Of a stretch of 64,000 nucleotides of DNA, positions 1-64,000 are shown one piece after another. The stretch is taken from NCBI GenBank assembly GCA_002319075.1, contig NVQB01000001.1:5456001-5520000 (forward strand), in the 5' to 3' direction. The stretch's first letter is position 1, and each line of letters starts with the position of its first letter. The stretch is from Sphingobacteriaceae bacterium (GTDB taxonomy: Bacteria; Bacteroidota; Bacteroidia; B-17B0; Aurantibacillaceae). Below the pieces are notes generated by a model that was not told the DNA's origin, made no database searches, and was given only the letters and a program-made list of their open reading frames with translations. The position numbers and the translations under genes are program-made.

Positions 1-238
1 CACTCACGAAAATACAAGGTGGTTTATCATCTTCCTGAACATATTCAAATTCAAATTGATTAATTTCGCCAGCTGATCTTCTCTTGAGTAACAAAGCATC
101 CTCCAAACTATAGCCTAAGTCCTGACAAAGGATCTTTTCACGGTCCGACAATTCCTTATCTGAATTTTCACTAATTCTCGCGGAATTCTCTTTATTAGAA
201 TCACTTTTGACTCCAAATATTTTCTTTAAAAACGACAT
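1..238 (-). CDS. Hypothetical protein, N-terminal fragment (runs off the window)
   Basis: An open frame reads leftward from an ATG whose complement is at 236-238 and is still open at the window edge, giving about 79 residues. It begins MSFLKKIFGVK and is rich in Ser, Glu, Asp and Lys, with no signal peptide or membrane segment, so it is probably cytoplasmic. Many small Bacteroidota proteins start with a similar SFLKKIFG-type segment, but no family can be assigned from the part visible. The function is unknown. Confidence 0.55.
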   Translation of the reverse strand, partial: MSFLKKIFGVKSDSNKENSARISENSDKELSDREKILCQDLGYSLEDALLLKRRSAGEINQFEFEYVQEDDKPPCIFVS

Positions 239-333
239 GGGTTTAAGTTTGCGGATATTAATTTGAAATGAAGTTAATTATAAATGGAGTAAAAGCAAAA
301 CTATTAGTTTACAAAACTTCCCGTTGACATGTA

Positions 334-2592
334 TTACAACATTTGTTTAAACTGTGCCTTACTTTTTAACCGTTCGATTTTTTGCAGCGTGAAAGTCGTT
401 TTAACTTTTTTGCCGCTTAGAGGTAAGTTTTTAAAAACCTGAGAATTACAAATGTAAGCCGTCATGTTCTTATCAAAAGCTATAAGTGTTACAAGTGAAG
501 TTTTTGTGAAGACAAACTTGTAAGGATTGTATCCCCCTGCTCCATCGTACCTGATAAGGCCATTCAATGAACTATCCAGAATATAAATATATTCCGGAGA
601 AATAGTGTTTCCCTTACTGTCCTTGTAATTTGCTACTACCTCTACAGTATTTGACAAACTTTTTAATGCATCAAAATTAAAAATGCCAAGGCTATTGATA
701 TTCATGGTTTCTGTAATAAAACTGACTTCACGGTCAACACTTGCTGAACTCCCTCCACCGCCCGTTAAAGGTGGCACTATGCAAATGGCCAATTGATTGT
801 CAGAAACTGAGCATTCGCCATTTCTTTCTTTTGCCTGCGAGTATCTTTCAGTCATTTCTGTCTTATGCGCATCGAAGTAACTGCACCATTCTTTAAAAGA
901 CATTTTCCCTTCAGTTTCCATCATAAATGGTTTACTTCCATTCCAGAAACAAGTGGCAGTATCGGCGCCTGAATGCAAGAGCGAATAAATCCAGTCGTTC
1001 GCCGTTTTTAATTTTTCTAAAGAGTCCAGGCGATTTGTAAAACATTCATTTTTCAGCAAATAAGGTGTTTTTAACTTTGCTAATGCTTCTAATCTTTCAG
1101 TATACATTTTACGAACTGTGTTATAATCAAAAAGGAGAGCTTCAGCGCGGGACGCTTTATTTTTTTTACCCAGTACTCCTTTCACTTTCATAGTAAGATG
1201 CTCCATTTGTATCTGTTCTTTTCCGTCACCCAATACAAGGGAGTAATCGTTCCCGGATTTAATAATTTCGCAGCTTGTCCAGTAATTATTAAATGTTTCA
1301 GGCTTTAAAGGAGGAAGATCTTTTGTTTTGAATTTCCAGTGCACTTTTGAAAATGATTCCAACTCATTATTATTTTTTGAATAGCAGCTGAGATGAAAAA
1401 TTGTTCTCCTGGTATTTTCTCTTAAACTATGCAGTTTATAAGTATGGGTCTCTTTTTTAATTTCTTCCTCTATCTCTTTTATTTTCGCTTTATTTTTTGC
1501 CGAAGAAGACTTTAGCTCATCGATTTCAGCTATCAACTTTCTTTTGTTTTGTTTGAAGGTTGCTTCTGTTTCTGTAAGTTTTTCGTAAAGTGGTGCCGGA
1601 TGATAAGCAAGATAAACTCCGGCTCTTAGAGTTGTACATTGGCTCAGCGTGCAAGTGGAAGTTCCTGCTAAAAGCTTTTGATAGTCTTTATCTGAACCGT
1701 AAACCCTCGTAGAAAGTTCCTTTCCATCAGGACCAGTTAACTGTGCTAGCTCGGTCCACTTTTCAGAGATAGTATCGAAGTTGTAAAAATTGAGATTCGG
1801 AAGTTTAGAAACAACAGCAAATTTTACTTCCAAAGGTTTTTCAAGTTTCAGGTAAACGGGAACTCCTTTGCTAAATGCAAGCACCTTAAACATACCTGCA
1901 GAATTAAACTGATACAATTTTCCTTTTTCACTATGACTCATCGGGATGCCTGCCAAAATAAAATCAATAGGATCGCGGTATTCACAATACATGATGTCCA
2001 CTTTCCCTGAAACAGTTTTACCGTCTTTCGTTACAAAGGCCGAAGGAGGAATGGTGACCCTGGTTCCTGAACTGTATGTAATAACGGCCCCCGAGTCAGC
2101 GTTAATTTTAAAGCGCTCGTTTTTTATTCTTAAGCCAGCGATGCCTTTGTCACCCGCAATCTTTTTCCGCTTCATAACAACAAGTTCCGGCTGAATGGTT
2201 ATGGTGACGCGTCTGTTAGCCGATTTGCCTTTTTCCGTGCTGTTATCCTCCACAGGATTTAAGAAGCCTTTCCCTGCTATAGTAATTTTCTCTTCTGAAA
2301 AACCTTTCTCCAGAAAATAGTCCATAGTAGCATCTGCGCGGCTTAGGGAAATTTCTTCATTTGCCGCCATGTTACCAACGTTGTCTGAATGGCCTATGAT
2401 TTCAACCGCGTAATTTTTTATATTTTTTGAAAGTAATTTGCAAACCGAATCTATCTTATCTTTCTGTTGGAAAGTAAGTGCGCGTGCATTGCTTTCGTAG
2501 TTGATCTGGAATTTATGAGCCGATTGCGCCTTGGTAGTAAAGTTCAGGAACAGTATCCAGAACATTAGCAGACTTTGTATATTCTTTTTCAT
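334..2592 (-). CDS. Secreted OmpA-domain protein with a GIPM-type ectodomain module
   Basis: The frame is open from 2700, but the ATG at 2592 is preferred because it begins a clean signal peptide (MKKNIQSLLMFWILFLNFTTKAQ); 752 residues. Residues ~25-135 form an OmpA-like peptidoglycan-binding domain (HSDNVG, GKGF, and NRRVTI near its end). Residues ~164-282 form a module with an IPPSAF stretch, RDPIDFILAGIPM and SAGM. The same module occurs in the sigma-factor partner at 32961-34538. A coiled coil follows at ~345-385, and the C-terminus (~650-745) looks beta-rich. It is probably periplasmic or outer-membrane associated. Its upstream motif (2622-2652) matches those of the LRR and sigma genes, so it is probably a member of that regulon. 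The OmpA call is firm; the role is inferred. Confidence 0.8.
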   Translation of the reverse strand: MKKNIQSLLMFWILFLNFTTKAQSAHKFQINYESNARALTFQQKDKIDSVCKLLSKNIKNYAVEIIGHSDNVGNMAANEEISLSRADATMDYFLEKGFSEEKITIAGKGFLNPVEDNSTEKGKSANRRVTITIQPELVVMKRKKIAGDKGIAGLRIKNERFKINADSGAVITYSSGTRVTIPPSAFVTKDGKTVSGKVDIMYCEYRDPIDFILAGIPMSHSEKGKLYQFNSAGMFKVLAFSKGVPVYLKLEKPLEVKFAVVSKLPNLNFYNFDTISEKWTELAQLTGPDGKELSTRVYGSDKDYQKLLAGTSTCTLSQCTTLRAGVYLAYHPAPLYEKLTETEATFKQNKRKLIAEIDELKSSSAKNKAKIKEIEEEIKKETHTYKLHSLRENTRRTIFHLSCYSKNNNELESFSKVHWKFKTKDLPPLKPETFNNYWTSCEIIKSGNDYSLVLGDGKEQIQMEHLTMKVKGVLGKKNKASRAEALLFDYNTVRKMYTERLEALAKLKTPYLLKNECFTNRLDSLEKLKTANDWIYSLLHSGADTATCFWNGSKPFMMETEGKMSFKEWCSYFDAHKTEMTERYSQAKERNGECSVSDNQLAICIVPPLTGGGGSSASVDREVSFITETMNINSLGIFNFDALKSLSNTVEVVANYKDSKGNTISPEYIYILDSSLNGLIRYDGAGGYNPYKFVFTKTSLVTLIAFDKNMTAYICNSQVFKNLPLSGKKVKTTFTLQKIERLKSKAQFKQML

Positions 2593-2621
2593 AGTGTGTG
2601 ATTTTAGGAATTGTTTTATAA

Positions 2622-2652
2622 CCATAACTAAAAAAGACTTAAGAAAGATACA
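2622..2652 (-). promoter_or_regulatory. Putative shared ECF-type promoter of the OmpA-domain gene
   Basis: Read on the minus strand this is TGTATCTTTC, 10 nt, then TTTAGTTATGG, with 31 nt between AGTTAT and the ATG at 2592. The same arrangement and the same 31-nt distance precede the LRR gene (30106-30135) and the sigma gene (32339-32369). The TATCTTT part could instead be a housekeeping TAnnTTTG-type -7 box, so sigma specificity is inference. Confidence 0.5.
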
Positions 2653-2690
2653 GGAGGTAAATTCCGTTTTACGCAAGTTCCCTGTAAAAA

Positions 2691-2720
2691 AAAATCCCAT
2701 CTTTTTAAAGACAGGATTTT
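2691..2720 (-). terminator. Rho-independent terminator (minus strand)
   Basis: An imperfect hairpin (AAAATCC arm against GGATTTT, with further partial pairing inside) is followed by a run of T on the minus strand. It lies downstream of the minus-strand genes at 2741-3809 and upstream of the OmpA-domain gene, separating the two transcription units. Confidence 0.5.
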
Positions 2721-2740
2721 AAATGAGGTTAAACTAAACT

Positions 2741-2836
2741 TTAGTTAATAAAGAGCTTCAGTAATATAAATGCTAAGAATGCAAATAGCGTATTTTTTCT
2801 TTTGATTTTTCGGAGGAGTTCGTTATCAAATTTCAT
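2741..2836 (-). CDS. Possible 31-residue membrane micropeptide
   Basis: An ATG-to-TAA frame encodes a basic N-terminus (MKFDNELLRKIKRK) followed by one hydrophobic helix of about 15 residues, a classic single-pass small membrane protein layout. It lies between the OmpA lipoprotein gene and a minus-strand terminator, so it could be transcribed with that gene. There is no Shine-Dalgarno sequence, which is normal in this phylum. Short frames arise by chance, so this is only a candidate. The rest of the 2593-2921 gap holds the terminator and the promoter of the next gene. Confidence 0.3.
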   Translation of the reverse strand: MKFDNELLRKIKRKNTLFAFLAFILLKLFIN

Positions 2837-2921
2837 AGTGCAGAGTTTTAGTTCTTAGTCAATAGTTGATGGTCAGTAGTTGATTTTATAGTAGGTCAAT
2901 AATTTAGAAGGATGCAACCAT

Positions 2922-3809
2922 TTAGTTGGTTATCAATTTCATTAACTCCTCCAATTTTGGAGATAAAACAATTTCGGTACGGCGGTTTTTTGCTTTCCCT
3001 TCTGTTGTGCTATTATCGGCCACCGGCGAAAATTCTCCTTTTCCTGCTGCTGTTAATCTTTTTGCATCCATTTTATAGTCTTCGGTTAAAAGACGAACTA
3101 CGTTGGTTGCACGGGCTGCACTTAAATCCCAATTGTCTTTGTACTGAGACGTTTTAATAGGTACGTTATCGGTGTGACCTTCAATAGCAATGCTCACATC
3201 ATTATTTTTATTGAGGACTTCTGCTAATTTTTTCAAAGCTTCTTTACCTTTCACTTCTACGTTAGCGTCACCAGATTTAAACAAGAGCTTATCAGATAGT
3301 GACACGTACACTTTACCGTCGCGCATTGTAACAGTTAACTCATCAGGACTGAAACCTAACAATGCATTTTTTACAGAGCTATTTAATAAGTTTAAAATAG
3401 AATCTTGTCTTTTTAAGATCGCTTCCAATTGTCTTAGGCGGGCTTCACGTTCTTCAAGCGTTCTTTGTTTGTTGCCAAGGTCGCTGCTTAATTTATCAAT
3501 GTTTGAATTTAATTTATTTACTTCTGAACCTGACGATTTTTTTAAACTTTCGAATTTTGCCGTTAGTTCTTCGTACTCTTTTGAAGCCTTAGCCAGTTCA
3601 TCCTTTTGCACTTTTGTTAAACTGCACAACGAATCTCTTTCATGAAGCGCCTTATTATAGCGTTTTCCGTGGTATTTTTTATTTGTTGTATTCTCGCCGC
3701 AGTTTTTGTGAGCAGCGCAGGAAGTTACAAATATGGCAATTGCGGCAGTTACAAATGCCATCTTTAAAAATGTTCTGAAAAAAGTAATCATAGAGAGTGT
3801 ATTTTGCAT
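2922..3809 (-). CDS. OmpA-family lipoprotein with coiled coil
   Basis: The 295-residue product has a hydrophobic leader ending in a lipobox (VTSC, cysteine ~31), so it should be a lipid-anchored envelope protein. A second ATG at 3791 would also give a good leader. Residues ~60-155 are a Lys/Glu-rich coiled coil. Residues ~165-285 are an OmpA C-terminal domain with the GHTDN motif and an NRRTEIVLSP end, predicted to hold peptidoglycan. Coiled coil plus OmpA is common in Bacteroidota envelope tethers and resembles MotB-like and Pal-like proteins, but there is no stator helix. The specific role is unknown; the family call is firm. Confidence 0.85.
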   Translation of the reverse strand: MQNTLSMITFFRTFLKMAFVTAAIAIFVTSCAAHKNCGENTTNKKYHGKRYNKALHERDSLCSLTKVQKDELAKASKEYEELTAKFESLKKSSGSEVNKLNSNIDKLSSDLGNKQRTLEEREARLRQLEAILKRQDSILNLLNSSVKNALLGFSPDELTVTMRDGKVYVSLSDKLLFKSGDANVEVKGKEALKKLAEVLNKNNDVSIAIEGHTDNVPIKTSQYKDNWDLSAARATNVVRLLTEDYKMDAKRLTAAGKGEFSPVADNSTTEGKAKNRRTEIVLSPKLEELMKLITN

Positions 3810-3917
3810 GCAGAATCTGATTCAAAAACCATGCACTGCAAAATACTATTGAAAACTAAGGGTATAACTGGATAAGAAATCTCATTCGAGGAAAGAATTC
3901 CACATTATGTGGTCTAA

Positions 3918-5243
3918 TTAAAGATCTATCTCTTTTAAACTGCGCTCCAGAATAACAAATGCTTCGTCAATAATTTCCTTTGTAACGGTTAACATGGGAC
4001 GAAAACGAATAGATTTTTCGCCGGCTGATAACAATAATAAATTATTTTTGAGAGCAACTTCCAGCAATTTATCGCGTAATTCTTTGGTTGGAAGATCCAT
4101 AGCGCATTGCAAGCCGAGTCCACGTGTGTTAGAGACTTTGCAATTCTTTGAGAGCTGAATCATTTTTTCAAGAATGTATTTCCCTTGTTTTGCGGCATTC
4201 TCCACTAACTTGTCTTCTTCCATAATCCTGAGGATTTTCGTTGCACGCACCATGTCGGCAAGATTTCCACCCCAGGTGGAGTTGATGCGTCCCTTTATTT
4301 TAAAACAGTTGTCCTCCACCTCGTCGATGCGTGAAGTGGCAATGATACCACAAGTCTGCATCTTTTTTCCGAAACAAAGAATATCCGGCGTTACATCAAA
4401 ATTCTGATAGGCCCAGAATTTCCCTGAAAGCCCAACGCCATTTTGCACTTCGTCAAAAATTAAAAGAATTTCATTTTCATCACAAATCTTTCTCAGGGAC
4501 TGCAAAAACTCTTTGCGAAAATGATTGTCTCCCCCTTCACTCTGTATTGGTTCTATAATAATAGCGCAGACATCATCCGGATTATCTTTTAAGGCTTTAT
4601 AAATTTGCTGAACTGCCTCTTCTTCCTTTTCCTTAGCCTCCTGCAAAGCGTTTTCCGTTATAGGGAAACTTAGTTTGGGATTAACAATGCGGGGCCAATT
4701 GAATTTAGCAAAACCGTCAATGTGTTCAGCTTTGGTATTGGTGAGTGACAAACAATAGCCACTTCGGCCATGAAACGCTTGTTTAAAATGAATGATCTGC
4801 GTGCCCTTCTCGCCCTTAACCCCCTTCTTAGCATTCTTTTTACCTTTCCAGTCCATGGCGACTTTCAGACCATTTTCAACTGCCAGCGTTCCACCTGAAA
4901 TGAAAAAAGCATGCACAAAGGGTTTCGGCATTGCTAACCTTGCAAAAGTTGCCATGAAGTTAGCGTACTGTGTTGTGTAAAAATCAGAATTACTGGGATT
5001 TTCAACGGCTGCAAGCTGCAAATCCTTTAGAAATTCAAGATCTTCTTTCATTTTAGGATGATTATGTCCTAAAGCATTTGTCCCAAAATAAGAAAAGAGA
5101 TCAAGGACCTTTCTCTTGTTTAAAGAATCATAAATGTAAGAGCCCTGACTTTTTTCGAGGTCTAGCACCATGCGGTAGCCATCGGCAAGAATATGCTCCT
5201 TCATAACAGGAAGAACTTCTGAAGGGGAAAGTGAATTGAACAT
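3918..5243 (-). CDS. lat: L-lysine 6-transaminase
   Basis: This is a 441-residue class-III PLP aminotransferase. It moves the epsilon-amino group of L-lysine to 2-oxoglutarate, giving glutamate and 2-aminoadipate 6-semialdehyde, the first step of lysine catabolism through aminoadipate. Visible features are SGGTLAVENGLK near 116, the IFDEVQNG motif with Asp264-Glu265, and the FGKKMQTCG segment holding the PLP lysine (Lys293 or 294). The start SPSEVLPVMKEHIL and the spacing fit Lat better than ornithine or acetylornithine aminotransferases. It stands alone, with no neighbouring semialdehyde dehydrogenase. An alternative reading is a related omega-aminotransferase. Confidence 0.88.
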   Translation of the reverse strand: MFNSLSPSEVLPVMKEHILADGYRMVLDLEKSQGSYIYDSLNKRKVLDLFSYFGTNALGHNHPKMKEDLEFLKDLQLAAVENPSNSDFYTTQYANFMATFARLAMPKPFVHAFFISGGTLAVENGLKVAMDWKGKKNAKKGVKGEKGTQIIHFKQAFHGRSGYCLSLTNTKAEHIDGFAKFNWPRIVNPKLSFPITENALQEAKEKEEEAVQQIYKALKDNPDDVCAIIIEPIQSEGGDNHFRKEFLQSLRKICDENEILLIFDEVQNGVGLSGKFWAYQNFDVTPDILCFGKKMQTCGIIATSRIDEVEDNCFKIKGRINSTWGGNLADMVRATKILRIMEEDKLVENAAKQGKYILEKMIQLSKNCKVSNTRGLGLQCAMDLPTKELRDKLLEVALKNNLLLLSAGEKSIRFRPMLTVTKEIIDEAFVILERSLKEIDL

Positions 5244-5341
5244 AGGATTTGGTTTATCGGTTTAATATATATCAAGATTTATTCCTGCTCACAAATGTCT
5301 AAACATAATCAGAGGCTTGCAGTTAAAATTTCAAAAAAAAG

Positions 5342-5370
5342 TTTGGCATTTAAAATAAAGCTTACATTTG
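5342..5370 (+). promoter_or_regulatory. Probable -33/-7 promoter (TTTG-N17-TACATTTG)
   Basis: TTTG at 5342-5345 and TACATTTG at 5363-5370 match the Bacteroidota vegetative promoter pattern. The -7 box ends only 8 nt before a TTG codon at 5379, so transcription would start almost at that codon. This argues against the upstream ATG at 5295 as the start of the following gene. Confidence 0.5.
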
Positions 5371-5378
5371 AACCGAAT

Positions 5379-5738
5379 TTGAAAACGACAAAAAAAATAA
5401 TTAGTTTTTTTAATTTACTACTTTTTGTAGGGACGTTTTTATTTACCTCTGTTAGCGCTTTTGCCTCCAAACAAAACGCTTCCCCTTCTAACTTCAATCA
5501 AAAACACATTTCTGCAAAAACAGATTTGGAGAACAGTGGCTCGCATGAATCTTTTTTTGAAAAAAATGAAAACGAAACAGAGTCAGAAAGCGATGCTCCA
5601 GTTCCGGCAATACTCCTGCCGTTTTTAGTATCTTTCTCTCCTTTAGAAGTTTTACAATCTACTTGTATAACTGTGCATTCTGCTGCAGTTAAGCATTCAG
5701 CACCGATATATCTTTCGGTTTGTAATTTTCGCATTTGA
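5379..5738 (+). CDS. Small acidic secreted protein of unknown function
   Basis: A longer frame starts at ATG 5295, but I prefer TTG at 5379 because it directly follows a promoter-like -7 box and begins an ideal signal peptide (MKTTKKIISFF, then VSAFAS); 119 residues. The mature part has an acidic Glu/Ser/Asp stretch (FEKNENETESESDA), a hydrophobic PAILLPFLVSF segment and an HSAPIYLS tail. A protein of the same overall plan is encoded at 13448-13771, after the metal efflux operon. Similar short proteins sit near efflux and transport operons in Bacteroidota, but no biochemical role is known to me. It may be periplasmic. Confidence 0.6.
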   Translation: MKTTKKIISFFNLLLFVGTFLFTSVSAFASKQNASPSNFNQKHISAKTDLENSGSHESFFEKNENETESESDAPVPAILLPFLVSFSPLEVLQSTCITVHSAAVKHSAPIYLSVCNFRI

Positions 5739-5911
5739 TAATTTAGCCGCTCATCTTAGCCTGGTGAGTAACGGCTTCATGCTGTTCTAGTTATTTTCAA
5801 ATCAAAATTACATCCATTAAAAATGAAATTAAAGTTTTATACTCCAATGGTCTCAATAACCAGGAAGCAATTTTTAAAACGTATTTTAAAATTGAGCTAG
5901 TCTCAAAACCC

Positions 5912-6085
5912 CTTGCCGGGCCCGCTTGTCTTCAGTTTATTTCATAGTTTTCTGACAGATTGTTAAAGTGGGTTTGGCAAGACTAATTTGAGTTGATAAA
6001 CTCAAAAGAACTTGTCAGTTCCCGGCTACATTTTAAGTAGTTTATTTCATAGTTTTCTGCTGAAATTAGCCGGGCCCCTGACAAG
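5912..6085. repeat. Duplicated intergenic hairpin element upstream of the porin
   Basis: The 376-nt gap 5739-6114 holds no gene but is strongly structured. A 21-nt sequence is repeated exactly at 5934-5954 and 6039-6059. The motif GCCGGGCCC occurs at 5916-5924 and near 6068. The second unit is closed by CTTGTCAG (6011-6018) with CTGACAAG (6078-6085) and CCCGGCT with AGCCGGG. CTTGCC/GGCAAG (5912-5981) may close the first unit. Between them is a perfect 8-bp stem with a GATA loop (5987-6006). It could be an RNA leader regulating the porin or an interspersed repeat; no known riboswitch was recognised. Confidence 0.6.
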
Positions 6086-6114
6086 ATAGTGGGATATACG
6101 TACTAAAAATTTTT

Positions 6115-7551
6115 ATGAAACTATTTCGCATTATCATCATCACATTCATCGTGTTTAACACTGTTTTATACGGGCAACAGGCAGACACTGTAAAAAAAAC
6201 AGCGCCTGATAAAAGCGGGCTAAAGTTTAACATTAGTGCTGATGGCTCTCGCTATTTCCAGGTAGTGTTCTTAAATCAGGTGTGGTTGCGTTATAATGAA
6301 AGCAACCCTGGTACCACCCGTTTTTCTAAAGCGACACCTGAGACTTTTGATATTGGATTAAGAAGAACACGTGTTCAGATGTATGGACAGATTACTGACA
6401 GAGCCTTTGTATATTTTCAATTTGGTCAGAATAACTTTAACAGCACTGCACAATACTCTGCTGCAGGAACGGGAAACAGGAAAATTGCCGCCTTCTTTCA
6501 TGATGCACTTGCCGAATACAAAATATCGAAAGGAAATCAGCTAAAACTCGGAGGCGGGTTAACCGTACTCAACGGACTTTCACGTTTTTCTCAACCCTCT
6601 GTTGGCTCTATCCTGAGTTTGGATGTTCCGGTTTTTCTCCAATACACCGTCGATCAAACAGATCAGTTTGACAGACGTCTTGCAGTGTACGCGCGGGGAC
6701 AAGCAGGAAAGTTCGATTACAGAATTTATCTCTCCAATCCTTTTCCAATAAACACTAATGGAAGTATTCCTCCTCCTATTGGCAGGAATGCAACTTTTGT
6801 AAATACAGGCGCAATTGCTAACGGTTCCGGGCCGGGTGTTAACAATCAGTTTGGAGGATATTTTGCGTATAATTTTTTAGACAATGAAAACCATACGACT
6901 CCTTATATGCAAGGCACTTACCTGGGATCTAAAAGAGTATGGAACATTGCGGTTGGAGGAGTCTATCAAAAAAATGCGACATGGAATCTGGAAGCGAACA
7001 AAACAGGCACTTACACAGATACGGTTTACAACAATATGCTTCATTTTTCGGTGGAAACATTTTTAGACATGCCCTTAAATAAAGAAAAAGGAACAATGAT
7101 CAGCGCGTTTGCCGGTTATTATAATACGAACTACGGAACAAAATACTTAAGATATAATGGCATTATGAATCCTGCAACTGGTGCACTTACTTCTGCCTTG
7201 CCAACAATGGTACAGGCAAGCAGTTACGGAAATGCTGTACCTATGTTTGGTACAGGTCAGGTTGCTTACGCCCAGATTGGATTCATGCTTCCTAAATCTT
7301 TACTGGGAGAAAAAAACGGACAATTAATGCCTTACCTCACAAGCACCTATGCAGATTACACGGCACTGCAAAATAAAGCTTCTGTGATTTTAGATGCGGG
7401 TATTAATTGGTTCATGAATGGTCACCGCTCGAAAATCTCACTGGATTATCAGAGTCGACCTACTTTCTATACTAACGCTACTAACAAAGACATTGTTTCA
7501 ACAGGTCCGCGTAAAAGCAGCGTTACGCTCCAGTACCAGATCATGTTTTAG
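6115..7551 (+). CDS. Outer-membrane porin (phosphate-selective O/P-like)
   Basis: The product has 478 residues with a signal peptide (MKLFRIIIITFIVFNTVLYGQ). The mature protein alternates short hydrophobic and polar stretches as in a beta-barrel and ends in an aromatic residue (QYQIMF). The segment GLRRTRVQMYGQITDRAFVYFQFGQNNF is of a type found in O/P-like porins of Bacteroidota. It should let small solutes or anions cross the outer membrane. Phosphate specificity cannot be inferred. It stands between a small acidic secreted protein and the metal efflux operon, and its leader carries the duplicated hairpins at 5912-6085, which may control expression. Confidence 0.75.
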   Translation: MKLFRIIIITFIVFNTVLYGQQADTVKKTAPDKSGLKFNISADGSRYFQVVFLNQVWLRYNESNPGTTRFSKATPETFDIGLRRTRVQMYGQITDRAFVYFQFGQNNFNSTAQYSAAGTGNRKIAAFFHDALAEYKISKGNQLKLGGGLTVLNGLSRFSQPSVGSILSLDVPVFLQYTVDQTDQFDRRLAVYARGQAGKFDYRIYLSNPFPINTNGSIPPPIGRNATFVNTGAIANGSGPGVNNQFGGYFAYNFLDNENHTTPYMQGTYLGSKRVWNIAVGGVYQKNATWNLEANKTGTYTDTVYNNMLHFSVETFLDMPLNKEKGTMISAFAGYYNTNYGTKYLRYNGIMNPATGALTSALPTMVQASSYGNAVPMFGTGQVAYAQIGFMLPKSLLGEKNGQLMPYLTSTYADYTALQNKASVILDAGINWFMNGHRSKISLDYQSRPTFYTNATNKDIVSTGPRKSSVTLQYQIMF

Positions 7552-7728
7552 ATCGTATTTCGTTCCCTATTCCTAACTTCTTTTTCAGGGTTGTAAGCTC
7601 TATTAAATTCTAACGAGCAATTTTCTCCTTTCCGTTTTTAAAAATTAAAAATGGTTCTGAGCCTTATGGCACATTTTCATACGCATGCAATTTTACATTA
7701 TAAACACTAAATATGTTAACACGACAAA

Positions 7729-7768
7729 TTCTAATTTTTTTCTAATTCAATTCTAATCCTGGTCTAAA
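7729..7768 (+). promoter_or_regulatory. Four 11-bp-phased direct repeats, candidate response-regulator operator
   Basis: In the 304-nt gap 7552-7855 the heptamer TTCTAAT occurs at 7729, 7740 and 7751, exactly 11 bp apart, with a weaker copy (GTCTAAA) at 7762. Direct repeats at 11-bp spacing are the usual target of OmpR/PhoB-type response regulators. They sit just upstream of a TACCTTTG box at 7790-7797, where an activator would act. The regulator is not in this window. Confidence 0.5.
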
Positions 7769-7789
7769 ATCATATAAAATGCCCACAAC

Positions 7790-7797
7790 TACCTTTG
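7790..7797 (+). promoter_or_regulatory. -7 box of the metal efflux operon
   Basis: TACCTTTG fits the Bacteroidota TAnnTTTG consensus and lies 58 nt before the ATG of the efflux operon's first gene. No convincing TTTG -33 box is seen; the direct repeats occupy that zone, as expected for an activator-dependent promoter. Confidence 0.45.
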
Positions 7798-7855
7798 TCA
7801 TCAGACGAAAAAGAACTTCTATGGTTTATAAGACACGCTTCAAAAATTAAAGAAA

Positions 7856-9115
7856 ATGAAAACTACACACACACCATTCGCTTTCCTGTTTCTTTGCCTG
7901 ATTTTTAAGCAGATGAGTTTTGCACAGGTTTCGCAGTCGCTAACCATTGAAGACTGCGAAAATCTTTTTCTCAAAAAAAACCTGTCTTTACTCGCCCAAC
8001 AGTACAATATCAGCGCTAAACAATCATTGGTAATCCAGGCAAAAGCTTATCCAAATCCAATTTTCAGCGCCGACATTAATTTGTACGATCCACAAAACAA
8101 GAAAGTGCTTCACATAGATTCAGGTGGACAAAAATCTTTCCAGGTAGAACAACTAATATTATTAGGAGGCAAACGCAGAACAGAAATAGAGATTGCTAAA
8201 CAAAGTACGGTATTGGCTGAATCAGAATTTGCAGACCTCTTACGGAATTTAAAAGCACAACTCAGTGACAGGTTCTACAGCATTAACAGTCAAAAAGTTG
8301 TTATTGAAAACTTCCAAAAACAACTTCAGATCCTCGACACAATAATCAATGCTTATAAAACACAGTCTGACAAAGGAAATTTACCCTTGAAGGATTTAAT
8401 TCGTTTGAAATCGGTTTACATTAAAATAAACGGTCATAAGTCAGAATTAGCAAGCATGAATGAAGAAGATCAGAAACAATTAAAACTTTTATTGCAGACA
8501 AATGTGGATATAAATCCGGTTGTTTCTGAGGATGACTTCAAAAAATTTGTAGAGCTGAAAGCACTCAGCGAACTTCAAACACTTGCTATTACGAACAGGC
8601 CGGACCTTAAAATTGCCGATCAAGGCGCCCTATTAGCCGCACTCGCACTTAAACGCGAAAAGAAGCAGGCGATCCCGGATGTTGCCGTGAACGCCAGTTA
8701 CGATCAGCGTGGCGGAGCTTTTCGCAACCAGATTAATGCCGGTATTTCATTGCCGCTCCCAATTCTCAATGCTAACCGCGGTAATATTAAAGCGGCCGAA
8801 TACGACAAGAAGGCAATGGATCTTTATCTGCAGGAAAAAAAACTGGAAGTAGAACTTGACATTCAGAAGGCGTGGTCGACCATGCAACGTAGCATAAATG
8901 AATACACCAAAGTAAAGGAATTATACAACGAAGAATTTCTAATTGTCAACAAGGGAATCAACGATAATTTTAACCGTAGAAATATTTCCATCCTGGAGTT
9001 TGTGGATTTCGTTGAAGCTTTTAACGAATCTCTCGCTGACTTTGAACGAATAAAACAACAACTGGCACAATCAGCGGCGCAAATAAACTATACAACAGCT
9101 ACAAAAATATATTAA
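7856..9115 (+). CDS. TolC-family outer-membrane channel of a metal efflux system (CzcC-like)
   Basis: The 419-residue protein has a signal peptide (cleavage near FAQ) and two long alpha-helical, coiled-coil-rich halves typical of the outer membrane efflux protein family. Motifs include AKAYPNPIFSADI near the start and a second repeat with NAGISLPLPILNANRGNI. It would form the outer-membrane exit duct of the RND pump encoded directly downstream. Gene order C-B-A with short gaps (54 and 11 nt) fits a czcCBA-type operon. Its length matches CzcC/CusC relatives. Substrate cannot be read from this subunit alone. Confidence 0.88.
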   Translation: MKTTHTPFAFLFLCLIFKQMSFAQVSQSLTIEDCENLFLKKNLSLLAQQYNISAKQSLVIQAKAYPNPIFSADINLYDPQNKKVLHIDSGGQKSFQVEQLILLGGKRRTEIEIAKQSTVLAESEFADLLRNLKAQLSDRFYSINSQKVVIENFQKQLQILDTIINAYKTQSDKGNLPLKDLIRLKSVYIKINGHKSELASMNEEDQKQLKLLLQTNVDINPVVSEDDFKKFVELKALSELQTLAITNRPDLKIADQGALLAALALKREKKQAIPDVAVNASYDQRGGAFRNQINAGISLPLPILNANRGNIKAAEYDKKAMDLYLQEKKLEVELDIQKAWSTMQRSINEYTKVKELYNEEFLIVNKGINDNFNRRNISILEFVDFVEAFNESLADFERIKQQLAQSAAQINYTTATKIY

Positions 9116-9169
9116 AAATACATCCTTGGATTTCTTTCATAGATATTTCAGGGTTTAAACAAACCACAC

Positions 9170-10255
9170 ATGAACTTCAAATTATATCTGGCAGTTATCT
9201 GCCTCGCAACTCTAAGCTTCACAGCCTGTAAAGACAAAGCCAAAGAAGAGGTTTCACAAACCTTTGTACTTTCTGATACTATGCTCAAACGTTGTGAATT
9301 TACCAAAGTAAAAACGGAGGACGTAAAAAGTGAGCTTAAGCTTTTTGGAAAAGTAGAAGCTGACAACAATAAAATGGCGCACGTTTACCCCATCACCGGA
9401 GGAATTGTAGCCCGGATTAATGTGGAATTAGGCGACCATGTAAACGAAGGGCAGCTACTGGCTATAGTAAGAAGTAGTGAGGTAGCAGATTTTCAACGTC
9501 AGCTATTGGACGCACGTTCGGATGTGGCACTCAGTGAAAAAAACCTACAGGTGGCCAGAGACCTTTTTGCCGGAAAATTAAATTCAGAAAAAGACGTATT
9601 AGCTTCTGAAAAAGAATTAGAAAAAGCAAAAGCAGAGTTTAACCGGATCACCGAAGTATATTCTATCTACCACTTGAAAGAAGGTTCAGAGTACCGTATG
9701 ACGGCTCCCATAAGTGGATTTATTATCCGAAAAGACATTACCCAGAACGAAGAATTGAGAAGCGATCGTGCCGAAGAAGTTTTTACAATAGCACAAATTA
9801 GTGAAGTGTGGATTTTAGCGAATGTAAATGAATCTAATATTTCAAAAGTAGAAGTAGGTTACGAGGCCGACGTTCAGACTTTAAGTTATCCCGACAAAAT
9901 ATTCAAAGGAAAAGTAGATAAGATCTTTAACGTTATTGATCCGACAACTAAAGCGATGAAAATTCTCATCAAAATAAATAATCCCGATCTTTTATTAAAA
10001 CCAGAAATGAATGCGACGGTAAACCTCCGTTTCTCTGAAAAGAAACAACTTATTGCAGTGCCTTCGAGTGCAGTTTTATTCGACAAAAATAAATATTGGG
10101 TAATGGTTTTTAAATCAAAAACTCACATTGAAACCAGGCAGGTAGAAGTCTATCACCAGTTAGGAAACATAACTTATATCACTTCCGGACTTAACGCATA
10201 TGACAATGTTATCTCCAAAAACGGCTTGCTAATTTACGATGCGTTGAACGATTAA
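9170..10255 (+). CDS. RND efflux periplasmic adaptor (CzcB/HlyD-like)
   Basis: The 361-residue product has a lipoprotein leader (LSFTAC, cysteine ~20). A split biotinyl-lipoyl-like domain (VYPITGGIVARINVELGDHV and MTAPISGFI) flanks an alpha-helical hairpin, followed by beta-barrel and membrane-proximal domains. It would link the inner-membrane pump to the TolC-like channel. It lies 54 nt after the channel gene and 11 nt before the pump gene. There is no histidine-rich metal-binding extension as seen in some CzcB and CusB proteins. Confidence 0.88.
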   Translation: MNFKLYLAVICLATLSFTACKDKAKEEVSQTFVLSDTMLKRCEFTKVKTEDVKSELKLFGKVEADNNKMAHVYPITGGIVARINVELGDHVNEGQLLAIVRSSEVADFQRQLLDARSDVALSEKNLQVARDLFAGKLNSEKDVLASEKELEKAKAEFNRITEVYSIYHLKEGSEYRMTAPISGFIIRKDITQNEELRSDRAEEVFTIAQISEVWILANVNESNISKVEVGYEADVQTLSYPDKIFKGKVDKIFNVIDPTTKAMKILIKINNPDLLLKPEMNATVNLRFSEKKQLIAVPSSAVLFDKNKYWVMVFKSKTHIETRQVEVYHQLGNITYITSGLNAYDNVISKNGLLIYDALND

Positions 10256-10266
10256 CTTATAACGCC

Positions 10267-13200
10267 ATGAACAAATTCATCAAAAACATTATCACGTTTT
10301 CGCTTAAGAATAAATTCTTTACCTTCTTTTGGGTAGGAATTCTAATCATAGCGGGTTGGATCAGCTACATCACTATTCCTATTGAAGCTTTTCCCGATGT
10401 AACCAACACCCAGATTATTATTGTAACTGAATGGAACGGTAGAAGTGCTGAAGAGGTCGAACGTTTTGTTACCACCCCTATTGAGATCGCCATGAACTCC
10501 GTGCAGAAAAAAACAAACGTGCGCAGTATTACCATGTTCGGTCTTTCTGTTATCAAAATTATTTTCGAAGATGATGTGGAAGACTTCTTTGCAAGGCAGC
10601 AGGTTAACAATCAATTAAGAAATATTGCCTTACCCGAAGAAGTAGATCCCGATGTTCAACCTCCTTATGGCCCCACCGGTGAAGTTTACCGTTACGTATT
10701 GACGGGGAAAAACCGCGATACCCGCGATTTGCTTACCCTGCAGAATTGGGTCATAGATCGTCAATTACGCGCAGTATCTGGCATTGCGGATGTGGTAGCC
10801 TTCGGAGGACAAGATAAAATTTACGAAATTTCTGTTGATCCCGTTAAACTTCAAAAATACGACCTCTCCCCTACCCAGGTTTATGAAGCCATCACAAAAG
10901 CCAACCTGAATGTAGGTGGCGATGTTATTGAAAAAAACGGACAAGCTTATGTGGTGCGCGGATTGGGTCTATTAAACAGTACAGAAGATATCGAAAACAC
11001 CATTGTAGATGAATTTAACGGAAACCCTATCCTGGTAAAAAATATTGCCGCAGTGAATGAAGCCAGTGCGCCACGCGTGGGGCAGGCAGGATTAAATGAC
11101 AACGATGATGTTGTAGAAGGTATTGTAGTAATGCGCAAAGGAGAAAATCCCAGCGAAGTATTGGGTAGACTAAAATCGAAAATCGAAGAACTCAATACAA
11201 GCGTACTTCCATCAGATGTAAAAATGGAAGTATTTTATGACCGCGACAATCTGATGACCTTCTGCACAAAAACGGTGATGCACAATTTGCTGGAAGGAAT
11301 TGTATTTGTAACGCTGATTGTATTGATTTTTATGGCCGACTGGCGTACTACACTGATCGTATCCATCATCATTCCCCTTGCACTTTTATTTGCTTTTTTA
11401 TGTTTGAAATTAAAAGGCATGAGTGCCAATTTATTATCCCTGGGGGCAGTTGATTTTGGAATCATTATTGATGGAGCCGTTGTAATGGTAGAGGGTTTGT
11501 TTGTAATGCTGAACCACCTCGCAGAAAAGCGTGGCATGGAAAACTACAACAAGCTCTCTAAACTTGGAGTGATTAAACAAACAGCAACCGGACTCGGCAA
11601 AGCCGTTTTCTTTTCCAAACTTATTATTATTTCTGCGCTGCTCCCAATTTTTGCTTTTCAAAAAGTAGAAGGTAAAATGTTCTCTCCTTTAGCTTATACT
11701 TTAGGATTTGCTTTACTAGGGGCGTTAATTTTCACTTTGACTCTGGTGCCTTTACTGGTTTCTATTTTATTAAAGAAAAACGTCAGAGAAAAAAACAATG
11801 TTGTTGTTGATTTTTTTAATAAAAGTGTTATGCGTGGATTTAAAGTAACGTTTTCTAACAAAAAACTAAGCCTCATTATCTCCGTTATAATTCTGGCACT
11901 CTCTCTTTTCTCAACAAAATGGCTGGGAACCGAATTCCTTCCCCCCTTAAATGAAGGCGCCTTGTGGGTAGAAGCTAAATTACCCATGAGCAATTCGTTA
12001 ACCGAAACTATAAAAACGGTGGCGCTCCTGCGTGCCGAATTACAAAAGTTTCCGGAAGTTAACGGCGTACTTTCTCAAACAGGTAGAAGCAATGACGGTA
12101 CAGATCCCAGCGGCTTCTATTACGTGCAAATGCAGGTGAATTTAAAACCTAAAGACGAGTGGACACGAAAAATAACCGTGGATGGTCTGGTTGAGCAAAT
12201 GGACAAGGTGCTTAAAAATTACCAGGGAATCGTTTACAATTATTCCCAGCCTATTATAGATAACGTAGCGGAGGCTGTTGCTGGCATCAACGCCAGTAAC
12301 GCGGTTAAAATTTATGGAGACGATCTTGATAAACTGGATGAGATCGCTAACCAGGTAATTGGACAGATTAACCATGTGGCCGGTATCAAAGACGTGGGAA
12401 TACTCAGAAATATTGGTCAACCCGAGATAAGCGTTATTCTCGATGAAGAAAAAATGGCGATCTATGGTGTGCAGAAAGCAGACGCGCAGAGCATCATTGA
12501 AATGGCTATTGGTGGTAAAACAGCTACACAAAAATATGAAGGTAATCGCAAATTTGATATCCGCGTGCGTTACTCCAAAGACTACCGAAAAGACGAAGAT
12601 GATATCATGAACCTTATGGTGTCAACCGTTCGCGGAACAAAAATCCCTTTAAAAGAAATTGCGAGTTTAAAAAAAGTAACAGGTCCCGCCTTTATCTATC
12701 GTGATAATACCAAACGCTTTATTGGTGTAAAATTTTCCATCCGTGAAAGAGATTTGGGAAGTACAATTGCTGAGGCACAAACCAATGTTGAGAAAAACAT
12801 TAAGTTACCCAACGGCTATAAAATCGGCTGGACCGGTGAATTTGAAAACCAGGTGCGCGCAACAAATCGATTAGGACAAGTTGTGCCGGTGAGCCTGGTA
12901 TTAATTTTCATATTGCTTTTTATTATGTTTGGTAATTTCAGAGATGCTTTACTGGTGCTTATCAATGTACCCTTTGCAATCATTGGTGGTATTTTTGCAC
13001 TCCACTTAACCGGCATTAATTTCGGAATCTCAGGAGGGGTTGGCTTCATAGCCTTGTTTGGGATCTGTATTCAGAATGGTGTTATCTTGATTTCCGAATT
13101 TCACAGCAATTTAAAAAACAAACTGAGTCTGCAGGTTTCGATTGTGGACGCTGTGAAAGTAAGGACCAGACCTGTTGTAATGACGGCGTTGATGGCTGCT

Positions 13201-13365
13201 ATTGGCCTGATGCCGGCTGCCTTATCGAGTGGCATCGGTTCTGAATCTCAAAAACCCCTCGCTGTAGTTATTATTGGCGGGCTTGTAACGGCCACTGTTT
13301 TTACGCTTTTAATTTTTCCGATTTTTTATTACTGGGTGTCACGAAAAAAACTGGAAGACATTTAA
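10267..13365 (+). CDS. czcA: CusA/CzcA-family heavy-metal efflux RND pump
   Basis: This is a 1032-residue inner-membrane RND transporter with an N-terminal helix, two large periplasmic loops and 12 predicted membrane segments. The proton-relay/substrate signature in helix 4 is DFGxxxDGAVVMVE at residues 396-409, the form linked to divalent-cation exporters (Zn, Co, Cd, Ni) rather than Cu/Ag pumps. The residue after Glu409 is Gly, where the classical signature has Asn. The late segment FGICIQNGVILISEF and RTRPVVMTALMAAIGLMPAA are typical for the family. It forms the tripartite pump with the two preceding gene products. The exact metal is inferred, not shown. Confidence 0.9.
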   Translation: MNKFIKNIITFSLKNKFFTFFWVGILIIAGWISYITIPIEAFPDVTNTQIIIVTEWNGRSAEEVERFVTTPIEIAMNSVQKKTNVRSITMFGLSVIKIIFEDDVEDFFARQQVNNQLRNIALPEEVDPDVQPPYGPTGEVYRYVLTGKNRDTRDLLTLQNWVIDRQLRAVSGIADVVAFGGQDKIYEISVDPVKLQKYDLSPTQVYEAITKANLNVGGDVIEKNGQAYVVRGLGLLNSTEDIENTIVDEFNGNPILVKNIAAVNEASAPRVGQAGLNDNDDVVEGIVVMRKGENPSEVLGRLKSKIEELNTSVLPSDVKMEVFYDRDNLMTFCTKTVMHNLLEGIVFVTLIVLIFMADWRTTLIVSIIIPLALLFAFLCLKLKGMSANLLSLGAVDFGIIIDGAVVMVEGLFVMLNHLAEKRGMENYNKLSKLGVIKQTATGLGKAVFFSKLIIISALLPIFAFQKVEGKMFSPLAYTLGFALLGALIFTLTLVPLLVSILLKKNVREKNNVVVDFFNKSVMRGFKVTFSNKKLSLIISVIILALSLFSTKWLGTEFLPPLNEGALWVEAKLPMSNSLTETIKTVALLRAELQKFPEVNGVLSQTGRSNDGTDPSGFYYVQMQVNLKPKDEWTRKITVDGLVEQMDKVLKNYQGIVYNYSQPIIDNVAEAVAGINASNAVKIYGDDLDKLDEIANQVIGQINHVAGIKDVGILRNIGQPEISVILDEEKMAIYGVQKADAQSIIEMAIGGKTATQKYEGNRKFDIRVRYSKDYRKDEDDIMNLMVSTVRGTKIPLKEIASLKKVTGPAFIYRDNTKRFIGVKFSIRERDLGSTIAEAQTNVEKNIKLPNGYKIGWTGEFENQVRATNRLGQVVPVSLVLIFILLFIMFGNFRDALLVLINVPFAIIGGIFALHLTGINFGISGGVGFIALFGICIQNGVILISEFHSNLKNKLSLQVSIVDAVKVRTRPVVMTALMAAIGLMPAALSSGIGSESQKPLAVVIIGGLVTATVFTLLIFPIFYYWVSRKKLEDI

Positions 13366-13447
13366 GGAGATAAGCTGGCACATCCGTTATTTTAGTAATT
13401 TTTTGTTTTATCTTATTTCTTTTTTACATAGATTTGCCCTCCACTCA

Positions 13448-13771
13448 TTGAAAAAAATCAGATTCATATTCGTTTTTGTTTTCCTGGCAGGAATGCTGTT
13501 TACAGTGTTTCAGTATATTCCTATCCTTGAGGAAGAACCCCATGGACATAAAGTGGAACTTGCAAAAAAAGTAAAAGCAGATAGTTCAGCCGATGGAGAT
13601 GATGATAAAGATGCTGATAGTGACGATGACGATTCTGAACAAGAATTAAATTATTTTTTCTTATCCGAGTATGCCTCCCTTTATAGTAATCATAGTATTC
13701 ATTTTTCTCACAGGAATAACCTTTATTCCTACCTTTTAGAATCCAAAGACACCCCTCCTCCTAAGATTTAA
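13448..13771 (+). CDS. Small acidic secreted protein, second copy of the type
   Basis: The open frame has no ATG near its start. TTG at 13448 begins a good signal peptide (MKKIRFIFVFVFLAGMLF), while an upstream TTG at 13403 lies in promoter-like sequence, so 13448 is preferred (107 residues). The mature protein has a very acidic Asp/Ser tract (DGDDDKDADSDDDDSE), a YFFLSEYASLY segment and ends KDTPPPKI. Plan and apparent TTG start match the protein at 5379-5738. It follows the RND pump gene closely and may be linked to metal handling, for example as a periplasmic cation buffer; that is speculation. Confidence 0.55.
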   Translation: MKKIRFIFVFVFLAGMLFTVFQYIPILEEEPHGHKVELAKKVKADSSADGDDDKDADSDDDDSEQELNYFFLSEYASLYSNHSIHFSHRNNLYSYLLESKDTPPPKI

Positions 13772-13834
13772 GATTAAAAAACGCTCCTGTTATTCAACAG
13801 GGATGCTCTCCATTTTTTAATTTTTAAATCATTT

Positions 13835-15355
13835 ATGAAATCTATTGTTACAAATTTCAAATCAGGAATTGTCGTTTTTTTAGTAGCTCTACCCTTATGT
13901 TTAGGGATTGCACTTGCCTGCAACGTTCCTCTATTTTCAGGTATTCTCGCCGGCATCATCGGCGGAATTCTTGTAACCACTTTTAGCGGATCAGTTTTAA
14001 GCGTGAGCGGACCCGCGGCAGGACTTACCTCCATTATTCTTGTTTCGGTGGCGTCTTTAGGCTCATTCGAGGTTTTTATTGCAGCGGTAATGTTCGCCGG
14101 AGTGCTTCAGATCATGCTGGGACTTGTACGCGCAGGAGGCATTGGTAACTTTGTACCAAGCGCCGTTATAAAAGGCATGCTGGCAGGCATCGGGATCATC
14201 CTGATCATGAAACAACTTCCTCATTTAGTAGGTTACGACCGTGATCCGGAAGGCAATTTTGATTTTTTGCAACAAGATGGGCACAACACTTTCTCCGACC
14301 TCTATTACATGTTTAACTACATCTCTTTTGGCGCTGTAACGATAGGGCTTATTTCTATCATCTTACTTTTTGTGGGCGACAGACCATTCTATAAAACAAA
14401 TAAATTTCTTTCATTAATTCCACCGGCCCTGATTGTGGTAATTGTAGGCGCATTGTTAAATGTAGCCTTCAATCCATTTAATATACTGCATATACAGGAT
14501 GAACACATGGTTGCACTGCCGCTTATCCGCAATTTTTCGGATTTGAAAGAAACCTTGATCTTCCCGGACTTCAGTGCACTGCACACAAGCCGCTTTTGGG
14601 GTGTTGTAGTAACTCTTGCAGTTGTTGCGAGTCTAGAGTCCCTACTCAGCGTTGAAGCTACCGATAAACTAGATCCTGAACGACGCGATTCTAATTCAAA
14701 TAAAGAATTAATTGCCCAGGGAATAGGAAATATTTTTTGCGGACTTATTGGAGCCCTGCCTGTAACTGCTGTAATTGTAAGAAGCTCTGCAAATATTAAT
14801 GCAGGCGCCACCTCCAAGCTCTCTGCTATGATTCATGCACTGCTGTTGTTACTGAGTATTTTACTGATTCCAAATCTTTTGATGTTAATTCCCAATGCGG
14901 CCCTGGCTGCTATATTAATTATGACGGGATATAAACTCACAAAAATTGAATTGTTCAAATACCACTATCAAAGAGGAATCGATCAGCTGCTTCCTTTTCT
15001 TGTAACTATAGCAGTGATGCTACTCACAGACCTTTTAAAAGGAGTTGGAGCAGGAATAGCCGTTTCTATTTTCTTTATCATTCGCTTCAATATAAACTCT
15101 TCTTTCGAAGTGGCTGAAGATGTGATCGAAGGAAAAAGAAATTACCTGATAAAACTACCACAACACATTACTTTTTTTAATAAAGGATTTATAATTGAGT
15201 ACCTTAATAAAATTAAAACGGAGAGCCGGGTGATCATTGATGGTTCTATCAATAAAACTACCGACAAAGACGTCAAAGAAGTTCTTCACGAATTTATTGA
15301 AGTCTCAAAACAAAAACAAATAGAAATACAACTCGTAAAATATACTATCGAATAA
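13835..15355 (+). CDS. SulP-family anion transporter, probable bicarbonate importer
   Basis: The 506-residue protein shows the SulP core: GIVVFLVALPLCLGIALACNVPLFSGILAGIIGG at the N-terminus, SVSGPAAGLT, a dozen or so hydrophobic segments and GALPVTAVIVRSSANINAGATSK. The C-terminal ~75 residues look like a short STAS-like domain. SulP proteins move sulfate, bicarbonate and related anions. Its stop codon overlaps the start of a beta-carbonic anhydrase gene (TAATG at 15353-15357), which argues for bicarbonate transport with coupled CO2/bicarbonate conversion. Sulfate remains possible. Confidence 0.88.
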   Translation: MKSIVTNFKSGIVVFLVALPLCLGIALACNVPLFSGILAGIIGGILVTTFSGSVLSVSGPAAGLTSIILVSVASLGSFEVFIAAVMFAGVLQIMLGLVRAGGIGNFVPSAVIKGMLAGIGIILIMKQLPHLVGYDRDPEGNFDFLQQDGHNTFSDLYYMFNYISFGAVTIGLISIILLFVGDRPFYKTNKFLSLIPPALIVVIVGALLNVAFNPFNILHIQDEHMVALPLIRNFSDLKETLIFPDFSALHTSRFWGVVVTLAVVASLESLLSVEATDKLDPERRDSNSNKELIAQGIGNIFCGLIGALPVTAVIVRSSANINAGATSKLSAMIHALLLLLSILLIPNLLMLIPNAALAAILIMTGYKLTKIELFKYHYQRGIDQLLPFLVTIAVMLLTDLLKGVGAGIAVSIFFIIRFNINSSFEVAEDVIEGKRNYLIKLPQHITFFNKGFIIEYLNKIKTESRVIIDGSINKTTDKDVKEVLHEFIEVSKQKQIEIQLVKYTIE

Positions 15356-15996
15356 TGACGACAATGGAAGAATCATATAACAAACTTATTGAAGGAAACA
15401 GACTTTTCTCACTTACAAAAAAATTAGATGACCCCGAATACTTTAAAAAATTATCACTTGGACAGAAACCCGATTATTTGTGGATTGGCTGCAGCGATAG
15501 TCGTGTACCGGCGAATGAAGTAACAAATACTTCAAGCGGCGAAATGTTTGTACACCGTAACATTGCCAACATGGTAGTGCATACCGACCTGAATCTGCTA
15601 AGTGTGCTTGAATATGCTGTTAACGTACTAAAAGTAAAACACGTGATTGTTTGTGGTCACTACGGTTGCGGCGGTGTAAGGGCATCTATGGGTAACGACC
15701 TGATAGGTTATGTAGACAACTGGTTGCGTAATATAAAAGACGTTTATTCAAAACACCAGTTAGAATTGGAAAACATAAGTGACTTTGAAAAACGTGTAGA
15801 CCGCTTAACAGAACTTAACGTTGTTGAACAGGTAAGAAATCTTGCAAAAACAGGTATCGTACAAAAAGCATGGAAAGAAAGAGAACTCCATTTACATGGA
15901 TGGGTTTACGGAATTAATAGCGGACTCATTACTGACCTTAGCGTTATTCATGACGGAAGCGCTGACATTGATCCTATATACCGTTTTAACCTGTAA
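15355..15996 (+). CDS. Beta-class carbonic anhydrase
   Basis: The 213-residue cytosolic zinc enzyme interconverts CO2 and bicarbonate. The zinc ligands are Cys46, His102 and Cys105 (CSDSR and GHYGCGG motifs), with the Asp48-Arg50 dyad. The ATG overlaps the SulP stop codon, so the two are translationally coupled; a second ATG at 15364 is also possible. Length and motifs match the family. The operon suggests it works with the transporter in inorganic carbon or pH balance. Confidence 0.93.
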   Translation: MTTMEESYNKLIEGNRLFSLTKKLDDPEYFKKLSLGQKPDYLWIGCSDSRVPANEVTNTSSGEMFVHRNIANMVVHTDLNLLSVLEYAVNVLKVKHVIVCGHYGCGGVRASMGNDLIGYVDNWLRNIKDVYSKHQLELENISDFEKRVDRLTELNVVEQVRNLAKTGIVQKAWKERELHLHGWVYGINSGLITDLSVIHDGSADIDPIYRFNL

Positions 15997-16001
15997 AATT
16001 A

Positions 16002-16092
16002 GCCACAGAGAAGGGGAAACGCAAAGCCTTGTATGAAACAACAACGTGTTAGTTTAGCTTTTCAGAAAGCTTTGTGTCTCTGTGGCGTTTTT
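16002..16092. terminator. Long palindromic element ending the SulP/carbonic anhydrase unit
   Basis: GCCACAGAGA (16002-16011) pairs perfectly with TCTCTGTGGC (16077-16086), and an inner CAAAGC/GCTTTG pair extends the stem. T-rich sequence follows, so it can act as a terminator. The sequence resembles CCACAGAG...CTCTGTGG palindromes that recur between genes in many bacterial genomes, so it may be an interspersed repeat. Confidence 0.55.
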
Positions 16093-16160
16093 ATTTAACC
16101 TTCATTTAACGAAAATAGCTGTAAATTAGGGGCTGAAAATCGCCAACAATAATCCCCTAT

Positions 16161-16931
16161 ATGAAAACAGTTCTTATTACAGGAAGCACCAGCGGCATTG
16201 GTCTGGGAATAGCTACAGAATTCGCAAAAACAAAGCAGTATAACATTATTTTTAACGGGCTCGAAACTAACGGTCCTGAAATTGCCGCAGAAATTGGAAA
16301 AAATTATGGCATTGAAGTTATGTATAGCAATGCTAACATGCTTAAACCAGAGGAACTCCGTAAAATGGTTGCCGACGGAATTTCTAAATTCGGCAAGATT
16401 GATGTGCTTATCAATAACGCAGGCATTCAACATGTTTCCCCCATCGAAGATTTTCCAGACGATAAATGGAATGCGATCATCGGTATTAATTTAACGTCAG
16501 CGTTTTATCTGTCTAAAGCCGTTTGGCCAGGTATGAAAGAACGTAAATTCGGACGCATCATCAATATCGCTTCTGCGCACGGACTTGTTGCATCTGAATT
16601 TAAAAGCGCTTACGTATCTGCAAAACATGGTATTGTAGGACTTACAAAAACTTTGGGTTTAGAAGGAGCTCCCTTTAATATTACCTGCAACGCTATTTGT
16701 CCGGGGTATGTTAAAACACCCTTAGTTGAAAAACAAATTGCTGATCAGGCCAAGGCTCACAACATGAGTGAAACAGATGTTGTAAATAAAGTAATGCTTT
16801 TAAAACAAGCCGTGAAAGAATTTGTAACCGTAGAAAGTATTGGTTTGATGGCACTCTTTTTAGCGGCAGAAACTTCTACCACAATTACCGGCACAGCTCT
16901 ACCCATTGATGGTGGCTGGAATGCTCAGTAA
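16161..16931 (+). CDS. 3-hydroxybutyrate dehydrogenase (short-chain dehydrogenase)
   Basis: The 256-residue SDR enzyme is predicted to oxidise (R)-3-hydroxybutyrate to acetoacetate with NAD+. Visible parts are the cofactor loop TGSTSGIG (7-14), NNAG (85-88) and the catalytic Ser138, Tyr151 and Lys155. The ICPGYVKTPLVEKQI segment and the PIDGGW end fit known 3-hydroxybutyrate dehydrogenases. It appears monocistronic. A 6-bp TAGGGG/CCCCTA inverted repeat (16127-16159) just before the ATG might be regulatory. Substrate assignment is by motif likeness; another SDR substrate cannot be excluded. Confidence 0.82.
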   Translation: MKTVLITGSTSGIGLGIATEFAKTKQYNIIFNGLETNGPEIAAEIGKNYGIEVMYSNANMLKPEELRKMVADGISKFGKIDVLINNAGIQHVSPIEDFPDDKWNAIIGINLTSAFYLSKAVWPGMKERKFGRIINIASAHGLVASEFKSAYVSAKHGIVGLTKTLGLEGAPFNITCNAICPGYVKTPLVEKQIADQAKAHNMSETDVVNKVMLLKQAVKEFVTVESIGLMALFLAAETSTTITGTALPIDGGWNAQ

Positions 16932-17027
16932 GTTTCACTACGGCAGAGAACTTTTGCTTGCAGAATGTAAATTCATTTATCCGCCGTAAAAGTAGTCACG
17001 CGAATCATCTTCTTATCTTCACTCAAA

Positions 17028-17066
17028 AACGTCTATTTCTGTGCGAATAACGCATAAATAGACGTT
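17028..17066 (+). terminator. Strong hairpin downstream of the dehydrogenase gene
   Basis: Perfect 11-bp arms AACGTCTATTT (17028-17038) and AAATAGACGTT (17056-17066) enclose an inner TGCG/CGCA stem. Only a weak T tract follows. It lies in the 334-nt gap 16932-17265 and could be a terminator for the dehydrogenase gene or a structured RNA. Confidence 0.45.
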
Positions 17067-17211
17067 CTTAGTTTTACACAGTACAATCAAACCCCCGAGG
17101 CTATTTTCCAGCCAAAAGACAACTACTTCTAAACGAATATAAATTTGTTTCCAGCGCTTTTTTCTTTAGCGACCCCGGTCACAAATCCTCAGGAAATTTC
17201 TGGTTTAAACT

Positions 17212-17236
17212 ATAGAATTTTGACACAAAATTCTAT
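17212..17236 (+). promoter_or_regulatory. Perfect 10-bp inverted repeat before the T9SS-exported gene
   Basis: ATAGAATTTT (17212-17221), a 5-nt spacer, then AAAATTCTAT (17227-17236). It ends 29 nt before the ATG at 17266, so it could be an operator or a 5'-UTR hairpin. Nothing else was recognised in this gap apart from the hairpin at 17028-17066. Confidence 0.4.
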
Positions 17237-17265
17237 GAAACATTATTTACTCTAAAAAACCCACC

Positions 17266-18924
17266 ATGAAATTCAACCTTTATCAAAGCCTTAATTTAAG
17301 AGCTCAGAACTTGAGTAAAAGAGCCTGTTATTCTTTTCTCCTAATGGCAGCAGTTGCTTCCGCTGCACCTGCACAGGTAACATTGTATGAATCATTTACA
17401 GCCCCCTTTAATCCTGCCTCTGCCGGTTGGAGCGTTCAAAACCTTTCGTCACCTGCCGGAACAGCAACATGGTTTCAGGGAACGATTGCTTTCAATGCAT
17501 TGGTTGGTGCACCTACAGATTACTATGCTGTTAACTACAACAGTACATCAAGTGCCGGAACAACCAATACAATCAGTAACTGGCTGATTACCCCTACACT
17601 TAACTTGGTAAATGGTGCCATTGTTCAATTTGCTACCCGCACAACCGCTAATACAAATTTTGCAGATCGTCTTCAACTGTATTATAGCGATGCCGGAGCA
17701 GGCACCAATGTTGGAAACAGTGCAGGCACACCAACAAACACCGCAGGTACATTTACAAATATAGTTTTCGATCTTAATGCCAATCAAGCGGCCACAGGTT
17801 ATCCGGGTTTCTGGATTTCGATGACCGCAACGCTCAGCGGTATTGCCACGCCAACAGTAGGACGTCTTGCGTTACGCTACTATCTAACCAACGCAGGAGC
17901 CTCAGGCACCACCGGAAATTTTGTTGGGGTTGATGAATTCCGTTACTCCCTGCCCTGCAATCACGTTCCTGCTGTCGTTGCCTGGAATGTTCAGCCCTGC
18001 GCTGGAAATCCTGTTAACTTAACGGTGATGGGTGCAGGCACCACTGCCATTACTTCTTACACCTGGTCTACAGGAGTTAACACAAGTACCACAAGTTTTA
18101 TACCTTCTAATACAGGAATACAGAGTTGTTACGTCTTAATGGAAACTACTGCAGGATGCGTCAATTTAGAGGTAGCAAATCTGAATGTTCTCCCCTCACC
18201 AACAGTTTCCTTTGTTCGGTCCCCGAATGGGAACCTCTGTTCGGGACAAACTGTTACCGTAACCGCAAGCGGCGCAAATTCCTACACCTACGTCATCAGC
18301 CCAACACAAACCATAACTACTACCCCCCTTGCAGCAAACCTGCCCACAGTAAATACTTTAACCAATGTTTCATTTACACTCCGGGGCATAGGATCAAATG
18401 GTTGCGCCAACACGCAAACTGTTTCACTCGCTGTTAATCCCAATCCAACAGTAACAGCCTCAGGTACATCGTCAGCGCTATGTATCGGAAAAACCGCTAC
18501 ACTCAGTGCTTCTGGTGCATCTACTTATAGCTGGTCGGGAAGTTCCACTTCTACTTTCGCAACCCTGAACTATTCAGCAACTGCACCGGCTGGCACAAAA
18601 AGTTTTTCCGTAGCCGGAACATCTGCCGAAGGCTGTATCTCCGGCACGGCGGTAGTTTCTATCCTGGTTAATAATTGCACAAGTATAGGTGATCAGTCGC
18701 TTTCATCCATTGTAAACACCTATCCTAACCCTTTCACAGATCAACTATATATTCAAGGCTTTACCGGAAACATTAAAATCTACAATGAGCTTGGACAATT
18801 GGCAATAGAGAAACAATGCCATTCGTCAGACGAAATCGACACCCGCAAACTACCCGCTGGCGTTTACCTCCTGCAAATAAAAGCCTACAACCATAGTATC
18901 ACAAAAAAAATAATAAAACAATAG
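17266..18924 (+). CDS. T9SS-exported protein with choice-of-anchor J-like and Ig/PKD-like domains
   Basis: The 552-residue product has a long signal region ending near AAPAQ. Residues ~38-225 resemble a choice-of-anchor J domain (FNPASAGWSVQN, DYYAVNYNS, NWLITPTLNL). About three PKD/Ig-like repeats follow, each with a Cys-Gly/Ser pair and TYTWS- or SYTY-like strands. The last ~75 residues are a type A T9SS sorting domain (TYPNPFTDQLYIQ, GQLAIE, LPAGVYLLQI). It should cross the outer membrane by the type IX system and stay on the surface or be released. Binding target unknown. Confidence 0.85.
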   Translation: MKFNLYQSLNLRAQNLSKRACYSFLLMAAVASAAPAQVTLYESFTAPFNPASAGWSVQNLSSPAGTATWFQGTIAFNALVGAPTDYYAVNYNSTSSAGTTNTISNWLITPTLNLVNGAIVQFATRTTANTNFADRLQLYYSDAGAGTNVGNSAGTPTNTAGTFTNIVFDLNANQAATGYPGFWISMTATLSGIATPTVGRLALRYYLTNAGASGTTGNFVGVDEFRYSLPCNHVPAVVAWNVQPCAGNPVNLTVMGAGTTAITSYTWSTGVNTSTTSFIPSNTGIQSCYVLMETTAGCVNLEVANLNVLPSPTVSFVRSPNGNLCSGQTVTVTASGANSYTYVISPTQTITTTPLAANLPTVNTLTNVSFTLRGIGSNGCANTQTVSLAVNPNPTVTASGTSSALCIGKTATLSASGASTYSWSGSSTSTFATLNYSATAPAGTKSFSVAGTSAEGCISGTAVVSILVNNCTSIGDQSLSSIVNTYPNPFTDQLYIQGFTGNIKIYNELGQLAIEKQCHSSDEIDTRKLPAGVYLLQIKAYNHSITKKIIKQ

Positions 18925-18945
18925 ACGGAAAATCGTGAAAGTGAA

Positions 18946-18976
18946 AAGGAGTTCCGGTATAGGGAACTCCTTCTTA
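18946..18976. terminator. Bidirectional terminator between convergent genes
   Basis: AAGGAGTTCC (18946-18955) pairs with GGAACTCCTT (18963-18972), with A-rich sequence on one side and T-rich on the other. It lies between the converging T9SS-exported gene and SCO gene and can serve both. Confidence 0.7.
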
Positions 18977-18978
18977 TT

Positions 18979-19632
18979 TTATTTATTCATACTCTGTTCT
19001 TTCTCCAAAAGACGAATATCTTTGATTAATTTTTGAATATCTTCGGAATTCGTGCCATCGTAAAATCCACGTATGTGTCTTTCTTTATCTACTAAAGCGA
19101 ACAATTGCGAATGAATAAAATCATCGCTGTCGCCATTCCCTTCTTCGTTATTCATTAAATAGCTTCTTCTCGCAAGATCGTAAAGCTCCTTTTTCTTTCC
19201 TGTAAGAAACCACCAGTTCTTTGCATTGGCTTCATGCATGTCAGCATATTGCTTTAAAACCGGGATAGAGTCTTCTTCAGGCTTTACAGTATGTGACAGA
19301 ATTTTAAAGGTCGTATCGTCTTCAAATACTTTTGCAACCGTCATCATATTTTTGTTCATAACCGGACAGATAGATTGGCATGTAGTAAAGAAATACTCTG
19401 TTACATAATTTTTACCTTCCACATTTTTTTGAGTGATGGTATCACCTGATTGGTTTACAAACGCAAAGTCTGCCACTTTATGAAAAGTGGTATCAAAATC
19501 ATTTACGATTTTGTTTCCTAAAGTTGGAAGAAGGCGTACTTTATCTTTTTTATCTCTTTTGCTATAGTTCACGTATATGATAGCAAAGAAACAGAATAAC
19601 AGGAGCAGCATTAAGGGAATATATTTTTTCAT
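18979..19632 (-). CDS. SCO1/SenC-family thioredoxin-fold protein
   Basis: The frame opens at 19653, but the ATG at 19632 starts a clear N-terminal anchor (MKKYIPLMLLLLFCFFAIIYV); 217 residues. The thioredoxin-like domain has the copper/redox motif Cys85-xxx-Cys89 (TTCQSICP) and the distal His174 (DFIHSQ), the set needed for copper binding in SCO proteins. It is probably membrane-anchored facing the periplasm and helps load copper into cytochrome oxidase or acts as a thiol reductant. The next minus-strand gene upstream encodes a Cys-containing secreted protein, a pairing that suggests shared copper work. No oxidase genes are nearby. Confidence 0.88.
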   Translation of the reverse strand: MKKYIPLMLLLLFCFFAIIYVNYSKRDKKDKVRLLPTLGNKIVNDFDTTFHKVADFAFVNQSGDTITQKNVEGKNYVTEYFFTTCQSICPVMNKNMMTVAKVFEDDTTFKILSHTVKPEEDSIPVLKQYADMHEANAKNWWFLTGKKKELYDLARRSYLMNNEEGNGDSDDFIHSQLFALVDKERHIRGFYDGTNSEDIQKLIKDIRLLEKEQSMNK

Positions 19633-19737
19633 TTTTATTAAAATTAAAGGCAATCTAAAAAAGACTGCAAAAGTGAATTAAAATTGTTGATCAGGCCATT
19701 CAGCCTTATAATAAACAAACGTTAGAATGTTTCAAAC

Positions 19738-20103
19738 TTATGCCTGTTGCGGTGGATGGAAAACAGAAACCTTATAGTTGCTTAAATAAAAATTGAGGTA
19801 ACCATCATATACCTGACTTGTGGCTGTGGCAAAATAAAATGCAACCAAACGCACTTCCTGCTCAACAAACTTTATTTCTTTTTGTTTCAGGTCTGGAAAT
19901 TTTTCTGTTTTCTTTTCATTCTCTTTTAATTCTTTTGTAAGATAACACTGACCGTTACAGAGTTTAATCTTTTCGAATCGGTTCACACAAAGATTCTCTG
20001 AAATAGATGTACGGTTTAAATAGAACGAACCAAGAATAAAAAGATGCGAGAGGCTTTGAAATAATAGTACAAAAAGGAAGAGTATAGAAAGGCATCTTTT
20101 CAC
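19738..20103 (-). CDS. Small secreted protein with a CNGQCYL motif, probably copper-linked
   Basis: The 121-residue product has a hydrophobic leader (MKRCLSILFLFVLLFQSLSHL), the motif LCNGQCYLTKEL near 48-59, a Lys/Glu-rich stretch and a FHPPQ end. I know the CxGxCYLxKxL and FHPP pattern from short Bacteroidota proteins near copper and cytochrome genes, but not an established function. It lies 105 nt upstream of the SCO gene on the same strand. The two cysteines could bind a metal. It is probably periplasmic. Confidence 0.6.
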   Translation of the reverse strand: MKRCLSILFLFVLLFQSLSHLFILGSFYLNRTSISENLCVNRFEKIKLCNGQCYLTKELKENEKKTEKFPDLKQKEIKFVEQEVRLVAFYFATATSQVYDGYLNFYLSNYKVSVFHPPQQA

Positions 20104-20218
20104 GCGGTAAATTTACTAATTAATTTCCTGAGGATTGAAATAAAGACCAGAGAGCTTAGCTGAGAGAGGCAAAATTCCTGAGTCTAAAACCCAACATCGC
20201 TCTCACCTCATTCACGTT

Positions 20219-20575
20219 TTACCAGGGAAATATATGTATGTAGATAATCCTTGAAAGTTTAAAGTTTTTCAGTGAGAATAAGAAGATTACACCCACAATA
20301 GCGAATGCTACATACAAGACAGGAACGGAAGGAAAAAGAAAATAAAAAGTGAGAAAAGTGATAATGGCTTGCAGTACAGCAAGACCATAACTCAAATACA
20401 TAGCACCTAAAAAGTAACCTGGCTCCCTGTCGAAGTGATAATCACACACTTCACAATTTTTTTTCATTACAGGAAACTGATAAAATTTCTTTTTTTCGAA
20501 AACATGCCCTTGTCCACAATTCGGACATTTTTCAGTAAGAATATTTAAAACCAAATTGCCTTTTGCCGTTTTCAT
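20219..20575 (-). CDS. DUF983 family membrane protein
   Basis: The 118-residue protein has an N-terminal zinc-ribbon-like pair of CxxC motifs (CPNCGQGHVF and CEVCDYHFDREPGYF), then two hydrophobic helices (~50-75 and ~80-100). This order fits DUF983. The biochemical function is unknown; in alpha-proteobacteria the genes often lie near cytochrome oxidase assembly genes, and here the SCO gene is about 600 nt downstream. It is divergent from the AraC-type gene at 20679. Confidence 0.8.
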   Translation of the reverse strand: MKTAKGNLVLNILTEKCPNCGQGHVFEKKKFYQFPVMKKNCEVCDYHFDREPGYFLGAMYLSYGLAVLQAIITFLTFYFLFPSVPVLYVAFAIVGVIFLFSLKNFKLSRIIYIHIFPW

Positions 20576-20678
20576 AGAGTCTGAATTACACTACAAATAT
20601 ACGGAAGAAGCGTGGTTTACAACCATTACAAACTACGCATTGTATGGCACAATTCAGACATTTTTGTATTTTTATAGT

Positions 20679-21542
20679 ATGAAATCGTTACCTGTTTACA
20701 AAATCAAAGATTTTAGAAAATTTTCGGAAGAAAATGTCTTTTATTCCAATGATCTTAAAGCTCACGTAAAATTTCATGACTTTACAAATAGTCCTCATAA
20801 ACATGACTTCTATTTTGCAGTTCTTTTTACTAAAGGCTCAGGTACACATGAAATCGACTTTAAAAAATATCCTGTAAAAACAGGGAGTCTATTTCTGCTA
20901 AAACCCGGACAGATGCATAACTGGAAACTCTCAGCCGACTGCGAGGGATTTATTTTTTTTCACACCCGCGACTTTTATGATACAGGATTTACTTCCGAAC
21001 ACTTACAGGATTTTCCTTTTTTTTCATCGCACCATAGCAGTCCATTACTCGTTTTAAAGGGCAGTTCATTTTTATCTATTAAAGAATTGGCTAACCAGAT
21101 TAACGAAGAATACCAGAAAAACGACCGTTTCAAATTGCAAAAATTACGCGCCCTGGTGAATCTCGTTTACATCGAAACCTCGCGTCAATACAGTTCTCCC
21201 ACCGAAGGCACAAAAGAAAACTACCTCGAAAAACTTAAAAAATTCGAAACCCTCATTGATGGCCATTTTAAGGACCATATAACGGCGAGTGATTATGCCG
21301 CCCTTATGAACATCAGCGAAAAACATTTAAACCGCATCTGTAAAACGTGTCTTGATAAAACAAGTACCGACCTTATATCCGACCGCATGATTCTGGAAGC
21401 GAAACGACTTTTACTTCAGTCGAAATGGAGTGTTACGCAAATAGCCGCCGAACTCGCTTTTAAAGATAATTCGTATTTCAATCGTTTTTTTAAGAAGCGC
21501 ACCGGCGAAACTCCTTTAGGATTTTTGGAAAAATATCGCTAA
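20679..21542 (+). CDS. AraC-family transcriptional regulator
   Basis: The frame extends back to 20556, but that would overlap the divergent DUF983 start. The ATG at 20679 (MKSLPVYKIKDF) gives a normal 287-residue regulator. Residues ~25-100 form a cupin sensor domain (SPHKHDFYFAVLFTKGSG, KTGSLFLLKPGQMHNW). Residues ~190-287 are two AraC-type helix-turn-helices (ISEKHLNRICK and WSVTQIAAELAFKDNSYFNRFFKKRTGETP). It binds DNA in response to an unknown ligand. The target may be DUF983 or itself. Confidence 0.85.
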   Translation: MKSLPVYKIKDFRKFSEENVFYSNDLKAHVKFHDFTNSPHKHDFYFAVLFTKGSGTHEIDFKKYPVKTGSLFLLKPGQMHNWKLSADCEGFIFFHTRDFYDTGFTSEHLQDFPFFSSHHSSPLLVLKGSSFLSIKELANQINEEYQKNDRFKLQKLRALVNLVYIETSRQYSSPTEGTKENYLEKLKKFETLIDGHFKDHITASDYAALMNISEKHLNRICKTCLDKTSTDLISDRMILEAKRLLLQSKWSVTQIAAELAFKDNSYFNRFFKKRTGETPLGFLEKYR

Positions 21543-21777
21543 AACTTAGTCGAGTACAAAAAAAAAGACCTCATAAAACCGGGAATTTCTTCCCCAGGTT
21601 GAGTATTTTGGTAAAAACGGGAACTACTTTCTCAACCCCTTGTACAATTACATTCATCCACAAAACTCAGTGTTTTTAAGCCTTTCAGAAGCAGTAGAAT
21701 CAGATGACACCTCTCCTGGGTTGCCACACCTTCTGTCACATTATTTGCAATATCCTTAACATATTTTAAATGCACAC

Positions 21778-22914
21778 ATGATAGACAGGTTACCACTTTA
21801 TCTAAAACTTTCTACAATTACAATGGGGCTCCTGGGCTTCTTTTACATTCTGTTTATTGGGCAAGACATACTTATTCCTCTCACTTTTTCTTGGATCATC
21901 GCCATTTTATTAAATCCCCTGGTTAATTTTTTCTGTCGCAGAAGTAACAGGATCATAGCAATCTCGTTAGCGATCATTGTTATGTGCATCATCGTAGGAG
22001 GAATTCTATTTTTTATAGGCTCGCAGGTAAGTATGTTCAGTGATTCTTTTCCAGCTTTAAAAAAAGCATTTAATGAATACGTCAACCAGGGGCTCACCTG
22101 GTTTTCACATACTTTTAATGTGGGCAAATCAAAAGTGAATAGTTGGATCGCAGAACAAAAAGCTGAACAGATGCATAATGCCGGTGGAATGATCACAAAT
22201 ACGGTTACAGGTCTTGGCGGCGCAATTGTAAATATTTTCCTGATTCCGATTTACATTTTTCTTTTTCTTTTCTACAAACCACTACTACTCGATTTTGTAG
22301 GAAAATTATTTGACAGTCATCAACATAAAGTTGTGGCAGAAGTTCTTTCTCAAACACGCGTTCTCATTCAAAATTATTTAGTTGGATTACTTTTAGAAAT
22401 GGTCATAGTAGCCGCTATGAATTCTACCGCGTTACTCATTATAGGCATTAAGTATGCCGTATTATTAGGGGTGATAGGAGCTATCTTAAATCTAATTCCT
22501 TATATCGGCGGTATTGTTGCCATTGCGCTTCCCATGATTATGGGATTAATTACCGATGATCCTTCCTGTGCTTTTTTTGTATTAATCGCCTATATCATCA
22601 TTCAAATTATAGACAACAACTTTTTGGTTCCTATGATTGTAGCATCCAAAGTAAAAGTCAACGCCTTGGTCTCGATTATAGTTGTACTCATAGGAGGAGC
22701 ACTATGGGGGGTCGCGGGCATGTTTTTATCCATTCCTTTAACGGCCATTGCCAAAGTAATCTTCGACCGGGTTGATAAACTCAAACCCTTTGGTTTTTTA
22801 ATTGGAGATACTATGCCAGATATCGGTAAAGCCATTTTTCACTTTAACCGTATAAAAAAAGAACCTAAACCTGTTATTAAACCTGAAACCGAAACGTTAA
22901 CTAATACCAAGTAA
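21778..22914 (+). CDS. AI-2E family transporter
   Basis: The 378-residue inner-membrane protein has about 7-8 hydrophobic helices, an extracytoplasmic helical insert (~75-125) and conserved stretches GAILNLIPYIGGIVAIALP and QIIDNNFLVPMIVASKV characteristic of this family. Members export autoinducer-2 or act as cation/proton antiporters, so the substrate is open. The gene ends 10 nt before a PqiA-like gene and both are probably one operon. Confidence 0.87.
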   Translation: MIDRLPLYLKLSTITMGLLGFFYILFIGQDILIPLTFSWIIAILLNPLVNFFCRRSNRIIAISLAIIVMCIIVGGILFFIGSQVSMFSDSFPALKKAFNEYVNQGLTWFSHTFNVGKSKVNSWIAEQKAEQMHNAGGMITNTVTGLGGAIVNIFLIPIYIFLFLFYKPLLLDFVGKLFDSHQHKVVAEVLSQTRVLIQNYLVGLLLEMVIVAAMNSTALLIIGIKYAVLLGVIGAILNLIPYIGGIVAIALPMIMGLITDDPSCAFFVLIAYIIIQIIDNNFLVPMIVASKVKVNALVSIIVVLIGGALWGVAGMFLSIPLTAIAKVIFDRVDKLKPFGFLIGDTMPDIGKAIFHFNRIKKEPKPVIKPETETLTNTK

Positions 22915-22924
22915 AAACAGACAA

Positions 22925-24301
22925 ATGATAAAAGATAAACTTATTTACAAAATTTTATTGGCAGTTGTTTTAATGCCTGTCATCTTATTTGCCATGTATT
23001 GCGGCTTTAATATTCACCAGTTGGTAGAAGAACGGTCGCAAATTAAAAAAGATTACAGCGAAATAAACAGTATTAAAAACGGCCTGTTTTCAGTAGACAT
23101 ATGGCGTTCGCATATCACCGACATTATGGATGAGCAGATCGACGCTTTTGATCTTACAGACATGCAGGAAGATACTTTAAAAATTGCTTTGAATAAAGTA
23201 CTTAACTCGGTGGTAACAAAAGCCAACGACATGGTGAATAAAAAACAAACCAAACTTGACAAAAAAATAAAACAATTCGCTATCCGTCAGGTGGTGGACG
23301 TAGACAAGGTACGTGCAAAAGTTCCGGAGTTTTCGCAAACTATTATTGACGAACTAAAAAAACCCAGTAATAAACAAAGATTAAAATTTTTAGCCAAAGA
23401 CAAATTTACAGAGATGGCTAAAAAAACACACGATAGTATAAGCAATGAAGAAGTGGTTCGCCAATTACTGAATAAATATCAAGCCAACACCGTGGCAGAA
23501 TTTAATATGATCTCTAATTTAAAAGTTCAGCAACTGCAACAAACAAGTTACAACTACACTTACATGATGGTGATCTGCCTGTTCTTCTTTCTTGTTTTAT
23601 GGCTGCTTCTCAGAAACCAAACACCTTTGCACACGCCTCTTTTTGTAATGTCGGTACTGTTAGGATTGGTAGTTCTATTGATTGGTCTTATCGCACCAAT
23701 GATTGAAATAGATGCCCGGATTAAAGAGTTCGATTTTATGCTGATTGGAAAATCACTGATCTTTACCGACCAGGTTATTTTTTATCAGAGTAAAAGTATT
23801 CTCGATGTAGTACACATTTTAATAGCCACCGGAAAAGCAGATTCAATACTGGTAGGTTCGTTGATCTTAATTTTCAGTGTGGTCTTCCCTATTACCAAAT
23901 TGATCTGTACTAAAATTTACCTTTTAGGAAGCGATAAAGTGAGAGAAAACAAATTCCTTAGCTGGTTTGCATTTAAGTCAGGAAAATGGTCGATGGCTGA
24001 CGTAATGGTTGTGGCCATATTTATGTCTTACATTGGTTTTAAAGGAATTCTGGACACCCAAATGGCGGTACTGAATATGAAAAAAAATACACTTGCCACT
24101 ATAGCCACTAATGAAACGTCGTTGCAACCTGGTGTGATCTTATTTGTGAGTTATGTACTTTATGGCTTAGTTCTTGGCGTGATTCTTAAGAAAATCACTT
24201 ACAAAGAAAAAATCATTGACATTGATAAACTTCGTTTTATCCGCAGAAAGAAAGTGGTTCTGACTGAAGTACCTAAAATAAATAACGATCCTGCAAAATA
24301 A
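22925..24301 (+). CDS. PqiA-like membrane protein with a large N-terminal extracytoplasmic domain
   Basis: The 458-residue protein has one N-terminal helix (~8-28) and a Lys/Glu-rich helical domain (~30-205). The PqiA-like core of four helices follows, with PMIEID, SVVFPITKLICT and GKWSMADVMVVAIFMSYIGF. PqiA works with MCE-domain PqiB in lipid transport between membranes in proteobacteria. No MCE gene is present here, and the N-terminal domain is an addition to the plain core. It follows the AI-2E gene by 10 nt, which suggests a joint membrane role, still undefined. Confidence 0.75.
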   Translation: MIKDKLIYKILLAVVLMPVILFAMYCGFNIHQLVEERSQIKKDYSEINSIKNGLFSVDIWRSHITDIMDEQIDAFDLTDMQEDTLKIALNKVLNSVVTKANDMVNKKQTKLDKKIKQFAIRQVVDVDKVRAKVPEFSQTIIDELKKPSNKQRLKFLAKDKFTEMAKKTHDSISNEEVVRQLLNKYQANTVAEFNMISNLKVQQLQQTSYNYTYMMVICLFFFLVLWLLLRNQTPLHTPLFVMSVLLGLVVLLIGLIAPMIEIDARIKEFDFMLIGKSLIFTDQVIFYQSKSILDVVHILIATGKADSILVGSLILIFSVVFPITKLICTKIYLLGSDKVRENKFLSWFAFKSGKWSMADVMVVAIFMSYIGFKGILDTQMAVLNMKKNTLATIATNETSLQPGVILFVSYVLYGLVLGVILKKITYKEKIIDIDKLRFIRRKKVVLTEVPKINNDPAK

Positions 24302-24513
24302 TCGCCGGATATCCATTTAGGTAATCATGACTCCGGGGCCCACCCCTTACGAAGCTTTTATACAAAAGAAGCTCCTTTAATTTCTTTCCGTTAAAACAGT
24401 TAAAGTCTGTTTGGCACAAACAGTGTATACTACTAAATATACCTGTTGGGAAATTTCTTGTTGAATATTATGCAATTGTTTATTTTAGGCTCAGCAAACA
24501 CCCAATAGTTTTC

Positions 24514-24930
24514 ATGAACCTGATTCACTTAGCTTTATTTATTCTTTTAATTTCGGTCTTTTCCTGTAAACCCATGGCAACAACACAATCAACTCTACAA
24601 AATGAAAATGTAAAAGGACATTTTTTTTTAAAAGAGATGTACAACGACAGTTATTTCCCTACTCTATGCGTGAACAAAGGTAAAGACATTTTAATTGACC
24701 TGTGTTTTCAAATTGAAGCGCAACAACCGGCGAATTTAGATGCGCTTTACAAATTGACACATGCTTCAACCGAAAAATTTAACGACCTTCAGGAGCTGTT
24801 CGAAGAAAATGGCAGTGAGATAGAAACAGCAGCAAGAGAAAATATTGCAGCGGATTTTGAATTTATTGCTAAAAGCTACGGATTTACAGAGGCTGACGTG
24901 GAAGAATTAATTGCGCCAAGAGAGTGGTAA
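24514..24930 (+). CDS. Hypothetical small lipoprotein
   Basis: The 138-residue product has a lipoprotein leader (LISVFSC, cysteine ~18) and a helical, acidic mature part with no recognised domain (FEENGSEIETAAREN, EADVEELIAPREW). It would be attached to a membrane by lipid. It is probably transcribed alone from the 212-nt region upstream. No function is known. Confidence 0.65.
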   Translation: MNLIHLALFILLISVFSCKPMATTQSTLQNENVKGHFFLKEMYNDSYFPTLCVNKGKDILIDLCFQIEAQQPANLDALYKLTHASTEKFNDLQELFEENGSEIETAARENIAADFEFIAKSYGFTEADVEELIAPREW

Positions 24931-25000
24931 TTTATATCTTGATATCAACCGAATTTTTTTTATAGCCCCCTTATAAATTCCTTACCCAAAAAAACCAGGA

Positions 25001-25552
25001 ATGCTAAAGCGCATCTTAACAACACTGTTAGTTACCTTGATTTTGTCAAACACACAGGCGCAAAAATTAATTGGCCTGGGATTAGGCTATGATTGGGCTG
25101 AATCGTTCAGTTCAAATCCGGCTTACGCTAATAAGGACATTGATATTAGCTTTTCAAACTCCTGGAATGACTTTGTTTTGGAGGGCCGCGAAGCTTTAAG
25201 ATACATGGAAGGTTTTGAAACGATCCGCTATAACACCTACGTTTTGGCAGGTTTCACAACCTTAAAAGACAGACATTTTGTGTTTGACTTTCTCGGCGGG
25301 CCTTGTTTTACTTTTGTAAATGAAAAAGCCGGAAGAGCAACCTATCATTACATAAACCAGGTAAATTTAAGTGGCAAAACAAGTTTGTCTTTGAGGTTAA
25401 GTAAAAAGAACAATCTCTTTGTGGGTCTTGCCTGTTTATTTTCGACATACCGTTATATTTCTCCCGCCCGCTTCAATGGAAAAGAAACAAGAGGCTACAC
25501 CGGTTCCCTCTTGATTTCCCTCACCTACTGTTTTTTAAAGGAGTCGCCATAA
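25001..25552 (+). CDS. Hypothetical secreted beta-rich protein
   Basis: The 183-residue protein has a signal peptide (MLKRILTTLLVTLILSNTQAQ) and a mature part of alternating strands with aromatic girdle-like residues (GLGLGYDWAESF, TSLSLRLSKKNNLFVGLACLF, GSLLISLTYCF). It is probably a small outer-membrane barrel or periplasmic protein. No family was recognised. Confidence 0.6.
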   Translation: MLKRILTTLLVTLILSNTQAQKLIGLGLGYDWAESFSSNPAYANKDIDISFSNSWNDFVLEGREALRYMEGFETIRYNTYVLAGFTTLKDRHFVFDFLGGPCFTFVNEKAGRATYHYINQVNLSGKTSLSLRLSKKNNLFVGLACLFSTYRYISPARFNGKETRGYTGSLLISLTYCFLKESP

Positions 25553-25599
25553 AATAAATACAGCAATTCAGATAAATAAATTTTGCTTAATTTAAAGCT

Positions 25600-26064
25600 A
25601 TGTACGTACTTGAAAAGCTACTTCTAACATCATTCGAAAAACAGCAAGTAGTAAGACTCTGGAACAAAGAATATCCAAAGTCTTTAAACTTTGCGGATGA
25701 CCAGGGATTTGATCAGTACCTGAAAACTTTGTCAAATCCACAGCATTACCTTTTAACAAGTGAAAGCAAAGAAATTCTAGGTTGGGCAAGCAAATTCTCC
25801 CGCGAAGGAACAACCTGGTTTGCCATTATTCTAGACGACAAAATTCAGGGCAAAGGCTATGGATCTAAGATTCTAACTGCGATACAGAAAAACGAAACTG
25901 CTTTGCATGCCTGGGTAATTGATAAAGACAATGCGTTAAAAGCAAATGGAACGTTTTATAAATCTCCCCTGGATTTTTATTTAAAACAGAAGTTCGAAGT
26001 TCATTCCCAGATAAGACTAGAGACGGAAAAACTGTCAGCAGTTAAAATTGTCTGGAGCAGTTGA
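25600..26064 (+). CDS. GNAT-family N-acetyltransferase
   Basis: The 154-residue product carries a GNAT core: a strand with GWASKF, TTWFAIILDDKIQGKGYGSKIL, where QGKGYG is the acetyl-CoA pyrophosphate-binding loop (R/Q-x-x-G-x-G/A), and a final FYKSPLDFYLKQKFEVH segment. It would transfer an acyl group from CoA to an amine; the substrate is unknown. It is cytoplasmic and appears to be a single gene. Confidence 0.75.
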   Translation: MYVLEKLLLTSFEKQQVVRLWNKEYPKSLNFADDQGFDQYLKTLSNPQHYLLTSESKEILGWASKFSREGTTWFAIILDDKIQGKGYGSKILTAIQKNETALHAWVIDKDNALKANGTFYKSPLDFYLKQKFEVHSQIRLETEKLSAVKIVWSS

Positions 26065-26119
26065 GATTCTGTGAATCTGCGTTTTAGCAATAAACAAGGC
26101 GAGTTTTCGTTCAGTATTT

Positions 26120-26488
26120 ATGAAGAACATAAAACCCTTTTTAAGGATCATTCCGGAAATTATCCTGATTTTAATAGTTATATTTTACTGGCAGGACGCG
26201 GGTCTGAGAAATCCTGTTGCCCCGGTTTTAATGGGACTACTGCTAATGCAATTACTTCTCCGCCGAAAAACATCAGGACTCATTGTCTCATGTATCTTTC
26301 TGTTTTTAAGTTTGTGGATGGTACTGGCTTGTTTGTCTGATGCCATGAAAATAGAAGAGATGAACCATAAAGCATGGACGTTTTTGTTCTTTGGTATCGG
26401 ATTTTTGAGCCTTCTTGGTATTTCATCAACACTTATGTTTGTGAAATACGTAAACCAAAAAGAACTTAAAAATCTGCAAACGAATTAA
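26120..26488 (+). CDS. Small hypothetical membrane protein
   Basis: The 122-residue protein has about four hydrophobic helices (around 7-20, 28-45, 50-72 and 87-110) with short polar loops and a basic C-terminus. No domain was recognised. Its stop codon overlaps the stop of the convergent GlxA-type regulator by 4 bp (26485-26488). Confidence 0.6.
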   Translation: MKNIKPFLRIIPEIILILIVIFYWQDAGLRNPVAPVLMGLLLMQLLLRRKTSGLIVSCIFLFLSLWMVLACLSDAMKIEEMNHKAWTFLFFGIGFLSLLGISSTLMFVKYVNQKELKNLQTN

Positions 26489-27465
26489 ACAGCAGCTTCC
26501 TTATTATATTTCCCTTTGTATTCTATCGGAGACATACCCGTAATCTTCCGGAAAACCTCTCGAAAAGCTTTTACGTCTGAATAGCCGACTTCATACATCA
26601 CTTCATTAATAGTTTTATTACTTGCTTCCAGAGCTTTTTTAGCAGATTCAATCTTTAATCTTTGTGCATATTCCAAAGGTGTGTTGCCTGTAGCCTTAAT
26701 AAACCGGCGGTCAAAATTTCTCCTTCCAACTGCAAATTTAGACGACAGATATTCTACCGATATTTTTTCATCCAGGTGATTTTCCATATAAGCCTGGGCT
26801 TTTTTTACCGTTTCATCACCATGAGCCTTCTGCCCTGTAAAAATTGAAAATGGCGATTGACTTTGTCTTTCAATTTCAATCTGAAAAACTTTTGCGCAGA
26901 AAATAGCTGTTCTCCTGTCGTAATATTTTTCTATCAGGTAGATCATAAGATTAAGAAAGGAATATGCGCCACCATTTGTATAAATGCCTTTTTCATCCGT
27001 AATAATTTTATCCGTCTGCAAATTTATTTGCGGATACAGTTTTTTAAAATCATCGGCTGCTGACCAGTGCGTAGAACAGCTCATTCCATCTAAAAGTCCT
27101 GAGGAAGCAAGTATAAAAGCGCCTGTACAAATACTTGCAATCTCAGAACCTTCCTTGTGTTTTTTGGTGATCCAGGAAATAAGAGTTTTATTTTGCAGCA
27201 AGGCTTCCTTATAATTATGATTTAATGAAGGAATAATAACAAGGTCTGTCTTTTTTATCTCTGAAAGTGCAATATGTGGTTTCACCGTAAATAGCCCTTC
27301 GTAAAAATCTACTTTCTTAGAAACACCCGCCACCTGTATTTTAAAAACATCTTTCTTACCATTTTTTTTGTAGTAGTCGTTTGCTCTTGAAAAAAGTTTG
27401 TAAGCGCCCACAATACTACTTAAATTATTTTCTCCTTCGGGAACGACAATAGTAAGATGTTTCAT
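26485..27465 (-). CDS. GlxA-family regulator (DJ-1/PfpI plus AraC helix-turn-helix)
   Basis: The 326-residue protein has an N-terminal class-I amidotransferase-like DJ-1/PfpI domain (~1-190). SICTGAFILASSGLLDG contains the nucleophile-elbow Cys. A C-terminal AraC DNA-binding domain (~220-320) has WxFA-type first helix-turn-helix and INEVMYEVGYSDVKAFREVFRKITGMSP. Such regulators respond to small metabolites. The divergent DinB/SRPBCC pair at 27599 starts about 130 nt away and is a plausible target. Confidence 0.87.
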   Translation of the reverse strand: MKHLTIVVPEGENNLSSIVGAYKLFSRANDYYKKNGKKDVFKIQVAGVSKKVDFYEGLFTVKPHIALSEIKKTDLVIIPSLNHNYKEALLQNKTLISWITKKHKEGSEIASICTGAFILASSGLLDGMSCSTHWSAADDFKKLYPQINLQTDKIITDEKGIYTNGGAYSFLNLMIYLIEKYYDRRTAIFCAKVFQIEIERQSQSPFSIFTGQKAHGDETVKKAQAYMENHLDEKISVEYLSSKFAVGRRNFDRRFIKATGNTPLEYAQRLKIESAKKALEASNKTINEVMYEVGYSDVKAFREVFRKITGMSPIEYKGKYNKEAAV

Positions 27466-27558
27466 GTTTGAAATTTCACATAAAGATAGAAATTCAGCTT
27501 GTCCGAATCAACCCGCTACAATGTCTATTTTACACCCCTCAATTCCCCCTCTTTCGCC

Positions 27559-27566
27559 CTAATTTT
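27559..27566 (+). promoter_or_regulatory. Probable -7 box for the DinB/SRPBCC genes
   Basis: TAATTTTG fits TAnnTTTG and lies about 32 nt before the ATG at 27599, in the divergent region shared with the GlxA-type regulator. Confidence 0.4.
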
Positions 27567-27598
27567 GTGATAGGAATATTCACTAAAACACAAAACAC

Positions 27599-28078
27599 AT
27601 GACTGCTATTGATGTAATGGTAAAAATGGTACAAGACAGATGGTTGGCCTTGCTAAAAAATTTCGACCGGGATCTTGATTTGCTTACAGATGAGCAATTA
27701 CAAAAAGAGATTGCGCCGGGCAAAAACCGTGGAGTTTATTTGTTAGGGCATCTTTTAGCAGTACACGACGAAATGATCGTTCTCTTAGGTTTCGGCGATA
27801 AACTTTACCCCGAATTGCATGAAGCGTTTCTTAAGTCACCAGATAAAGCCATAAGCACGATCCCCTCTGCAAAAGAGCTTAGAGCTTTATGGACAAAACA
27901 CAAAGAATTTTTAAATCAAAGAATAAGCGGTCTTAAAACTGCACAATGGTTTGAGAAGCACACGGCAGTTTCAGAAGAAGATTTCAATAAAGAACCGCAC
28001 CGTAATAAGTTAAACATTCTTCTTACAAGAGCAAGTCACCTCGCTTACCACGCCGGACAATTCGTTCTGCTTAAATAG
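27599..28078 (+). CDS. DinB-family protein
   Basis: The 159-residue product fits the DinB/YfiT four-helix bundle. The histidines that would bind a metal are in GHLLAVHDEM (two) and HLAYHAGQ near the C-terminus. DinB-type proteins include thiol-dependent S-transferases; many are uncharacterised. A gap of 14 nt to the SRPBCC gene downstream suggests an operon, possibly controlled by the divergent GlxA-type regulator. Confidence 0.78.
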   Translation: MTAIDVMVKMVQDRWLALLKNFDRDLDLLTDEQLQKEIAPGKNRGVYLLGHLLAVHDEMIVLLGFGDKLYPELHEAFLKSPDKAISTIPSAKELRALWTKHKEFLNQRISGLKTAQWFEKHTAVSEEDFNKEPHRNKLNILLTRASHLAYHAGQFVLLK

Positions 28079-28092
28079 TTCCTTTAAAATTT

Positions 28093-28686
28093 ATGAAAAA
28101 ACTCATTCTTTTCAGTCTGCTCAGCCTGCCAGCTTTCACAAACTTTACCTGCTATACCCAAACAAACGCAATAAGTCAAAAAGATAAACCTATGAAAACA
28201 GAAGATTACACAGCTACGTTAATTGTAGATAATAGTTCAACCCAGGCCTTTACTGCCATAAAAAATTTCCGCGCCTGGTGGTCAGAAGAAATTGAAGGTC
28301 CCACTGATCAGCTAAATCAAACATTTTTCTATCACTACAAAGACATTCACTTATGTAAAATAAAACTGGTAGAAAGCATTCCTGATAAGAAATTGGTTTA
28401 CGAAGTGATGGAAAACGAGTTCAGTTTTACCAAGGACAAAACAGAATGGATTGGCACCAGATTAATTTTCGACATCACAAAAGAAGGAGATAAAACAAAA
28501 ATTGTTTTTACCCATAAAGGCTTAGTACCGGCATATGAATGTTACAAAGTTTGTAACGACGCCTGGACCGGCTATATGAACAACAGTCTTTACAAGTTGA
28601 TTACAACGGGCAAAGGCGAACCAAACCCTAAAGACGGAGAAGGGTTTAACGCAGAACTCGCCGAAAAATGGAAGTTGAATCACTAA
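28093..28686 (+). CDS. SRPBCC (AHSA1/START-like) protein, with a possible signal peptide
   Basis: The 197-residue frame begins with a leader (MKKLILFSLLSLPAFTNFTC) followed by a START-like domain from ~35 (TEDYTATLIVDNSS, FRAWWSEEIEG, WIGTRLIFDIT, CNDAWTGYMNNSLYKLI). Relatives usually begin at the equivalent of MKTEDY, an internal ATG at 28192. The upstream extension looks like a real export signal, so this copy may be periplasmic. These folds bind hydrophobic ligands; the ligand is unknown. Confidence 0.75.
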   Translation: MKKLILFSLLSLPAFTNFTCYTQTNAISQKDKPMKTEDYTATLIVDNSSTQAFTAIKNFRAWWSEEIEGPTDQLNQTFFYHYKDIHLCKIKLVESIPDKKLVYEVMENEFSFTKDKTEWIGTRLIFDITKEGDKTKIVFTHKGLVPAYECYKVCNDAWTGYMNNSLYKLITTGKGEPNPKDGEGFNAELAEKWKLNH

Positions 28687-28752
28687 AGCATGTGCCCGCA
28701 TTTTCAAAATACACATAACGTTTCAACGAGCAGCTATCTGCTGACACTGGCT

Positions 28753-28785
28753 AAAGACCTTCTGAATTTATCAGGAGGTCTTTTT
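28753..28785 (+). terminator. Rho-independent terminator
   Basis: AAAGACCT (28753-28760) pairs with AGGTCTTT (28776-28783), with extra pairing inside, and is followed by T-rich sequence. It ends the DinB/SRPBCC unit. Confidence 0.7.
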
Positions 28786-28861
28786 ATATTAAAGACTTTC
28801 TAAGATACTTAGGGGTGTTAAGAATTATTTTTACCTTGAGCAGACTAATTTTAACACTTCA

Positions 28862-29305
28862 ATGAATAAACTTATCTGGATTACTTTGGCATTTCTTTCA
28901 GGAGCTTTTTTACCCATACAGGCCGGGTTAAATTCGAGGCTGGGAAAAACTTTAGAAAGCCCTGTATATGCTGCATTTTTTAGCTTCGTGGTAGGCACAC
29001 TTGCCCTTGGCGCTTATATTTTATTTACAAAGCAAAGCATTTCTTTAACCGGCATTAAAGAAGCACCGCGCTATATCTGGCTCGGAGGCTTGCTCGGCGC
29101 GTTTTACGTAACCGTAATCATTCTTGCTTTTCCAATTTTAGGTCCGGGTTTAACCTTCGGTCTCATTGTGGCTGGACAAATGCTCATTTCCATGGTACTG
29201 GAACACTTCAATATTTTAGTGGCACAGCAACATCCGGTTAACTACATGAAACTTTTAGGAATTCTGCTCGTTATAACGGGTGTAGTAATCATCAGAAAAT
29301 ACTAG
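28862..29305 (+). CDS. DMT-superfamily YdcZ-like membrane protein
   Basis: The 147-residue protein has five hydrophobic helices. It starts WITLAFLSGAFLPIQAGLNSRLGK and includes YIWLGGLLGAFYVTVIILAFPILGPGLTFGLIVAGQM, the pattern of the YdcZ (former DUF606) branch of drug/metabolite transporters. Such half-size proteins often pair as dimers. The next gene starts 10 nt later and also encodes a membrane protein. Confidence 0.8.
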   Translation: MNKLIWITLAFLSGAFLPIQAGLNSRLGKTLESPVYAAFFSFVVGTLALGAYILFTKQSISLTGIKEAPRYIWLGGLLGAFYVTVIILAFPILGPGLTFGLIVAGQMLISMVLEHFNILVAQQHPVNYMKLLGILLVITGVVIIRKY

Positions 29306-29315
29306 CTAACCTTGC

Positions 29316-29915
29316 ATGACCACCAGGACAACCGTTATAAGTCTTATTGCTCTTTTACTCCTGATTATAAAACTACGGAAAGACTTTAGAAAAGACAGAG
29401 ACCTACATGAACGTGCAAAAATTTACCAAACCCTTATCTTAAGCGTTCTTGTATTTTTTAACGCTACCTCCATTTATCATCTCCTCTGGGTAGTGGTGAA
29501 TCTAAAAACGGTAGTATCGGGCTATACGATGAGCGTTGGGATGCTGACCGGATCTTTGCAGTTTGCACTTTTTGTACTAAAACTTTTATGTACCGTAGGT
29601 GTTTTTATTTTATGCTTTTTAATGTCAGGCAGAAACGAAAAAGCAAGAAAAGTATTTTTTTACGCCCTGCCTCTACTCTGCCTGAGCGGCTTATTTCATT
29701 TTTACACCAACTCCCTGGTCTTTGGCAATGCTTTTGGCCTGGCATTTCCCAACATGCTTATGATCGCACTGTTCGTTTATATAGGTTTAACGATCCTTAC
29801 TCTTTTAATTTACAGATCCCCTTTTATGAAAGCATTTTTCCATGCGAATGCTGAATCTCCCAACGATAAAGAAGATGAGATTTTAGATGATATGGATCTG
29901 TCCGAAGAATCCTAA
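29316..29915 (+). CDS. Hypothetical polytopic membrane protein
   Basis: The 199-residue protein has five or six hydrophobic helices and an acidic C-terminal tail (NDKEDEILDDMDLSEES). No family was recognised. It is 10 nt downstream of the YdcZ-like gene and probably in the same operon. The following 249 nt contain only the LRR gene promoter. Confidence 0.6.
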   Translation: MTTRTTVISLIALLLLIIKLRKDFRKDRDLHERAKIYQTLILSVLVFFNATSIYHLLWVVVNLKTVVSGYTMSVGMLTGSLQFALFVLKLLCTVGVFILCFLMSGRNEKARKVFFYALPLLCLSGLFHFYTNSLVFGNAFGLAFPNMLMIALFVYIGLTILTLLIYRSPFMKAFFHANAESPNDKEDEILDDMDLSEES

Positions 29916-30105
29916 CTATTTTTGTGGTATCGACCTGAAATTTTTAAAAAGCAAAAAAAATCGGGATTGTAATTTGGCATACTAGCAGTTACAGCCCTCT
30001 CTAGGGTTGAACGCGGGTCGCTTTAAGCTTTATAACCATCGCACAAAGCAGGAAAAAAGATTCTGGCAAAGTTCCTAAATGCATTTTTTTAATGTGCCTG
30101 AACTT

Positions 30106-30135
30106 TGTATCTTTTCAAAAAAAATTCAGTTATCA
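30106..30135 (+). promoter_or_regulatory. Putative shared ECF-type promoter of the LRR gene
   Basis: TGTATCTTTT, 9 nt, then TTCAGTTATCA, with 31 nt between AGTTAT and the ATG at 30165. It is nearly identical in sequence and position to the motif at 32339-32369 before the sigma gene and similar to 2622-2652. The two halves could be -35 and -10 elements with a 17-18 nt spacer. Confidence 0.55.
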
Positions 30136-30164
30136 AAATAAATGCCTGGCTGGCTAAATAAAGA

Positions 30165-32327
30165 ATGAGATTAAATTTACTAGTAATTGGTTTTATTATC
30201 TTTTGTTATTTTCCCCTATTGGGTCAGGTCGACTCCTTGTCGGAACTCAGCACCACAGAAACCATTTACACAGCCAATCCAAAAATTAAAACACTTAACC
30301 TCGATTTAAGCAATCCTGAAGAAGTGGAATTGGTTCTTAAAAAAATTCACACCTTTCGCTATTTGGAGTCTCTTACACTTGATGGAGAAGCCGATGAAAA
30401 CACGCTAAAAAAATTATTTTACAGAGTCTCTGTTTTAAAAAATCTGAACAAAGTTACGTTCAGAGAAAACGAACTTAAAAAAATGCCCGAAACTATCAGC
30501 ACACTTCGCAACCTGCAATCAATTACCATTGAGGGAAACACAAGCCTGGACTATTCGGACTTATGCTTCAAACTAAAAAGCCTTCCGCTAACTGAACTCA
30601 AACTCCTTGATAATGATATAAAGAAGACGCCACCCACCATCTCACAATTGACTTCGCTCAAAAAACTCACGATCTCCGGAAGCAACCAGCTGGATTATTC
30701 GGTACTGGTAGATCAACTCACCAAAGTTAAGGGCCTCACCACCTTGTCTATTCCGGTAAATTACATTTCAGAACTTCCAAAAAACATCGATCAGTTAAAA
30801 GCCTTGCAGGTACTCGATGTTAGTAATAACAACCTGACGGAACTCCCCAAAGAACTTTCTTCTTTAAAAGCAATTAATAAACTAAGTATCCAGGGTAACT
30901 TGTTAGTTGATCCGGCAAAAGATCTTGAAAATTTAAAAGACAATACTATCCAATACCTGGCCCTGGATAAAGAAATATCGGGTGAAGACCTTGAGCGCAT
31001 AAAAAAAATGTTTCCTACCGCTCAAATCTATTTTCCACTTAACGAAGAGGAACCAAAAGAACCAGCAGCTGTTAAAGAGCAAACCGTTAGTCCACAACGG
31101 ACAGGTGAACTCCGCGTAAAAAAAGAAGCCAGACTTTTATCGGGTGCTTATGCTCTTTATCCTGTGCTTTTTCAGCCCATAGTATACACTTTTGATACAC
31201 TCACTTTTGAAGAACGTTACAAAGATCTCAGGTATGCAGGTACTTCCCGGATCATGCGTGCAGGGGTTATGGACGAGCCACCCTTTCATTTTCGTACACT
31301 ACGTAACCGTGGTGAGGGAAAAGGAAAAAGAAAAGAGATTTGGTTTTACTTTCCTTTCGAAGGAGTTTTTCAGGAACTACGTGCATTCTCGGGCATGTAT
31401 TGGGTTTACAAAGGCCCCTTGACAAAAAAACAATTTAAAAAAACTTATTTAAAAATAAGAAGGCGACCAAGCAGCGCTTACTTTTTTCCTCGTGTAAAAA
31501 GAAAATTTCCTATTGGATGGAACGACATTCGTGTGATCATTGATAAAAACAACAGCCAATTCACCATTCAACTTAAAAGCGATACTGGATTTTCTGAATT
31601 CACAGCTTGTCCCGTTTTTGCTTATATGGATCCTTATAAAAACACACAAACTTATACTAAAAAATATCTCCTGTATCAACGCTTTCTTCAAAGACGGAGT
31701 CAGAATTTTAAAAAACAGCAAGCGCGTGAAAAGGCTACTTATGATCGCAACTATAATAAGGTAAAGGAATACGCCTGGAAAGAACTGCAGCTAAGAATGA
31801 GTGATGAAGAAAAATTAATGTCGCAGGAAGACTGGCTTGAGTATTACGACAACATTGTAGCCAACGAAGAAGAAGCCATCAATGGCAGTTCGCTAAGTAC
31901 ACCCTTTATTTTAAGATCTCTGGCACTTAAAAGTTATGCCGCATTTGCAGAACCTACAAACCCTTCAACGGTAGCAACGCGAAGCAATACCGCTTTTTAC
32001 AGAACAAAATCAGTGGAGGTTGATTTTATGAATGCCAACGGAGCAGGTAAACTGGCCGTTGCAAACATTATCGTGCTTGACTCAAAAAACAAACTTTATT
32101 ACATGAACGCCGGTACACTCGGACTTCTGCCAAATACCCTCAGCTTGCAGCAATTTGCAGGTTACAAAATAATAATACAGATGCGAAATGGCGACTGGGG
32201 CGCGGTAGATACGGAAGAAATAGACAAACAAAACTTCGAATCCAGTGAAACCCTGCTCTTTAAAACCCAGGTTTTTGACAAGAATTTAGACACTATTGGC
32301 GATCTTTTACAAAGTAGTTTAAAGTAA
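30165..32327 (+). CDS. Secreted leucine-rich-repeat protein, candidate member of the adjacent ECF regulon
   Basis: The 720-residue protein has a signal peptide (cleavage near LLGQ). About seven LRRs of ~23 residues follow (~45-265), e.g. LKALQVLDVSNNNLTELPKEL. A ~400-residue C-terminal part then has basic stretches and beta-rich segments (ANIIVLDSKNKLYYMNAG, GYKIIIQMRNGDWGAVDTEEI). The order of motifs in that part resembles the C-terminal regions of the sigma partner (32961) and the OmpA protein (334-2592), though by eye the likeness is weak. It is upstream of the sigma gene on the same strand, shares its promoter motif and is probably envelope-located, perhaps sensing or protecting the cell surface. 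Confidence 0.78.
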   Translation: MRLNLLVIGFIIFCYFPLLGQVDSLSELSTTETIYTANPKIKTLNLDLSNPEEVELVLKKIHTFRYLESLTLDGEADENTLKKLFYRVSVLKNLNKVTFRENELKKMPETISTLRNLQSITIEGNTSLDYSDLCFKLKSLPLTELKLLDNDIKKTPPTISQLTSLKKLTISGSNQLDYSVLVDQLTKVKGLTTLSIPVNYISELPKNIDQLKALQVLDVSNNNLTELPKELSSLKAINKLSIQGNLLVDPAKDLENLKDNTIQYLALDKEISGEDLERIKKMFPTAQIYFPLNEEEPKEPAAVKEQTVSPQRTGELRVKKEARLLSGAYALYPVLFQPIVYTFDTLTFEERYKDLRYAGTSRIMRAGVMDEPPFHFRTLRNRGEGKGKRKEIWFYFPFEGVFQELRAFSGMYWVYKGPLTKKQFKKTYLKIRRRPSSAYFFPRVKRKFPIGWNDIRVIIDKNNSQFTIQLKSDTGFSEFTACPVFAYMDPYKNTQTYTKKYLLYQRFLQRRSQNFKKQQAREKATYDRNYNKVKEYAWKELQLRMSDEEKLMSQEDWLEYYDNIVANEEEAINGSSLSTPFILRSLALKSYAAFAEPTNPSTVATRSNTAFYRTKSVEVDFMNANGAGKLAVANIIVLDSKNKLYYMNAGTLGLLPNTLSLQQFAGYKIIIQMRNGDWGAVDTEEIDKQNFESSETLLFKTQVFDKNLDTIGDLLQSSLK

Positions 32328-32338
32328 TTTTAGAAAAC

Positions 32339-32369
32339 TGTATCTTTTTGTCCCCCTTTTCAGTTATCA
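32339..32369 (+). promoter_or_regulatory. Putative autoregulatory promoter of the ECF sigma gene
   Basis: TGTATCTTTT, 10 nt, then TTCAGTTATCA, with 31 nt between AGTTAT and the ATG at 32399. ECF sigma factors usually drive their own operon, and the matching motifs before the LRR and OmpA-domain genes fit a small regulon. Confidence 0.55.
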
Positions 32370-32398
32370 CTTAAAACGCACCCTTAAATGCCTTTGAT

Positions 32399-32971
32399 AT
32401 GAATGAAATTATAAGCCCATATCACCAGAACAAAGAGCAGATTGAGCAGGAACAAGTTCTTATAGCAGCAGCTAAAAAAAACTCTTCCAGGTTCGCTGGT
32501 CTTTATAAAAAATACTATGAGCAGATCTTTCTGTTCATTTTAAAAAGAGTTGAATCTGAAGACACGGCTGCAGACGTGACTTCTCAGGTCTTTTTAAAAG
32601 CCCTCACTAACCTTAGCAAATACAAGGATATGGGATTTCCCTTTTCATCGTGGTTGTTTCGTATTGCACGCAACGAAATATATGATATGTACCGCGACAA
32701 AAAAATCGACCTCGTAGTAAGCATCGAAAAGAAAGGTGTGGGAGAAATGATTGCTGAGATGGGCACGGAAGACAAAGAGGACCACAGCAAACTTTATTTA
32801 GCCTTAGGTCATTTGGATGAAAGTGAAATGGAATTAATAGAATTAAGGTTTTTTGAAAAGCGCCACTTCAAAGAGATCGGCGAAATTTTAGAGATTACAG
32901 AAAACAACGCGAAAGTTCGCACTTACAGAGTATTGGACAAACTTAAAAAACTTTTGAAAAATGAAAGATAA
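32399..32971 (+). CDS. ECF-type RNA polymerase sigma factor
   Basis: The 190-residue protein has sigma region 2 (~30-95: FAGLYKKYYEQIFLFILKRV, AADVTSQVFLKALTNL, SWLFRIARNEIYDMYRDKK) and region 4 (~130-185: LDESEMELIELRFFEKRHFKEIGEILEITENNAKVRTYRVLDKLKK), with no region 3. It directs polymerase to a special promoter set. Its last 11 nt overlap the next gene, which encodes a single-pass membrane protein, as in sigma/anti-sigma pairs. The upstream motif at 32339-32369 is probably its own promoter. Confidence 0.92.
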   Translation: MNEIISPYHQNKEQIEQEQVLIAAAKKNSSRFAGLYKKYYEQIFLFILKRVESEDTAADVTSQVFLKALTNLSKYKDMGFPFSSWLFRIARNEIYDMYRDKKIDLVVSIEKKGVGEMIAEMGTEDKEDHSKLYLALGHLDESEMELIELRFFEKRHFKEIGEILEITENNAKVRTYRVLDKLKKLLKNER

Positions 32972-34538
32972 CGCAGGCAAAAGAAAAATTCTGACGGACA
33001 GAACTTTCCCAAGTTCGGAGCAGATTGCTAAGCACCAGAATTTTGAACGACTTCATAAAGACTATTCGGTGATAAAAAAATTGCTGATGAAAAAGATCAT
33101 GCTTTGGACTGCAGCTGTTTTGGCCGTGGCAGGAGTAACTGGTCTTGTACTTACGAATGCGAACAAAAAACATCCAGCGCTTTCCAAAACAGAAAGTCAA
33201 CCAACCGACGAGGTCAAATCCTTCATTGAGCCACCCTTTCCGGGAATGGAAACGCCCTTCACTACTTATCGCATAAGTGCAAAAGAAGGCGGTGTCATTA
33301 ACCATTCAACAGGCAGTGCGATCACTATTCCTGCGAATGCCTTCTTAAACGAGGGAAAACCCGTGACTGACAGTGTTGATATAAGGTATCGCGAATTTCA
33401 TGACCCTTTGGCCATCTTTCTTTCCGGCATTCCAATGGGCTACGATTCTGCGGGAATACATAACACGCTCGAATCGGCAGGCATGCTCGAAATACTGGCC
33501 TTTGAAAATGGAAAAAGTTTACAACTGAATGAGCAAAGTCCTATTAAAATTAAAATGGCCTCCTTAACAGCAGACGAACGTTTTAACCTGTATGAATTGG
33601 ATACCATCCAAAAAAACTGGCTCTACAAAGGAAAAGATAAAGTAGAAAAAATAAAGCAAGGACAAACTCTGCCAAATGCAACCGGTACAAAAAGACAACA
33701 AACCACCACACGTCAGTTTGCAGGCAATGCAGAGCCTGCGCCGGCACTTGCAGATCCTGAAAAGTTCTCTTTTAAAATTGCTTATGACAACAGCGAATTC
33801 CCGGAACTCTCTGCTTACGAACATGTGCTGTTCGAAGTAACTGATAAAAGTTTTAAACCTTCATACTATAAAATCAACTGGAATAAAATTTCGCTTTACA
33901 GCAGCGATAATGACGGAGAGTACCTTGTAAAATTAAAAAAAGCAGATACAACCATCTCCGTTACGGCAAAACCAGTGTTTGACAAGAAAGATTATGCAGC
34001 TGCACTGGCCAAATTCGAAGAGAAAAACAACAAAGCGAATGAGCAAAGAGATCAGGCAGAGTTTGAAAAACAACAAGCTTTAAACAAAGTGAATAAAAAT
34101 CTTTCCACTTATAACAGCAAACAATTATTAAGCGCTTCAGAAAAAATTGTGACTGCCGTGGCTTTAAGAGACTTTTCCATCGCGCGATTAGGCATTCATA
34201 ATTGCGATTTCCCGCTCGCCCCCCTCGTTCAGTATGCCTTTTCTTTTAAAAGAGATCAGAGAACGGCGGAAGAAGCTGAGAAGAGATTTTCATACAACAC
34301 CATTTTTTTAGTTGAAAAAGGTAAAAACACAGTTTTCCGTTTTGCAAAAGGACAACCTGTAAGACTTAATCCTTCCGCAAAAAATTTAATGTGGACAATG
34401 ACAGATAAAAACCAGGTAGCTTTTTTCAGAATAGAAGACTACACCCGGCTTCAAAATGGAAACGAAAACACTATTGAACCGGTTGTAGCGGAAAGTCAGG
34501 CCCTGGCTTTTGAAGAAATAAAAAAGTTTTCGGAATAA
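32961..34538 (+). CDS. Single-pass membrane partner of the sigma factor, putative anti-sigma factor with GIPM-type ectodomain
   Basis: The 525-residue protein has a basic cytosolic segment of ~45 residues, one membrane helix (~46-66: KIMLWTAAVLAVAGVTGLVL) and a large extracytoplasmic part. Residues ~104-222 share a module with the OmpA protein at 334-2592: ITIPANAF, HDPLAIFLSGIPM (SGIPM at 155-159) and SAGM. A coiled coil follows at ~340-385, then a beta-rich C-terminus. The gene overlaps the sigma gene by 11 nt, so an anti-sigma role is likely. The cytosolic part is too short for a typical zinc anti-sigma or FecR domain, so the mode of sigma binding would be unusual. Confidence 0.75.
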   Translation: MKDNAGKRKILTDRTFPSSEQIAKHQNFERLHKDYSVIKKLLMKKIMLWTAAVLAVAGVTGLVLTNANKKHPALSKTESQPTDEVKSFIEPPFPGMETPFTTYRISAKEGGVINHSTGSAITIPANAFLNEGKPVTDSVDIRYREFHDPLAIFLSGIPMGYDSAGIHNTLESAGMLEILAFENGKSLQLNEQSPIKIKMASLTADERFNLYELDTIQKNWLYKGKDKVEKIKQGQTLPNATGTKRQQTTTRQFAGNAEPAPALADPEKFSFKIAYDNSEFPELSAYEHVLFEVTDKSFKPSYYKINWNKISLYSSDNDGEYLVKLKKADTTISVTAKPVFDKKDYAAALAKFEEKNNKANEQRDQAEFEKQQALNKVNKNLSTYNSKQLLSASEKIVTAVALRDFSIARLGIHNCDFPLAPLVQYAFSFKRDQRTAEEAEKRFSYNTIFLVEKGKNTVFRFAKGQPVRLNPSAKNLMWTMTDKNQVAFFRIEDYTRLQNGNENTIEPVVAESQALAFEEIKKFSE

Positions 34539-34564
34539 CTCTTTTTGTGTGTTAGTTAGGAGAG

Positions 34565-34609
34565 CATTGGAGGGGTGATATCTATTCATCTTTCCAATGT
34601 TTTTTTTTT
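34565..34609 (+). terminator. Rho-independent terminator of the sigma operon
   Basis: CATTGGA (34565-34571) pairs with TCCAATG (34593-34599) and is followed by ten T. It ends the sigma/partner transcript just before the convergent Fur-family gene. Confidence 0.65.
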
Positions 34610-34616
34610 ACAAAAA

Positions 34617-34991
34617 TCAAGCGCAATCCCTGCAATATCCGGTGAGCATACAATTAACATCCTGCACTTTATAACCCCTTGGAATTCTAAAATTTACTTC
34701 CTCCTTCAAACATTCTACCGTCTGACATTTAACGCAGCGAAAATGAAAATGGTTATGCGTGTGTTTTTTTTCTTCGCATTTTACGCATATGGCAAAATAA
34801 AATTTTCCATCATCCGATAAAACCTTATGCACAAGACCGTCTTCGCAAAAACTATTCAAAGCCCTGTAAACAGTTACACGGTCCATTGTGCCTTTCACTT
34901 CCTGTTCAATGTTTTCCTGGCTTAAGGCTTTTTTTGAAGCGCGAAGAATGTCTAAAACCGACTGTTTGGACGCTGTATTTCGTCTTTTCAT
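34617..34991 (-). CDS. Fur-family metal regulator (Zur/PerR-like)
   Basis: The frame opens at 35018, but the ATG at 34991 (MKRRNTASKQSVLDIL) is preferred because the longer form would run through a palindromic operator; 124 residues. A winged helix (~1-75, with ENIEQEVKGTMDRVTVYRALNSF) is followed by a metal-binding dimerisation domain with CVKCEEKKHTHNHFHFRCVKC and a C-terminal CRDC. These CxxC pairs and His residues bind structural and sensor metals. Histidine/cysteine-rich spacing suggests zinc sensing but does not prove it. It probably represses itself and the divergent flavoprotein gene. Confidence 0.87.
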   Translation of the reverse strand: MKRRNTASKQSVLDILRASKKALSQENIEQEVKGTMDRVTVYRALNSFCEDGLVHKVLSDDGKFYFAICVKCEEKKHTHNHFHFRCVKCQTVECLKEEVNFRIPRGYKVQDVNCMLTGYCRDCA

Positions 34992-34997
34992 TTTTTC

Positions 34998-35022
34998 ATT
35001 AATGCAATTGAGTTGCAATAAT
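34998..35022. promoter_or_regulatory. Probable operator of the Fur-family regulator
   Basis: ATTAATGCAA, 5 nt (TTGAG), TTGCAATAAT: an inverted repeat matching at 9 of 10 positions with a TGCAA/TTGCA core. It lies between the divergent Fur-family gene and flavoprotein gene, the usual place for an autoregulatory site. Confidence 0.6.
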
Positions 35023-35070
35023 AGAACTTATTCCTAACTTTGCCAAGTAATAAACCAAAATTTTGATTTT

Positions 35071-35976
35071 ATGGCAAATGAAAAAGTAGTCGATGTAATT
35101 ATCCTGGGAGGAAGCTATTCAGGACTTTCAGCAGGAATGGCACTTGGCAGAGCGCTAAGAAATGTACTTATCATAGATAGCGGAAAACCCTGTAACAGGC
35201 AGACGCCCCATTCTCATAATTTTATAACGCAGGATGGAAAAACACCAAAAGAAATTTCGGAAACAGCCAAAGCGCAGGTTAAGAACTACAAAACCGTTAA
35301 ATTTCAAAATGGTCTTGCCACCAGCGGAAAAAAAACAGCAAAAGGGTTTGAAATTTCGCTGGAGTCGGGTGAAATTTTTAGCGCTAAAAAGTTGATTTTT
35401 GCTACAGGCATAAAAGACCTAATGCCAGATATTGCGGGCCTGGCAGAGTGCTGGGGTATTTCTGTTTTACATTGTCCTTATTGCCATGGCTATGAAGTAA
35501 GAAATGAAAAAACAGCCATTTTAGGAAATGGAGACTTTGGTTTTGAATTTTCGAAACTGATCAGCAACTGGACAAAAGATCTGAAACTTTTTACCAATGG
35601 CCCCTGCACACTAACAGCGGAGCAAACAGAAAAAGTTAAGAAAAATAAAATAGAAATTATAGAAACCGAAATAGAAAAAGTAGAACACAAAGACGGTTAC
35701 CTTCAAACCGTTTATTTTAAAGATGGTTCGAAAGAAACTATAAAAGCCATGTATGCAAGATTGCCATTTGTGCAACAGTCTGAAATTCCTCAAAATTTGG
35801 GTTGCGAGCTGGCAGAAGGCTACATCAAAATAGATCCCTTTCAGAAAACCAGTGTGCCGGGAATTTTGGCTTGCGGAGATGCTGCTTCGCCAATGCGTTC
35901 TCTGGCTAACTCAGTAGCAATGGGAACACTGGCCGGGGTTATGATAAATAAAGAATTGATTGAGGAAGAGTTTTAG
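35071..35976 (+). CDS. Thioredoxin-reductase-like FAD/NAD(P) oxidoreductase
   Basis: The 301-residue flavoprotein has an N-terminal FAD-binding dinucleotide fold (VIILGGSYSGLSAGMAL), a mid NAD(P)-binding site (AILGNGDFGFEFSKL), a redox-type CPYCHGYE pair near 135 and the C-terminal ILACGDAASP motif that holds the flavin. It would pass electrons from NAD(P)H to a disulfide partner, or act as a related low-molecular-weight flavoprotein. It is divergent from the Fur-family gene, with a palindromic site between them, so metal or redox control is likely. Confidence 0.85.
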   Translation: MANEKVVDVIILGGSYSGLSAGMALGRALRNVLIIDSGKPCNRQTPHSHNFITQDGKTPKEISETAKAQVKNYKTVKFQNGLATSGKKTAKGFEISLESGEIFSAKKLIFATGIKDLMPDIAGLAECWGISVLHCPYCHGYEVRNEKTAILGNGDFGFEFSKLISNWTKDLKLFTNGPCTLTAEQTEKVKKNKIEIIETEIEKVEHKDGYLQTVYFKDGSKETIKAMYARLPFVQQSEIPQNLGCELAEGYIKIDPFQKTSVPGILACGDAASPMRSLANSVAMGTLAGVMINKELIEEEF

Positions 35977-36063
35977 CCTGCACATTATGAGGAAGCACTC
36001 ATTCTCCTTCATTTAATTCCTGCTTTTTTTTAAATTCACTCAATTATTTAGTAAAGAAGGATT

Positions 36064-36771
36064 ATGACTGTTAAAGAGATCATGAGTTTCCTCGAATCAA
36101 AAGGAAATCCAGGTACTAAAAAAGTACTTTTAAAACATGGCATGAAAGAGCCTTTCTTCGGCGTAAAAGTTGGAGACATGAAAGTAATTCAGAAAAAAAT
36201 CAAAAAAGAGTATCAGTTAGCTTTAGACCTCTATGCTACCGGCAACGCAGATGCCATGTACCTTGCGGGTCTCATCGCCGACGAAACCAAAATGACAAAG
36301 AAAGATTTGGAGACCTGGATAAAACAGGCAACATCATCTAACATCATTGAATATACTATACCCTGGCTCAGCGCCGAAACTAAATTTGGTATGGAGCTTG
36401 GTTTGAAATGGATTGAGGATAAAAATCCGGATACCGCCTCTGCAGGTTGGGCAACACTAAGCAGCGTAGTATCTATTACCCCTGATCCCGACTTGGATCT
36501 AAAAGTTTTTAAAACACTCCTCCAAAGAGTTCAAAAAGAAATTCATAAATCAGAAAACAGGGTGCGTTCAAAAATGAATGGATTTATAATCGCGGTTGGA
36601 TCATGGGTTCCCGCTCTAACGGAAGACGCACTAGCAGCTGCAAAAAAAATCGGAGAGGTTTATGTAGACGTTGGTGATACATCGTGCAAAGTGCCAGATG
36701 CTTTGGAATATATTGCTAAAGTAAAAGCTAAAGGAAGTCTGGGCAAAAAGAAAAAAATGGCAAGGTGCTAA
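36064..36771 (+). CDS. DNA alkylation repair protein (AlkD-like HEAT-repeat glycosylase)
   Basis: The 235-residue helical protein begins VKEIMSFLESKGNPGTKKVLLKHGMKEPFFGVKVGDMKVIQKKI and has the regular helix pairs of the AlkD/AlkC HEAT-like family, which remove positively charged alkylated bases from DNA. ESAGWATLS-like and NRVRSKMNGFIIAVGSWVP parts support this. It is cytoplasmic and is followed 41 nt later by a DUF4287 gene; the two may be cotranscribed. Confidence 0.82.
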   Translation: MTVKEIMSFLESKGNPGTKKVLLKHGMKEPFFGVKVGDMKVIQKKIKKEYQLALDLYATGNADAMYLAGLIADETKMTKKDLETWIKQATSSNIIEYTIPWLSAETKFGMELGLKWIEDKNPDTASAGWATLSSVVSITPDPDLDLKVFKTLLQRVQKEIHKSENRVRSKMNGFIIAVGSWVPALTEDALAAAKKIGEVYVDVGDTSCKVPDALEYIAKVKAKGSLGKKKKMARC

Positions 36772-36812
36772 ATCTTATCTCGTCTTATTCATTCATCATT
36801 CATTATTAGAGT

Positions 36813-37043
36813 ATGTCATTTCAGGGTTATTTAAAAACTATCAAAGAAAAAACAGGTAAAACACCAAAAGACTTTAAAGCTCTCGCTGATAAGAAAGGAT
36901 TTACCAAAGCAGGGAAATTAAAACCTGAAACCAAAGCAGGTCAAATTGTTGATTGGTTAGCCGCCGACTTTGACCTCGGTAAAGGCCACGCCATGGCCAT
37001 CTTCGCCATTTTTAAAGGCATTAAGAACGAAGATAGTGAATAA
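36813..37043 (+). CDS. DUF4287 domain protein
   Basis: The 76-residue protein starts MSFQGYLKTIKEKTGKTPKDFKALADKKGF and ends with GKGHAMAIFAIFKG, the compact DUF4287 pattern in which an N-terminal helix pair is followed by a helix with GHxMAI. It is cytoplasmic. The function is unknown; it follows a DNA repair gene. Confidence 0.8.
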   Translation: MSFQGYLKTIKEKTGKTPKDFKALADKKGFTKAGKLKPETKAGQIVDWLAADFDLGKGHAMAIFAIFKGIKNEDSE

Positions 37044-37179
37044 ATGAAAGCTGCTTCGGTAGCCATTCTGTTCTTGAAAGTAACGGGAGAAGTTTTTTCC
37101 ACGACTTAATTTTTGCCCGCATCACCTGTATACCGATTAAACGTGTACATTAGCTTCAACTATTCAAAATCAAACTTAT

Positions 37180-38022
37180 ATGCGTATTAAAATCATGGCC
37201 ATCGGCCTGTTGCTGCTTATTGGAATCACAAGCTTTTCACAGGAAAGAATTGTACCGGGAAGCAAAAAAGGAATTGAAATTATAAAAGAATCCACATTGC
37301 AGGTTGTTGTGGGAGAAATCGGGGAAGATTATGACGAGGCTATTAAAACTGCGCTGGAAAAATATTGGAAAATATGTCCAGTAGAATATGTAGACGCGAA
37401 AGAAGTAGATAAAAGCAAACCTTTCCTTGCAACAAATGTCTACCAGGGGAAAGGCTGGGCTGGAAAATATCAGTTTCTTAAACTTGTATTTACCGGGCCA
37501 AAATATATTAGCTGCGAATGTCATTTTGATAACCTGACCACCGAAAAAACAGGCTGTATCGGAATAGATATAGATAAAGCAGAATGGCAATTAAGAGGTA
37601 CGATCGCAGTTATGAATCTATGCGCTCAGCTTCGCCAGTACGAAGAAGTAATTATCACTAAAGAATACGGGGATTTTCTAAAATTTGAAGGATATACTCA
37701 AAAAATAAAAACCACCACTATCCTTATTCCTACAGAATACCTTCAGAACGGCATCACAAAAAATGCTTTTAAAAAACTTCCGAAACATGAGTTTTTAAGT
37801 CTTGCAGAAATAGCTAAAAGAATAGCGGATGGTAAAACTAAGGGTTACGCTATCTTTACAGGGTATGTGGCAATACCAGGGCGTTTTCTGAACATCATAG
37901 ATCTTGACACCGGAGATTATCTATTCTACAAAGAACTTGGAGGTGGGTATGTTGCGGGCGGTACAAGTATGCCTGATAAATTAACCGATAAAGACATAAT
38001 TAAAGCCTTAGAGAAAATTTAA
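37180..38022 (+). CDS. Hypothetical secreted protein
   Basis: The 280-residue product has a signal peptide (MRIKIMAIGLLLLIGITSFSQ) and a mixed alpha/beta mature part (LQVVVGEIGEDYDEAIKTALEKYWKICP, CECHFDNLTTEKTGCIGIDID). The cysteines might form disulfides. It ends with a strong terminator (38047-38080), so it is probably monocistronic. No family was recognised. Confidence 0.65.
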   Translation: MRIKIMAIGLLLLIGITSFSQERIVPGSKKGIEIIKESTLQVVVGEIGEDYDEAIKTALEKYWKICPVEYVDAKEVDKSKPFLATNVYQGKGWAGKYQFLKLVFTGPKYISCECHFDNLTTEKTGCIGIDIDKAEWQLRGTIAVMNLCAQLRQYEEVIITKEYGDFLKFEGYTQKIKTTTILIPTEYLQNGITKNAFKKLPKHEFLSLAEIAKRIADGKTKGYAIFTGYVAIPGRFLNIIDLDTGDYLFYKELGGGYVAGGTSMPDKLTDKDIIKALEKI

Positions 38023-38046
38023 AGGATTATTTTTTCGATCATTTTG

Positions 38047-38080
38047 AAAGGGTTATGGTTTACCATAACCCTTTTTTTTT
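38047..38080 (+). terminator. Strong Rho-independent terminator
   Basis: AAAGGGTTATGG (38047-38058), loop TTTA, CCATAACCCTTT (38063-38074), then a run of T. It ends the secreted-protein gene and isolates the panD operon that follows. Confidence 0.9.
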
Positions 38081-38253
38081 GCAGAAAATGCAGTATTAAA
38101 GAATTGAATTATTGATTTTTAAAATAAAAGAGGGTTTAACCTGCACGGTCTGCGTTCAATTAATGATTAATGCAGATTTAAAAAATTTACCGGCTTATTT
38201 CAATAATATAATGAGTGTGAGATGATTAGTTTTGTCAACCTAAAAGCAACCCA

Positions 38254-38622
38254 ATGATGATCCAAATGCTAAAGACCAAAATTAAAGAGCTAACCGTTTC
38301 CGAAAGTTCCATTCATTATCCCGGAAGTATTTCTCTACCGGAAGAAATTTTAAAAGCATCTGGTATTAAACCATTTGAGATGGTTCATGTAAACAATAAA
38401 ACTAACGGTAACCGCATAACCACTTATGCCGTGAAAAGTAAAACTCCGGGTCAGGTTACTTTAAATGGCGCCGCCTCTCACCATTTCTCTAAAGGCGATC
38501 AGATTCACGTTCTGGCCTACGCTCTTTTAAATGAAGGAGAATGCGATACTTTTGAACCTATACTGGTGTTAACAGACAAAGAAAACAGACTTCTTTCAGC
38601 TAAACCTTATCTGTTCGATTAA
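38254..38622 (+). CDS. panD: Aspartate 1-decarboxylase (pyruvoyl enzyme) homologue
   Basis: The 122-residue proenzyme converts L-aspartate to beta-alanine, the pantothenate and CoA precursor. The self-cleavage site HYPGSISL places Gly24-Ser25 exactly as in E. coli PanD, and NGAASHHFSKGDQIHVLAYA matches its second conserved block. An internal ATG (residue 5) is also possible. Its stop overlaps the next ATG (TAATG at 38620-38624), so it is translationally coupled to a membrane-anchored acyltransferase-like gene and then to a UbiA gene. This linkage suggests beta-alanine, or a paralogous activity, is used in a specialised lipid-type pathway rather than only for pantothenate. Confidence 0.85.
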   Translation: MMIQMLKTKIKELTVSESSIHYPGSISLPEEILKASGIKPFEMVHVNNKTNGNRITTYAVKSKTPGQVTLNGAASHHFSKGDQIHVLAYALLNEGECDTFEPILVLTDKENRLLSAKPYLFD

Positions 38623-39344
38623 TGACCTTGCTCATTTTTATCTTTGCTTTTGTTGTACTGGGTATTTTTTTTCTGATCAGAAAAAAAATACCATTTTTTA
38701 TAAAAGCTAAAACCATTCGGCTGCAAAAACCCGGTACTAAAGGCAGTGAACGAACAGGCGTGCCCGCTACTTTAGAAACTAAAAACCTTATAAACCTGGA
38801 GAAAAATCTAAGAGCTGTTGCCTACAAAAAAACTTCTATTAAAACCGGACCGGATTTTTTTGATGATTCTGATATGCAGTCAGACTATTACCTGGTAATA
38901 GTTTACGATAAAAAAACAAATACACCTTTGCTTACGGCCCGCTATTATTTTGAGAAAGAGGCTATTTTGAAATGTTTGCAAGGTGATGAAAACGGAACAT
39001 TAGCTCTAAATCCTTATTTGTATAACGAGAATGAGTTATTTCTTTCAGACCGTCTTTCAGGAAACACAAGCAGTAAAATCTATCGCAGGTACCGTAATTA
39101 TATTTTTCTGTTATTTTACAAAGAGATTATCAGGAGAAATAACTGCTGCAAGTTTATTCTCATGGCAAGAAAACAACCGCAGGAAAAACTGCTGTCGAAA
39201 TATTTGCGTTTAGGGCTTGACGTAAAAGGCTCCAATGTACACAAAGGAAAAGCTCACTGGATCCTGCTGGGTGATCTGAAAAAAATAAAACGCAGCTTCA
39301 CCCAAACACTCTTCTCAACGCTTTATTTACTTGTAAAAACTTAG
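38622..39344 (+). CDS. Membrane-anchored protein, GNAT/N-acyltransferase-like
   Basis: The 240-residue product has one N-terminal membrane helix (MTLLIFIFAFVVLGIFFLI). The globular part has a strand YYLVIVYDKKTNTPLLTARYYF, ELFLSDRLSGN, a helix RNYIFLLFYKEIIRRNNCCKFILMA and YLRLGLDVKGSNVHKGKAHWILLG. That order resembles acyl-carrier or acyl-CoA N-acyltransferases of the GNAT fold, such as FeeM-type enzymes, but catalytic residues cannot be fixed by eye. It is coupled to panD upstream and lies 5 nt before ubiA. An amine made by PanD could be its acceptor; this is inference. Confidence 0.55.
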   Translation: MTLLIFIFAFVVLGIFFLIRKKIPFFIKAKTIRLQKPGTKGSERTGVPATLETKNLINLEKNLRAVAYKKTSIKTGPDFFDDSDMQSDYYLVIVYDKKTNTPLLTARYYFEKEAILKCLQGDENGTLALNPYLYNENELFLSDRLSGNTSSKIYRRYRNYIFLLFYKEIIRRNNCCKFILMARKQPQEKLLSKYLRLGLDVKGSNVHKGKAHWILLGDLKKIKRSFTQTLFSTLYLLVKT

Positions 39345-39349
39345 GGCAA

Positions 39350-40252
39350 ATGATTCTTGAAAAAATAAAAGGATTTTTTAAACTAGTCAGGTGGTTTCAT
39401 GAACTTGTAGCTCTCATTCCATTTGTAGGATTATACCTGGTTATAAAGCACTTCATCTCTATTACCGGACAAAGCTGTGACCTGTCACTCCTCAATTTTA
39501 GCATTCTTTGTTTTGCGGTGCAACTACTAATAGCAACGGGCTGTGTTCACAACGACATCCGGGATAGAAAAATTGACAAGGTCAATAAACCAAAGACACA
39601 TACGGTAGAAAATACTATTTCCTTAAAAGAAGCAAAGTGGATCTTTGGTTTCCTTACTCTCCTTATTATCCTGGTGAGTTGGTATATAAGCACATATATG
39701 TTTAGCGAGTGGACACTTATATGTATAGGTGTTTACGGCCTCTCCGCAGTATACAATCAATGGTTAAAACGAACTCCCCTGTTTGGAAACATCCTGATGG
39801 CCGTTTTAACAGCATTTATTCCACTCGTTATTTTATTTTTCGCGAAAGACTGCATAGAACTGCTACATAGTAACAAACTGATTCGCCTGATTTATCTTTA
39901 TGCGCTATACCCCTGTCTTATTATCATTCCAAGAGAATTAAGCCTCGACATTTCAGATATGGAAGGAGATAAAGCAGATGGTTGCAAAACTTTGCCGCTA
40001 CTTATCGGAGCGAAAAAGGCGAAGAGGGTTGTTTATGCTTTTTTATACCTCATTCTGCTAGTGTCGTTATTCTTCATGGTGAACTATTCTTATTTAAGAA
40101 GTACCTTCATTTTCACCGACCTTCTGCTTTTAGTTTACATGTATAAATTAAAAAACACAGAGTTGCGATTACACTATATTCGCATCGGAAGATTTTTATG
40201 GTTGATAATGATTGTTGCTTTAGTGGGATTTACAATCGCAACTATGAGCTAG
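39350..40252 (+). CDS. UbiA-family prenyltransferase
   Basis: The 300-residue inner-membrane protein has about eight helices and both Asp-rich motifs of the family: HNDIRDRKID (Asn68, Asp69, Asp72, Asp76) and LDISDMEGD (Asp200, Asp203, Asp207), which bind the Mg-prenyl diphosphate. It would join an isoprenoid to an aromatic ring or glycerol-phosphate-like acceptor. The operon with panD and an acyltransferase-like gene is not the usual menaquinone or heme O setting, so the acceptor may be unusual. Confidence 0.85.
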   Translation: MILEKIKGFFKLVRWFHELVALIPFVGLYLVIKHFISITGQSCDLSLLNFSILCFAVQLLIATGCVHNDIRDRKIDKVNKPKTHTVENTISLKEAKWIFGFLTLLIILVSWYISTYMFSEWTLICIGVYGLSAVYNQWLKRTPLFGNILMAVLTAFIPLVILFFAKDCIELLHSNKLIRLIYLYALYPCLIIIPRELSLDISDMEGDKADGCKTLPLLIGAKKAKRVVYAFLYLILLVSLFFMVNYSYLRSTFIFTDLLLLVYMYKLKNTELRLHYIRIGRFLWLIMIVALVGFTIATMS

Positions 40253-40382
40253 CCACCAGTATCCCGGTTCTCACTTTCGGCAAATTTATACACAACACCA
40301 TCCACTATTCCCAGCAATAGCAGGGTATCTGGGTGCGGTATGATTATGGAATTATCACATAGGTATTCCAACCAAAAATTCT

Positions 40383-41030
40383 ATGAGAAAAATAATTTTA
40401 AGCTGTGCAATAGCATTAACGTCCTTAACTATGTATTCGCAAACTGCCACTGACGTTAGAGGCAGACTCGTTTTAGGACTTAAAGCCGGGGTAAATTACT
40501 CCAATGTATACGATTCACGCGGTCAATCTTTTGATGCGAATCCAAAATTAGGTTTTGCAGGTGGAGGCTTTTTAGCCATTCCAATTGGCAAACTCTTTGG
40601 CATACAACCCGAAATAATGCTCTCACAAAAAGGATTTCAGTCTTCTGGAAATATTCTTGGAAGTTATTATAATGTGACGCGCACCAGTACCTACCTCGAC
40701 ATCCCGCTGCTCTTTGCATTCAAGCCTAGTGAGTTTTTAAGTTTATTCGCCGGTCCGCAACTATCGTACCTTTTAAAACAAAAAAACACTTTCAAGAATG
40801 GTTCAACCAGTGTTGAGCGCGAAATAGCGTTTGATAAAGAAGATCCAAGAAAAAACACTTTAGGTTTTGCCGTTGGTGCAGACCTTACTTTAAAACACTT
40901 TTTAGTGAGCGGTAGAATTGGTTGGGACATTCAACAAAACAATCCTAATGGAACTTCCTCTGAGTTACGCTATAAAAATGTAGTTTACCAAGTAAGCATA
41001 GGACACAGATTTTACAGCCGCCGTTCTTAA
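40383..41030 (+). CDS. Outer-membrane beta-barrel protein (PorT/OMP_b-brl-like)
   Basis: The 215-residue protein has a signal peptide (MRKIILSCAIALTSLTMYSQ) and the typical small-barrel pattern LGLKAGVNYSNVYDS, GFAGGGFLAIPIGKLFGIQPEIMLSQKGFQ, YLDIPLLFAFKP, LFAGPQLSYLL and a YQVSIGHRF end. It sits in the outer membrane. The convergent gene at 41032 ends 2 nt away and also encodes a barrel-like protein. Confidence 0.8.
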   Translation: MRKIILSCAIALTSLTMYSQTATDVRGRLVLGLKAGVNYSNVYDSRGQSFDANPKLGFAGGGFLAIPIGKLFGIQPEIMLSQKGFQSSGNILGSYYNVTRTSTYLDIPLLFAFKPSEFLSLFAGPQLSYLLKQKNTFKNGSTSVEREIAFDKEDPRKNTLGFAVGADLTLKHFLVSGRIGWDIQQNNPNGTSSELRYKNVVYQVSIGHRFYSRRS

Positions 41031-41031
41031 T

Positions 41032-41955
41032 TTAGAACTTATAATAAACTCTTAAACCAAGCGCATTTTGCAATTTTAATTTGCGGGTATCGCCCATGTT
41101 TATTTTTTCGAGAGAAGGTTTATAAAGTAGCTGCACATTAAATTTAGGACTCACATCAATGTTAGCTCCAATGCCCGCGTAACCACCAACACCAAAGCCA
41201 AGCAGTCTTCTTGGCATACCAACTGAATTTGGATAAAGTGCCTGGTTCCAGTAGCTGTTAAGATCAATCTGTAAATTATTTATGAAGATCATATTTCGGT
41301 CAGACTTTGCTAACGTTCCAACCAGTCCAAACTCAAGCAACATGTTAAACTTTTCATCAGAGCCTGCAAGATGCTGATAGCCTAATTCGAATTGCAAACG
41401 TTGCTCCCGTCCCTGAATACCACAAACTACAATATTTGAGTTAACGCTGGGATCGGGGTTAGAAGGCCTGGTTTTGGTTATTGTAAAATTGCCTTCCAGG
41501 TTTATTTTAGTACCATTTACATTTACTATAATAAAATTTTTCTGGTCAACCGGAATTTTAAAGTTAGCACCCACTATGACGGCGGGAGTGTAACGCATGT
41601 TGGTTGGCATATCACTTTCTGTAAACTGCCAGGCTCCCTGGTCAACCCCTATTGCATCGGCTACCTGGTCGTGAAGCCCATAGCCGTAACCATATTCATT
41701 TATTATTTTTTGATACATGAGACTGTTTGCAAAACTGTTTCTCACCCCATAGTAATCAAAGCCATAACCATTATAAATGCCGGCGGTAGATTTGTTTGCA
41801 AAATAGGAAGCCACATAAACGCCCGTTAAAAACCTGCTTTTTTTACGTATAGGTTTTGTATCCTCGTCCTGGTCGTTGTCTTGCGCTGCAAATGGTGCGC
41901 TTAAAAGTAGAAGTGCGGAAAGAAAACTAAAAGTTCTTAGTCGGGATAGTATCAT
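41032..41955 (-). CDS. Hypothetical outer-membrane beta-barrel protein
   Basis: The 307-residue product has a signal peptide ending near FAAQ, an acidic start (DNDQDEDTKP) and then alternating strands with Gly/Tyr-rich turns (YNGYGFDYYGVRNSF, FGVGGYAGIGANIDV), ending LRVYYKF with the terminal Phe typical of barrel proteins. No specific family was recognised. It is monocistronic and convergent with 40383. Confidence 0.65.
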   Translation of the reverse strand: MILSRLRTFSFLSALLLLSAPFAAQDNDQDEDTKPIRKKSRFLTGVYVASYFANKSTAGIYNGYGFDYYGVRNSFANSLMYQKIINEYGYGYGLHDQVADAIGVDQGAWQFTESDMPTNMRYTPAVIVGANFKIPVDQKNFIIVNVNGTKINLEGNFTITKTRPSNPDPSVNSNIVVCGIQGREQRLQFELGYQHLAGSDEKFNMLLEFGLVGTLAKSDRNMIFINNLQIDLNSYWNQALYPNSVGMPRRLLGFGVGGYAGIGANIDVSPKFNVQLLYKPSLEKINMGDTRKLKLQNALGLRVYYKF

Positions 41956-42048
41956 GAATGCGAAGCAATAAAATTAAAGCGATAAAGTAAAGATACAAAA
42001 CGATTATGAAATCGAATAAGGACAGGGCTCCTCATCTGCCAATAAACT

Positions 42049-42076
42049 AAAAAAGCCACACTTTAAGGTGTGGCTT
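42049..42076 (-). terminator. Terminator of serC
   Basis: AAGCCACAC (42053-42061) pairs with GTGTGGCTT (42068-42076), and on the minus strand a T run follows. It lies 20 nt after the serC stop codon. Confidence 0.75.
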
Positions 42077-42096
42077 CTTAAAAAGTCTGCTATTTG

Positions 42097-43170
42097 TTAA
42101 GCGAATTTTTTCTCAAATTCTTTCATTACATCTACTAAAACATTCACACTTTCTAAAGGAAGTGCATTGTAAAGAGAAGCTCTGTAACCGCCAACATCTC
42201 TGTGTCCGCGAATACCACTAATATTTGCGTCTTTCCAGAATTTATCGAATTCTGCTTCTAACTCCGGTTTATTCATGAGGAAACAAACGTTCATATTACT
42301 ACGGTCTTCTACCGCAGTAGTTCCATAGAATAAAGAGTTGCGATCAATTTCATTATAAATAGCATCGGCCTTTTGCTGATTTACTTTTTCTATCCAGGCA
42401 ATTCCCCCGTTCTTTTTTAACCATTGTAAAGTCAATAAAGTAACATAAATAGGAAATACAGGAGGCGTGTTGTACATGGAATCTCCTTTAATGTGTACCT
42501 GGTAATCGAGCATAGATAACATTTTTCTGCCTGTTTTTCCAAGCGCCGATTTTTTTACCATCACCATGGTGCTTCCCGCAGGACCCATATTTTTTTGAGC
42601 ACCCGCATAGATCAGATCGAATTTTTTAGCATCTACTTTACGGCTGAAAATATCAGAACTCATGTCACACACCAAAGGAATCGGCGAGTTTGGAAATTCT
42701 TTCATCTGTGTTCCGTAAATGGTATTGTTGCTTGTAATGTGCAGGTAATCTGCATCTTTCGGAATCTCATATCCTTTAGGAACATAAGTAAATTTTTTAT
42801 CTTCTGAAGAAGCAATCACATTTGTATTACCGATAATTTTCGCTTCCTTGATAGCTTTGCTTGCCCAAACACCAGTATTTACGTAAGCCGCAGTACCATC
42901 TGTTCTCAAAAGGTTATATGGAATCATAGCAAATTGTAAGCTTGCACCTCCGCCTAAATAAAGTACTTCGTAATCATCCCCTACTTCAAAGAGTTCTTTA
43001 ACGGTATTTCTTGCTTCAAGAATGACCTTCTCATAGTTTTTACTGCGGTGAGAAATTTCAAGCAGTGATAGATTCAGATTATCAAAATTAATGCAGGCTT
43101 CAGCTGCTTGTTTCAACACTTCTTCCGGTAATATTCCAGGACCCGCGCTAAAATTATGTACTTTGCTCAT
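42097..43170 (-). CDS. serC: Phosphoserine aminotransferase
   Basis: The 357-residue class-V PLP enzyme makes 3-phosphoserine from 3-phosphohydroxypyruvate and glutamate in serine synthesis and also serves pyridoxal phosphate synthesis. Motifs are NFSAGPGILPEEVL at the start, YLGGGASLQF for phosphate binding, the PLP lysine Lys193 in YAGAQKNMGPAG and GIRGHRDVGGYRASLYNA near the end. Length is normal. No serA was found next to it in this window. Confidence 0.95.
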   Translation of the reverse strand: MSKVHNFSAGPGILPEEVLKQAAEACINFDNLNLSLLEISHRSKNYEKVILEARNTVKELFEVGDDYEVLYLGGGASLQFAMIPYNLLRTDGTAAYVNTGVWASKAIKEAKIIGNTNVIASSEDKKFTYVPKGYEIPKDADYLHITSNNTIYGTQMKEFPNSPIPLVCDMSSDIFSRKVDAKKFDLIYAGAQKNMGPAGSTMVMVKKSALGKTGRKMLSMLDYQVHIKGDSMYNTPPVFPIYVTLLTLQWLKKNGGIAWIEKVNQQKADAIYNEIDRNSLFYGTTAVEDRSNMNVCFLMNKPELEAEFDKFWKDANISGIRGHRDVGGYRASLYNALPLESVNVLVDVMKEFEKKFA

Positions 43171-43204
43171 AGATTGATTTTTAAAGGCTTAAAGGTAATA
43201 ATGT

Positions 43205-45286
43205 TTAATCGTATATCAATTTTATTTCTCCGTTATTTAAAGTAACTATCAGCAGCTTGTTGTTAATTTTCTGCACATTATCCACTTCGGTAAATACAAG
43301 CTCACCCTTATTGTTAATTACAGAACGGGAGTCGTCGTTCACACTGTAATAATGGCGTGAGATCTTTACAATTTCGGCGCCGGTTGAAAAAACTTCACTC
43401 CCATAAACAGTTATAATAGCATTGTACTCTTTAACTTTTGCAAGCGCAAGACTATCTGAAAAATCGTTTGCCTGCGAATATTTGTAGGGAATTGCAAGCG
43501 CCAGTTTTTTGTCCAGGTAACCGTATTTATTTTTTTGCTTCACCCTCATAAGATCGTTTTCGGGGAAGTTAATTTCCTGGTAAGCTCCAAATGGTATATA
43601 GGTTTTACCATTTGCATCTACAAAAGATTGCTCGCCTTTGCGTTGCAGTTTAAATAGTTCGCCATTGGTATAATAGTCGGGCATTTTTTCCTTCATGTAG
43701 TCGTAAGCCAATCCGGTTAAAAAACAGCCTTCAGAACTAAAGAAGCCATAGAGGTTATTTTGCACAACAATAAAAACAGAAGAATTGGTTTTTATAATCT
43801 GATCATATTCCGGCTCCAGAATCTTTTTTCCGGTTACAGTAATGAGTCCGTATTTATTATTTTGTTTAATGATTGCAATTTGTGATGTATTAAAATCGGA
43901 GATCCACTCAAACTCTGCTTTGTGACGGGTGCCGGCTTTTGAAATAAAACCATAAGCCCCTTTGTCTACGTAATAAGCATACTCATTTTTGAAGTCGCCC
44001 AGTTTATCATATTTTGGTTCGAGAATGCTTTGTCCAAACTGATCGAGCGCGCCATACTTATCGCCGAACTTCACTACATACACGCCGTCTGATAATTCAT
44101 TTATCTCTTCATAAACTTTGGAAATAGTCTGGCCCTGGCGATTAATAAAACACCATTTCGTATTTTGCTTTACAGGAGCAATGCCATTCTTAAAAACGGA
44201 GGCATCAGAATATATTTTGCCAAAAGGATTTATGTTTTTCTTATTTATAAAATACACAGAATCATTTTTAGAAACAACTGAAAGACCTTCATAAAAATCG
44301 CTGGCCGAATCATACACCGGCTTAATGACGTATTGTCCTTTTTCATCAATAAACCCTGAAAAATCGCCTTTTTGATAAGGATACAGGATTAATTTATTTA
44401 GTTCGAGTTCATTTAAAATAGAAGTCTTGAGAGGAAAGTCAGGATACACTCTCACAAAATTTTTAAGTTCATCAAAAGAAAATTCTTTAACACTTAAAGA
44501 GAATAACAATTTCCATGCTTCCAAAGCCTGATAAGACTCAGGATAAGTCTTCACAAAAAAGGCGAGTCCCGTTATGTCTTTTTGCTGACGGTAGATCGTA
44601 AACAATTTTTCATGCGCAGTTTTCACGAAAGTACTTTTTGGATAATTTGCCAGGAAAGCGATATAGGCCTCTGCGGTTGCTTCTTTGGTTTGCTCATTGT
44701 AAAGCTGTTTTTCCAACAGAGAAGAAGCATCCTTGAACAAACTGCTTTCCGGATGCAACACCATAAACTGTTTTGTACTATCACTTTTATTATACTCCAG
44801 GGTCAGTGAAAAATCCAATTCATCACGCGAACGAAGTACAGCCTCACGCAAATTTGAACCAGCCAGGTAAAAATTCTGCAGATAAAAATTGTAAGCATTT
44901 ACTGTGTTAAGCTGTTTGACCAAACGAAACATTTTTCGAGAAATGGAATCGGAAAGACTCAGAATGGTACTTTTATCAATTACATAACCCGACAATGTTT
45001 GCGGAGTTGGTTTTGCCAAAAAAAGATGAAAGCTTAAAGTAATGTATTTTCCTGCGCTATCAATATTTGAAAAGGGATTGTCGTTGCGGCTGAAAATTAA
45101 GGCCAGGCCATACGAGGCATAGGGATCAGGCTTTTTTAAATGCATCTCGCTCAGAATCTTTTTCGCCTGGAAATAGTCGAAGATACGCAGCGCTTCAAAT
45201 CCTTTTTCCAGTTTGGAGGCATTTGCGAAATGATTCCCAAAAAGAATAAAACTTAAAAAAATATAGATATTTCGTTTTCGTCTCAA
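43205..45286 (-). CDS. WG-repeat protein with helical N-terminal region
   Basis: The 693-residue protein has a signal peptide (cleavage near FANAS), a helical repeat-like region (~25-300) and about eight WG/KWG-type repeats (~305-640), e.g. YQKGDFSGFIDEKGQYVIKPVYDSASDF and KYGLITVTGKKILEPEYDQI. WG repeats form beta-propeller-like or extended structures of unknown binding role. It is extracytoplasmic. It lies 34 nt after serC in the opposite sense of transcription order (upstream on the minus strand), so the two may share a transcript. Confidence 0.82.
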   Translation of the reverse strand: MRRKRNIYIFLSFILFGNHFANASKLEKGFEALRIFDYFQAKKILSEMHLKKPDPYASYGLALIFSRNDNPFSNIDSAGKYITLSFHLFLAKPTPQTLSGYVIDKSTILSLSDSISRKMFRLVKQLNTVNAYNFYLQNFYLAGSNLREAVLRSRDELDFSLTLEYNKSDSTKQFMVLHPESSLFKDASSLLEKQLYNEQTKEATAEAYIAFLANYPKSTFVKTAHEKLFTIYRQQKDITGLAFFVKTYPESYQALEAWKLLFSLSVKEFSFDELKNFVRVYPDFPLKTSILNELELNKLILYPYQKGDFSGFIDEKGQYVIKPVYDSASDFYEGLSVVSKNDSVYFINKKNINPFGKIYSDASVFKNGIAPVKQNTKWCFINRQGQTISKVYEEINELSDGVYVVKFGDKYGALDQFGQSILEPKYDKLGDFKNEYAYYVDKGAYGFISKAGTRHKAEFEWISDFNTSQIAIIKQNNKYGLITVTGKKILEPEYDQIIKTNSSVFIVVQNNLYGFFSSEGCFLTGLAYDYMKEKMPDYYTNGELFKLQRKGEQSFVDANGKTYIPFGAYQEINFPENDLMRVKQKNKYGYLDKKLALAIPYKYSQANDFSDSLALAKVKEYNAIITVYGSEVFSTGAEIVKISRHYYSVNDDSRSVINNKGELVFTEVDNVQKINNKLLIVTLNNGEIKLIYD

Positions 45287-45372
45287 AAACAGATGGTGAA
45301 GTTTGCTATTTTTTTTGATAAAATTGAAGCCTTTTTACTTTTTAAATGGCAATGACCTCAAAAATTATCCCC

Positions 45373-45380
45373 TATATTTG
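45373..45380 (+). promoter_or_regulatory. -7 box giving a near-leaderless transcript
   Basis: TATATTTG at 45373-45380 fits TAnnTTTG and ends only 5 nt before the ATG at 45386, so the mRNA of this small gene would start at or next to its start codon. Confidence 0.5.
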
Positions 45381-45385
45381 CAGCC

Positions 45386-45577
45386 ATGTTTACCACCGGG
45401 AGAATTGTTTTTGTGTCTTTGTTTATTCTGGCTTTCGTTATTATGCTCATCTGGAGCTACAATAAGGAGAAAAAGTTGAACAAAATCCATTTTAGCAAGG
45501 CTTATAAGGTTATCATTGCCCTGCTTCTCTTCCTTATCTTACAATTCATAATTGTTAAAATTCGGAAATTTCTCTGA
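45386..45577 (+). CDS. Small two-helix membrane protein
   Basis: The 63-residue product has two hydrophobic helices (~5-23 and ~42-60) joined by a basic loop (NKEKKLNKIHFSKAY). The start is supported by the -7 box 5 nt upstream. It is conserved-looking in design but not a recognised family. It is divergent from the WG-repeat gene. Confidence 0.6.
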   Translation: MFTTGRIVFVSLFILAFVIMLIWSYNKEKKLNKIHFSKAYKVIIALLLFLILQFIIVKIRKFL

Positions 45578-45615
45578 AAAACAAGCCTTCGTAGGTTGTT
45601 TTTGGCATTTTGTCG

Positions 45616-45623
45616 TATATTTG
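45616..45623 (+). promoter_or_regulatory. -7 box of the secreted-protein gene
   Basis: TATATTTG matches TAnnTTTG, 53 nt before the ATG at 45677. Confidence 0.4.
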
Positions 45624-45676
45624 CTTCTGTATTTTCCGGCCCACATTCCGGCTTTTGCTTTTGAAAAACTAAAATT

Positions 45677-46459
45677 ATGAAAAGATTTTTGCTACTCGTA
45701 GGTGCGTTAACAACCGGCTTTATGGCCAGTGCTGCCACACTTGTTATTGAAGGTAAATATCAAAACAAAAACGTTTATGTGCACAATGGCTTTGGGGCTG
45801 GCGGTGTGGGTTTCTGCACCACAGAGATCAAAGTAAACGGAAATATAACCACGGATGAAATTAACTCCAGTGCGTTTGAAATCGATCTAAAAGCTTTGCA
45901 CTTAAAATACGGAGAAAATGTTACCATTGAAATCGTTCACAACGATGGCTGCACACCTAAGGTTTTAAACATGGAAGACCTTAAGCCAAAGCCAACTTTT
46001 GAAGTGATAATGATGAGCATTACACCTACAGGGCTTTTAAAATGGTCAGCTAAAAATGAGATGGGTGCCCTACCCTACACTATCGAACAATTTAAATGGA
46101 ATAAATGGGTTCCGGTTGGAGAAGTTGATGGCGCAGGCACTCCTGAAGCGCACGATTATTCTTTCCAGGTAGCTATGCATAGTGGCGAAAACAAATACCG
46201 CATCAAACAAAAAGGCTTAAATGCTCTAACCAAAATGTCGAAAGAGGTTACTGTAACCTCAGCCATTAACAAACCCTCTTTTGCTATACCTAAAAACAAT
46301 TCAAGCATCGATTTCACAGCAGAAACAGCTTATGAAGTTTACGATGCTTATGGTGTAGTTGTGAAAAAAGGCTATGGCAAACAGGTTAAAATAGATAACC
46401 TCAGCAAAGGTGAATACTACTTATGCTACGACAATGCACTTACTGAGTTTAAGAAATAA
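45677..46459 (+). CDS. Secreted protein with T9SS-like C-terminus
   Basis: The 260-residue product has a signal peptide (MKRFLLLVGALTTGFMASA). The first half is a beta-rich domain (IEGKYQNKNVYVHNGF, FCTTEIKVNGN) with cysteines that may pair. The second half ends AYEVYDAYGVVVKKGYGKQVKIDNLSKGEYYLCYDN, which follows the T9SS type A sorting-domain pattern but is short. It may be exported by the type IX system. The stop overlaps the convergent Nudix gene by 11 nt. Confidence 0.6.
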   Translation: MKRFLLLVGALTTGFMASAATLVIEGKYQNKNVYVHNGFGAGGVGFCTTEIKVNGNITTDEINSSAFEIDLKALHLKYGENVTIEIVHNDGCTPKVLNMEDLKPKPTFEVIMMSITPTGLLKWSAKNEMGALPYTIEQFKWNKWVPVGEVDGAGTPEAHDYSFQVAMHSGENKYRIKQKGLNALTKMSKEVTVTSAINKPSFAIPKNNSSIDFTAETAYEVYDAYGVVVKKGYGKQVKIDNLSKGEYYLCYDNALTEFKK

Positions 46460-47078
46460 GTTTTAAAATTTGTTTTAATTCGCTTAAGATCATTGCGGTT
46501 GCTCCCCAAACTTTCAGTTCTTCTACCTCAAACCAGGGTGTCTTAATTGACAGACTTTCCATTACCTGCATGCTTCCCTCTTTTACTATGCTGTCTTCCA
46601 GCAGATCTGTAACTGCTAATTTGATAAGTCTTTTCACTTCCCTTTCCTGGTTTACCATAACCGGATCTTTGATTTTACAAATGCCCACATAAGGGTGAAT
46701 CAAAAAAGAACTTACCGGAACATGTAAAGGTGTTAGTTTCCCGATAACATCTATCTCTTTCACTCCAATTTCTTCAAAACACTCGCGAATAGCCGTATTC
46801 ATAAGATCTAAATCTTCGGGTTCAAACTTTCCACCCGGTAAACTTACTTGTCCGCTATGCGCACCATTGTAAGTCATGCGTTCAGTTAGGGGAATATACA
46901 AGTCGCCGTTTGCATTCTCGCAGAATACGATCATCACCGCACTTGGCCTGTAATTTTGTGTTTTAAGTTGTTCCTGGTTCATACGCTGGCGGTTGAGCGG
47001 AGCCATCATGTATTGCGCGTCTATGCCGGGTAGTGTTTCAGAGAGTGCCGTTTTAAGTCTATTTACCAATTGTTCCAA
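46449..47078 (-). CDS. CoA pyrophosphatase-like Nudix hydrolase
   Basis: The 209-residue protein has the Nudix box [25 protein letters not shown] (G-x5-E-x7-RE-x2-EE-x-G). The upstream [20 protein letters not shown] segment is the extra motif of CoA-type Nudix enzymes such as NudL. It would split CoA or related dinucleotides to 4'-phosphopantetheine and ADP. It is cytoplasmic, convergent with 45677 and divergent from ribBA. Confidence 0.87.
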
Positions 47079-47110
47079 AATAAAATCCTATTTCAAAGGC
47101 TTAAATTACC

Positions 47111-47118
47111 TAAATTTG
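47111..47118 (+). promoter_or_regulatory. -7 box of ribBA
   Basis: TAAATTTG at 47111-47118 fits TAnnTTTG and ends 9 nt before the ATG at 47128, which supports that start and implies a very short leader, too short for an FMN riboswitch. Confidence 0.45.
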
Positions 47119-47127
47119 TGCCACATT

Positions 47128-48333
47128 ATGAGTGAATTTAAATTAAATACTATAGAAGAAGCCCTTGAAGATATTCAAAAGGGAAAAGTAATAATTGTTG
47201 TGGACGATGAGGACCGTGAAAATGAAGGTGACTTTATAACAGCCGCCAGAAACGCAACACCGGAAGTGATCAACTTTATGGCAACACACGGCCGCGGACT
47301 CATTTGCGCACCTCTTACAGAAGAAAGAGCGCACGAATTAAAACTCGATATGATGGTGCCGGCCAATACCTCTTTACATGAAACGCCCTTTACAGTTTCT
47401 ATCGACTTGCTTGGTTTTGGCTGCAGCACAGGCATTTCAGCATCTGACCGCTCAAAAACGGTAAAGGCTTTAATTGATCCTACTATAAAACCATCTGATT
47501 TTGGCAGACCCGGACATATTTTTCCCTTAAAATCAAAACCAGGCGGAGTATTGCGCAGAACCGGGCATACCGAAGCTACCGTAGATATTTCGGTATTAGC
47601 GGGATTCGAACCTTGCGGGGTACTTGTTGAAATTCTGAATGAAGATGGTACGATGGCCCGTCTTCCTGAGTTAATGAAAATTGCAGAGCGTTTCGATCTT
47701 AAAATTATCAGCATTGAAGATCTTATTGCTTACCGTCTTTCAAAAGAAAGTATTGTAAAAAGACAAGTAGAGGTTAACATGCCCACCAATTATGGTGATT
47801 TTAAATTGATAGATTACCAGGTAGAAACCAATGGGCAGGAACATCTTGTGCTTATAAAAGGTGAATGGAAAAAAGATGAAGCTATACTCGTAAGAATGCA
47901 CTCGTCCTGTGTTACCGGCGATATTTTTGGAAGCTGCCGTTGCGACTGCGGAGAACAACTTCACCAGTCGATGCAAATGATTGAAAAAGAAGGCAAAGGC
48001 GTAATCGTATACCTTAACCAGGAAGGAAGAGGCATAGGTCTTTTAAATAAATTGCGGGCTTATAAATTACAAGAAGAAGGTCTGGATACTGTAGAAGCAA
48101 ACGTGGAGCTAGGTTTTAAAATGGACGAGCGCGACTACGGCGTTGGCGCACAAATATTGCGTGACCTGGGCGTAAGAAAAATTAAACTGATGACCAATAA
48201 TCCAAAAAAACGTGCAGGCCTTATCGGTTATGGCCTAGAGATTGTTGACAATGTGCCTATCATTGTAAAATCAAATCCTCACAATGCAAAATACCTTGCA
48301 ACGAAGAGAGATAAAATGGGGCACTCGTTTTAA
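47128..48333 (+). CDS. ribBA: Bifunctional 3,4-dihydroxy-2-butanone-4-phosphate synthase / GTP cyclohydrolase II
   Basis: The frame runs back to 46993, overlapping the divergent Nudix gene; the ATG at 47128 ([13 protein letters not shown]) behind a -7 box is preferred, giving 401 residues. Residues ~1-205 are RibB ([11 protein letters not shown] at ~26-36 and RTGHTEAT), making the four-carbon unit from ribulose 5-phosphate. Residues ~210-400 are RibA, with zinc ligands Cys261, Cys272 and Cys274 and the GRGIGLLNK loop, making the pyrimidine precursor from GTP. Together they feed riboflavin synthesis. All key residues look intact. Confidence 0.95.
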
Positions 48334-48355
48334 GAAGTAAATCAAAAAGATTAAG

Positions 48356-48378
48356 AAGGACCGCAAGGTCCTTTTTTT
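48356..48378 (+). terminator. Terminator of ribBA
   Basis: AAGGACC, loop GCAA, GGTCCTT, then seven T; 22 nt after the stop codon. Confidence 0.85.
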
Positions 48379-48433
48379 ATGGAATACCTTTCATGTTCAC
48401 AGCTAATTAGAATATGCTTAAAAAAGGGGCAAA

Positions 48434-48468
48434 AAAAAATCCCCTCAGTTTTACCAGGGGGATTTTTT
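48434..48468 (-). terminator. Terminator of the first giant T9SS gene
   Basis: AAAAAATCCCC (48434-48444) pairs with GGGGATTTTTT (48458-48468). The A/T tails work on both strands, but it lies 17 nt after the minus-strand stop codon at 48485. Confidence 0.75.
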
Positions 48469-48484
48469 ATTAAAGTTTTAATTA

Positions 48485-51400
48485 TTAATGTTTGATGACT
48501 TTTAGTACTTCTTCACCTTTACCAGACTGTACTTTTACATAGTAAATACCATTATCAAGATTTTTAAGATTAAAGGTCATCTTATTCTCTGAAGTAAAAG
48601 TACTGTATACCACGCGACCTGCAAGGTCAGTAATCTGAACAGATTTATTTAATCCATTGGGAAGATCAATAGTAAATTCACCTGAAGTTGGATTTGGATA
48701 AGCAGTTAAGCCCACAAGTTGAGATCTGGATTCTGCTATACCTGCACAAGCATTTACCGTTAACTCAATGGACGCGTTTGAAACACACCCTTTTGCATCC
48801 GTACCTACAACAGCATAAGTTGTATTTGTTACCGGGCTAACCGTAAGAACTGGAGTTGCCGTATTCAGCGAATCGTTCCACAAATAGGTGTTTGCACCAT
48901 TTGCAGTTACCGAAGCGGTTTCACCAAAACAAATAACACTATAACCTGTAATTGAAACTACCGGATTTTGATTCACCGTAACACTTATAGTTCCTGAATG
49001 ATAACAATTGATAGCGTCGATGGCATTATAAGTGTAGGTAGAACTTGTAGAAGGCACAATAAGCACAGAGCTCACAGACGATGCTACAGGGAACCAGCTG
49101 TAAGAAACAGCGCCATCAGCAGACAATATAACCGAGCCACCTTCACAAACGGCTGTGTTTGGACTAGCCGCCAGAACAATTGTATTTACTGAAATAGTGA
49201 GTGTTTTAGTTTTAACGCATCCTAAGGCATTATCAGAACTTACAGAATAAGTGGTGCTTGTTACAGGTGATACCACGATGGAGCTGCCCGTACCTGGAGC
49301 AGACCAGGTGTAAGTTTGACCACCCGTTACAATTAATGTAGAAGAAGAACCTGCACAAACAGAAAGACTACTTGCCGTAAGCGTTAACTGCGGAGCCGGA
49401 TTCACTATTACAAGCGTTGTGGCAGTTCCTACGCAGCCATTTAAATCTGAGCCGGATACGCTGAAGGCGCCGCTGGTAGAAAGATTAGCTGTATAAGAAG
49501 TACCTGTTGCCGTTGTAGCATTCCAGGTATAAGTAATACCACCCGTTGCTGAAAAGATAATCGGAGCATCTTCACACACAATAGCATTTGAAGGACTCAC
49601 CACTGTGATAGAAAGAACCGGAGCAGCAATTACCGTAAGGTTAGAAACAGCAGGTAAAGAAACGCATCCCAGATTTATACCAACAACGGTATAAGAACCT
49701 GAAGAAGTAGGACTCACCGTATTTGTGCCACTTTGGAAACTATAAGAAGGAGCGCCGGTAGGTGAAAAGGTAAACACACCACCCGAACAAACCGTACCGC
49801 TATTAACAGATACTGTAGGCATATTAGAAACCGCAATAGTAGAAATTACAGCAGTAGAAGTACATCCCTCTGAACTTGTACCAATAACACTCACTGTGGT
49901 GTTTGTAGAAGGAGCAATTGTGGATGAACCGTTAGAGAATACATAGGTAGATGCCCCGGACGGATTCAATGTGAATACGCCGCCGGTACATACACCACCG
50001 CTATTAACAGATACTGAAGGAACTGCGTTAACAGTGACAGTAACAATTGCCGTATTTGTGCTTTGGCAACCCACAGAACTTGAACCTATAACACTGAAGT
50101 TTGCCGTACTTGTTGGAAACACTACATTAGGTCCGCCAATAACCGAATAAGAAGAAACTCCCGTTGCGGTGATAGTATAGCCTTGTCCGTTACAAATCGA
50201 ACCACTTGGTGAACTCACCACCGGACTGGTAAATACAGTAACGGTGCTCACAGCTGTATTGGAGGCAGCGCAGCCAAATGCACTGGTACCTGTAACAGAA
50301 TAGGAAGTTGTAGTACCTGGAGAAACGATATTCGTTCCACCAGTAATGGTATAGTTTGTTGCTCCTTGAGGAATTATTGTAAAGGCATTGGCAGAACAAT
50401 TCGTGCCACTGTTTACTGACAGGGTTGGAATTGGATTCACACTTACTGTAATAACCACTGGCGTAGCGTTTGAGCAGCCCAATGAATTTGTACCCGTAAC
50501 GCTATAACTCGTATTTACTGTTGGGTTTACCACAAAAACACCACCCGTTACGCTGTAACTCACACCGCCCGAAGGAGTAATAGTGTATGAACCACCAGAA
50601 CAAAACGAACCATTGCTGGCAGTAATAGTTGGCAGGGCAATAATATTTACAGTAGCAGTAACAGGCTGTGATACACAGCCCGCTGTACTTGTAGAGCTAA
50701 CAATTACCGTGGTATTGCTCGTTGGAGCTATAGTGCTTGAACCATTTGAATAACTGTAAGATGTAGAAGACCCCGAAGGTGTAAACGTGTAAACTTTTCC
50801 CGCACAAACTGTTCCACTGTTCACCGTGATTGTTGGCGTAGTGAAAACAGAAACTGTAGCAATAGCTGCCGTAGCATTTGAACAGCCTGCCACATTCGTT
50901 CCATAAACGCTGTAAGATGTAGTGGTAGTTGGAGAAACAGCTGCAGATCCACCTGAAAAAGTGTAGGTAACACCACCAACAGGATTAAGCGTGAATACTG
51001 AAGCTGAACATAAAGTTCCGCTACTCACCGTAATATTTGGTTTAGCAAAAACAGAAACCGTACTTACGGCCTGAACAGTACTTGCACAGCCTAAAGCACT
51101 TGTACCGCTAATAGAGTAAGAAGTAACGGTTGAAGGGCTTACGACAAAACTACCACCCGTAATGGTATAACTAACAGCCCCTGTAGGTGTAATGGTGAAA
51201 GCATCGCCTGCGCAATAACTACCACTATTTACACTAATATTAGGAATAGGATTAATAGTATAACTGTAGATGACAAGACCATTTCCTGAGTGCACACCAT
51301 TTGTCATGCTTGAAGTTGTAAATACTCCGCTCACAAAGTTAGTACCTCCGGCGCCACCGCCGCCAGCACCCTGGTCGTTATTCGTGCAGGCAACATCTCC

Positions 51401-52135
51401 TAAAGAGCCGCCGCCGCCGCCGCCACCGCCAACGTATCCGCCGCCGCCGCCACCGCCGCCAACATATGTGCAAGCTAAATAACCAAATCCTGCAAATCCG
51501 CCCAGGCCTGAAGATCCGCCACCACCGGGTCCACCAGTGAATCCAGCACACCCTACTCCGGCGCCACCGCCAAGAGAACCTGCGCCGCCGCCACCGCCGC
51601 CGCCGCCGGCAATAGCACTAACACCGCCAGTGCCACTTGCTCCGCCTCCGGCTCCACCATTTCCTCCGCTTATAGTTGCGCTCGGACAACCTGCATCGCC
51701 GCCGCCGCCGCCACCGCCGGCAACTAAAACACGATCAGCCAGGGTAATACCTCCAATTCTGAGATCAGAAGCACCTCCACCTGCACCGGAATTTCCTATA
51801 GAGCCAGAGCCACCGCCGTTGTAACCTGCAACGGAACCTGTACCGGCTCCACCCACAAATATGTTTAAGGTTGTACCCGGCGTGATAGGAGCGTCTGCAG
51901 TTACCATGGCACCTAATCCTCCTGAACCGCCAATAGCGCCTGAGGGACTATTAATACCATTTGCACCGCTGGCTCCATAAACTGTAAAAGAGATAGCTCC
52001 CACACAGTTTGGAATTGTAAGCGTTTGAACGCTACCCGTGTAATTAAGAGTTTGCGTAACAACCTGCGCATGCGAAATTTGCACAGATAAAAAAATTGCA
52101 GGTAAAAGGGACTGCAAAGTAGATTTTAATTTCAT
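48485..52135 (-). CDS. Giant T9SS-exported protein: glycine-rich domain and 12 Ig/PKD-like repeats
   Basis: The 1216-residue product has a signal peptide (cleavage near SHAQ) and a glycine-rich domain (~25-300) with many GGGGGGG loops. Twelve tandem repeats follow: eight of ~67 residues (VNSGxxCxGxxFTxxPxG, TSYSVxGT, GC) and four longer ones of ~73 residues. A type A T9SS sorting domain ends it (YPNPTSGEFTIDLPNG, LDNGIYYVKVQSGKGEEVLKVIKH). Each repeat has a Cys pair. It should be a surface or matrix adhesin. The last four repeats are closest to those of the neighbour at 52430, so the genes share ancestry. Target unknown. Confidence 0.88.
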   Translation of the reverse strand: MKLKSTLQSLLPAIFLSVQISHAQVVTQTLNYTGSVQTLTIPNCVGAISFTVYGASGANGINSPSGAIGGSGGLGAMVTADAPITPGTTLNIFVGGAGTGSVAGYNGGGSGSIGNSGAGGGASDLRIGGITLADRVLVAGGGGGGGDAGCPSATISGGNGGAGGGASGTGGVSAIAGGGGGGGGAGSLGGGAGVGCAGFTGGPGGGGSSGLGGFAGFGYLACTYVGGGGGGGGYVGGGGGGGGSLGDVACTNNDQGAGGGGAGGTNFVSGVFTTSSMTNGVHSGNGLVIYSYTINPIPNISVNSGSYCAGDAFTITPTGAVSYTITGGSFVVSPSTVTSYSISGTSALGCASTVQAVSTVSVFAKPNITVSSGTLCSASVFTLNPVGGVTYTFSGGSAAVSPTTTTSYSVYGTNVAGCSNATAAIATVSVFTTPTITVNSGTVCAGKVYTFTPSGSSTSYSYSNGSSTIAPTSNTTVIVSSTSTAGCVSQPVTATVNIIALPTITASNGSFCSGGSYTITPSGGVSYSVTGGVFVVNPTVNTSYSVTGTNSLGCSNATPVVITVSVNPIPTLSVNSGTNCSANAFTIIPQGATNYTITGGTNIVSPGTTTSYSVTGTSAFGCAASNTAVSTVTVFTSPVVSSPSGSICNGQGYTITATGVSSYSVIGGPNVVFPTSTANFSVIGSSSVGCQSTNTAIVTVTVNAVPSVSVNSGGVCTGGVFTLNPSGASTYVFSNGSSTIAPSTNTTVSVIGTSSEGCTSTAVISTIAVSNMPTVSVNSGTVCSGGVFTFSPTGAPSYSFQSGTNTVSPTSSGSYTVVGINLGCVSLPAVSNLTVIAAPVLSITVVSPSNAIVCEDAPIIFSATGGITYTWNATTATGTSYTANLSTSGAFSVSGSDLNGCVGTATTLVIVNPAPQLTLTASSLSVCAGSSSTLIVTGGQTYTWSAPGTGSSIVVSPVTSTTYSVSSDNALGCVKTKTLTISVNTIVLAASPNTAVCEGGSVILSADGAVSYSWFPVASSVSSVLIVPSTSSTYTYNAIDAINCYHSGTISVTVNQNPVVSITGYSVICFGETASVTANGANTYLWNDSLNTATPVLTVSPVTNTTYAVVGTDAKGCVSNASIELTVNACAGIAESRSQLVGLTAYPNPTSGEFTIDLPNGLNKSVQITDLAGRVVYSTFTSENKMTFNLKNLDNGIYYVKVQSGKGEEVLKVIKH
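51345..51850 (-). repeat. GCC/ACC triplet-rich tracts coding polyglycine
   Basis: On the plus strand this stretch shows repeated runs of GCC and CCG triplets (for example around 51410-51465 and 51585-51615) coding Gly runs on the minus strand. Such tracts can slip during replication and vary in length between strains, and are hard to assemble. They are GC-rich against an AT-rich background. Confidence 0.6.
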
Positions 52136-52378
52136 AAGTGGGTCTTTAGAACATTTTTGAGCACTAAATTTAGTGCCTAAATCGCTAATAACCTAAAATA
52201 GTTATAAGCCCCCCTACCGAAAACACAGGGTCCCGGAACCTTTTAACATATGCTTTGCACTAAAATTAAACTTCGGCTAACAATTTACTAAACTTGTCGA
52301 AAAGTGACTGCTATTTTAACTCTGTGCCAAATTACCCTAAAGGTTTTAATACGGAACACCGGGGGCTTATGTCATAAA

Positions 52379-52407
52379 AAAAGTCCCTCCATTGCTGAGG
52401 GACTTTT
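52379..52407 (-). terminator. Terminator of the second giant T9SS gene
   Basis: AAAAGTCCCTC (52379-52389) and GAGGGACTTTT (52397-52407) form a perfect 11-bp stem; it lies 22 nt after the stop codon at 52430 on the minus strand. The rest of the 294-nt gap between the two genes shows nothing else. Confidence 0.8.
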
Positions 52408-52429
52408 AAACTTATCAGAAGAGCAGGTC

Positions 52430-55400
52430 TTATTGTTTAATTACTTTAACAACAGATACTTCCTTGTTTGATTGCACTTTCACGTAATAAACGCCATTAG
52501 CAAATTCAGTCATTCTAACATTTACCAGGTTCTCAGAGCTTATCTCAGTACTTAAAATACGACCTGAGATATCTATGATCTGGATTGTTTTCTCTGATCC
52601 ATTGGCCAAATCAACTGTAAATGCACCATTGTGAGGATTTGGATAAATCTGTAAGCCATTCATTCTTGAAGCCAACTGATTTAAGCCAGTACATTTACTT
52701 ACGGTTAAACTCACCATTGCCGTATCAGAACAACCATTTACATCTGTACCGGTTACCATATAAATCATACTGAAATTTGGATTAACTACTAAAATAGTTC
52801 CTGCGGTACCTGTGGTGGTTGGTGAAGTCCATAGGTAATTACCTGCACCAGCTGCAGTCATAGTTGTAGTTTCTCCTGTACAAATCAGAGTGCTTGCAGC
52901 AACTGCAGTTACAACCGGAACAGGATTAACACTTACTGTTATACTACCCTGATGATGACACGATTTTGCATCAATTGTGTGGTAGGAATAAGTAGTAGTT
53001 ACCGCCGGAGTTACAGTTACAGCGCTAAAAATAGACGGTACAGGCGTCCATGTATAAGAACTTCCACCCGGTGCGTAAACACTTATAGAATTTCCAAGAC
53101 AAAGTGAACTGTCAGGCATTTCATTAATTGTAATAGTATTTACACCAATGCTTAAGGTTTTGGTTCTTGAACAACCATAAACATTTGAACCGATAACCGT
53201 ATACACTGTGGTAGCTGTAGGTGTTACTACAGTAACTGCAGAAGTGGTAGATGAAGCTGACCATGAATAGGTAAGCGCGCCACCTGCAGTTAAAGTAGAA
53301 GAACCTCCACCGGCACAAAGGGATAACGGGCTACCGTTAAGAGATACTGTAGGTAAAGGATTAACAGTGTATGGCACTGTAGCAGCGCTAACACAACCAT
53401 TTGCATCTGTTCCGATTACGAAATAAGAACCGTTTACAGTAGGCGTTGTAACATACGATGCACCTGTGGCAGTATTATTCCAGTTATAACTTACAGCTCC
53501 ACTGGCAGTAAGAGACAATGATCCTGTAATACAAACTTCCAGATTAGAAGGTGTTGATGCAACAGTTAAAACAGGTGTGCTGAATACCGTAAGGGTTGCA
53601 ATTGCAGGCAATGATAAACATCCTGCAGAGTTTGTTCCAATAACTGCGTATGTGCCAGAAGTTGAAGCGAGAACAGGATTAGAGTAATTAGGATAAATGT
53701 AGCTGGTTCCACCTGAAGGAATTAAAAGGAAATTCGATCCTGCACAAACAGTTCCACTGTTAACAGATACAACCGGCAAAGCAACAATGCTAACGTTTAC
53801 AACAGCAGGAGCTGATGAAACACAACCGTTAGAACTTGTACCCGTTACGTTAATAGTTGTATTAGAAGTTAATGCAACCGTGCTTGCCCCTGTAGAATAA
53901 GAATAAGTTAAAGCTCCTGAAGGAACCGTTGTAAATACACTTCCTGAGCAAAGCGTTCCGCTAGCTGCCGTAATGGTAGGAGTTGGATAAACAGAGAGCG
54001 TAATGGTTTTTACACCATTACAAACCGTTGTACCTGTACCCGATACTGTATATACGGTGGTAACAGAAGATGAAACCGGAACTACTGTAGCATTTGAGCT
54101 CAAGGAAGCCCAGGTGTAGGTATTAGCACCAGAAACCGTTAAGCTTGAGGTAATACCCGGACAAACCGCTGAAGGTGTAGCTACCACAGTAAGAGAAGGT
54201 GACGCTAAGGTAGTTACGGTAGCAGAGGGCGAATTAGCCAGAAGCGATAAACAACCATTGCTGCCTGTTCCTCTTACAGTATAAGTGGTATTAACAATTG
54301 GAGAGAGTGTTGCGGTTGTTGCTATAACCGTTCCCGACGGGGAGCCGGCAAAAGTATAACTCGCAGCTCCACTGGCTGTTGTGGTAAAAGATCCACCAGG
54401 ACAAATAGAACCGTTATTAGCAGTTAAACTGATAGTTGGTGTAGGGATAGAAGTTACTGTAACCGTTTTAACATCGTAATTACATCCTGCAGCCCCATAA
54501 CCATAAACGGTGTAAACCCCTGAGGCCGCTGGCGTAATAGAGATACTTGCTCCACCCACACCCGTGCTCCAGGCATAGTTGGTAGCTCCTGAAACACTGA
54601 GTGTTCCTGCTGAGCCTAAACATATAGAGGGTGTTAATGCTGTGGCTGTAATTGTAGGATTAGCGCCAGAGTTAACTGTTTGTGTAACGGCGATTGTAAA
54701 GGCACTTGCAGCACTATAACCTGTTACAAGAACATAATAATTGGTAGAAGGTATAGAGCAAAAAGTTGCCGATGCAGCGCCACTCGCGCACATTGGTCCG
54801 TTATCATCGTTTCCTGTTACACAAGTCCAGGCACCGCATGATCCTGTGTAAACAAAAATTTTAGAATCCCAACTGCTGGCAGCGCAAAGATCAACGCCTA
54901 TCTGGTTACCGTTACCAACGAGTTTGTACCAAACACCAGGTTGACTCAAACTTGTTCCGCAAGTACCGGGTGCAGGACTTTCCAGTGTTGAATTTACCGT
55001 TGTTCCTGCTGTTGAGCTCGGAACCGCCATAGTGATAGCAGCAGCACATAAGTCATTTGCCGGTGCAGGAGGCACAGCCCCACCAATGCACGTTACAGAA
55101 TTATCCCTGCACGAGCTTTGTGTAGCGCATAAGGAGCTTGAGCTCACGTGTATGTAGTGTGTTCCTGCTACCTGAGCTGTCCATGTTAATGGTGAGGGGC
55201 CGGCCGCAACAACAGGACCAGTAGAAGTCCCGCTGCGAATTGTGTAATAATCTGTAGAAACAGAAGACGCTGAAACATAAACATTTCCGGCTGTAACCGA
55301 ATTTAAAGTCCCATACTCTCCCGCATACTGACAGCCTATATAAACTGTAAGAGTTGGATTGGGCGCAGTCATACTTCCAAAAGCTGAACTTTGTGTACAT

Positions 55401-55801
55401 GCCGGGCCGTAACAACCCATGAGTACATTACGACAAGTACTTTGCGTACCACAAGCGGAACTTGTATTACAATGGATGTAATAAGTACCTGAAACCGTTG
55501 GCGTAAAAACCAATGGTGCAGGGCCAGAAGCTACAAGGGTGCCGTTAGACGCTCCGATGCGAATCGTAAAATAATCTGTAGCAACGGTTGAATTTACCCA
55601 ATAGGTATTTCCAGCCACTACAGAACTGGTAGTGCAATACTCACCGGCATACTGGCAGGATACCGCGGTAATAGATGTTCCAGGGGCGGGCGCCGTGGGC
55701 GATCCGAAGGAGGAGGAGTTGGTGCATTGTGCACTCATTTTTAGCGACATTACACTGAGTAATACGCTAAAAAGCATTAGAAATTTGTTAGTTTGTTTCA
55801 T
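52430..55801 (-). CDS. Giant T9SS-exported protein: two N-terminal repeats, PPC-like domain and Ig/PKD-like repeats
   Basis: The 1123-residue product has a signal peptide (cleavage near MSAQ). Two ~105-residue repeats follow (SSFGSPTAPAPGTSI, CQYAGEYCTTSSV, TDYFTIRIGAS, YYIHCNTSSACGTQSTCR and again QSSAFGSMTAPNP). A PPC-like region comes next (~245-375: NDLCAAAITM, IFVYTGSCGAWTCVTGNDDNGP, YYVLVTGYS), then nine to ten Ig/PKD-like repeats and a type A sorting domain (YPNPHNGAFTVDL, FANGVYYVKVQSN). Surface or matrix protein, probably adhesive; substrate unknown. Its last repeats match those of 48485-52135, indicating duplication with different N-termini. Confidence 0.87.
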   Translation of the reverse strand: MKQTNKFLMLFSVLLSVMSLKMSAQCTNSSSFGSPTAPAPGTSITAVSCQYAGEYCTTSSVVAGNTYWVNSTVATDYFTIRIGASNGTLVASGPAPLVFTPTVSGTYYIHCNTSSACGTQSTCRNVLMGCYGPACTQSSAFGSMTAPNPTLTVYIGCQYAGEYGTLNSVTAGNVYVSASSVSTDYYTIRSGTSTGPVVAAGPSPLTWTAQVAGTHYIHVSSSSLCATQSSCRDNSVTCIGGAVPPAPANDLCAAAITMAVPSSTAGTTVNSTLESPAPGTCGTSLSQPGVWYKLVGNGNQIGVDLCAASSWDSKIFVYTGSCGAWTCVTGNDDNGPMCASGAASATFCSIPSTNYYVLVTGYSAASAFTIAVTQTVNSGANPTITATALTPSICLGSAGTLSVSGATNYAWSTGVGGASISITPAASGVYTVYGYGAAGCNYDVKTVTVTSIPTPTISLTANNGSICPGGSFTTTASGAASYTFAGSPSGTVIATTATLSPIVNTTYTVRGTGSNGCLSLLANSPSATVTTLASPSLTVVATPSAVCPGITSSLTVSGANTYTWASLSSNATVVPVSSSVTTVYTVSGTGTTVCNGVKTITLSVYPTPTITAASGTLCSGSVFTTVPSGALTYSYSTGASTVALTSNTTINVTGTSSNGCVSSAPAVVNVSIVALPVVSVNSGTVCAGSNFLLIPSGGTSYIYPNYSNPVLASTSGTYAVIGTNSAGCLSLPAIATLTVFSTPVLTVASTPSNLEVCITGSLSLTASGAVSYNWNNTATGASYVTTPTVNGSYFVIGTDANGCVSAATVPYTVNPLPTVSLNGSPLSLCAGGGSSTLTAGGALTYSWSASSTTSAVTVVTPTATTVYTVIGSNVYGCSRTKTLSIGVNTITINEMPDSSLCLGNSISVYAPGGSSYTWTPVPSIFSAVTVTPAVTTTYSYHTIDAKSCHHQGSITVSVNPVPVVTAVAASTLICTGETTTMTAAGAGNYLWTSPTTTGTAGTILVVNPNFSMIYMVTGTDVNGCSDTAMVSLTVSKCTGLNQLASRMNGLQIYPNPHNGAFTVDLANGSEKTIQIIDISGRILSTEISSENLVNVRMTEFANGVYYVKVQSNKEVSVVKVIKQ

Positions 55802-56037
55802 GTGTGTGTTGTTTAGTTGCCGACAATGTAGAGAAAAAAGATAACAAACATTAACAAACAGTTAAGAAAAAAGTTAATTTTAATCAAGTTTTAAGTCAGA
55901 AAATTTAATTATGAGGTAAAATGCATTGTTATTAGGTGAAACGACAACAAGCCCCAGATGTCTAAAATTTTAGATTTGGGATATACATATTTAACAATAG
56001 ACTTAAAGTTAACCCAAAGCTAAAGTTGAGCGCAAAA

Positions 56038-56063
56038 AAAACTCCTTTATAAAAAGGAGTTTT
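56038..56063 (-). terminator. Terminator of the STAS/Fur operon
   Basis: AAAACTCCTTT (56038-56048) pairs with AAAGGAGTTTT (56053-56063), with a T run on the minus strand. It follows the STAS gene by 25 nt. The other part of the 287-nt gap 55802-56088 shows no gene. Confidence 0.75.
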
Positions 56064-56088
56064 GACAAAACAGGCATGTAAAAGTTCT

Positions 56089-56436
56089 TTAAGCACCAAG
56101 CATGGCAAGTGCATCAGCCTGAGTATCGGCTACTTTAAAAAGCGTGTGAAGTTTGGTAATGAGAATAAGTTCGTTTATTTTTTTATTCATGTTGTAGAGC
56201 ACTGCTTCGCCACCAGCCACACGGGCTTTGGTGAGTAATTGAATAAGTGTATTTAATCCACTACTATTCATGTAAATTAATTTTTCAAGATCAATAACCC
56301 ATTGCGAGCAGTTTTGAGTGATAAGTTCTTCCGACTTTTCAAGTAATGCAATAGCCTGACCTTTTTCAATCAGGTTACCACTCATACTTATTACGGCGTA
56401 GTTACCGTTGTTGGAAATTGTAAAATCAAAAACCAT
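56089..56436 (-). CDS. STAS-domain anti-sigma-factor antagonist-like protein
   Basis: The 115-residue protein is a single STAS domain (FTISNNGNYAVISMSGNLIEKGQ, QWVIDLEKLIYMNSSGLNTLIQLLTKARVAGGEAVLYNMNK). The phospho-acceptor-like serine pair is in YMNSSGLN (~58-61), as in SpoIIAA and RsbV. It would control a partner-switching anti-sigma factor or related regulator by phosphorylation; no kinase gene is present here. The start lies 3 nt after the Fur-family stop codon, so the two are one operon. Confidence 0.85.
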   Translation of the reverse strand: MVFDFTISNNGNYAVISMSGNLIEKGQAIALLEKSEELITQNCSQWVIDLEKLIYMNSSGLNTLIQLLTKARVAGGEAVLYNMNKKINELILITKLHTLFKVADTQADALAMLGA

Positions 56437-56439
56437 AAT

Positions 56440-56910
56440 TTACTTTTTATAATGTTGACAGGCGCCAGATTCGCTTAAAAATTTACATTTTGCAAAAAAA
56501 TTAAGAGAATGGTGCAGTACTTTAAAGTTTAACATTTCTTCCGTGCTTCTTTGAATCTGCATTATACGAGGATCGCAAAACTCAAATACTTTTTCACAAT
56601 CGGTACAGATCAGGTGATCGTGTTGCCTGTATTTATAGGCTTTTTCAAACTGAGCCATATTTTTACCGAACTGATGTTTAATAACAAGCCCGGCATCCAG
56701 CAAAATCTCAATATTGTTGTACAAAGTTGCACGACTAACCCTGTATTTTTTATTCTTCATCATGAGATATAACCCTTCAATGTCGAAATGACCATCGTGG
56801 GAATAAATCTCGTTCAAAATCGCAAAACGTTCTGAAGTCTTGCGGTGTTTATTAACTTCCAGGTAATCAGTTAATATTTTATTTACAGCATCCTTGGTCT
56901 CCTGGCTCAT
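56440..56910 (-). CDS. Fur-family metal or peroxide regulator
   Basis: The 156-residue protein has a winged helix (~10-85: RFAILNEIYSHDGHFDIEGLYLMMKNKKYRVSRATLYNNIEILLDAGLV) and a C-terminal metal-binding domain with HDHLICTDCEKVFEFCDP and a late Cys. Features fit Fur or PerR; which metal is not clear. A pair with a STAS protein is unusual. The protein differs clearly from the Fur-family regulator at 34617. Confidence 0.87.
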   Translation of the reverse strand: MSQETKDAVNKILTDYLEVNKHRKTSERFAILNEIYSHDGHFDIEGLYLMMKNKKYRVSRATLYNNIEILLDAGLVIKHQFGKNMAQFEKAYKYRQHDHLICTDCEKVFEFCDPRIMQIQRSTEEMLNFKVLHHSLNFFAKCKFLSESGACQHYKK

Positions 56911-57108
56911 AACTAAGTTTCTAAATTAGACATAATTTGAATTTATCGCAAATAAAAAAGTTTGGGCCACCTTGTTATTTAGCCCAAAATTACCAATTGA
57001 TAGACGAACCTGGTATATTAAGGACGCATACGCCTATTAACAGTTGCGCCTTAAAGATATTTTTGCAGCCTTTTAATTTCAGTAATAAATTAATTACATT
57101 TAGCAATT

Positions 57109-57888
57109 ATGCAACACGGAATTTGTACGCTCAGTATTGTGCCTGCGAGAAAAGAACCTTCTGGAACAAGTGAAATGGTTACCCAGCTTTTATTCGGTGA
57201 ACACTACACAATTCTTGAGCAGGGCGAAGACTGGCTTCGCATAAAAACCGCTTTTGATAATTACGAATGTTGGATCAACGGTAAACAACATACCAAAATT
57301 CCTGAAAGTTTATTCCAGCAGCTCGAAAAACAAGATGCTGTGTATTCTAACGAATTGGTGCAACTTCTTCATGATAAAAGGAATGAAACCCATTTTCCGG
57401 TGAGTATTGGAGCTACCCTACCCTTTTTTAAAAACCATACTACCAGTTTTGATGTTTTTGATTTTGGATTTGAAGGGGCAACGGCTTCGCTAAAGGAAAA
57501 GAAATCAGCGAGAGATATTATCAATTCAGCCTATGTATTCCTTAATGCTCCTTATTTGTGGGGTGGAAAGAGTCCTTTCGGTATTGATTGCAGTGGTTTT
57601 ACACAATTAGTATACAAATTAAACGGTTATAAATTACCCCGCGACGCCTACCAACAGGTTGAAACCGGGACACCCCTTAGTTTTGTGGAAGAGGCAGAAG
57701 CCGGGGACCTGGCGTTTTTTGATAACGAAGAAGGCCGGATTATTCATGTGGGCATTTTATTAAACAACGAACAGATTATTCATGCGAGTGGTTGTGTACG
57801 CATTGATAAATTTGACCACTATGGTATTTTTCATACAGAAACTAAAAAGTACTCGCACACTTTAAGAGTTATAAAAAGGCTGCTGTAA
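57109..57888 (+). CDS. NlpC/P60 cell-wall endopeptidase with SH3-like domain
   Basis: The 259-residue protein has an N-terminal bacterial SH3-like part (~5-60: TLSIVPARKEPSGTSEMVTQLLFGEHYTI) and a C40 peptidase domain (~135-259) with Cys161 (FGIDCSGFTQ), His213 (IIHVGI) and His225 (IIHASG) as catalytic residues. It would cut peptide bonds between D-glutamate and the diamino acid in peptidoglycan stems. No clear signal peptide is seen, so location is uncertain; several Bacteroidota homologues look the same. It is monocistronic. Confidence 0.88.
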   Translation: MQHGICTLSIVPARKEPSGTSEMVTQLLFGEHYTILEQGEDWLRIKTAFDNYECWINGKQHTKIPESLFQQLEKQDAVYSNELVQLLHDKRNETHFPVSIGATLPFFKNHTTSFDVFDFGFEGATASLKEKKSARDIINSAYVFLNAPYLWGGKSPFGIDCSGFTQLVYKLNGYKLPRDAYQQVETGTPLSFVEEAEAGDLAFFDNEEGRIIHVGILLNNEQIIHASGCVRIDKFDHYGIFHTETKKYSHTLRVIKRLL

Positions 57889-58069
57889 TTCGGATGTGTA
57901 GATTAGGCCCGCCTTTACAGATACAGCCCCTACTATCGCTCAAAACCATGCTTTAACCATTGCCGTGAGTGGAAAACTTTGCGTGGGTTGCAAAAGTTGT
58001 AAAGAAGGACATAAAGTTTCATTTTTAGTAAACCTGATTACCCATTTAAAAAGCTTTCTATAAACGCCT

Positions 58070-58663
58070 TTAACCGAAAGCGGTGTTAACCTGTATTTGT
58101 TTCTGGCTTAAAGATAAGTGTGCCGGCAGAGCTTTAGAAAGTGGATAAAAAGGCGATAGCTTTTTGGCTCGTCTGCGTCTGATAGCCCCTGAAAGGATAA
58201 TAGGAGTGCTGCCTTCCTTCACTTTATCATGAGATTCTTTAATGAACCCGGCTATGAGTAGAATGTCATAAAGGCAAAGATCTTTGGTTATTTTAAATTC
58301 CTTTAAAAGTGCCTGAGCCTGACGTGTCTGCATCCCTTTCATAGGGTCGCGCTTTCCACGAAGGGATTCCTTATCGTTATCTGCGAGCAGGCGCATCAAC
58401 TTCATGAGGCGGTGGTAAAGGGTTTTGTCTTTATAACCGGTGTGTCTTATTACCAGGCGGCGGATAGTAGACGCAGCCCGGGCACAGGCTGTGAATTCTT
58501 CGCTGTTCTCTCTTGATCGAACAAATGCCGGCGAGGTTTTGAATTGTTTCCGCTTTGGCCCTCCCTTGGCCCTGACCAGCCAGCCAAAGACGCTTTTGTA
58601 GAAAGAAATACCATTTACAGTACCTGAGAGTTTTATATCACCGACCTGAAATGCCATATGCAA
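58070..58663 (-). CDS. Orphan hypothetical protein of a recurring Bacteroidota type
   Basis: The 197-residue basic protein shows GDIKLSGTVNGISFYKSVFGWLVRAKGGPKRKQFKTSPAFVRSRENSEEF, a pattern I recall from hypothetical proteins that occur in several copies in Bacteroidota genomes (FYK..G.. VRxKGG, FxRxREN). Function is unknown. It is Arg/Lys-rich and cytoplasmic. The surrounding gaps (57889-58069 and 58664-59054) have no convincing genes, which fits an accessory insertion. Start choice is ambiguous between the first two ATGs. Confidence 0.55.
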   Translation of the reverse strand: MHMAFQVGDIKLSGTVNGISFYKSVFGWLVRAKGGPKRKQFKTSPAFVRSRENSEEFTACARAASTIRRLVIRHTGYKDKTLYHRLMKLMRLLADNDKESLRGKRDPMKGMQTRQAQALLKEFKITKDLCLYDILLIAGFIKESHDKVKEGSTPIILSGAIRRRRAKKLSPFYPLSKALPAHLSLSQKQIQVNTAFG

Positions 58664-59054
58664 AGATACCTGAAAATTGGACGAAAAATTGTACGAATGA
58701 GTAAGAGTGTATTGACCTCTGAGGGAAGGTGTATGAGAGGCTGAGTAAATGCATGAGTTTCGTACTAAAAGACGGGATATGTACGGGGTAAGTAGGGAGT
58801 ATTACGCAAGGAACCAGGGAGTTGGCATAAGGTAAACTTCACCATGCCTTCACAACTTTTGCCCCTGATAGCTGTCGTACAGCTGCGCTGTACCGGGTAA
58901 AACTCTCTTGAATAAACAAGTTCTATCTTTTGATTACTAACTTTTACATTCAAAGATTTCGGTTAAATGACCAGAATCTTTAGTTTCAAACAAAGGTTTA
59001 AAAAATGATCGCCCTGATCTTTGAAATGCTTATTTTTAATTTTAAATCAAAGCC
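58664..59054. other. 391-nt intergenic region with a small palindrome
   Basis: No gene is supported here. The one clear structure is a perfect inverted repeat GTACAGC-TGC-GCTGTAC at 58877-58893. A 62-residue minus-strand frame (58765-58953) has no coding-like features. The region may belong to the same insertion as the orphan gene at 58070. Confidence 0.4.
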
Positions 59055-59786
59055 GTGGTTAACAGGTATAAACTGCTATTCGTTTTAGTCTTCTTTAGTG
59101 TCCTGATTCTATCTTTGTACGCTTTTCATAGTTTGCGTGATGATAAGGACATTCTTAGCTATGTGATGGACCCAAAAAAACAGGAGCTTGGTTTGTACTG
59201 GAAAGATGACGATGGTAAACTGTTGGGGAGCATTGGCGCGTTAAAGTCTTACCTGGAAAGAAAAAAAGTAAAACTTCTATTTGCCTGCAACGCGGGTATG
59301 TATATGGAAAACCAATCTCCGCTTGGTTTATTCATTAAAGAAAACAAACAACTGCGCGCTCTGAATACGAGCAGTGGAAAAGGCAATTTTCATATGAAAC
59401 CCAATGGTGTGTTTTACCTGGATGATCTGCAACAGGCCGGTATTTGTAAGACCGAAGATTATTCCAGGCAAAAAAACATACGCTATGCAAGCCAATCGGG
59501 ACCAATGCTGGTTATTGACGGGGCAATACACTCTTCTTTTACCAAGGGCTCCGAAAACCTTAACATTCGTAATGGTGTTGGCATTCTTCCCGATAATAAA
59601 GTGGTGTTTGCCATGTCTAAAAACCCCATTAACTTTTATGACTTTGCCTTGTACTTTAAAAACCTGGGATGCAAAAACGCGCTCTATTTTGATGGATTTG
59701 TTTCCCGCAGCTATCTTCCCGAAAAAAACTGGATACAAACGGATGGTAATTTCGGAGTGATGGTTGGAGTAACCCCTAAATTTTAA
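59055..59786 (+). CDS. Phosphodiester glycosidase-family protein
   Basis: The 243-residue product begins at a GTG codon with an N-terminal anchor or signal (VNRYKLLFVLVFFSVLILSLYAF). The body shows the DUF2233/NAGPA pattern: LFACNAGMYMENQSPLGLFIKENK, GNFHMKPNGVFY, SQSGPMLVIDG, NIRNGVGILPDNKVVFAMS and ALYFDGFVSRSYLP. The family includes enzymes that remove sugars from sugar-phosphate diesters. The gene is 4 nt before a GH92 mannosidase gene, so the pair may act on phosphorylated mannosides such as phosphomannans or N-glycans outside the cytoplasm. Confidence 0.8.
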   Translation: MVNRYKLLFVLVFFSVLILSLYAFHSLRDDKDILSYVMDPKKQELGLYWKDDDGKLLGSIGALKSYLERKKVKLLFACNAGMYMENQSPLGLFIKENKQLRALNTSSGKGNFHMKPNGVFYLDDLQQAGICKTEDYSRQKNIRYASQSGPMLVIDGAIHSSFTKGSENLNIRNGVGILPDNKVVFAMSKNPINFYDFALYFKNLGCKNALYFDGFVSRSYLPEKNWIQTDGNFGVMVGVTPKF

Positions 59787-59790
59787 ATCA

Positions 59791-62112
59791 ATGATTCGTA
59801 AAAAAATTAGCCTCACTCTCCCTTCCATTTTCATTAGCCTTTTTTCTTTCTCGCAGAAGCCTGCCGATATGGAGGTGATTAAGTTTGTAAACCCTTTTGT
59901 GGGAACCGAAAAAATGGGACACACCTACCCTGGTGCAACCGTTCCATTTGGCATGGTACAATTGAGTCCTGATACCGACACCTTGCAATACGAACTCAAC
60001 GGAAAATACAATCCCGATATTTATAAGTACTGCGCGGGTTACCAGTATTCAGACAAAACTATTGTGGGTTTTAGCCATACGCATTTTAGCGGGACGGGAC
60101 ATTCTGATCTTGGCGATATTTTAATTATGCCCACGGAAGGTGCTCTGCAATTAAATCCCGGAACGGCCGATAAACCTGCAAGTGGGTTTCGTTCAGCTTT
60201 CTCACATGCTAACGAGTTTGCAGAACCCAATTACTACAAAGTAAAATTAGACGATCACAACATACAGGCAGAATTGACCACCAGCGCGCGCGTGGGCATG
60301 CACAGCTATACTTTTCCGAAATCGCAACAGAGTCATATTATTTTAGATATGATGTCGGGTATTTATAATTACGACTCTAAAAATGTATGGACGTTTATTC
60401 GTGTGGAGAATGATTCTTTAATTACCGGCTACCGTGAAACCAATGGCTGGGCAAGAACAAGAACTGTTTATTTTGCTATTTCTTTTTCTAAAGCTTTTAA
60501 GAATTACGGCTATAAAAACTTTTCGAAGAAAGAAGTTTACCGTGGCTTCTGGAGAAAATTTGATCAAAGCCATAACTTTGCTGAAATGGCGGGAACACAA
60601 CTAAGGGCGTTTTTTGATTTCGATACGGATGCCAACGAATCTCTGAAACTCAAGGTAGCTCTGTCTTCTGTAAGTACGGAAGGCGCCCTGCTAAATTTAC
60701 GAACAGAAATTCCGCACTGGGATTTTGAAAAAGTAAAGCGCGATGGGCAAAAGTTATGGCATGATGAACTCGGAAAGATAAAAGTTGAAACACTAAATCC
60801 GGAAGACAAAGTAAATTTTTATACGGCCATGTACCATGCTTTTTTGAGTCCGACTTTGTACATGGACGTTGACGGGAAGTACCGTGGGCTTGACCAGAAC
60901 ATTCATAAAGCAGAAGGATTTTCGAATTACACGACATTTTCTTTGTGGGACACTTACCGGGCTTTGCATCCTTTTTTAAATCTGCTGCAACCGAAAAGAA
61001 ATTCAGATATGATCCGCTCTATGCTAAGTCATTACGATCAGAGTGTGCATCGCATGTTGCCGGTATGGTCGCATTACGCGAACGAAAACTGGTGCATGAT
61101 TGGTTATCATAGTGTTTCCGTTATTGCAGACGCGGTAATGAAAGGAACTACGGGGTTTGATCCCGAAGTAGCTCTGCTAGCCTGTGCCACGACCGCCAGA
61201 AATAAACAGTATGACGGCCTGGACTATTATATGGACCGCGGTTTTATTCCCGAAGACAAAAATGGAAGTTCCGTTTCAAAAACATTAGAGTATGCTTACG
61301 ATGACTGGTGCATTGCGCAGATGGCGAAAAAATTAAGTCACAAAGAGCTCTACGATGAATTTATAAAACGTTCTGAAAATTATAAAAACGTGTATGATGC
61401 ATCGATTGGGTTTATGCGTCCGAGGTTAAACGACGGAAGTTTTAAAAAAGAATTTGATGTGTTGAGTACCAACCAGGCCGGTTACATTGAAGGCAACTCG
61501 TGGAACTACAGTCTGTATGTACCGCACCAACCTGACTCGCTTATAAAATTAATGGGTGGTAAAAAAAGATTTTCGCAGCACCTCGATTCACTGTTCACTA
61601 TGAGTTTACCCGATAAGTATTTTGCGGAAACTGAAGATATCAGTCGCGACGGTATTATAGGTAATTACGTGCATGGCAATGAACCCTCACATCATGTGGC
61701 TTACTTCTTTAACTGGGCTGACGCCTCCTGGAAAACACAGGAAAACATCCGCATGATCCTTAAAAAAATGTACAAACCCGGTTCAGACGGCCTGGGCGGA
61801 AACGATGATTGCGGGCAGATGAGTGCCTGGTACATTTTTAGTGCTTTAGGATTTTATCCCGTTGCACCTGGATCTGACCGGTATTCTATAGGGAGTCCAC
61901 TTGTAAAATCGGCGCAGTTACTTTTAGAGAACGGAAAAACCTTTAGCATAGAAACCAGGAATCAGAGCGATAAAAATGTTTATATAGAAAAAATTCTGTT
62001 GAATGGAGAAGACCTCAAAAGAGCCTATTTAACGCATGCAGAAATTGTATCGGGAGGCAAGGTGCTTTTTATAATGGGTGGAAAACCGAACAAGAAGTTG
62101 TTTTTGAATTAA
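59791..62112 (+). CDS. GH92-family alpha-mannosidase
   Basis: The 773-residue enzyme has a signal peptide (MIRKKISLTLPSIFISLFSFSQ). It has the GH92 start VNPFVGTEKMGHTYPGATVPFGMVQLSPDT, the FSHTHFSGTGHSDLGDI and GNEPSHHVAYFFNWA segments, and GNDDCGQMSAWYIFSALGFYPVAPGSDRY near the end. GH92 enzymes are calcium-dependent exo-alpha-mannosidases (alpha-1,2, -1,3 or mannose-1-phosphate types) acting on N-glycans or yeast mannan. It is secreted or outer-membrane associated and cotranscribed with the phosphodiester glycosidase. No SusC/SusD genes are seen here. Confidence 0.93.
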   Translation: MIRKKISLTLPSIFISLFSFSQKPADMEVIKFVNPFVGTEKMGHTYPGATVPFGMVQLSPDTDTLQYELNGKYNPDIYKYCAGYQYSDKTIVGFSHTHFSGTGHSDLGDILIMPTEGALQLNPGTADKPASGFRSAFSHANEFAEPNYYKVKLDDHNIQAELTTSARVGMHSYTFPKSQQSHIILDMMSGIYNYDSKNVWTFIRVENDSLITGYRETNGWARTRTVYFAISFSKAFKNYGYKNFSKKEVYRGFWRKFDQSHNFAEMAGTQLRAFFDFDTDANESLKLKVALSSVSTEGALLNLRTEIPHWDFEKVKRDGQKLWHDELGKIKVETLNPEDKVNFYTAMYHAFLSPTLYMDVDGKYRGLDQNIHKAEGFSNYTTFSLWDTYRALHPFLNLLQPKRNSDMIRSMLSHYDQSVHRMLPVWSHYANENWCMIGYHSVSVIADAVMKGTTGFDPEVALLACATTARNKQYDGLDYYMDRGFIPEDKNGSSVSKTLEYAYDDWCIAQMAKKLSHKELYDEFIKRSENYKNVYDASIGFMRPRLNDGSFKKEFDVLSTNQAGYIEGNSWNYSLYVPHQPDSLIKLMGGKKRFSQHLDSLFTMSLPDKYFAETEDISRDGIIGNYVHGNEPSHHVAYFFNWADASWKTQENIRMILKKMYKPGSDGLGGNDDCGQMSAWYIFSALGFYPVAPGSDRYSIGSPLVKSAQLLLENGKTFSIETRNQSDKNVYIEKILLNGEDLKRAYLTHAEIVSGGKVLFIMGGKPNKKLFLN

Positions 62113-62187
62113 GATCTAGTGGTAAAGAAAAATTTGCGAGGAACACTTTTACACAGTTTTGTTATACAAAGTGGTGTTTAAAAAGCC

Positions 62188-62352
62188 ATGAGTAAGAAAA
62201 ATTCTATTATATTTGATTTACCGCCAACATTACAAAAGGTAATGCAATCGTGTAAAATTCGCCAGATTGGAGGAAGAAAGGTAATGGTATAAGGTAATTA
62301 TGGGAAAGCCGTTGGACGACTACTGGAAAAACTTAAAGAACAAAAACATTAG
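62188..62352 (+). pseudogene. Remnant of a small gene with one in-frame stop
   Basis: From ATG 62188 a frame codes MSKKNSIIFDLPPTLQKV and continues for 34 residues to a TAA at 62290-62292. The same frame then continues GNYGKAVGRLLEKLKEQKH to a TAG at 62350-62352. The uniform composition across the stop suggests a small helical protein broken by one mutation. Two tiny genes or chance are also possible. It marks the start of the accessory tail and fills most of the 261-nt gap. Confidence 0.35.
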
Positions 62353-62373
62353 GACAACAATACATAAAATCTA

Positions 62374-63393
62374 ATGAAAGGTAATTCTGCTCTTTTCACT
62401 CTTGTAATTATTGTTGCAATAATCGCATTCATAATAAAGGTCGTTATATCGGTAGTAAGTTCTCTATTGCTTCCAATTGGCATCACTGTATTAGTGGCCG
62501 GTGTGTTGACGTTATCGTATATAGTTTATAGACACTTCTATTTCAATAGTAGCAAATTTTTAAATCTCAAAAGTGACATTCAAAAATATATTAAGAATTG
62601 CAACGACCTGAACAGTCATATTAATGAATTAAAAAGTTCTTTCGTTGACATAAATACATACGACTATGGACAAGGGGAACTCAATGACAACAGTAATTTC
62701 AAATTCAAACGCAAGGAGTGGCAAAATAACATTAAGAATCATCAGATTTATAACTGTTCTGCAGCCGTATGTAAAAGCGCAAGTAATCAACCAATCAAAT
62801 ACCTCTGTAAATATTTCAATATCGAGACAAATGAAGGTACATTAATGAGTTTTGAAACTGTGCTTAATGACTTTGCTGCGGCAGAACAAGGAAAAGAACT
62901 ACTAAGGAATGAAAGAGATTCAATTCTAAGCAACATCAGCGAATCTATTCCGAAATTAATTATGTACTTCAACAAGAACATGGTTATTCGGAAGCTTGGC
63001 TTTGAAAGTTACGATTTTAGCGATTTGTACTTACCTGTCTACACTTTTCAGTATGTGTCTGCGGGTGGCAACAGCTCGACAAAATGTGACATAAAATTAA
63101 ACATCGACAACTTAGAGAACTTGATTTCATATTTAAATGATTTAATTAAATTTAAAAAGAGCGTTCAGGGACAAAGGGCCTTAATGACATCCGCTCTAAG
63201 AGAAAAAATAAAATCAAGAGATAACTTTTGTTGCAAAAAATGCTGCTTATCAATTAGAGATGAAAAGAATTTATTGCTAGAGATTGACCATGTTATTCCG
63301 CTTTCAAAAGGCGGTATTACATCTGAAGACAATTTGCAAACTCTTTGTTGGAAATGCAATCGGACTAAAGGTTCAAAAATTGAAAACACATAA
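62374..63393 (+). CDS. Membrane-anchored HNH endonuclease-like protein
   Basis: The 339-residue protein has two N-terminal hydrophobic helices (~5-30 and ~33-52), a middle region (~60-260) with no recognised domain and a C-terminal HNH domain (~280-339): CCKKCCLSIRDEKNLLLEIDHVIPLSKGGITSEDNLQTLCWKCNRTKGSK, with CxxC pairs, the DH of the catalytic core and the final HNH Asn. HNH enzymes cut DNA; an inner-membrane anchor suggests a role at DNA entry, such as defence, but that is inference. It lies in the accessory tail next to an attC-like element. Confidence 0.7.
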   Translation: MKGNSALFTLVIIVAIIAFIIKVVISVVSSLLLPIGITVLVAGVLTLSYIVYRHFYFNSSKFLNLKSDIQKYIKNCNDLNSHINELKSSFVDINTYDYGQGELNDNSNFKFKRKEWQNNIKNHQIYNCSAAVCKSASNQPIKYLCKYFNIETNEGTLMSFETVLNDFAAAEQGKELLRNERDSILSNISESIPKLIMYFNKNMVIRKLGFESYDFSDLYLPVYTFQYVSAGGNSSTKCDIKLNIDNLENLISYLNDLIKFKKSVQGQRALMTSALREKIKSRDNFCCKKCCLSIRDEKNLLLEIDHVIPLSKGGITSEDNLQTLCWKCNRTKGSKIENT

Positions 63394-63450
63394 TAAATGT
63401 TTATGCGGACACTTAATCAGACTGAAAACTGTGTGCAACGGCCAACCCAT

Positions 63451-63560
63451 AACGGCAGTCTTGCGTCCATGCCGGGTCTTTTTTGTTTTGGCATTTCGGC
63501 GGACATTAGTACATTTATAACATTGCGGAAGCCGGCACGGCGCAAGGCTGCCATACGTTA
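63451..63560. repeat. attC-like imperfect palindrome
   Basis: The left arm AACGGCAGTCTTGCGTCCA-TGCCGG (63451-63475) pairs with the right arm GCCGGCACGG-CGCAAGGCTGCC-ATACGTT (63531-63559), with a ~55-nt T-rich loop. Ends read TAACGG...CGTTAG, like the outer parts of integron attC sites and of attC-like repeats between accessory genes in Bacteroidota. GCGGACAT/GCGGACAC occurs three times nearby. The 226-nt gap 63394-63619 has no gene; no integrase is visible. Confidence 0.5.
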
Positions 63561-63619
63561 GTACCAATTGAGGCGGACATATAACACGACTTGAAGTTTG
63601 ATGAAATTATAAATATACA

Positions 63620-64000
63620 ATGACAAGTCCCAACTGGAAAATTTATAATTGGGTTATTTTATCTTTTCAGGTTTTAATCCTGGTAGTTGGACTTCTCTTT
63701 GGAAAAATCGCGTTCGGTTGGGGCTTAGGTGACTTGTTTTGGTACGGACTCATTATAGTTTCAATTTTGACACAATTAATTTTGACACTGATCTTTAAAA
63801 ATAACTTTAATCGACTTCGCATTTTGACAATTATATTTCTTCTCTTTCTATTCTTCATCTCCCTGAGAGCGACAATATGGCGAGGATCTGAGTATAAATG
63901 GAATGGAAATATATTTTATTCAACTTCTTACGAAACAACTTTCGGGACAATTCCAATCGACTCACGGGACTATTACATTAACCGAGACGGAAAAAAATAG
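63620..64000 (+). CDS. Hypothetical membrane protein at the window edge
   Basis: The 126-residue product is complete; its TAG is the last codon of the window. Three hydrophobic helices (~10-30, ~35-55, ~65-80) precede a polar tail (TIWRGSEYKWNGNIFYSTS). No family was recognised. It follows the attC-like palindrome and looks like a cassette-type orphan gene. Confidence 0.55.
   Translation: MTSPNWKIYNWVILSFQVLILVVGLLFGKIAFGWGLGDLFWYGLIIVSILTQLILTLIFKNNFNRLRILTIIFLLFLFFISLRATIWRGSEYKWNGNIFYSTSYETTFGTIPIDSRDYYINRDGKK

Follow-up and report, generated by a model that had tools for sequence, protein, structure and literature searches.

A repeated bipartite motif as the predicted promoter of an autoregulated ECF sigma factor and of envelope-protein genes in a Sphingobacteriaceae bacterium

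A bipartite motif that occurs three times in a 64-kb stretch of a Sphingobacteriaceae genome (64,000 nucleotides, hereafter the window) is probably the promoter of an ECF sigma factor encoded in the same stretch. We put the likelihood of this sequence-based reading at about 0.8. The ECF factor encoded at 32399 would use TGTATCTTT as its -35 element and AGTTAT as its -10 element, and would transcribe its own operon (the sigma gene and the putative anti-sigma gene that overlaps it) as well as the LRR gene immediately before it. With less certainty, an OmpA-domain gene 30 kb away is also a target. The features concerned are listed in Table 1.

Table 1. Genes and predicted promoters in the window.
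Feature	Position	Strand	Details
OmpA-domain protein, 752 aa	334..2592	-	PF00691; blastp match to the anti-sigma ectodomain
ECF-type promoter of OmpA-domain gene (predicted)	2624..2652	-	-35 TGTATCTTT 2644-2652, -10 AGTTAT 2624-2629
ECF-type promoter of LRR gene (predicted)	30106..30133	+	-35 TGTATCTTT 30106-30114, -10 AGTTAT 30128-30133
LRR protein, 720 aa	30165..32327	+	Pfam LRR; blastp relatives are larger LRR + ZU5-like proteins near ECF genes
ECF-type promoter of sigma gene (predicted)	32339..32367	+	-35 TGTATCTTT 32339-32347, -10 AGTTAT 32362-32367
ECF sigma factor, 190 aa	32399..32971	+	PF04542, PF04545, PF08281
Putative membrane anti-sigma factor, 525 aa	32961..34538	+	Overlaps ECF gene; homologues directly downstream of the ECF gene in 30/80 ECF loci; structure models

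A pattern search of the window for TGTATCTTTY-N9/10-TTYAGTTAT finds exact copies at the three promoter positions of Table 1. All are present where the original prediction had placed them, with its outer ends 2 nt too wide. The halves are separated by 9 nt before the LRR gene and by 10 nt before the sigma and OmpA genes, which leaves 16–17 nt between TGTATC and AGTTAT across the three. As had been claimed, AGTTAT lies exactly 31 nt before the ATG at each site and the leaders in between are otherwise unlike, with 10, 11 and 12 pairwise identities in 31 positions. None of 100 dinucleotide shuffles of the window contained a match to the motif. One simulated 3-Mb order-2 Markov sequence (n = 1) gave one strict match, so a single strict match in a genome would be unremarkable. 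What is remarkable is the clustering of the three sites and their placement before genes; they span 29.7 kb, and the chance that three random points fall within such an arc is ∼8e-5.

The whole-genome search proposed with the original prediction returned the same three sites: TATCTTTN-N7..12-TTYAGTTAT matches the 5.65-Mb genome three times, each 31 nt before an ATG, and its reversed pattern does not match. With up to three mismatches, counts were not clearly above those of the reversed control (47 vs 45; 36 vs 32). A fourth site at one mismatch, C1:503489 (TGTATCTTT...TTTCGTTAT), lies ∼663 kb from the window sites if the contig is circular. It precedes by 30 nt the ATG of a gene whose 911-aa product carries the outer-membrane beta-barrel family domain PF14905, together with weak, below-cut-off matches to TonB-dependent receptors; the site would serve this barrel gene. 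The looser pattern TGTATCTTTN13-16GTTAT matches five places against one reversed, namely the three strict sites, C1:503489 and C1:3896426, the last of these 138 nt ahead of an ORF. Likewise, TGTATC-N14-18-AGTTAT gives nine matches against five, of which just the three known sites lie near 31 nt before a gene, and GTATCTTT-N13-16-ATTAT gives five against two. Judged by its sites, the regulon looks small in this genome, with three strict members and one good fourth. No T9SS gene follows the own-genome sites examined, the three strict ones included. A paralogous ECF gene of the same family in this genome has a different promoter type, TGTAACTGA...TTAATTATA, a pattern found once in the genome. The fixed 31-nt spacing can be ruled out as a general rule, since motif and start codon are 30 nt apart at C1:503489, ∼29 nt before the LRR homologue of the same genus and 133 nt in another family.

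Conservation before homologous sigma genes supports the promoter assignment. The protein encoded at 32399 contains sigma2 and sigma4 domains and no other sigma domain in Pfam, and it shares 68% identity with a factor of the same genus (whose gene holds a stop) and 59% with one in another family. Homologues at E 1e-20 occur in 94 of 150 genomes, its own included; genomes and loci of the comparison set are labelled G### and L###, respectively. Of 30 ECF upstream stretches taken, 27 were read at the correct position (L071, L078 and L084 have truncated flanks), and the bipartite site is visible in many; the ECF upstreams of G011 and G122 carry TGTATCTTT...CAGTTAT and TGTATCTTT...CCGTTAT sites. TGTATCTTT lies at most 250 nt upstream of 25/80 ECF homologues, as against 90/13,987 random windows of the same loci, and on the other strand upstream of 1/80. 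Under a looser pattern the 80 loci comprise 26 with a TGTATC-type site, 26 with a TGTAAC-type site and 28 with no recognised site; the corresponding labels on the 83 rows of the sigma tree number 24, 29 and 30, the scoring being different. In the TGTAAC types (GAA, CAA and others) a (C/A)GTTATA-like half is retained, spaced much as in the TGTATC type. Promoter type tracks the tree, with 19 changes over the 83 rows compared with a shuffled mean of 39.4 (0/200 shuffles as low), a pattern that would equally arise if each promoter simply descended with its gene. The window factor groups with the other-family factor of G091 (99/96). B. subtilis SigW promoters have the form TGAAAC-N16-CGTA, and TGTAWC-N15..17-NGTTA presumably resembles ECF promoters of this kind.

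The original prediction had offered a housekeeping -7 box in the TATCTTT half as its alternative. On this reading TATCTTT would be the -7 box of the primary sigma factor (TAnnTTTG), the genes would be constitutive and TTYAGTTAT would mark the start of the leader. A sigmaA consensus of TAnnTTTG is reported for F. psychrophilum in the available text of PMC9723704; TATCTTT fits TAnnTTT and is common in the window (17 copies on the forward and 14 on the reverse strand, our three sites included). The final G, however, is replaced in all 24 homologous sites, by T in 23 and by A in one, and the three own sites, which read TATCTTTT, TATCTTTT and TATCTTTC at the TAnnTTTG position, also lack it. A TTG 18–28 nt upstream is not enriched (6/27 homologous sites vs 248/1350 in the background), and a housekeeping -7 box leaves the TTYAGTTAT half unexplained. 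Moreover, the TTT is missing from homologues with TGTAACGAA or TGTAACCAA, which nevertheless retain a GTTATA-like half with much the same spacing. The TGTAAC-type -35 variants with their (C/A)GTTATA half disfavour the alternative as well; it finds no support, and we consider it very unlikely.

Another reading takes the two halves as an operator at which a different transcription factor acts on a housekeeping promoter. A bipartite site with 1-nt spacer variation is compatible with an operator, and there is a precedent in PorX, reported to bind sigP and porT promoter DNA (available text of PMC8265659). Against this, the halves are unlike and non-palindromic, and the type of site follows the sigma family on the tree. 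The presumed resemblance of the motif's layout to that of ECF promoters also counts against an operator, and we regard this reading as highly improbable. Recognition of the halves as -35 and -10 elements by the factor encoded at 32399, as first suggested, instead gains support from their conservation before ECF and LRR homologues and from the TGTAAC variants.

We scored the sites with R1, a sequence-only model trained on 24 ECF promoters from other genomes (23 of 27 sites kept, with L185, L154, L150 and L179 left out, plus L072). R1 is independent of the window's own genome and not of the first half of the motif, because its 24 sites were picked by a GTATC-N-TT match. In the unfiltered window the LRR, sigma and OmpA sites rank first to third at 22.5, 15.5 and 11.0 bits, and the fourth place scores 10.0. 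Genome-wide, where 150 of 9,789 first-look candidates were scored, R1 gave 32 places at E 10; among these places listed the LRR site is first, C1:503489 fourth and the ECF site seventh, and the OmpA site is absent. Among the places listed, ORFs follow ranks 2, 3 and 5 at 93, 19 and 138 nt, whereas rank 6 lies opposite an ORF and no start follows it. Other R1 candidates that may be further members include C1:4179115(-), 93 nt before a gene with a MotA/TolQ/ExbB-like start, as judged by eye, and C1:3457300(+), 19 nt before a gene for a secreted protein.

From its R1 scores the OmpA site is therefore the weakest of the three, and its resemblance to the motif may be due to chance, leaving the LRR and ECF sites alone functional. 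The small step from the OmpA site to the next place in the window and the absence of the site from the genome-wide places listed both favour this view. OmpA-type matches were found in 16 other genomes, and none of the five partial homologues with a usable N-terminal part that could be footprinted is preceded by the motif (0/5). The position of the start codon matters as well: the ATG at 2592 opens a signal-peptide-like sequence, and the longest ORF begins at 2700, a start that would put the motif inside the gene. On the other side, the OmpA site is a full match to the pattern with the same distance to its ATG. The OmpA product also has part of the ectodomain of the putative anti-sigma factor (37% identity over 127 aa, E 6e-25 by blastp), and other ectodomain-bearing proteins have the motif elsewhere (L106, L154, L190, L193 and L301). 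We think a chance resemblance rather unlikely. The claim of an autoregulated regulon that spans at least two loci is supported at the level of sequence, with membership of the OmpA gene as its weakest link.

Support for the LRR gene as a target comes from its homologues. Seven were found elsewhere, in G011, G091, G141, L106, L154, L190 and L193 (L103 being G091 again), and the motif lies upstream of six at distances of 17 to 133 nt, as exact TGTATCTTT in five and as TGTATCCTT in L154; the G141 homologue has only a degenerate TGTATCTAA...ATTA. In a control of 854 ORFs from the same 86 loci, ECF genes included, 36 have the strict form upstream and 106 have the loose form. The window LRR protein matches larger, ectodomain-bearing LRR proteins elsewhere over both its LRR and C-terminal parts, and it has no blastp match to the putative anti-sigma factor at E 1e-3.

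Sites of this type also precede other genes in other genomes. Within the 80 loci, 11 TGTATCTTT-type sites lie away from the ECF gene, nine of them in loci with a TGTATCTTT-type ECF promoter. Sites of the three tested TGTAAC types were not found away from the ECF gene. The genes that follow encode, among others, TonB_C-domain proteins (L132 and L198 scanned), LRR proteins and GldM (L190 scanned; L169 alike). Across the 150 genomes, TGTATCTTTY-N10..13-NGTTAT has 101 sites vs 17 for the reversed pattern, with the window's own genome and the promoters of the ECF genes counted in. The 16 genomes with a seen TGTATCTTT-type ECF promoter account for 37 sites vs 6 reversed (42 vs 6 in 18 genomes with G011 and G122 added), and the 56 genomes without an ECF homologue for 14 vs 6. 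The other 78 genomes with a homologue hold 50 vs 5 (45 vs 5 in 76 without G011 and G122) and are mostly unclassified by promoter type, since the ECF upstream was read in 30 of the 94 genomes that have one. We examined 20 of the 101 places, drawn mostly from genomes with many sites: an ORF starts 15–48 nt downstream in 14, and the remaining six are opposite ORFs, have no near start or lie 97–107 nt away from one. A Pfam scan covered ten proteins from these places, including nine of the 14. Among the nine, T9SS-type products are represented by two PorP/SprF proteins, one GldN and one PorE-like protein (536.5 bits, under the family cut-off of 600); the others are two FGE-sulfatase-domain proteins, one MORN-repeat protein, one OmpA protein and one protein with no Pfam match that has the ectodomain in common by blastp.

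The 525-aa product of the gene that overlaps the sigma gene, a putative membrane anti-sigma factor, has a short N-terminus, one hydrophobic stretch (by eye) and an ectodomain. Neither Pfam nor NCBIfam gives a match to it at E 0.001. Its 31 aligned family members have no consistent Pfam match at E 0.1 (scattered weak ones only), none to Pfam ZU5, and no NCBIfam match at E 0.001. All 31 share a short N-terminal motif (loose pattern), followed by a hydrophobic stretch and a large ectodomain. In 30 of 80 ECF loci the next ORF encodes a homologue of this protein. Against this, within the window's sigma clade only the window and G091 have such a gene directly after the ECF gene, and the 11 named loci of the clade have none there (0/11); L154, L190 and L193 have instead a gene for an LRR protein with the ectodomain near the ECF gene.

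An AF2 model of the 525-aa protein predicts a ZU5/GAIN-like domain, a long helix and a small beta region, with ∼100 residues after the ZU5-like part that form short strands only. Folded alone, the ectodomain has a mean pLDDT of 85. VIA-align matches this model to ankyrin ZU5 (Z 9.0, 126 residues, 3.5 A) and to the GAIN domain of CD97 (Z 9.0, 146 residues, 4.0 A); ZU5 and GAIN entries fill rows 1–11 (Z 9.0 to 5.6), a helix follows in row 12 at 5.2, and the remaining rows are helices or small pieces at 5.2 or below. Best Z values of 7–8 are usual for models without a match, which makes the margin of the ZU5/GAIN match modest. Because Foldseek alone gave nothing below E 0.001 for the ectodomain model, we hold a ZU5/GAIN-like fold of the predicted domain with moderate confidence. 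A search by sequence for solved relatives returned three weak, unrelated-looking matches. We rejected autoproteolysis of the ectodomain, since the pattern used for an H-x-S/T/C site shortly before the last strand matched none of the 31 members (0/31). A G-x-aromatic-N-C/S-D motif is present in 29/31 members; cleavage there is not proposed, because the final predicted strand contains the motif.

Autoregulated ECF circuits are of a known kind. As in other such operons, a sigma2-sigma4 protein is followed by an overlapping putative anti-sigma gene, and its predicted promoter is repeated before other genes. Unlike the usual operons, the putative anti-sigma family here has no consistent Pfam match and no NCBIfam match, and its ZU5/GAIN-like ectodomain recurs in the product of a likely target gene. 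Another parallel is ECF21-Dma of Bacteroides, in which a Bacteroidota ECF factor likewise sits beside a membrane anti-sigma factor (putative in our case) with envelope functions (available text of PMC13088901). Dma proteins are described there as combining a long, disordered tether with a beta-barrel at the C-terminus. The AF2 model described above, with its ZU5/GAIN-like domain, long helix and small beta region, shows no long tether with a C-terminal outer-membrane beta-barrel. In P. gingivalis the ECF factor SigP is reported to control T9SS genes (PMC4800418, PMC8265659, both as available), and some of the other genomes in our comparison have the present motif before T9SS genes. PMC4800418, in its accessible part, proposes a SigP motif that looks unlike the window motif, and no T9SS gene was seen after the own-genome sites examined. 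SM6 of F. psychrophilum, for comparison, is given a CGT box in its -10 region in the available text of PMC9723704. By its predicted model the anti-sigma ectodomain has a fold like that of ZU5/GAIN proteins, found in ankyrin, UNC5 and adhesion GPCRs, with bacterial members (available text of PMC3482391); it departs from them in its lack of a Pfam ZU5 match and of the H-x-S/T/C site, and in its putative anti-sigma setting. Among the best matches listed from a search of the open-licence literature, we found no description of this promoter code, anti-sigma family or ectodomain sharing. Both the group and its motif may already appear in a published classification of ECF factors.

From the observed sequences, their conservation and the domain homologies, we infer a circuit with sigma recognition, anti-sigma activity, a signal and feedback. 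The short N-terminus of the putative anti-sigma factor would hold the sigma factor at the inner membrane; an envelope signal that reaches the ZU5/GAIN-like ectodomain would free it, and the freed factor would amplify its own operon together with envelope proteins. The OmpA protein, with the same ectodomain, and the LRR protein, a relative of proteins that carry it, may share a ligand or partner with the anti-sigma factor and so close the loop. A broader proposal is tentative and, in our judgement, doubtful: that the family is an as yet unmodelled Bacteroidota anti-sigma class with a non-cleaving ZU5/GAIN-like envelope sensor, whose sigma factor drives LRR, OmpA and barrel proteins, several of them with the same module, that compete for or present a ligand, the circuit being extended to T9SS and gliding genes elsewhere.

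The available text of PMC7406223 reports a neighbouring class I anti-sigma domain for only 6% of Bacteroidetes ECF factors and suggests that different classes predominate. The family described here is one concrete candidate for such a class, and it comes with a promoter code, subclade-linked -35 variants and a small, testable regulon. The sharing of an ectodomain between the putative sensor and the product of a likely target, together with the motif before T9SS genes elsewhere, would link envelope sensing to surface machinery.

The putative anti-sigma factor, encoded downstream of the ECF sigma-factor gene, shares a G-x-aromatic-N-C/S-D motif with its homologues. The motif is conserved in 29 of the 31 aligned sequences (alignment A3), with invariant N and D residues and an adjacent position that alternates between C and S. 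At three loci (L129, L170 and L193), an ORF of 232–248 codons that matches the OmpA-domain protein lies directly downstream of the ECF gene, the position held by the putative anti-sigma gene in other loci.

Sites of the TGTATCTTT type also occur 45–47 nt 5′ of 531-aa genes close to the ECF gene in loci L190, L169 and L164. A family search identifies the L190 gene as GldM, and the L169 gene is alike. The same type of site precedes the genes for two exported proteins that resemble each other at the N-terminus (GKKQG...), one in the organism’s own genome (locus L302), where only 6 nt separate site and ATG, and the other, which contains MORN repeats, in genome G149 (L286). Many genomes of genus g6 carry one nearly identical site, TGTATCTTTTGAAGC...ACCGTTAT, which is perhaps conserved coding sequence.

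The closest ECF orthologue (68%; genome G011, contig C420; loci L071 and L292) is interrupted by a stop codon; behind its promoter, the ORF runs for 47 aa before it ends. This gene is either a pseudogene or an assembly error.

Features located in the organism’s own genome (C1, own-genome contig)
Feature	Sequence	Position
Motif G-x-aromatic-N-C/S-D	putative anti-sigma factor	residues 411-416
Exported-protein site (L302)	C1	1256563
Locus with TTCACYC-like repeats (L100)	C1	4641999-4642550

In the own genome and at loci L077, L086, L087, L088 and L093, the region 5′ of the paralogous ECF gene contains repeated TTCACYC-like units. They are spaced mostly 20–21 nt apart, approximately two helical turns, and are followed by TGTAWCTGA...TTA and GGCGTAAC. 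This repeat array could be an operator for an additional regulator.
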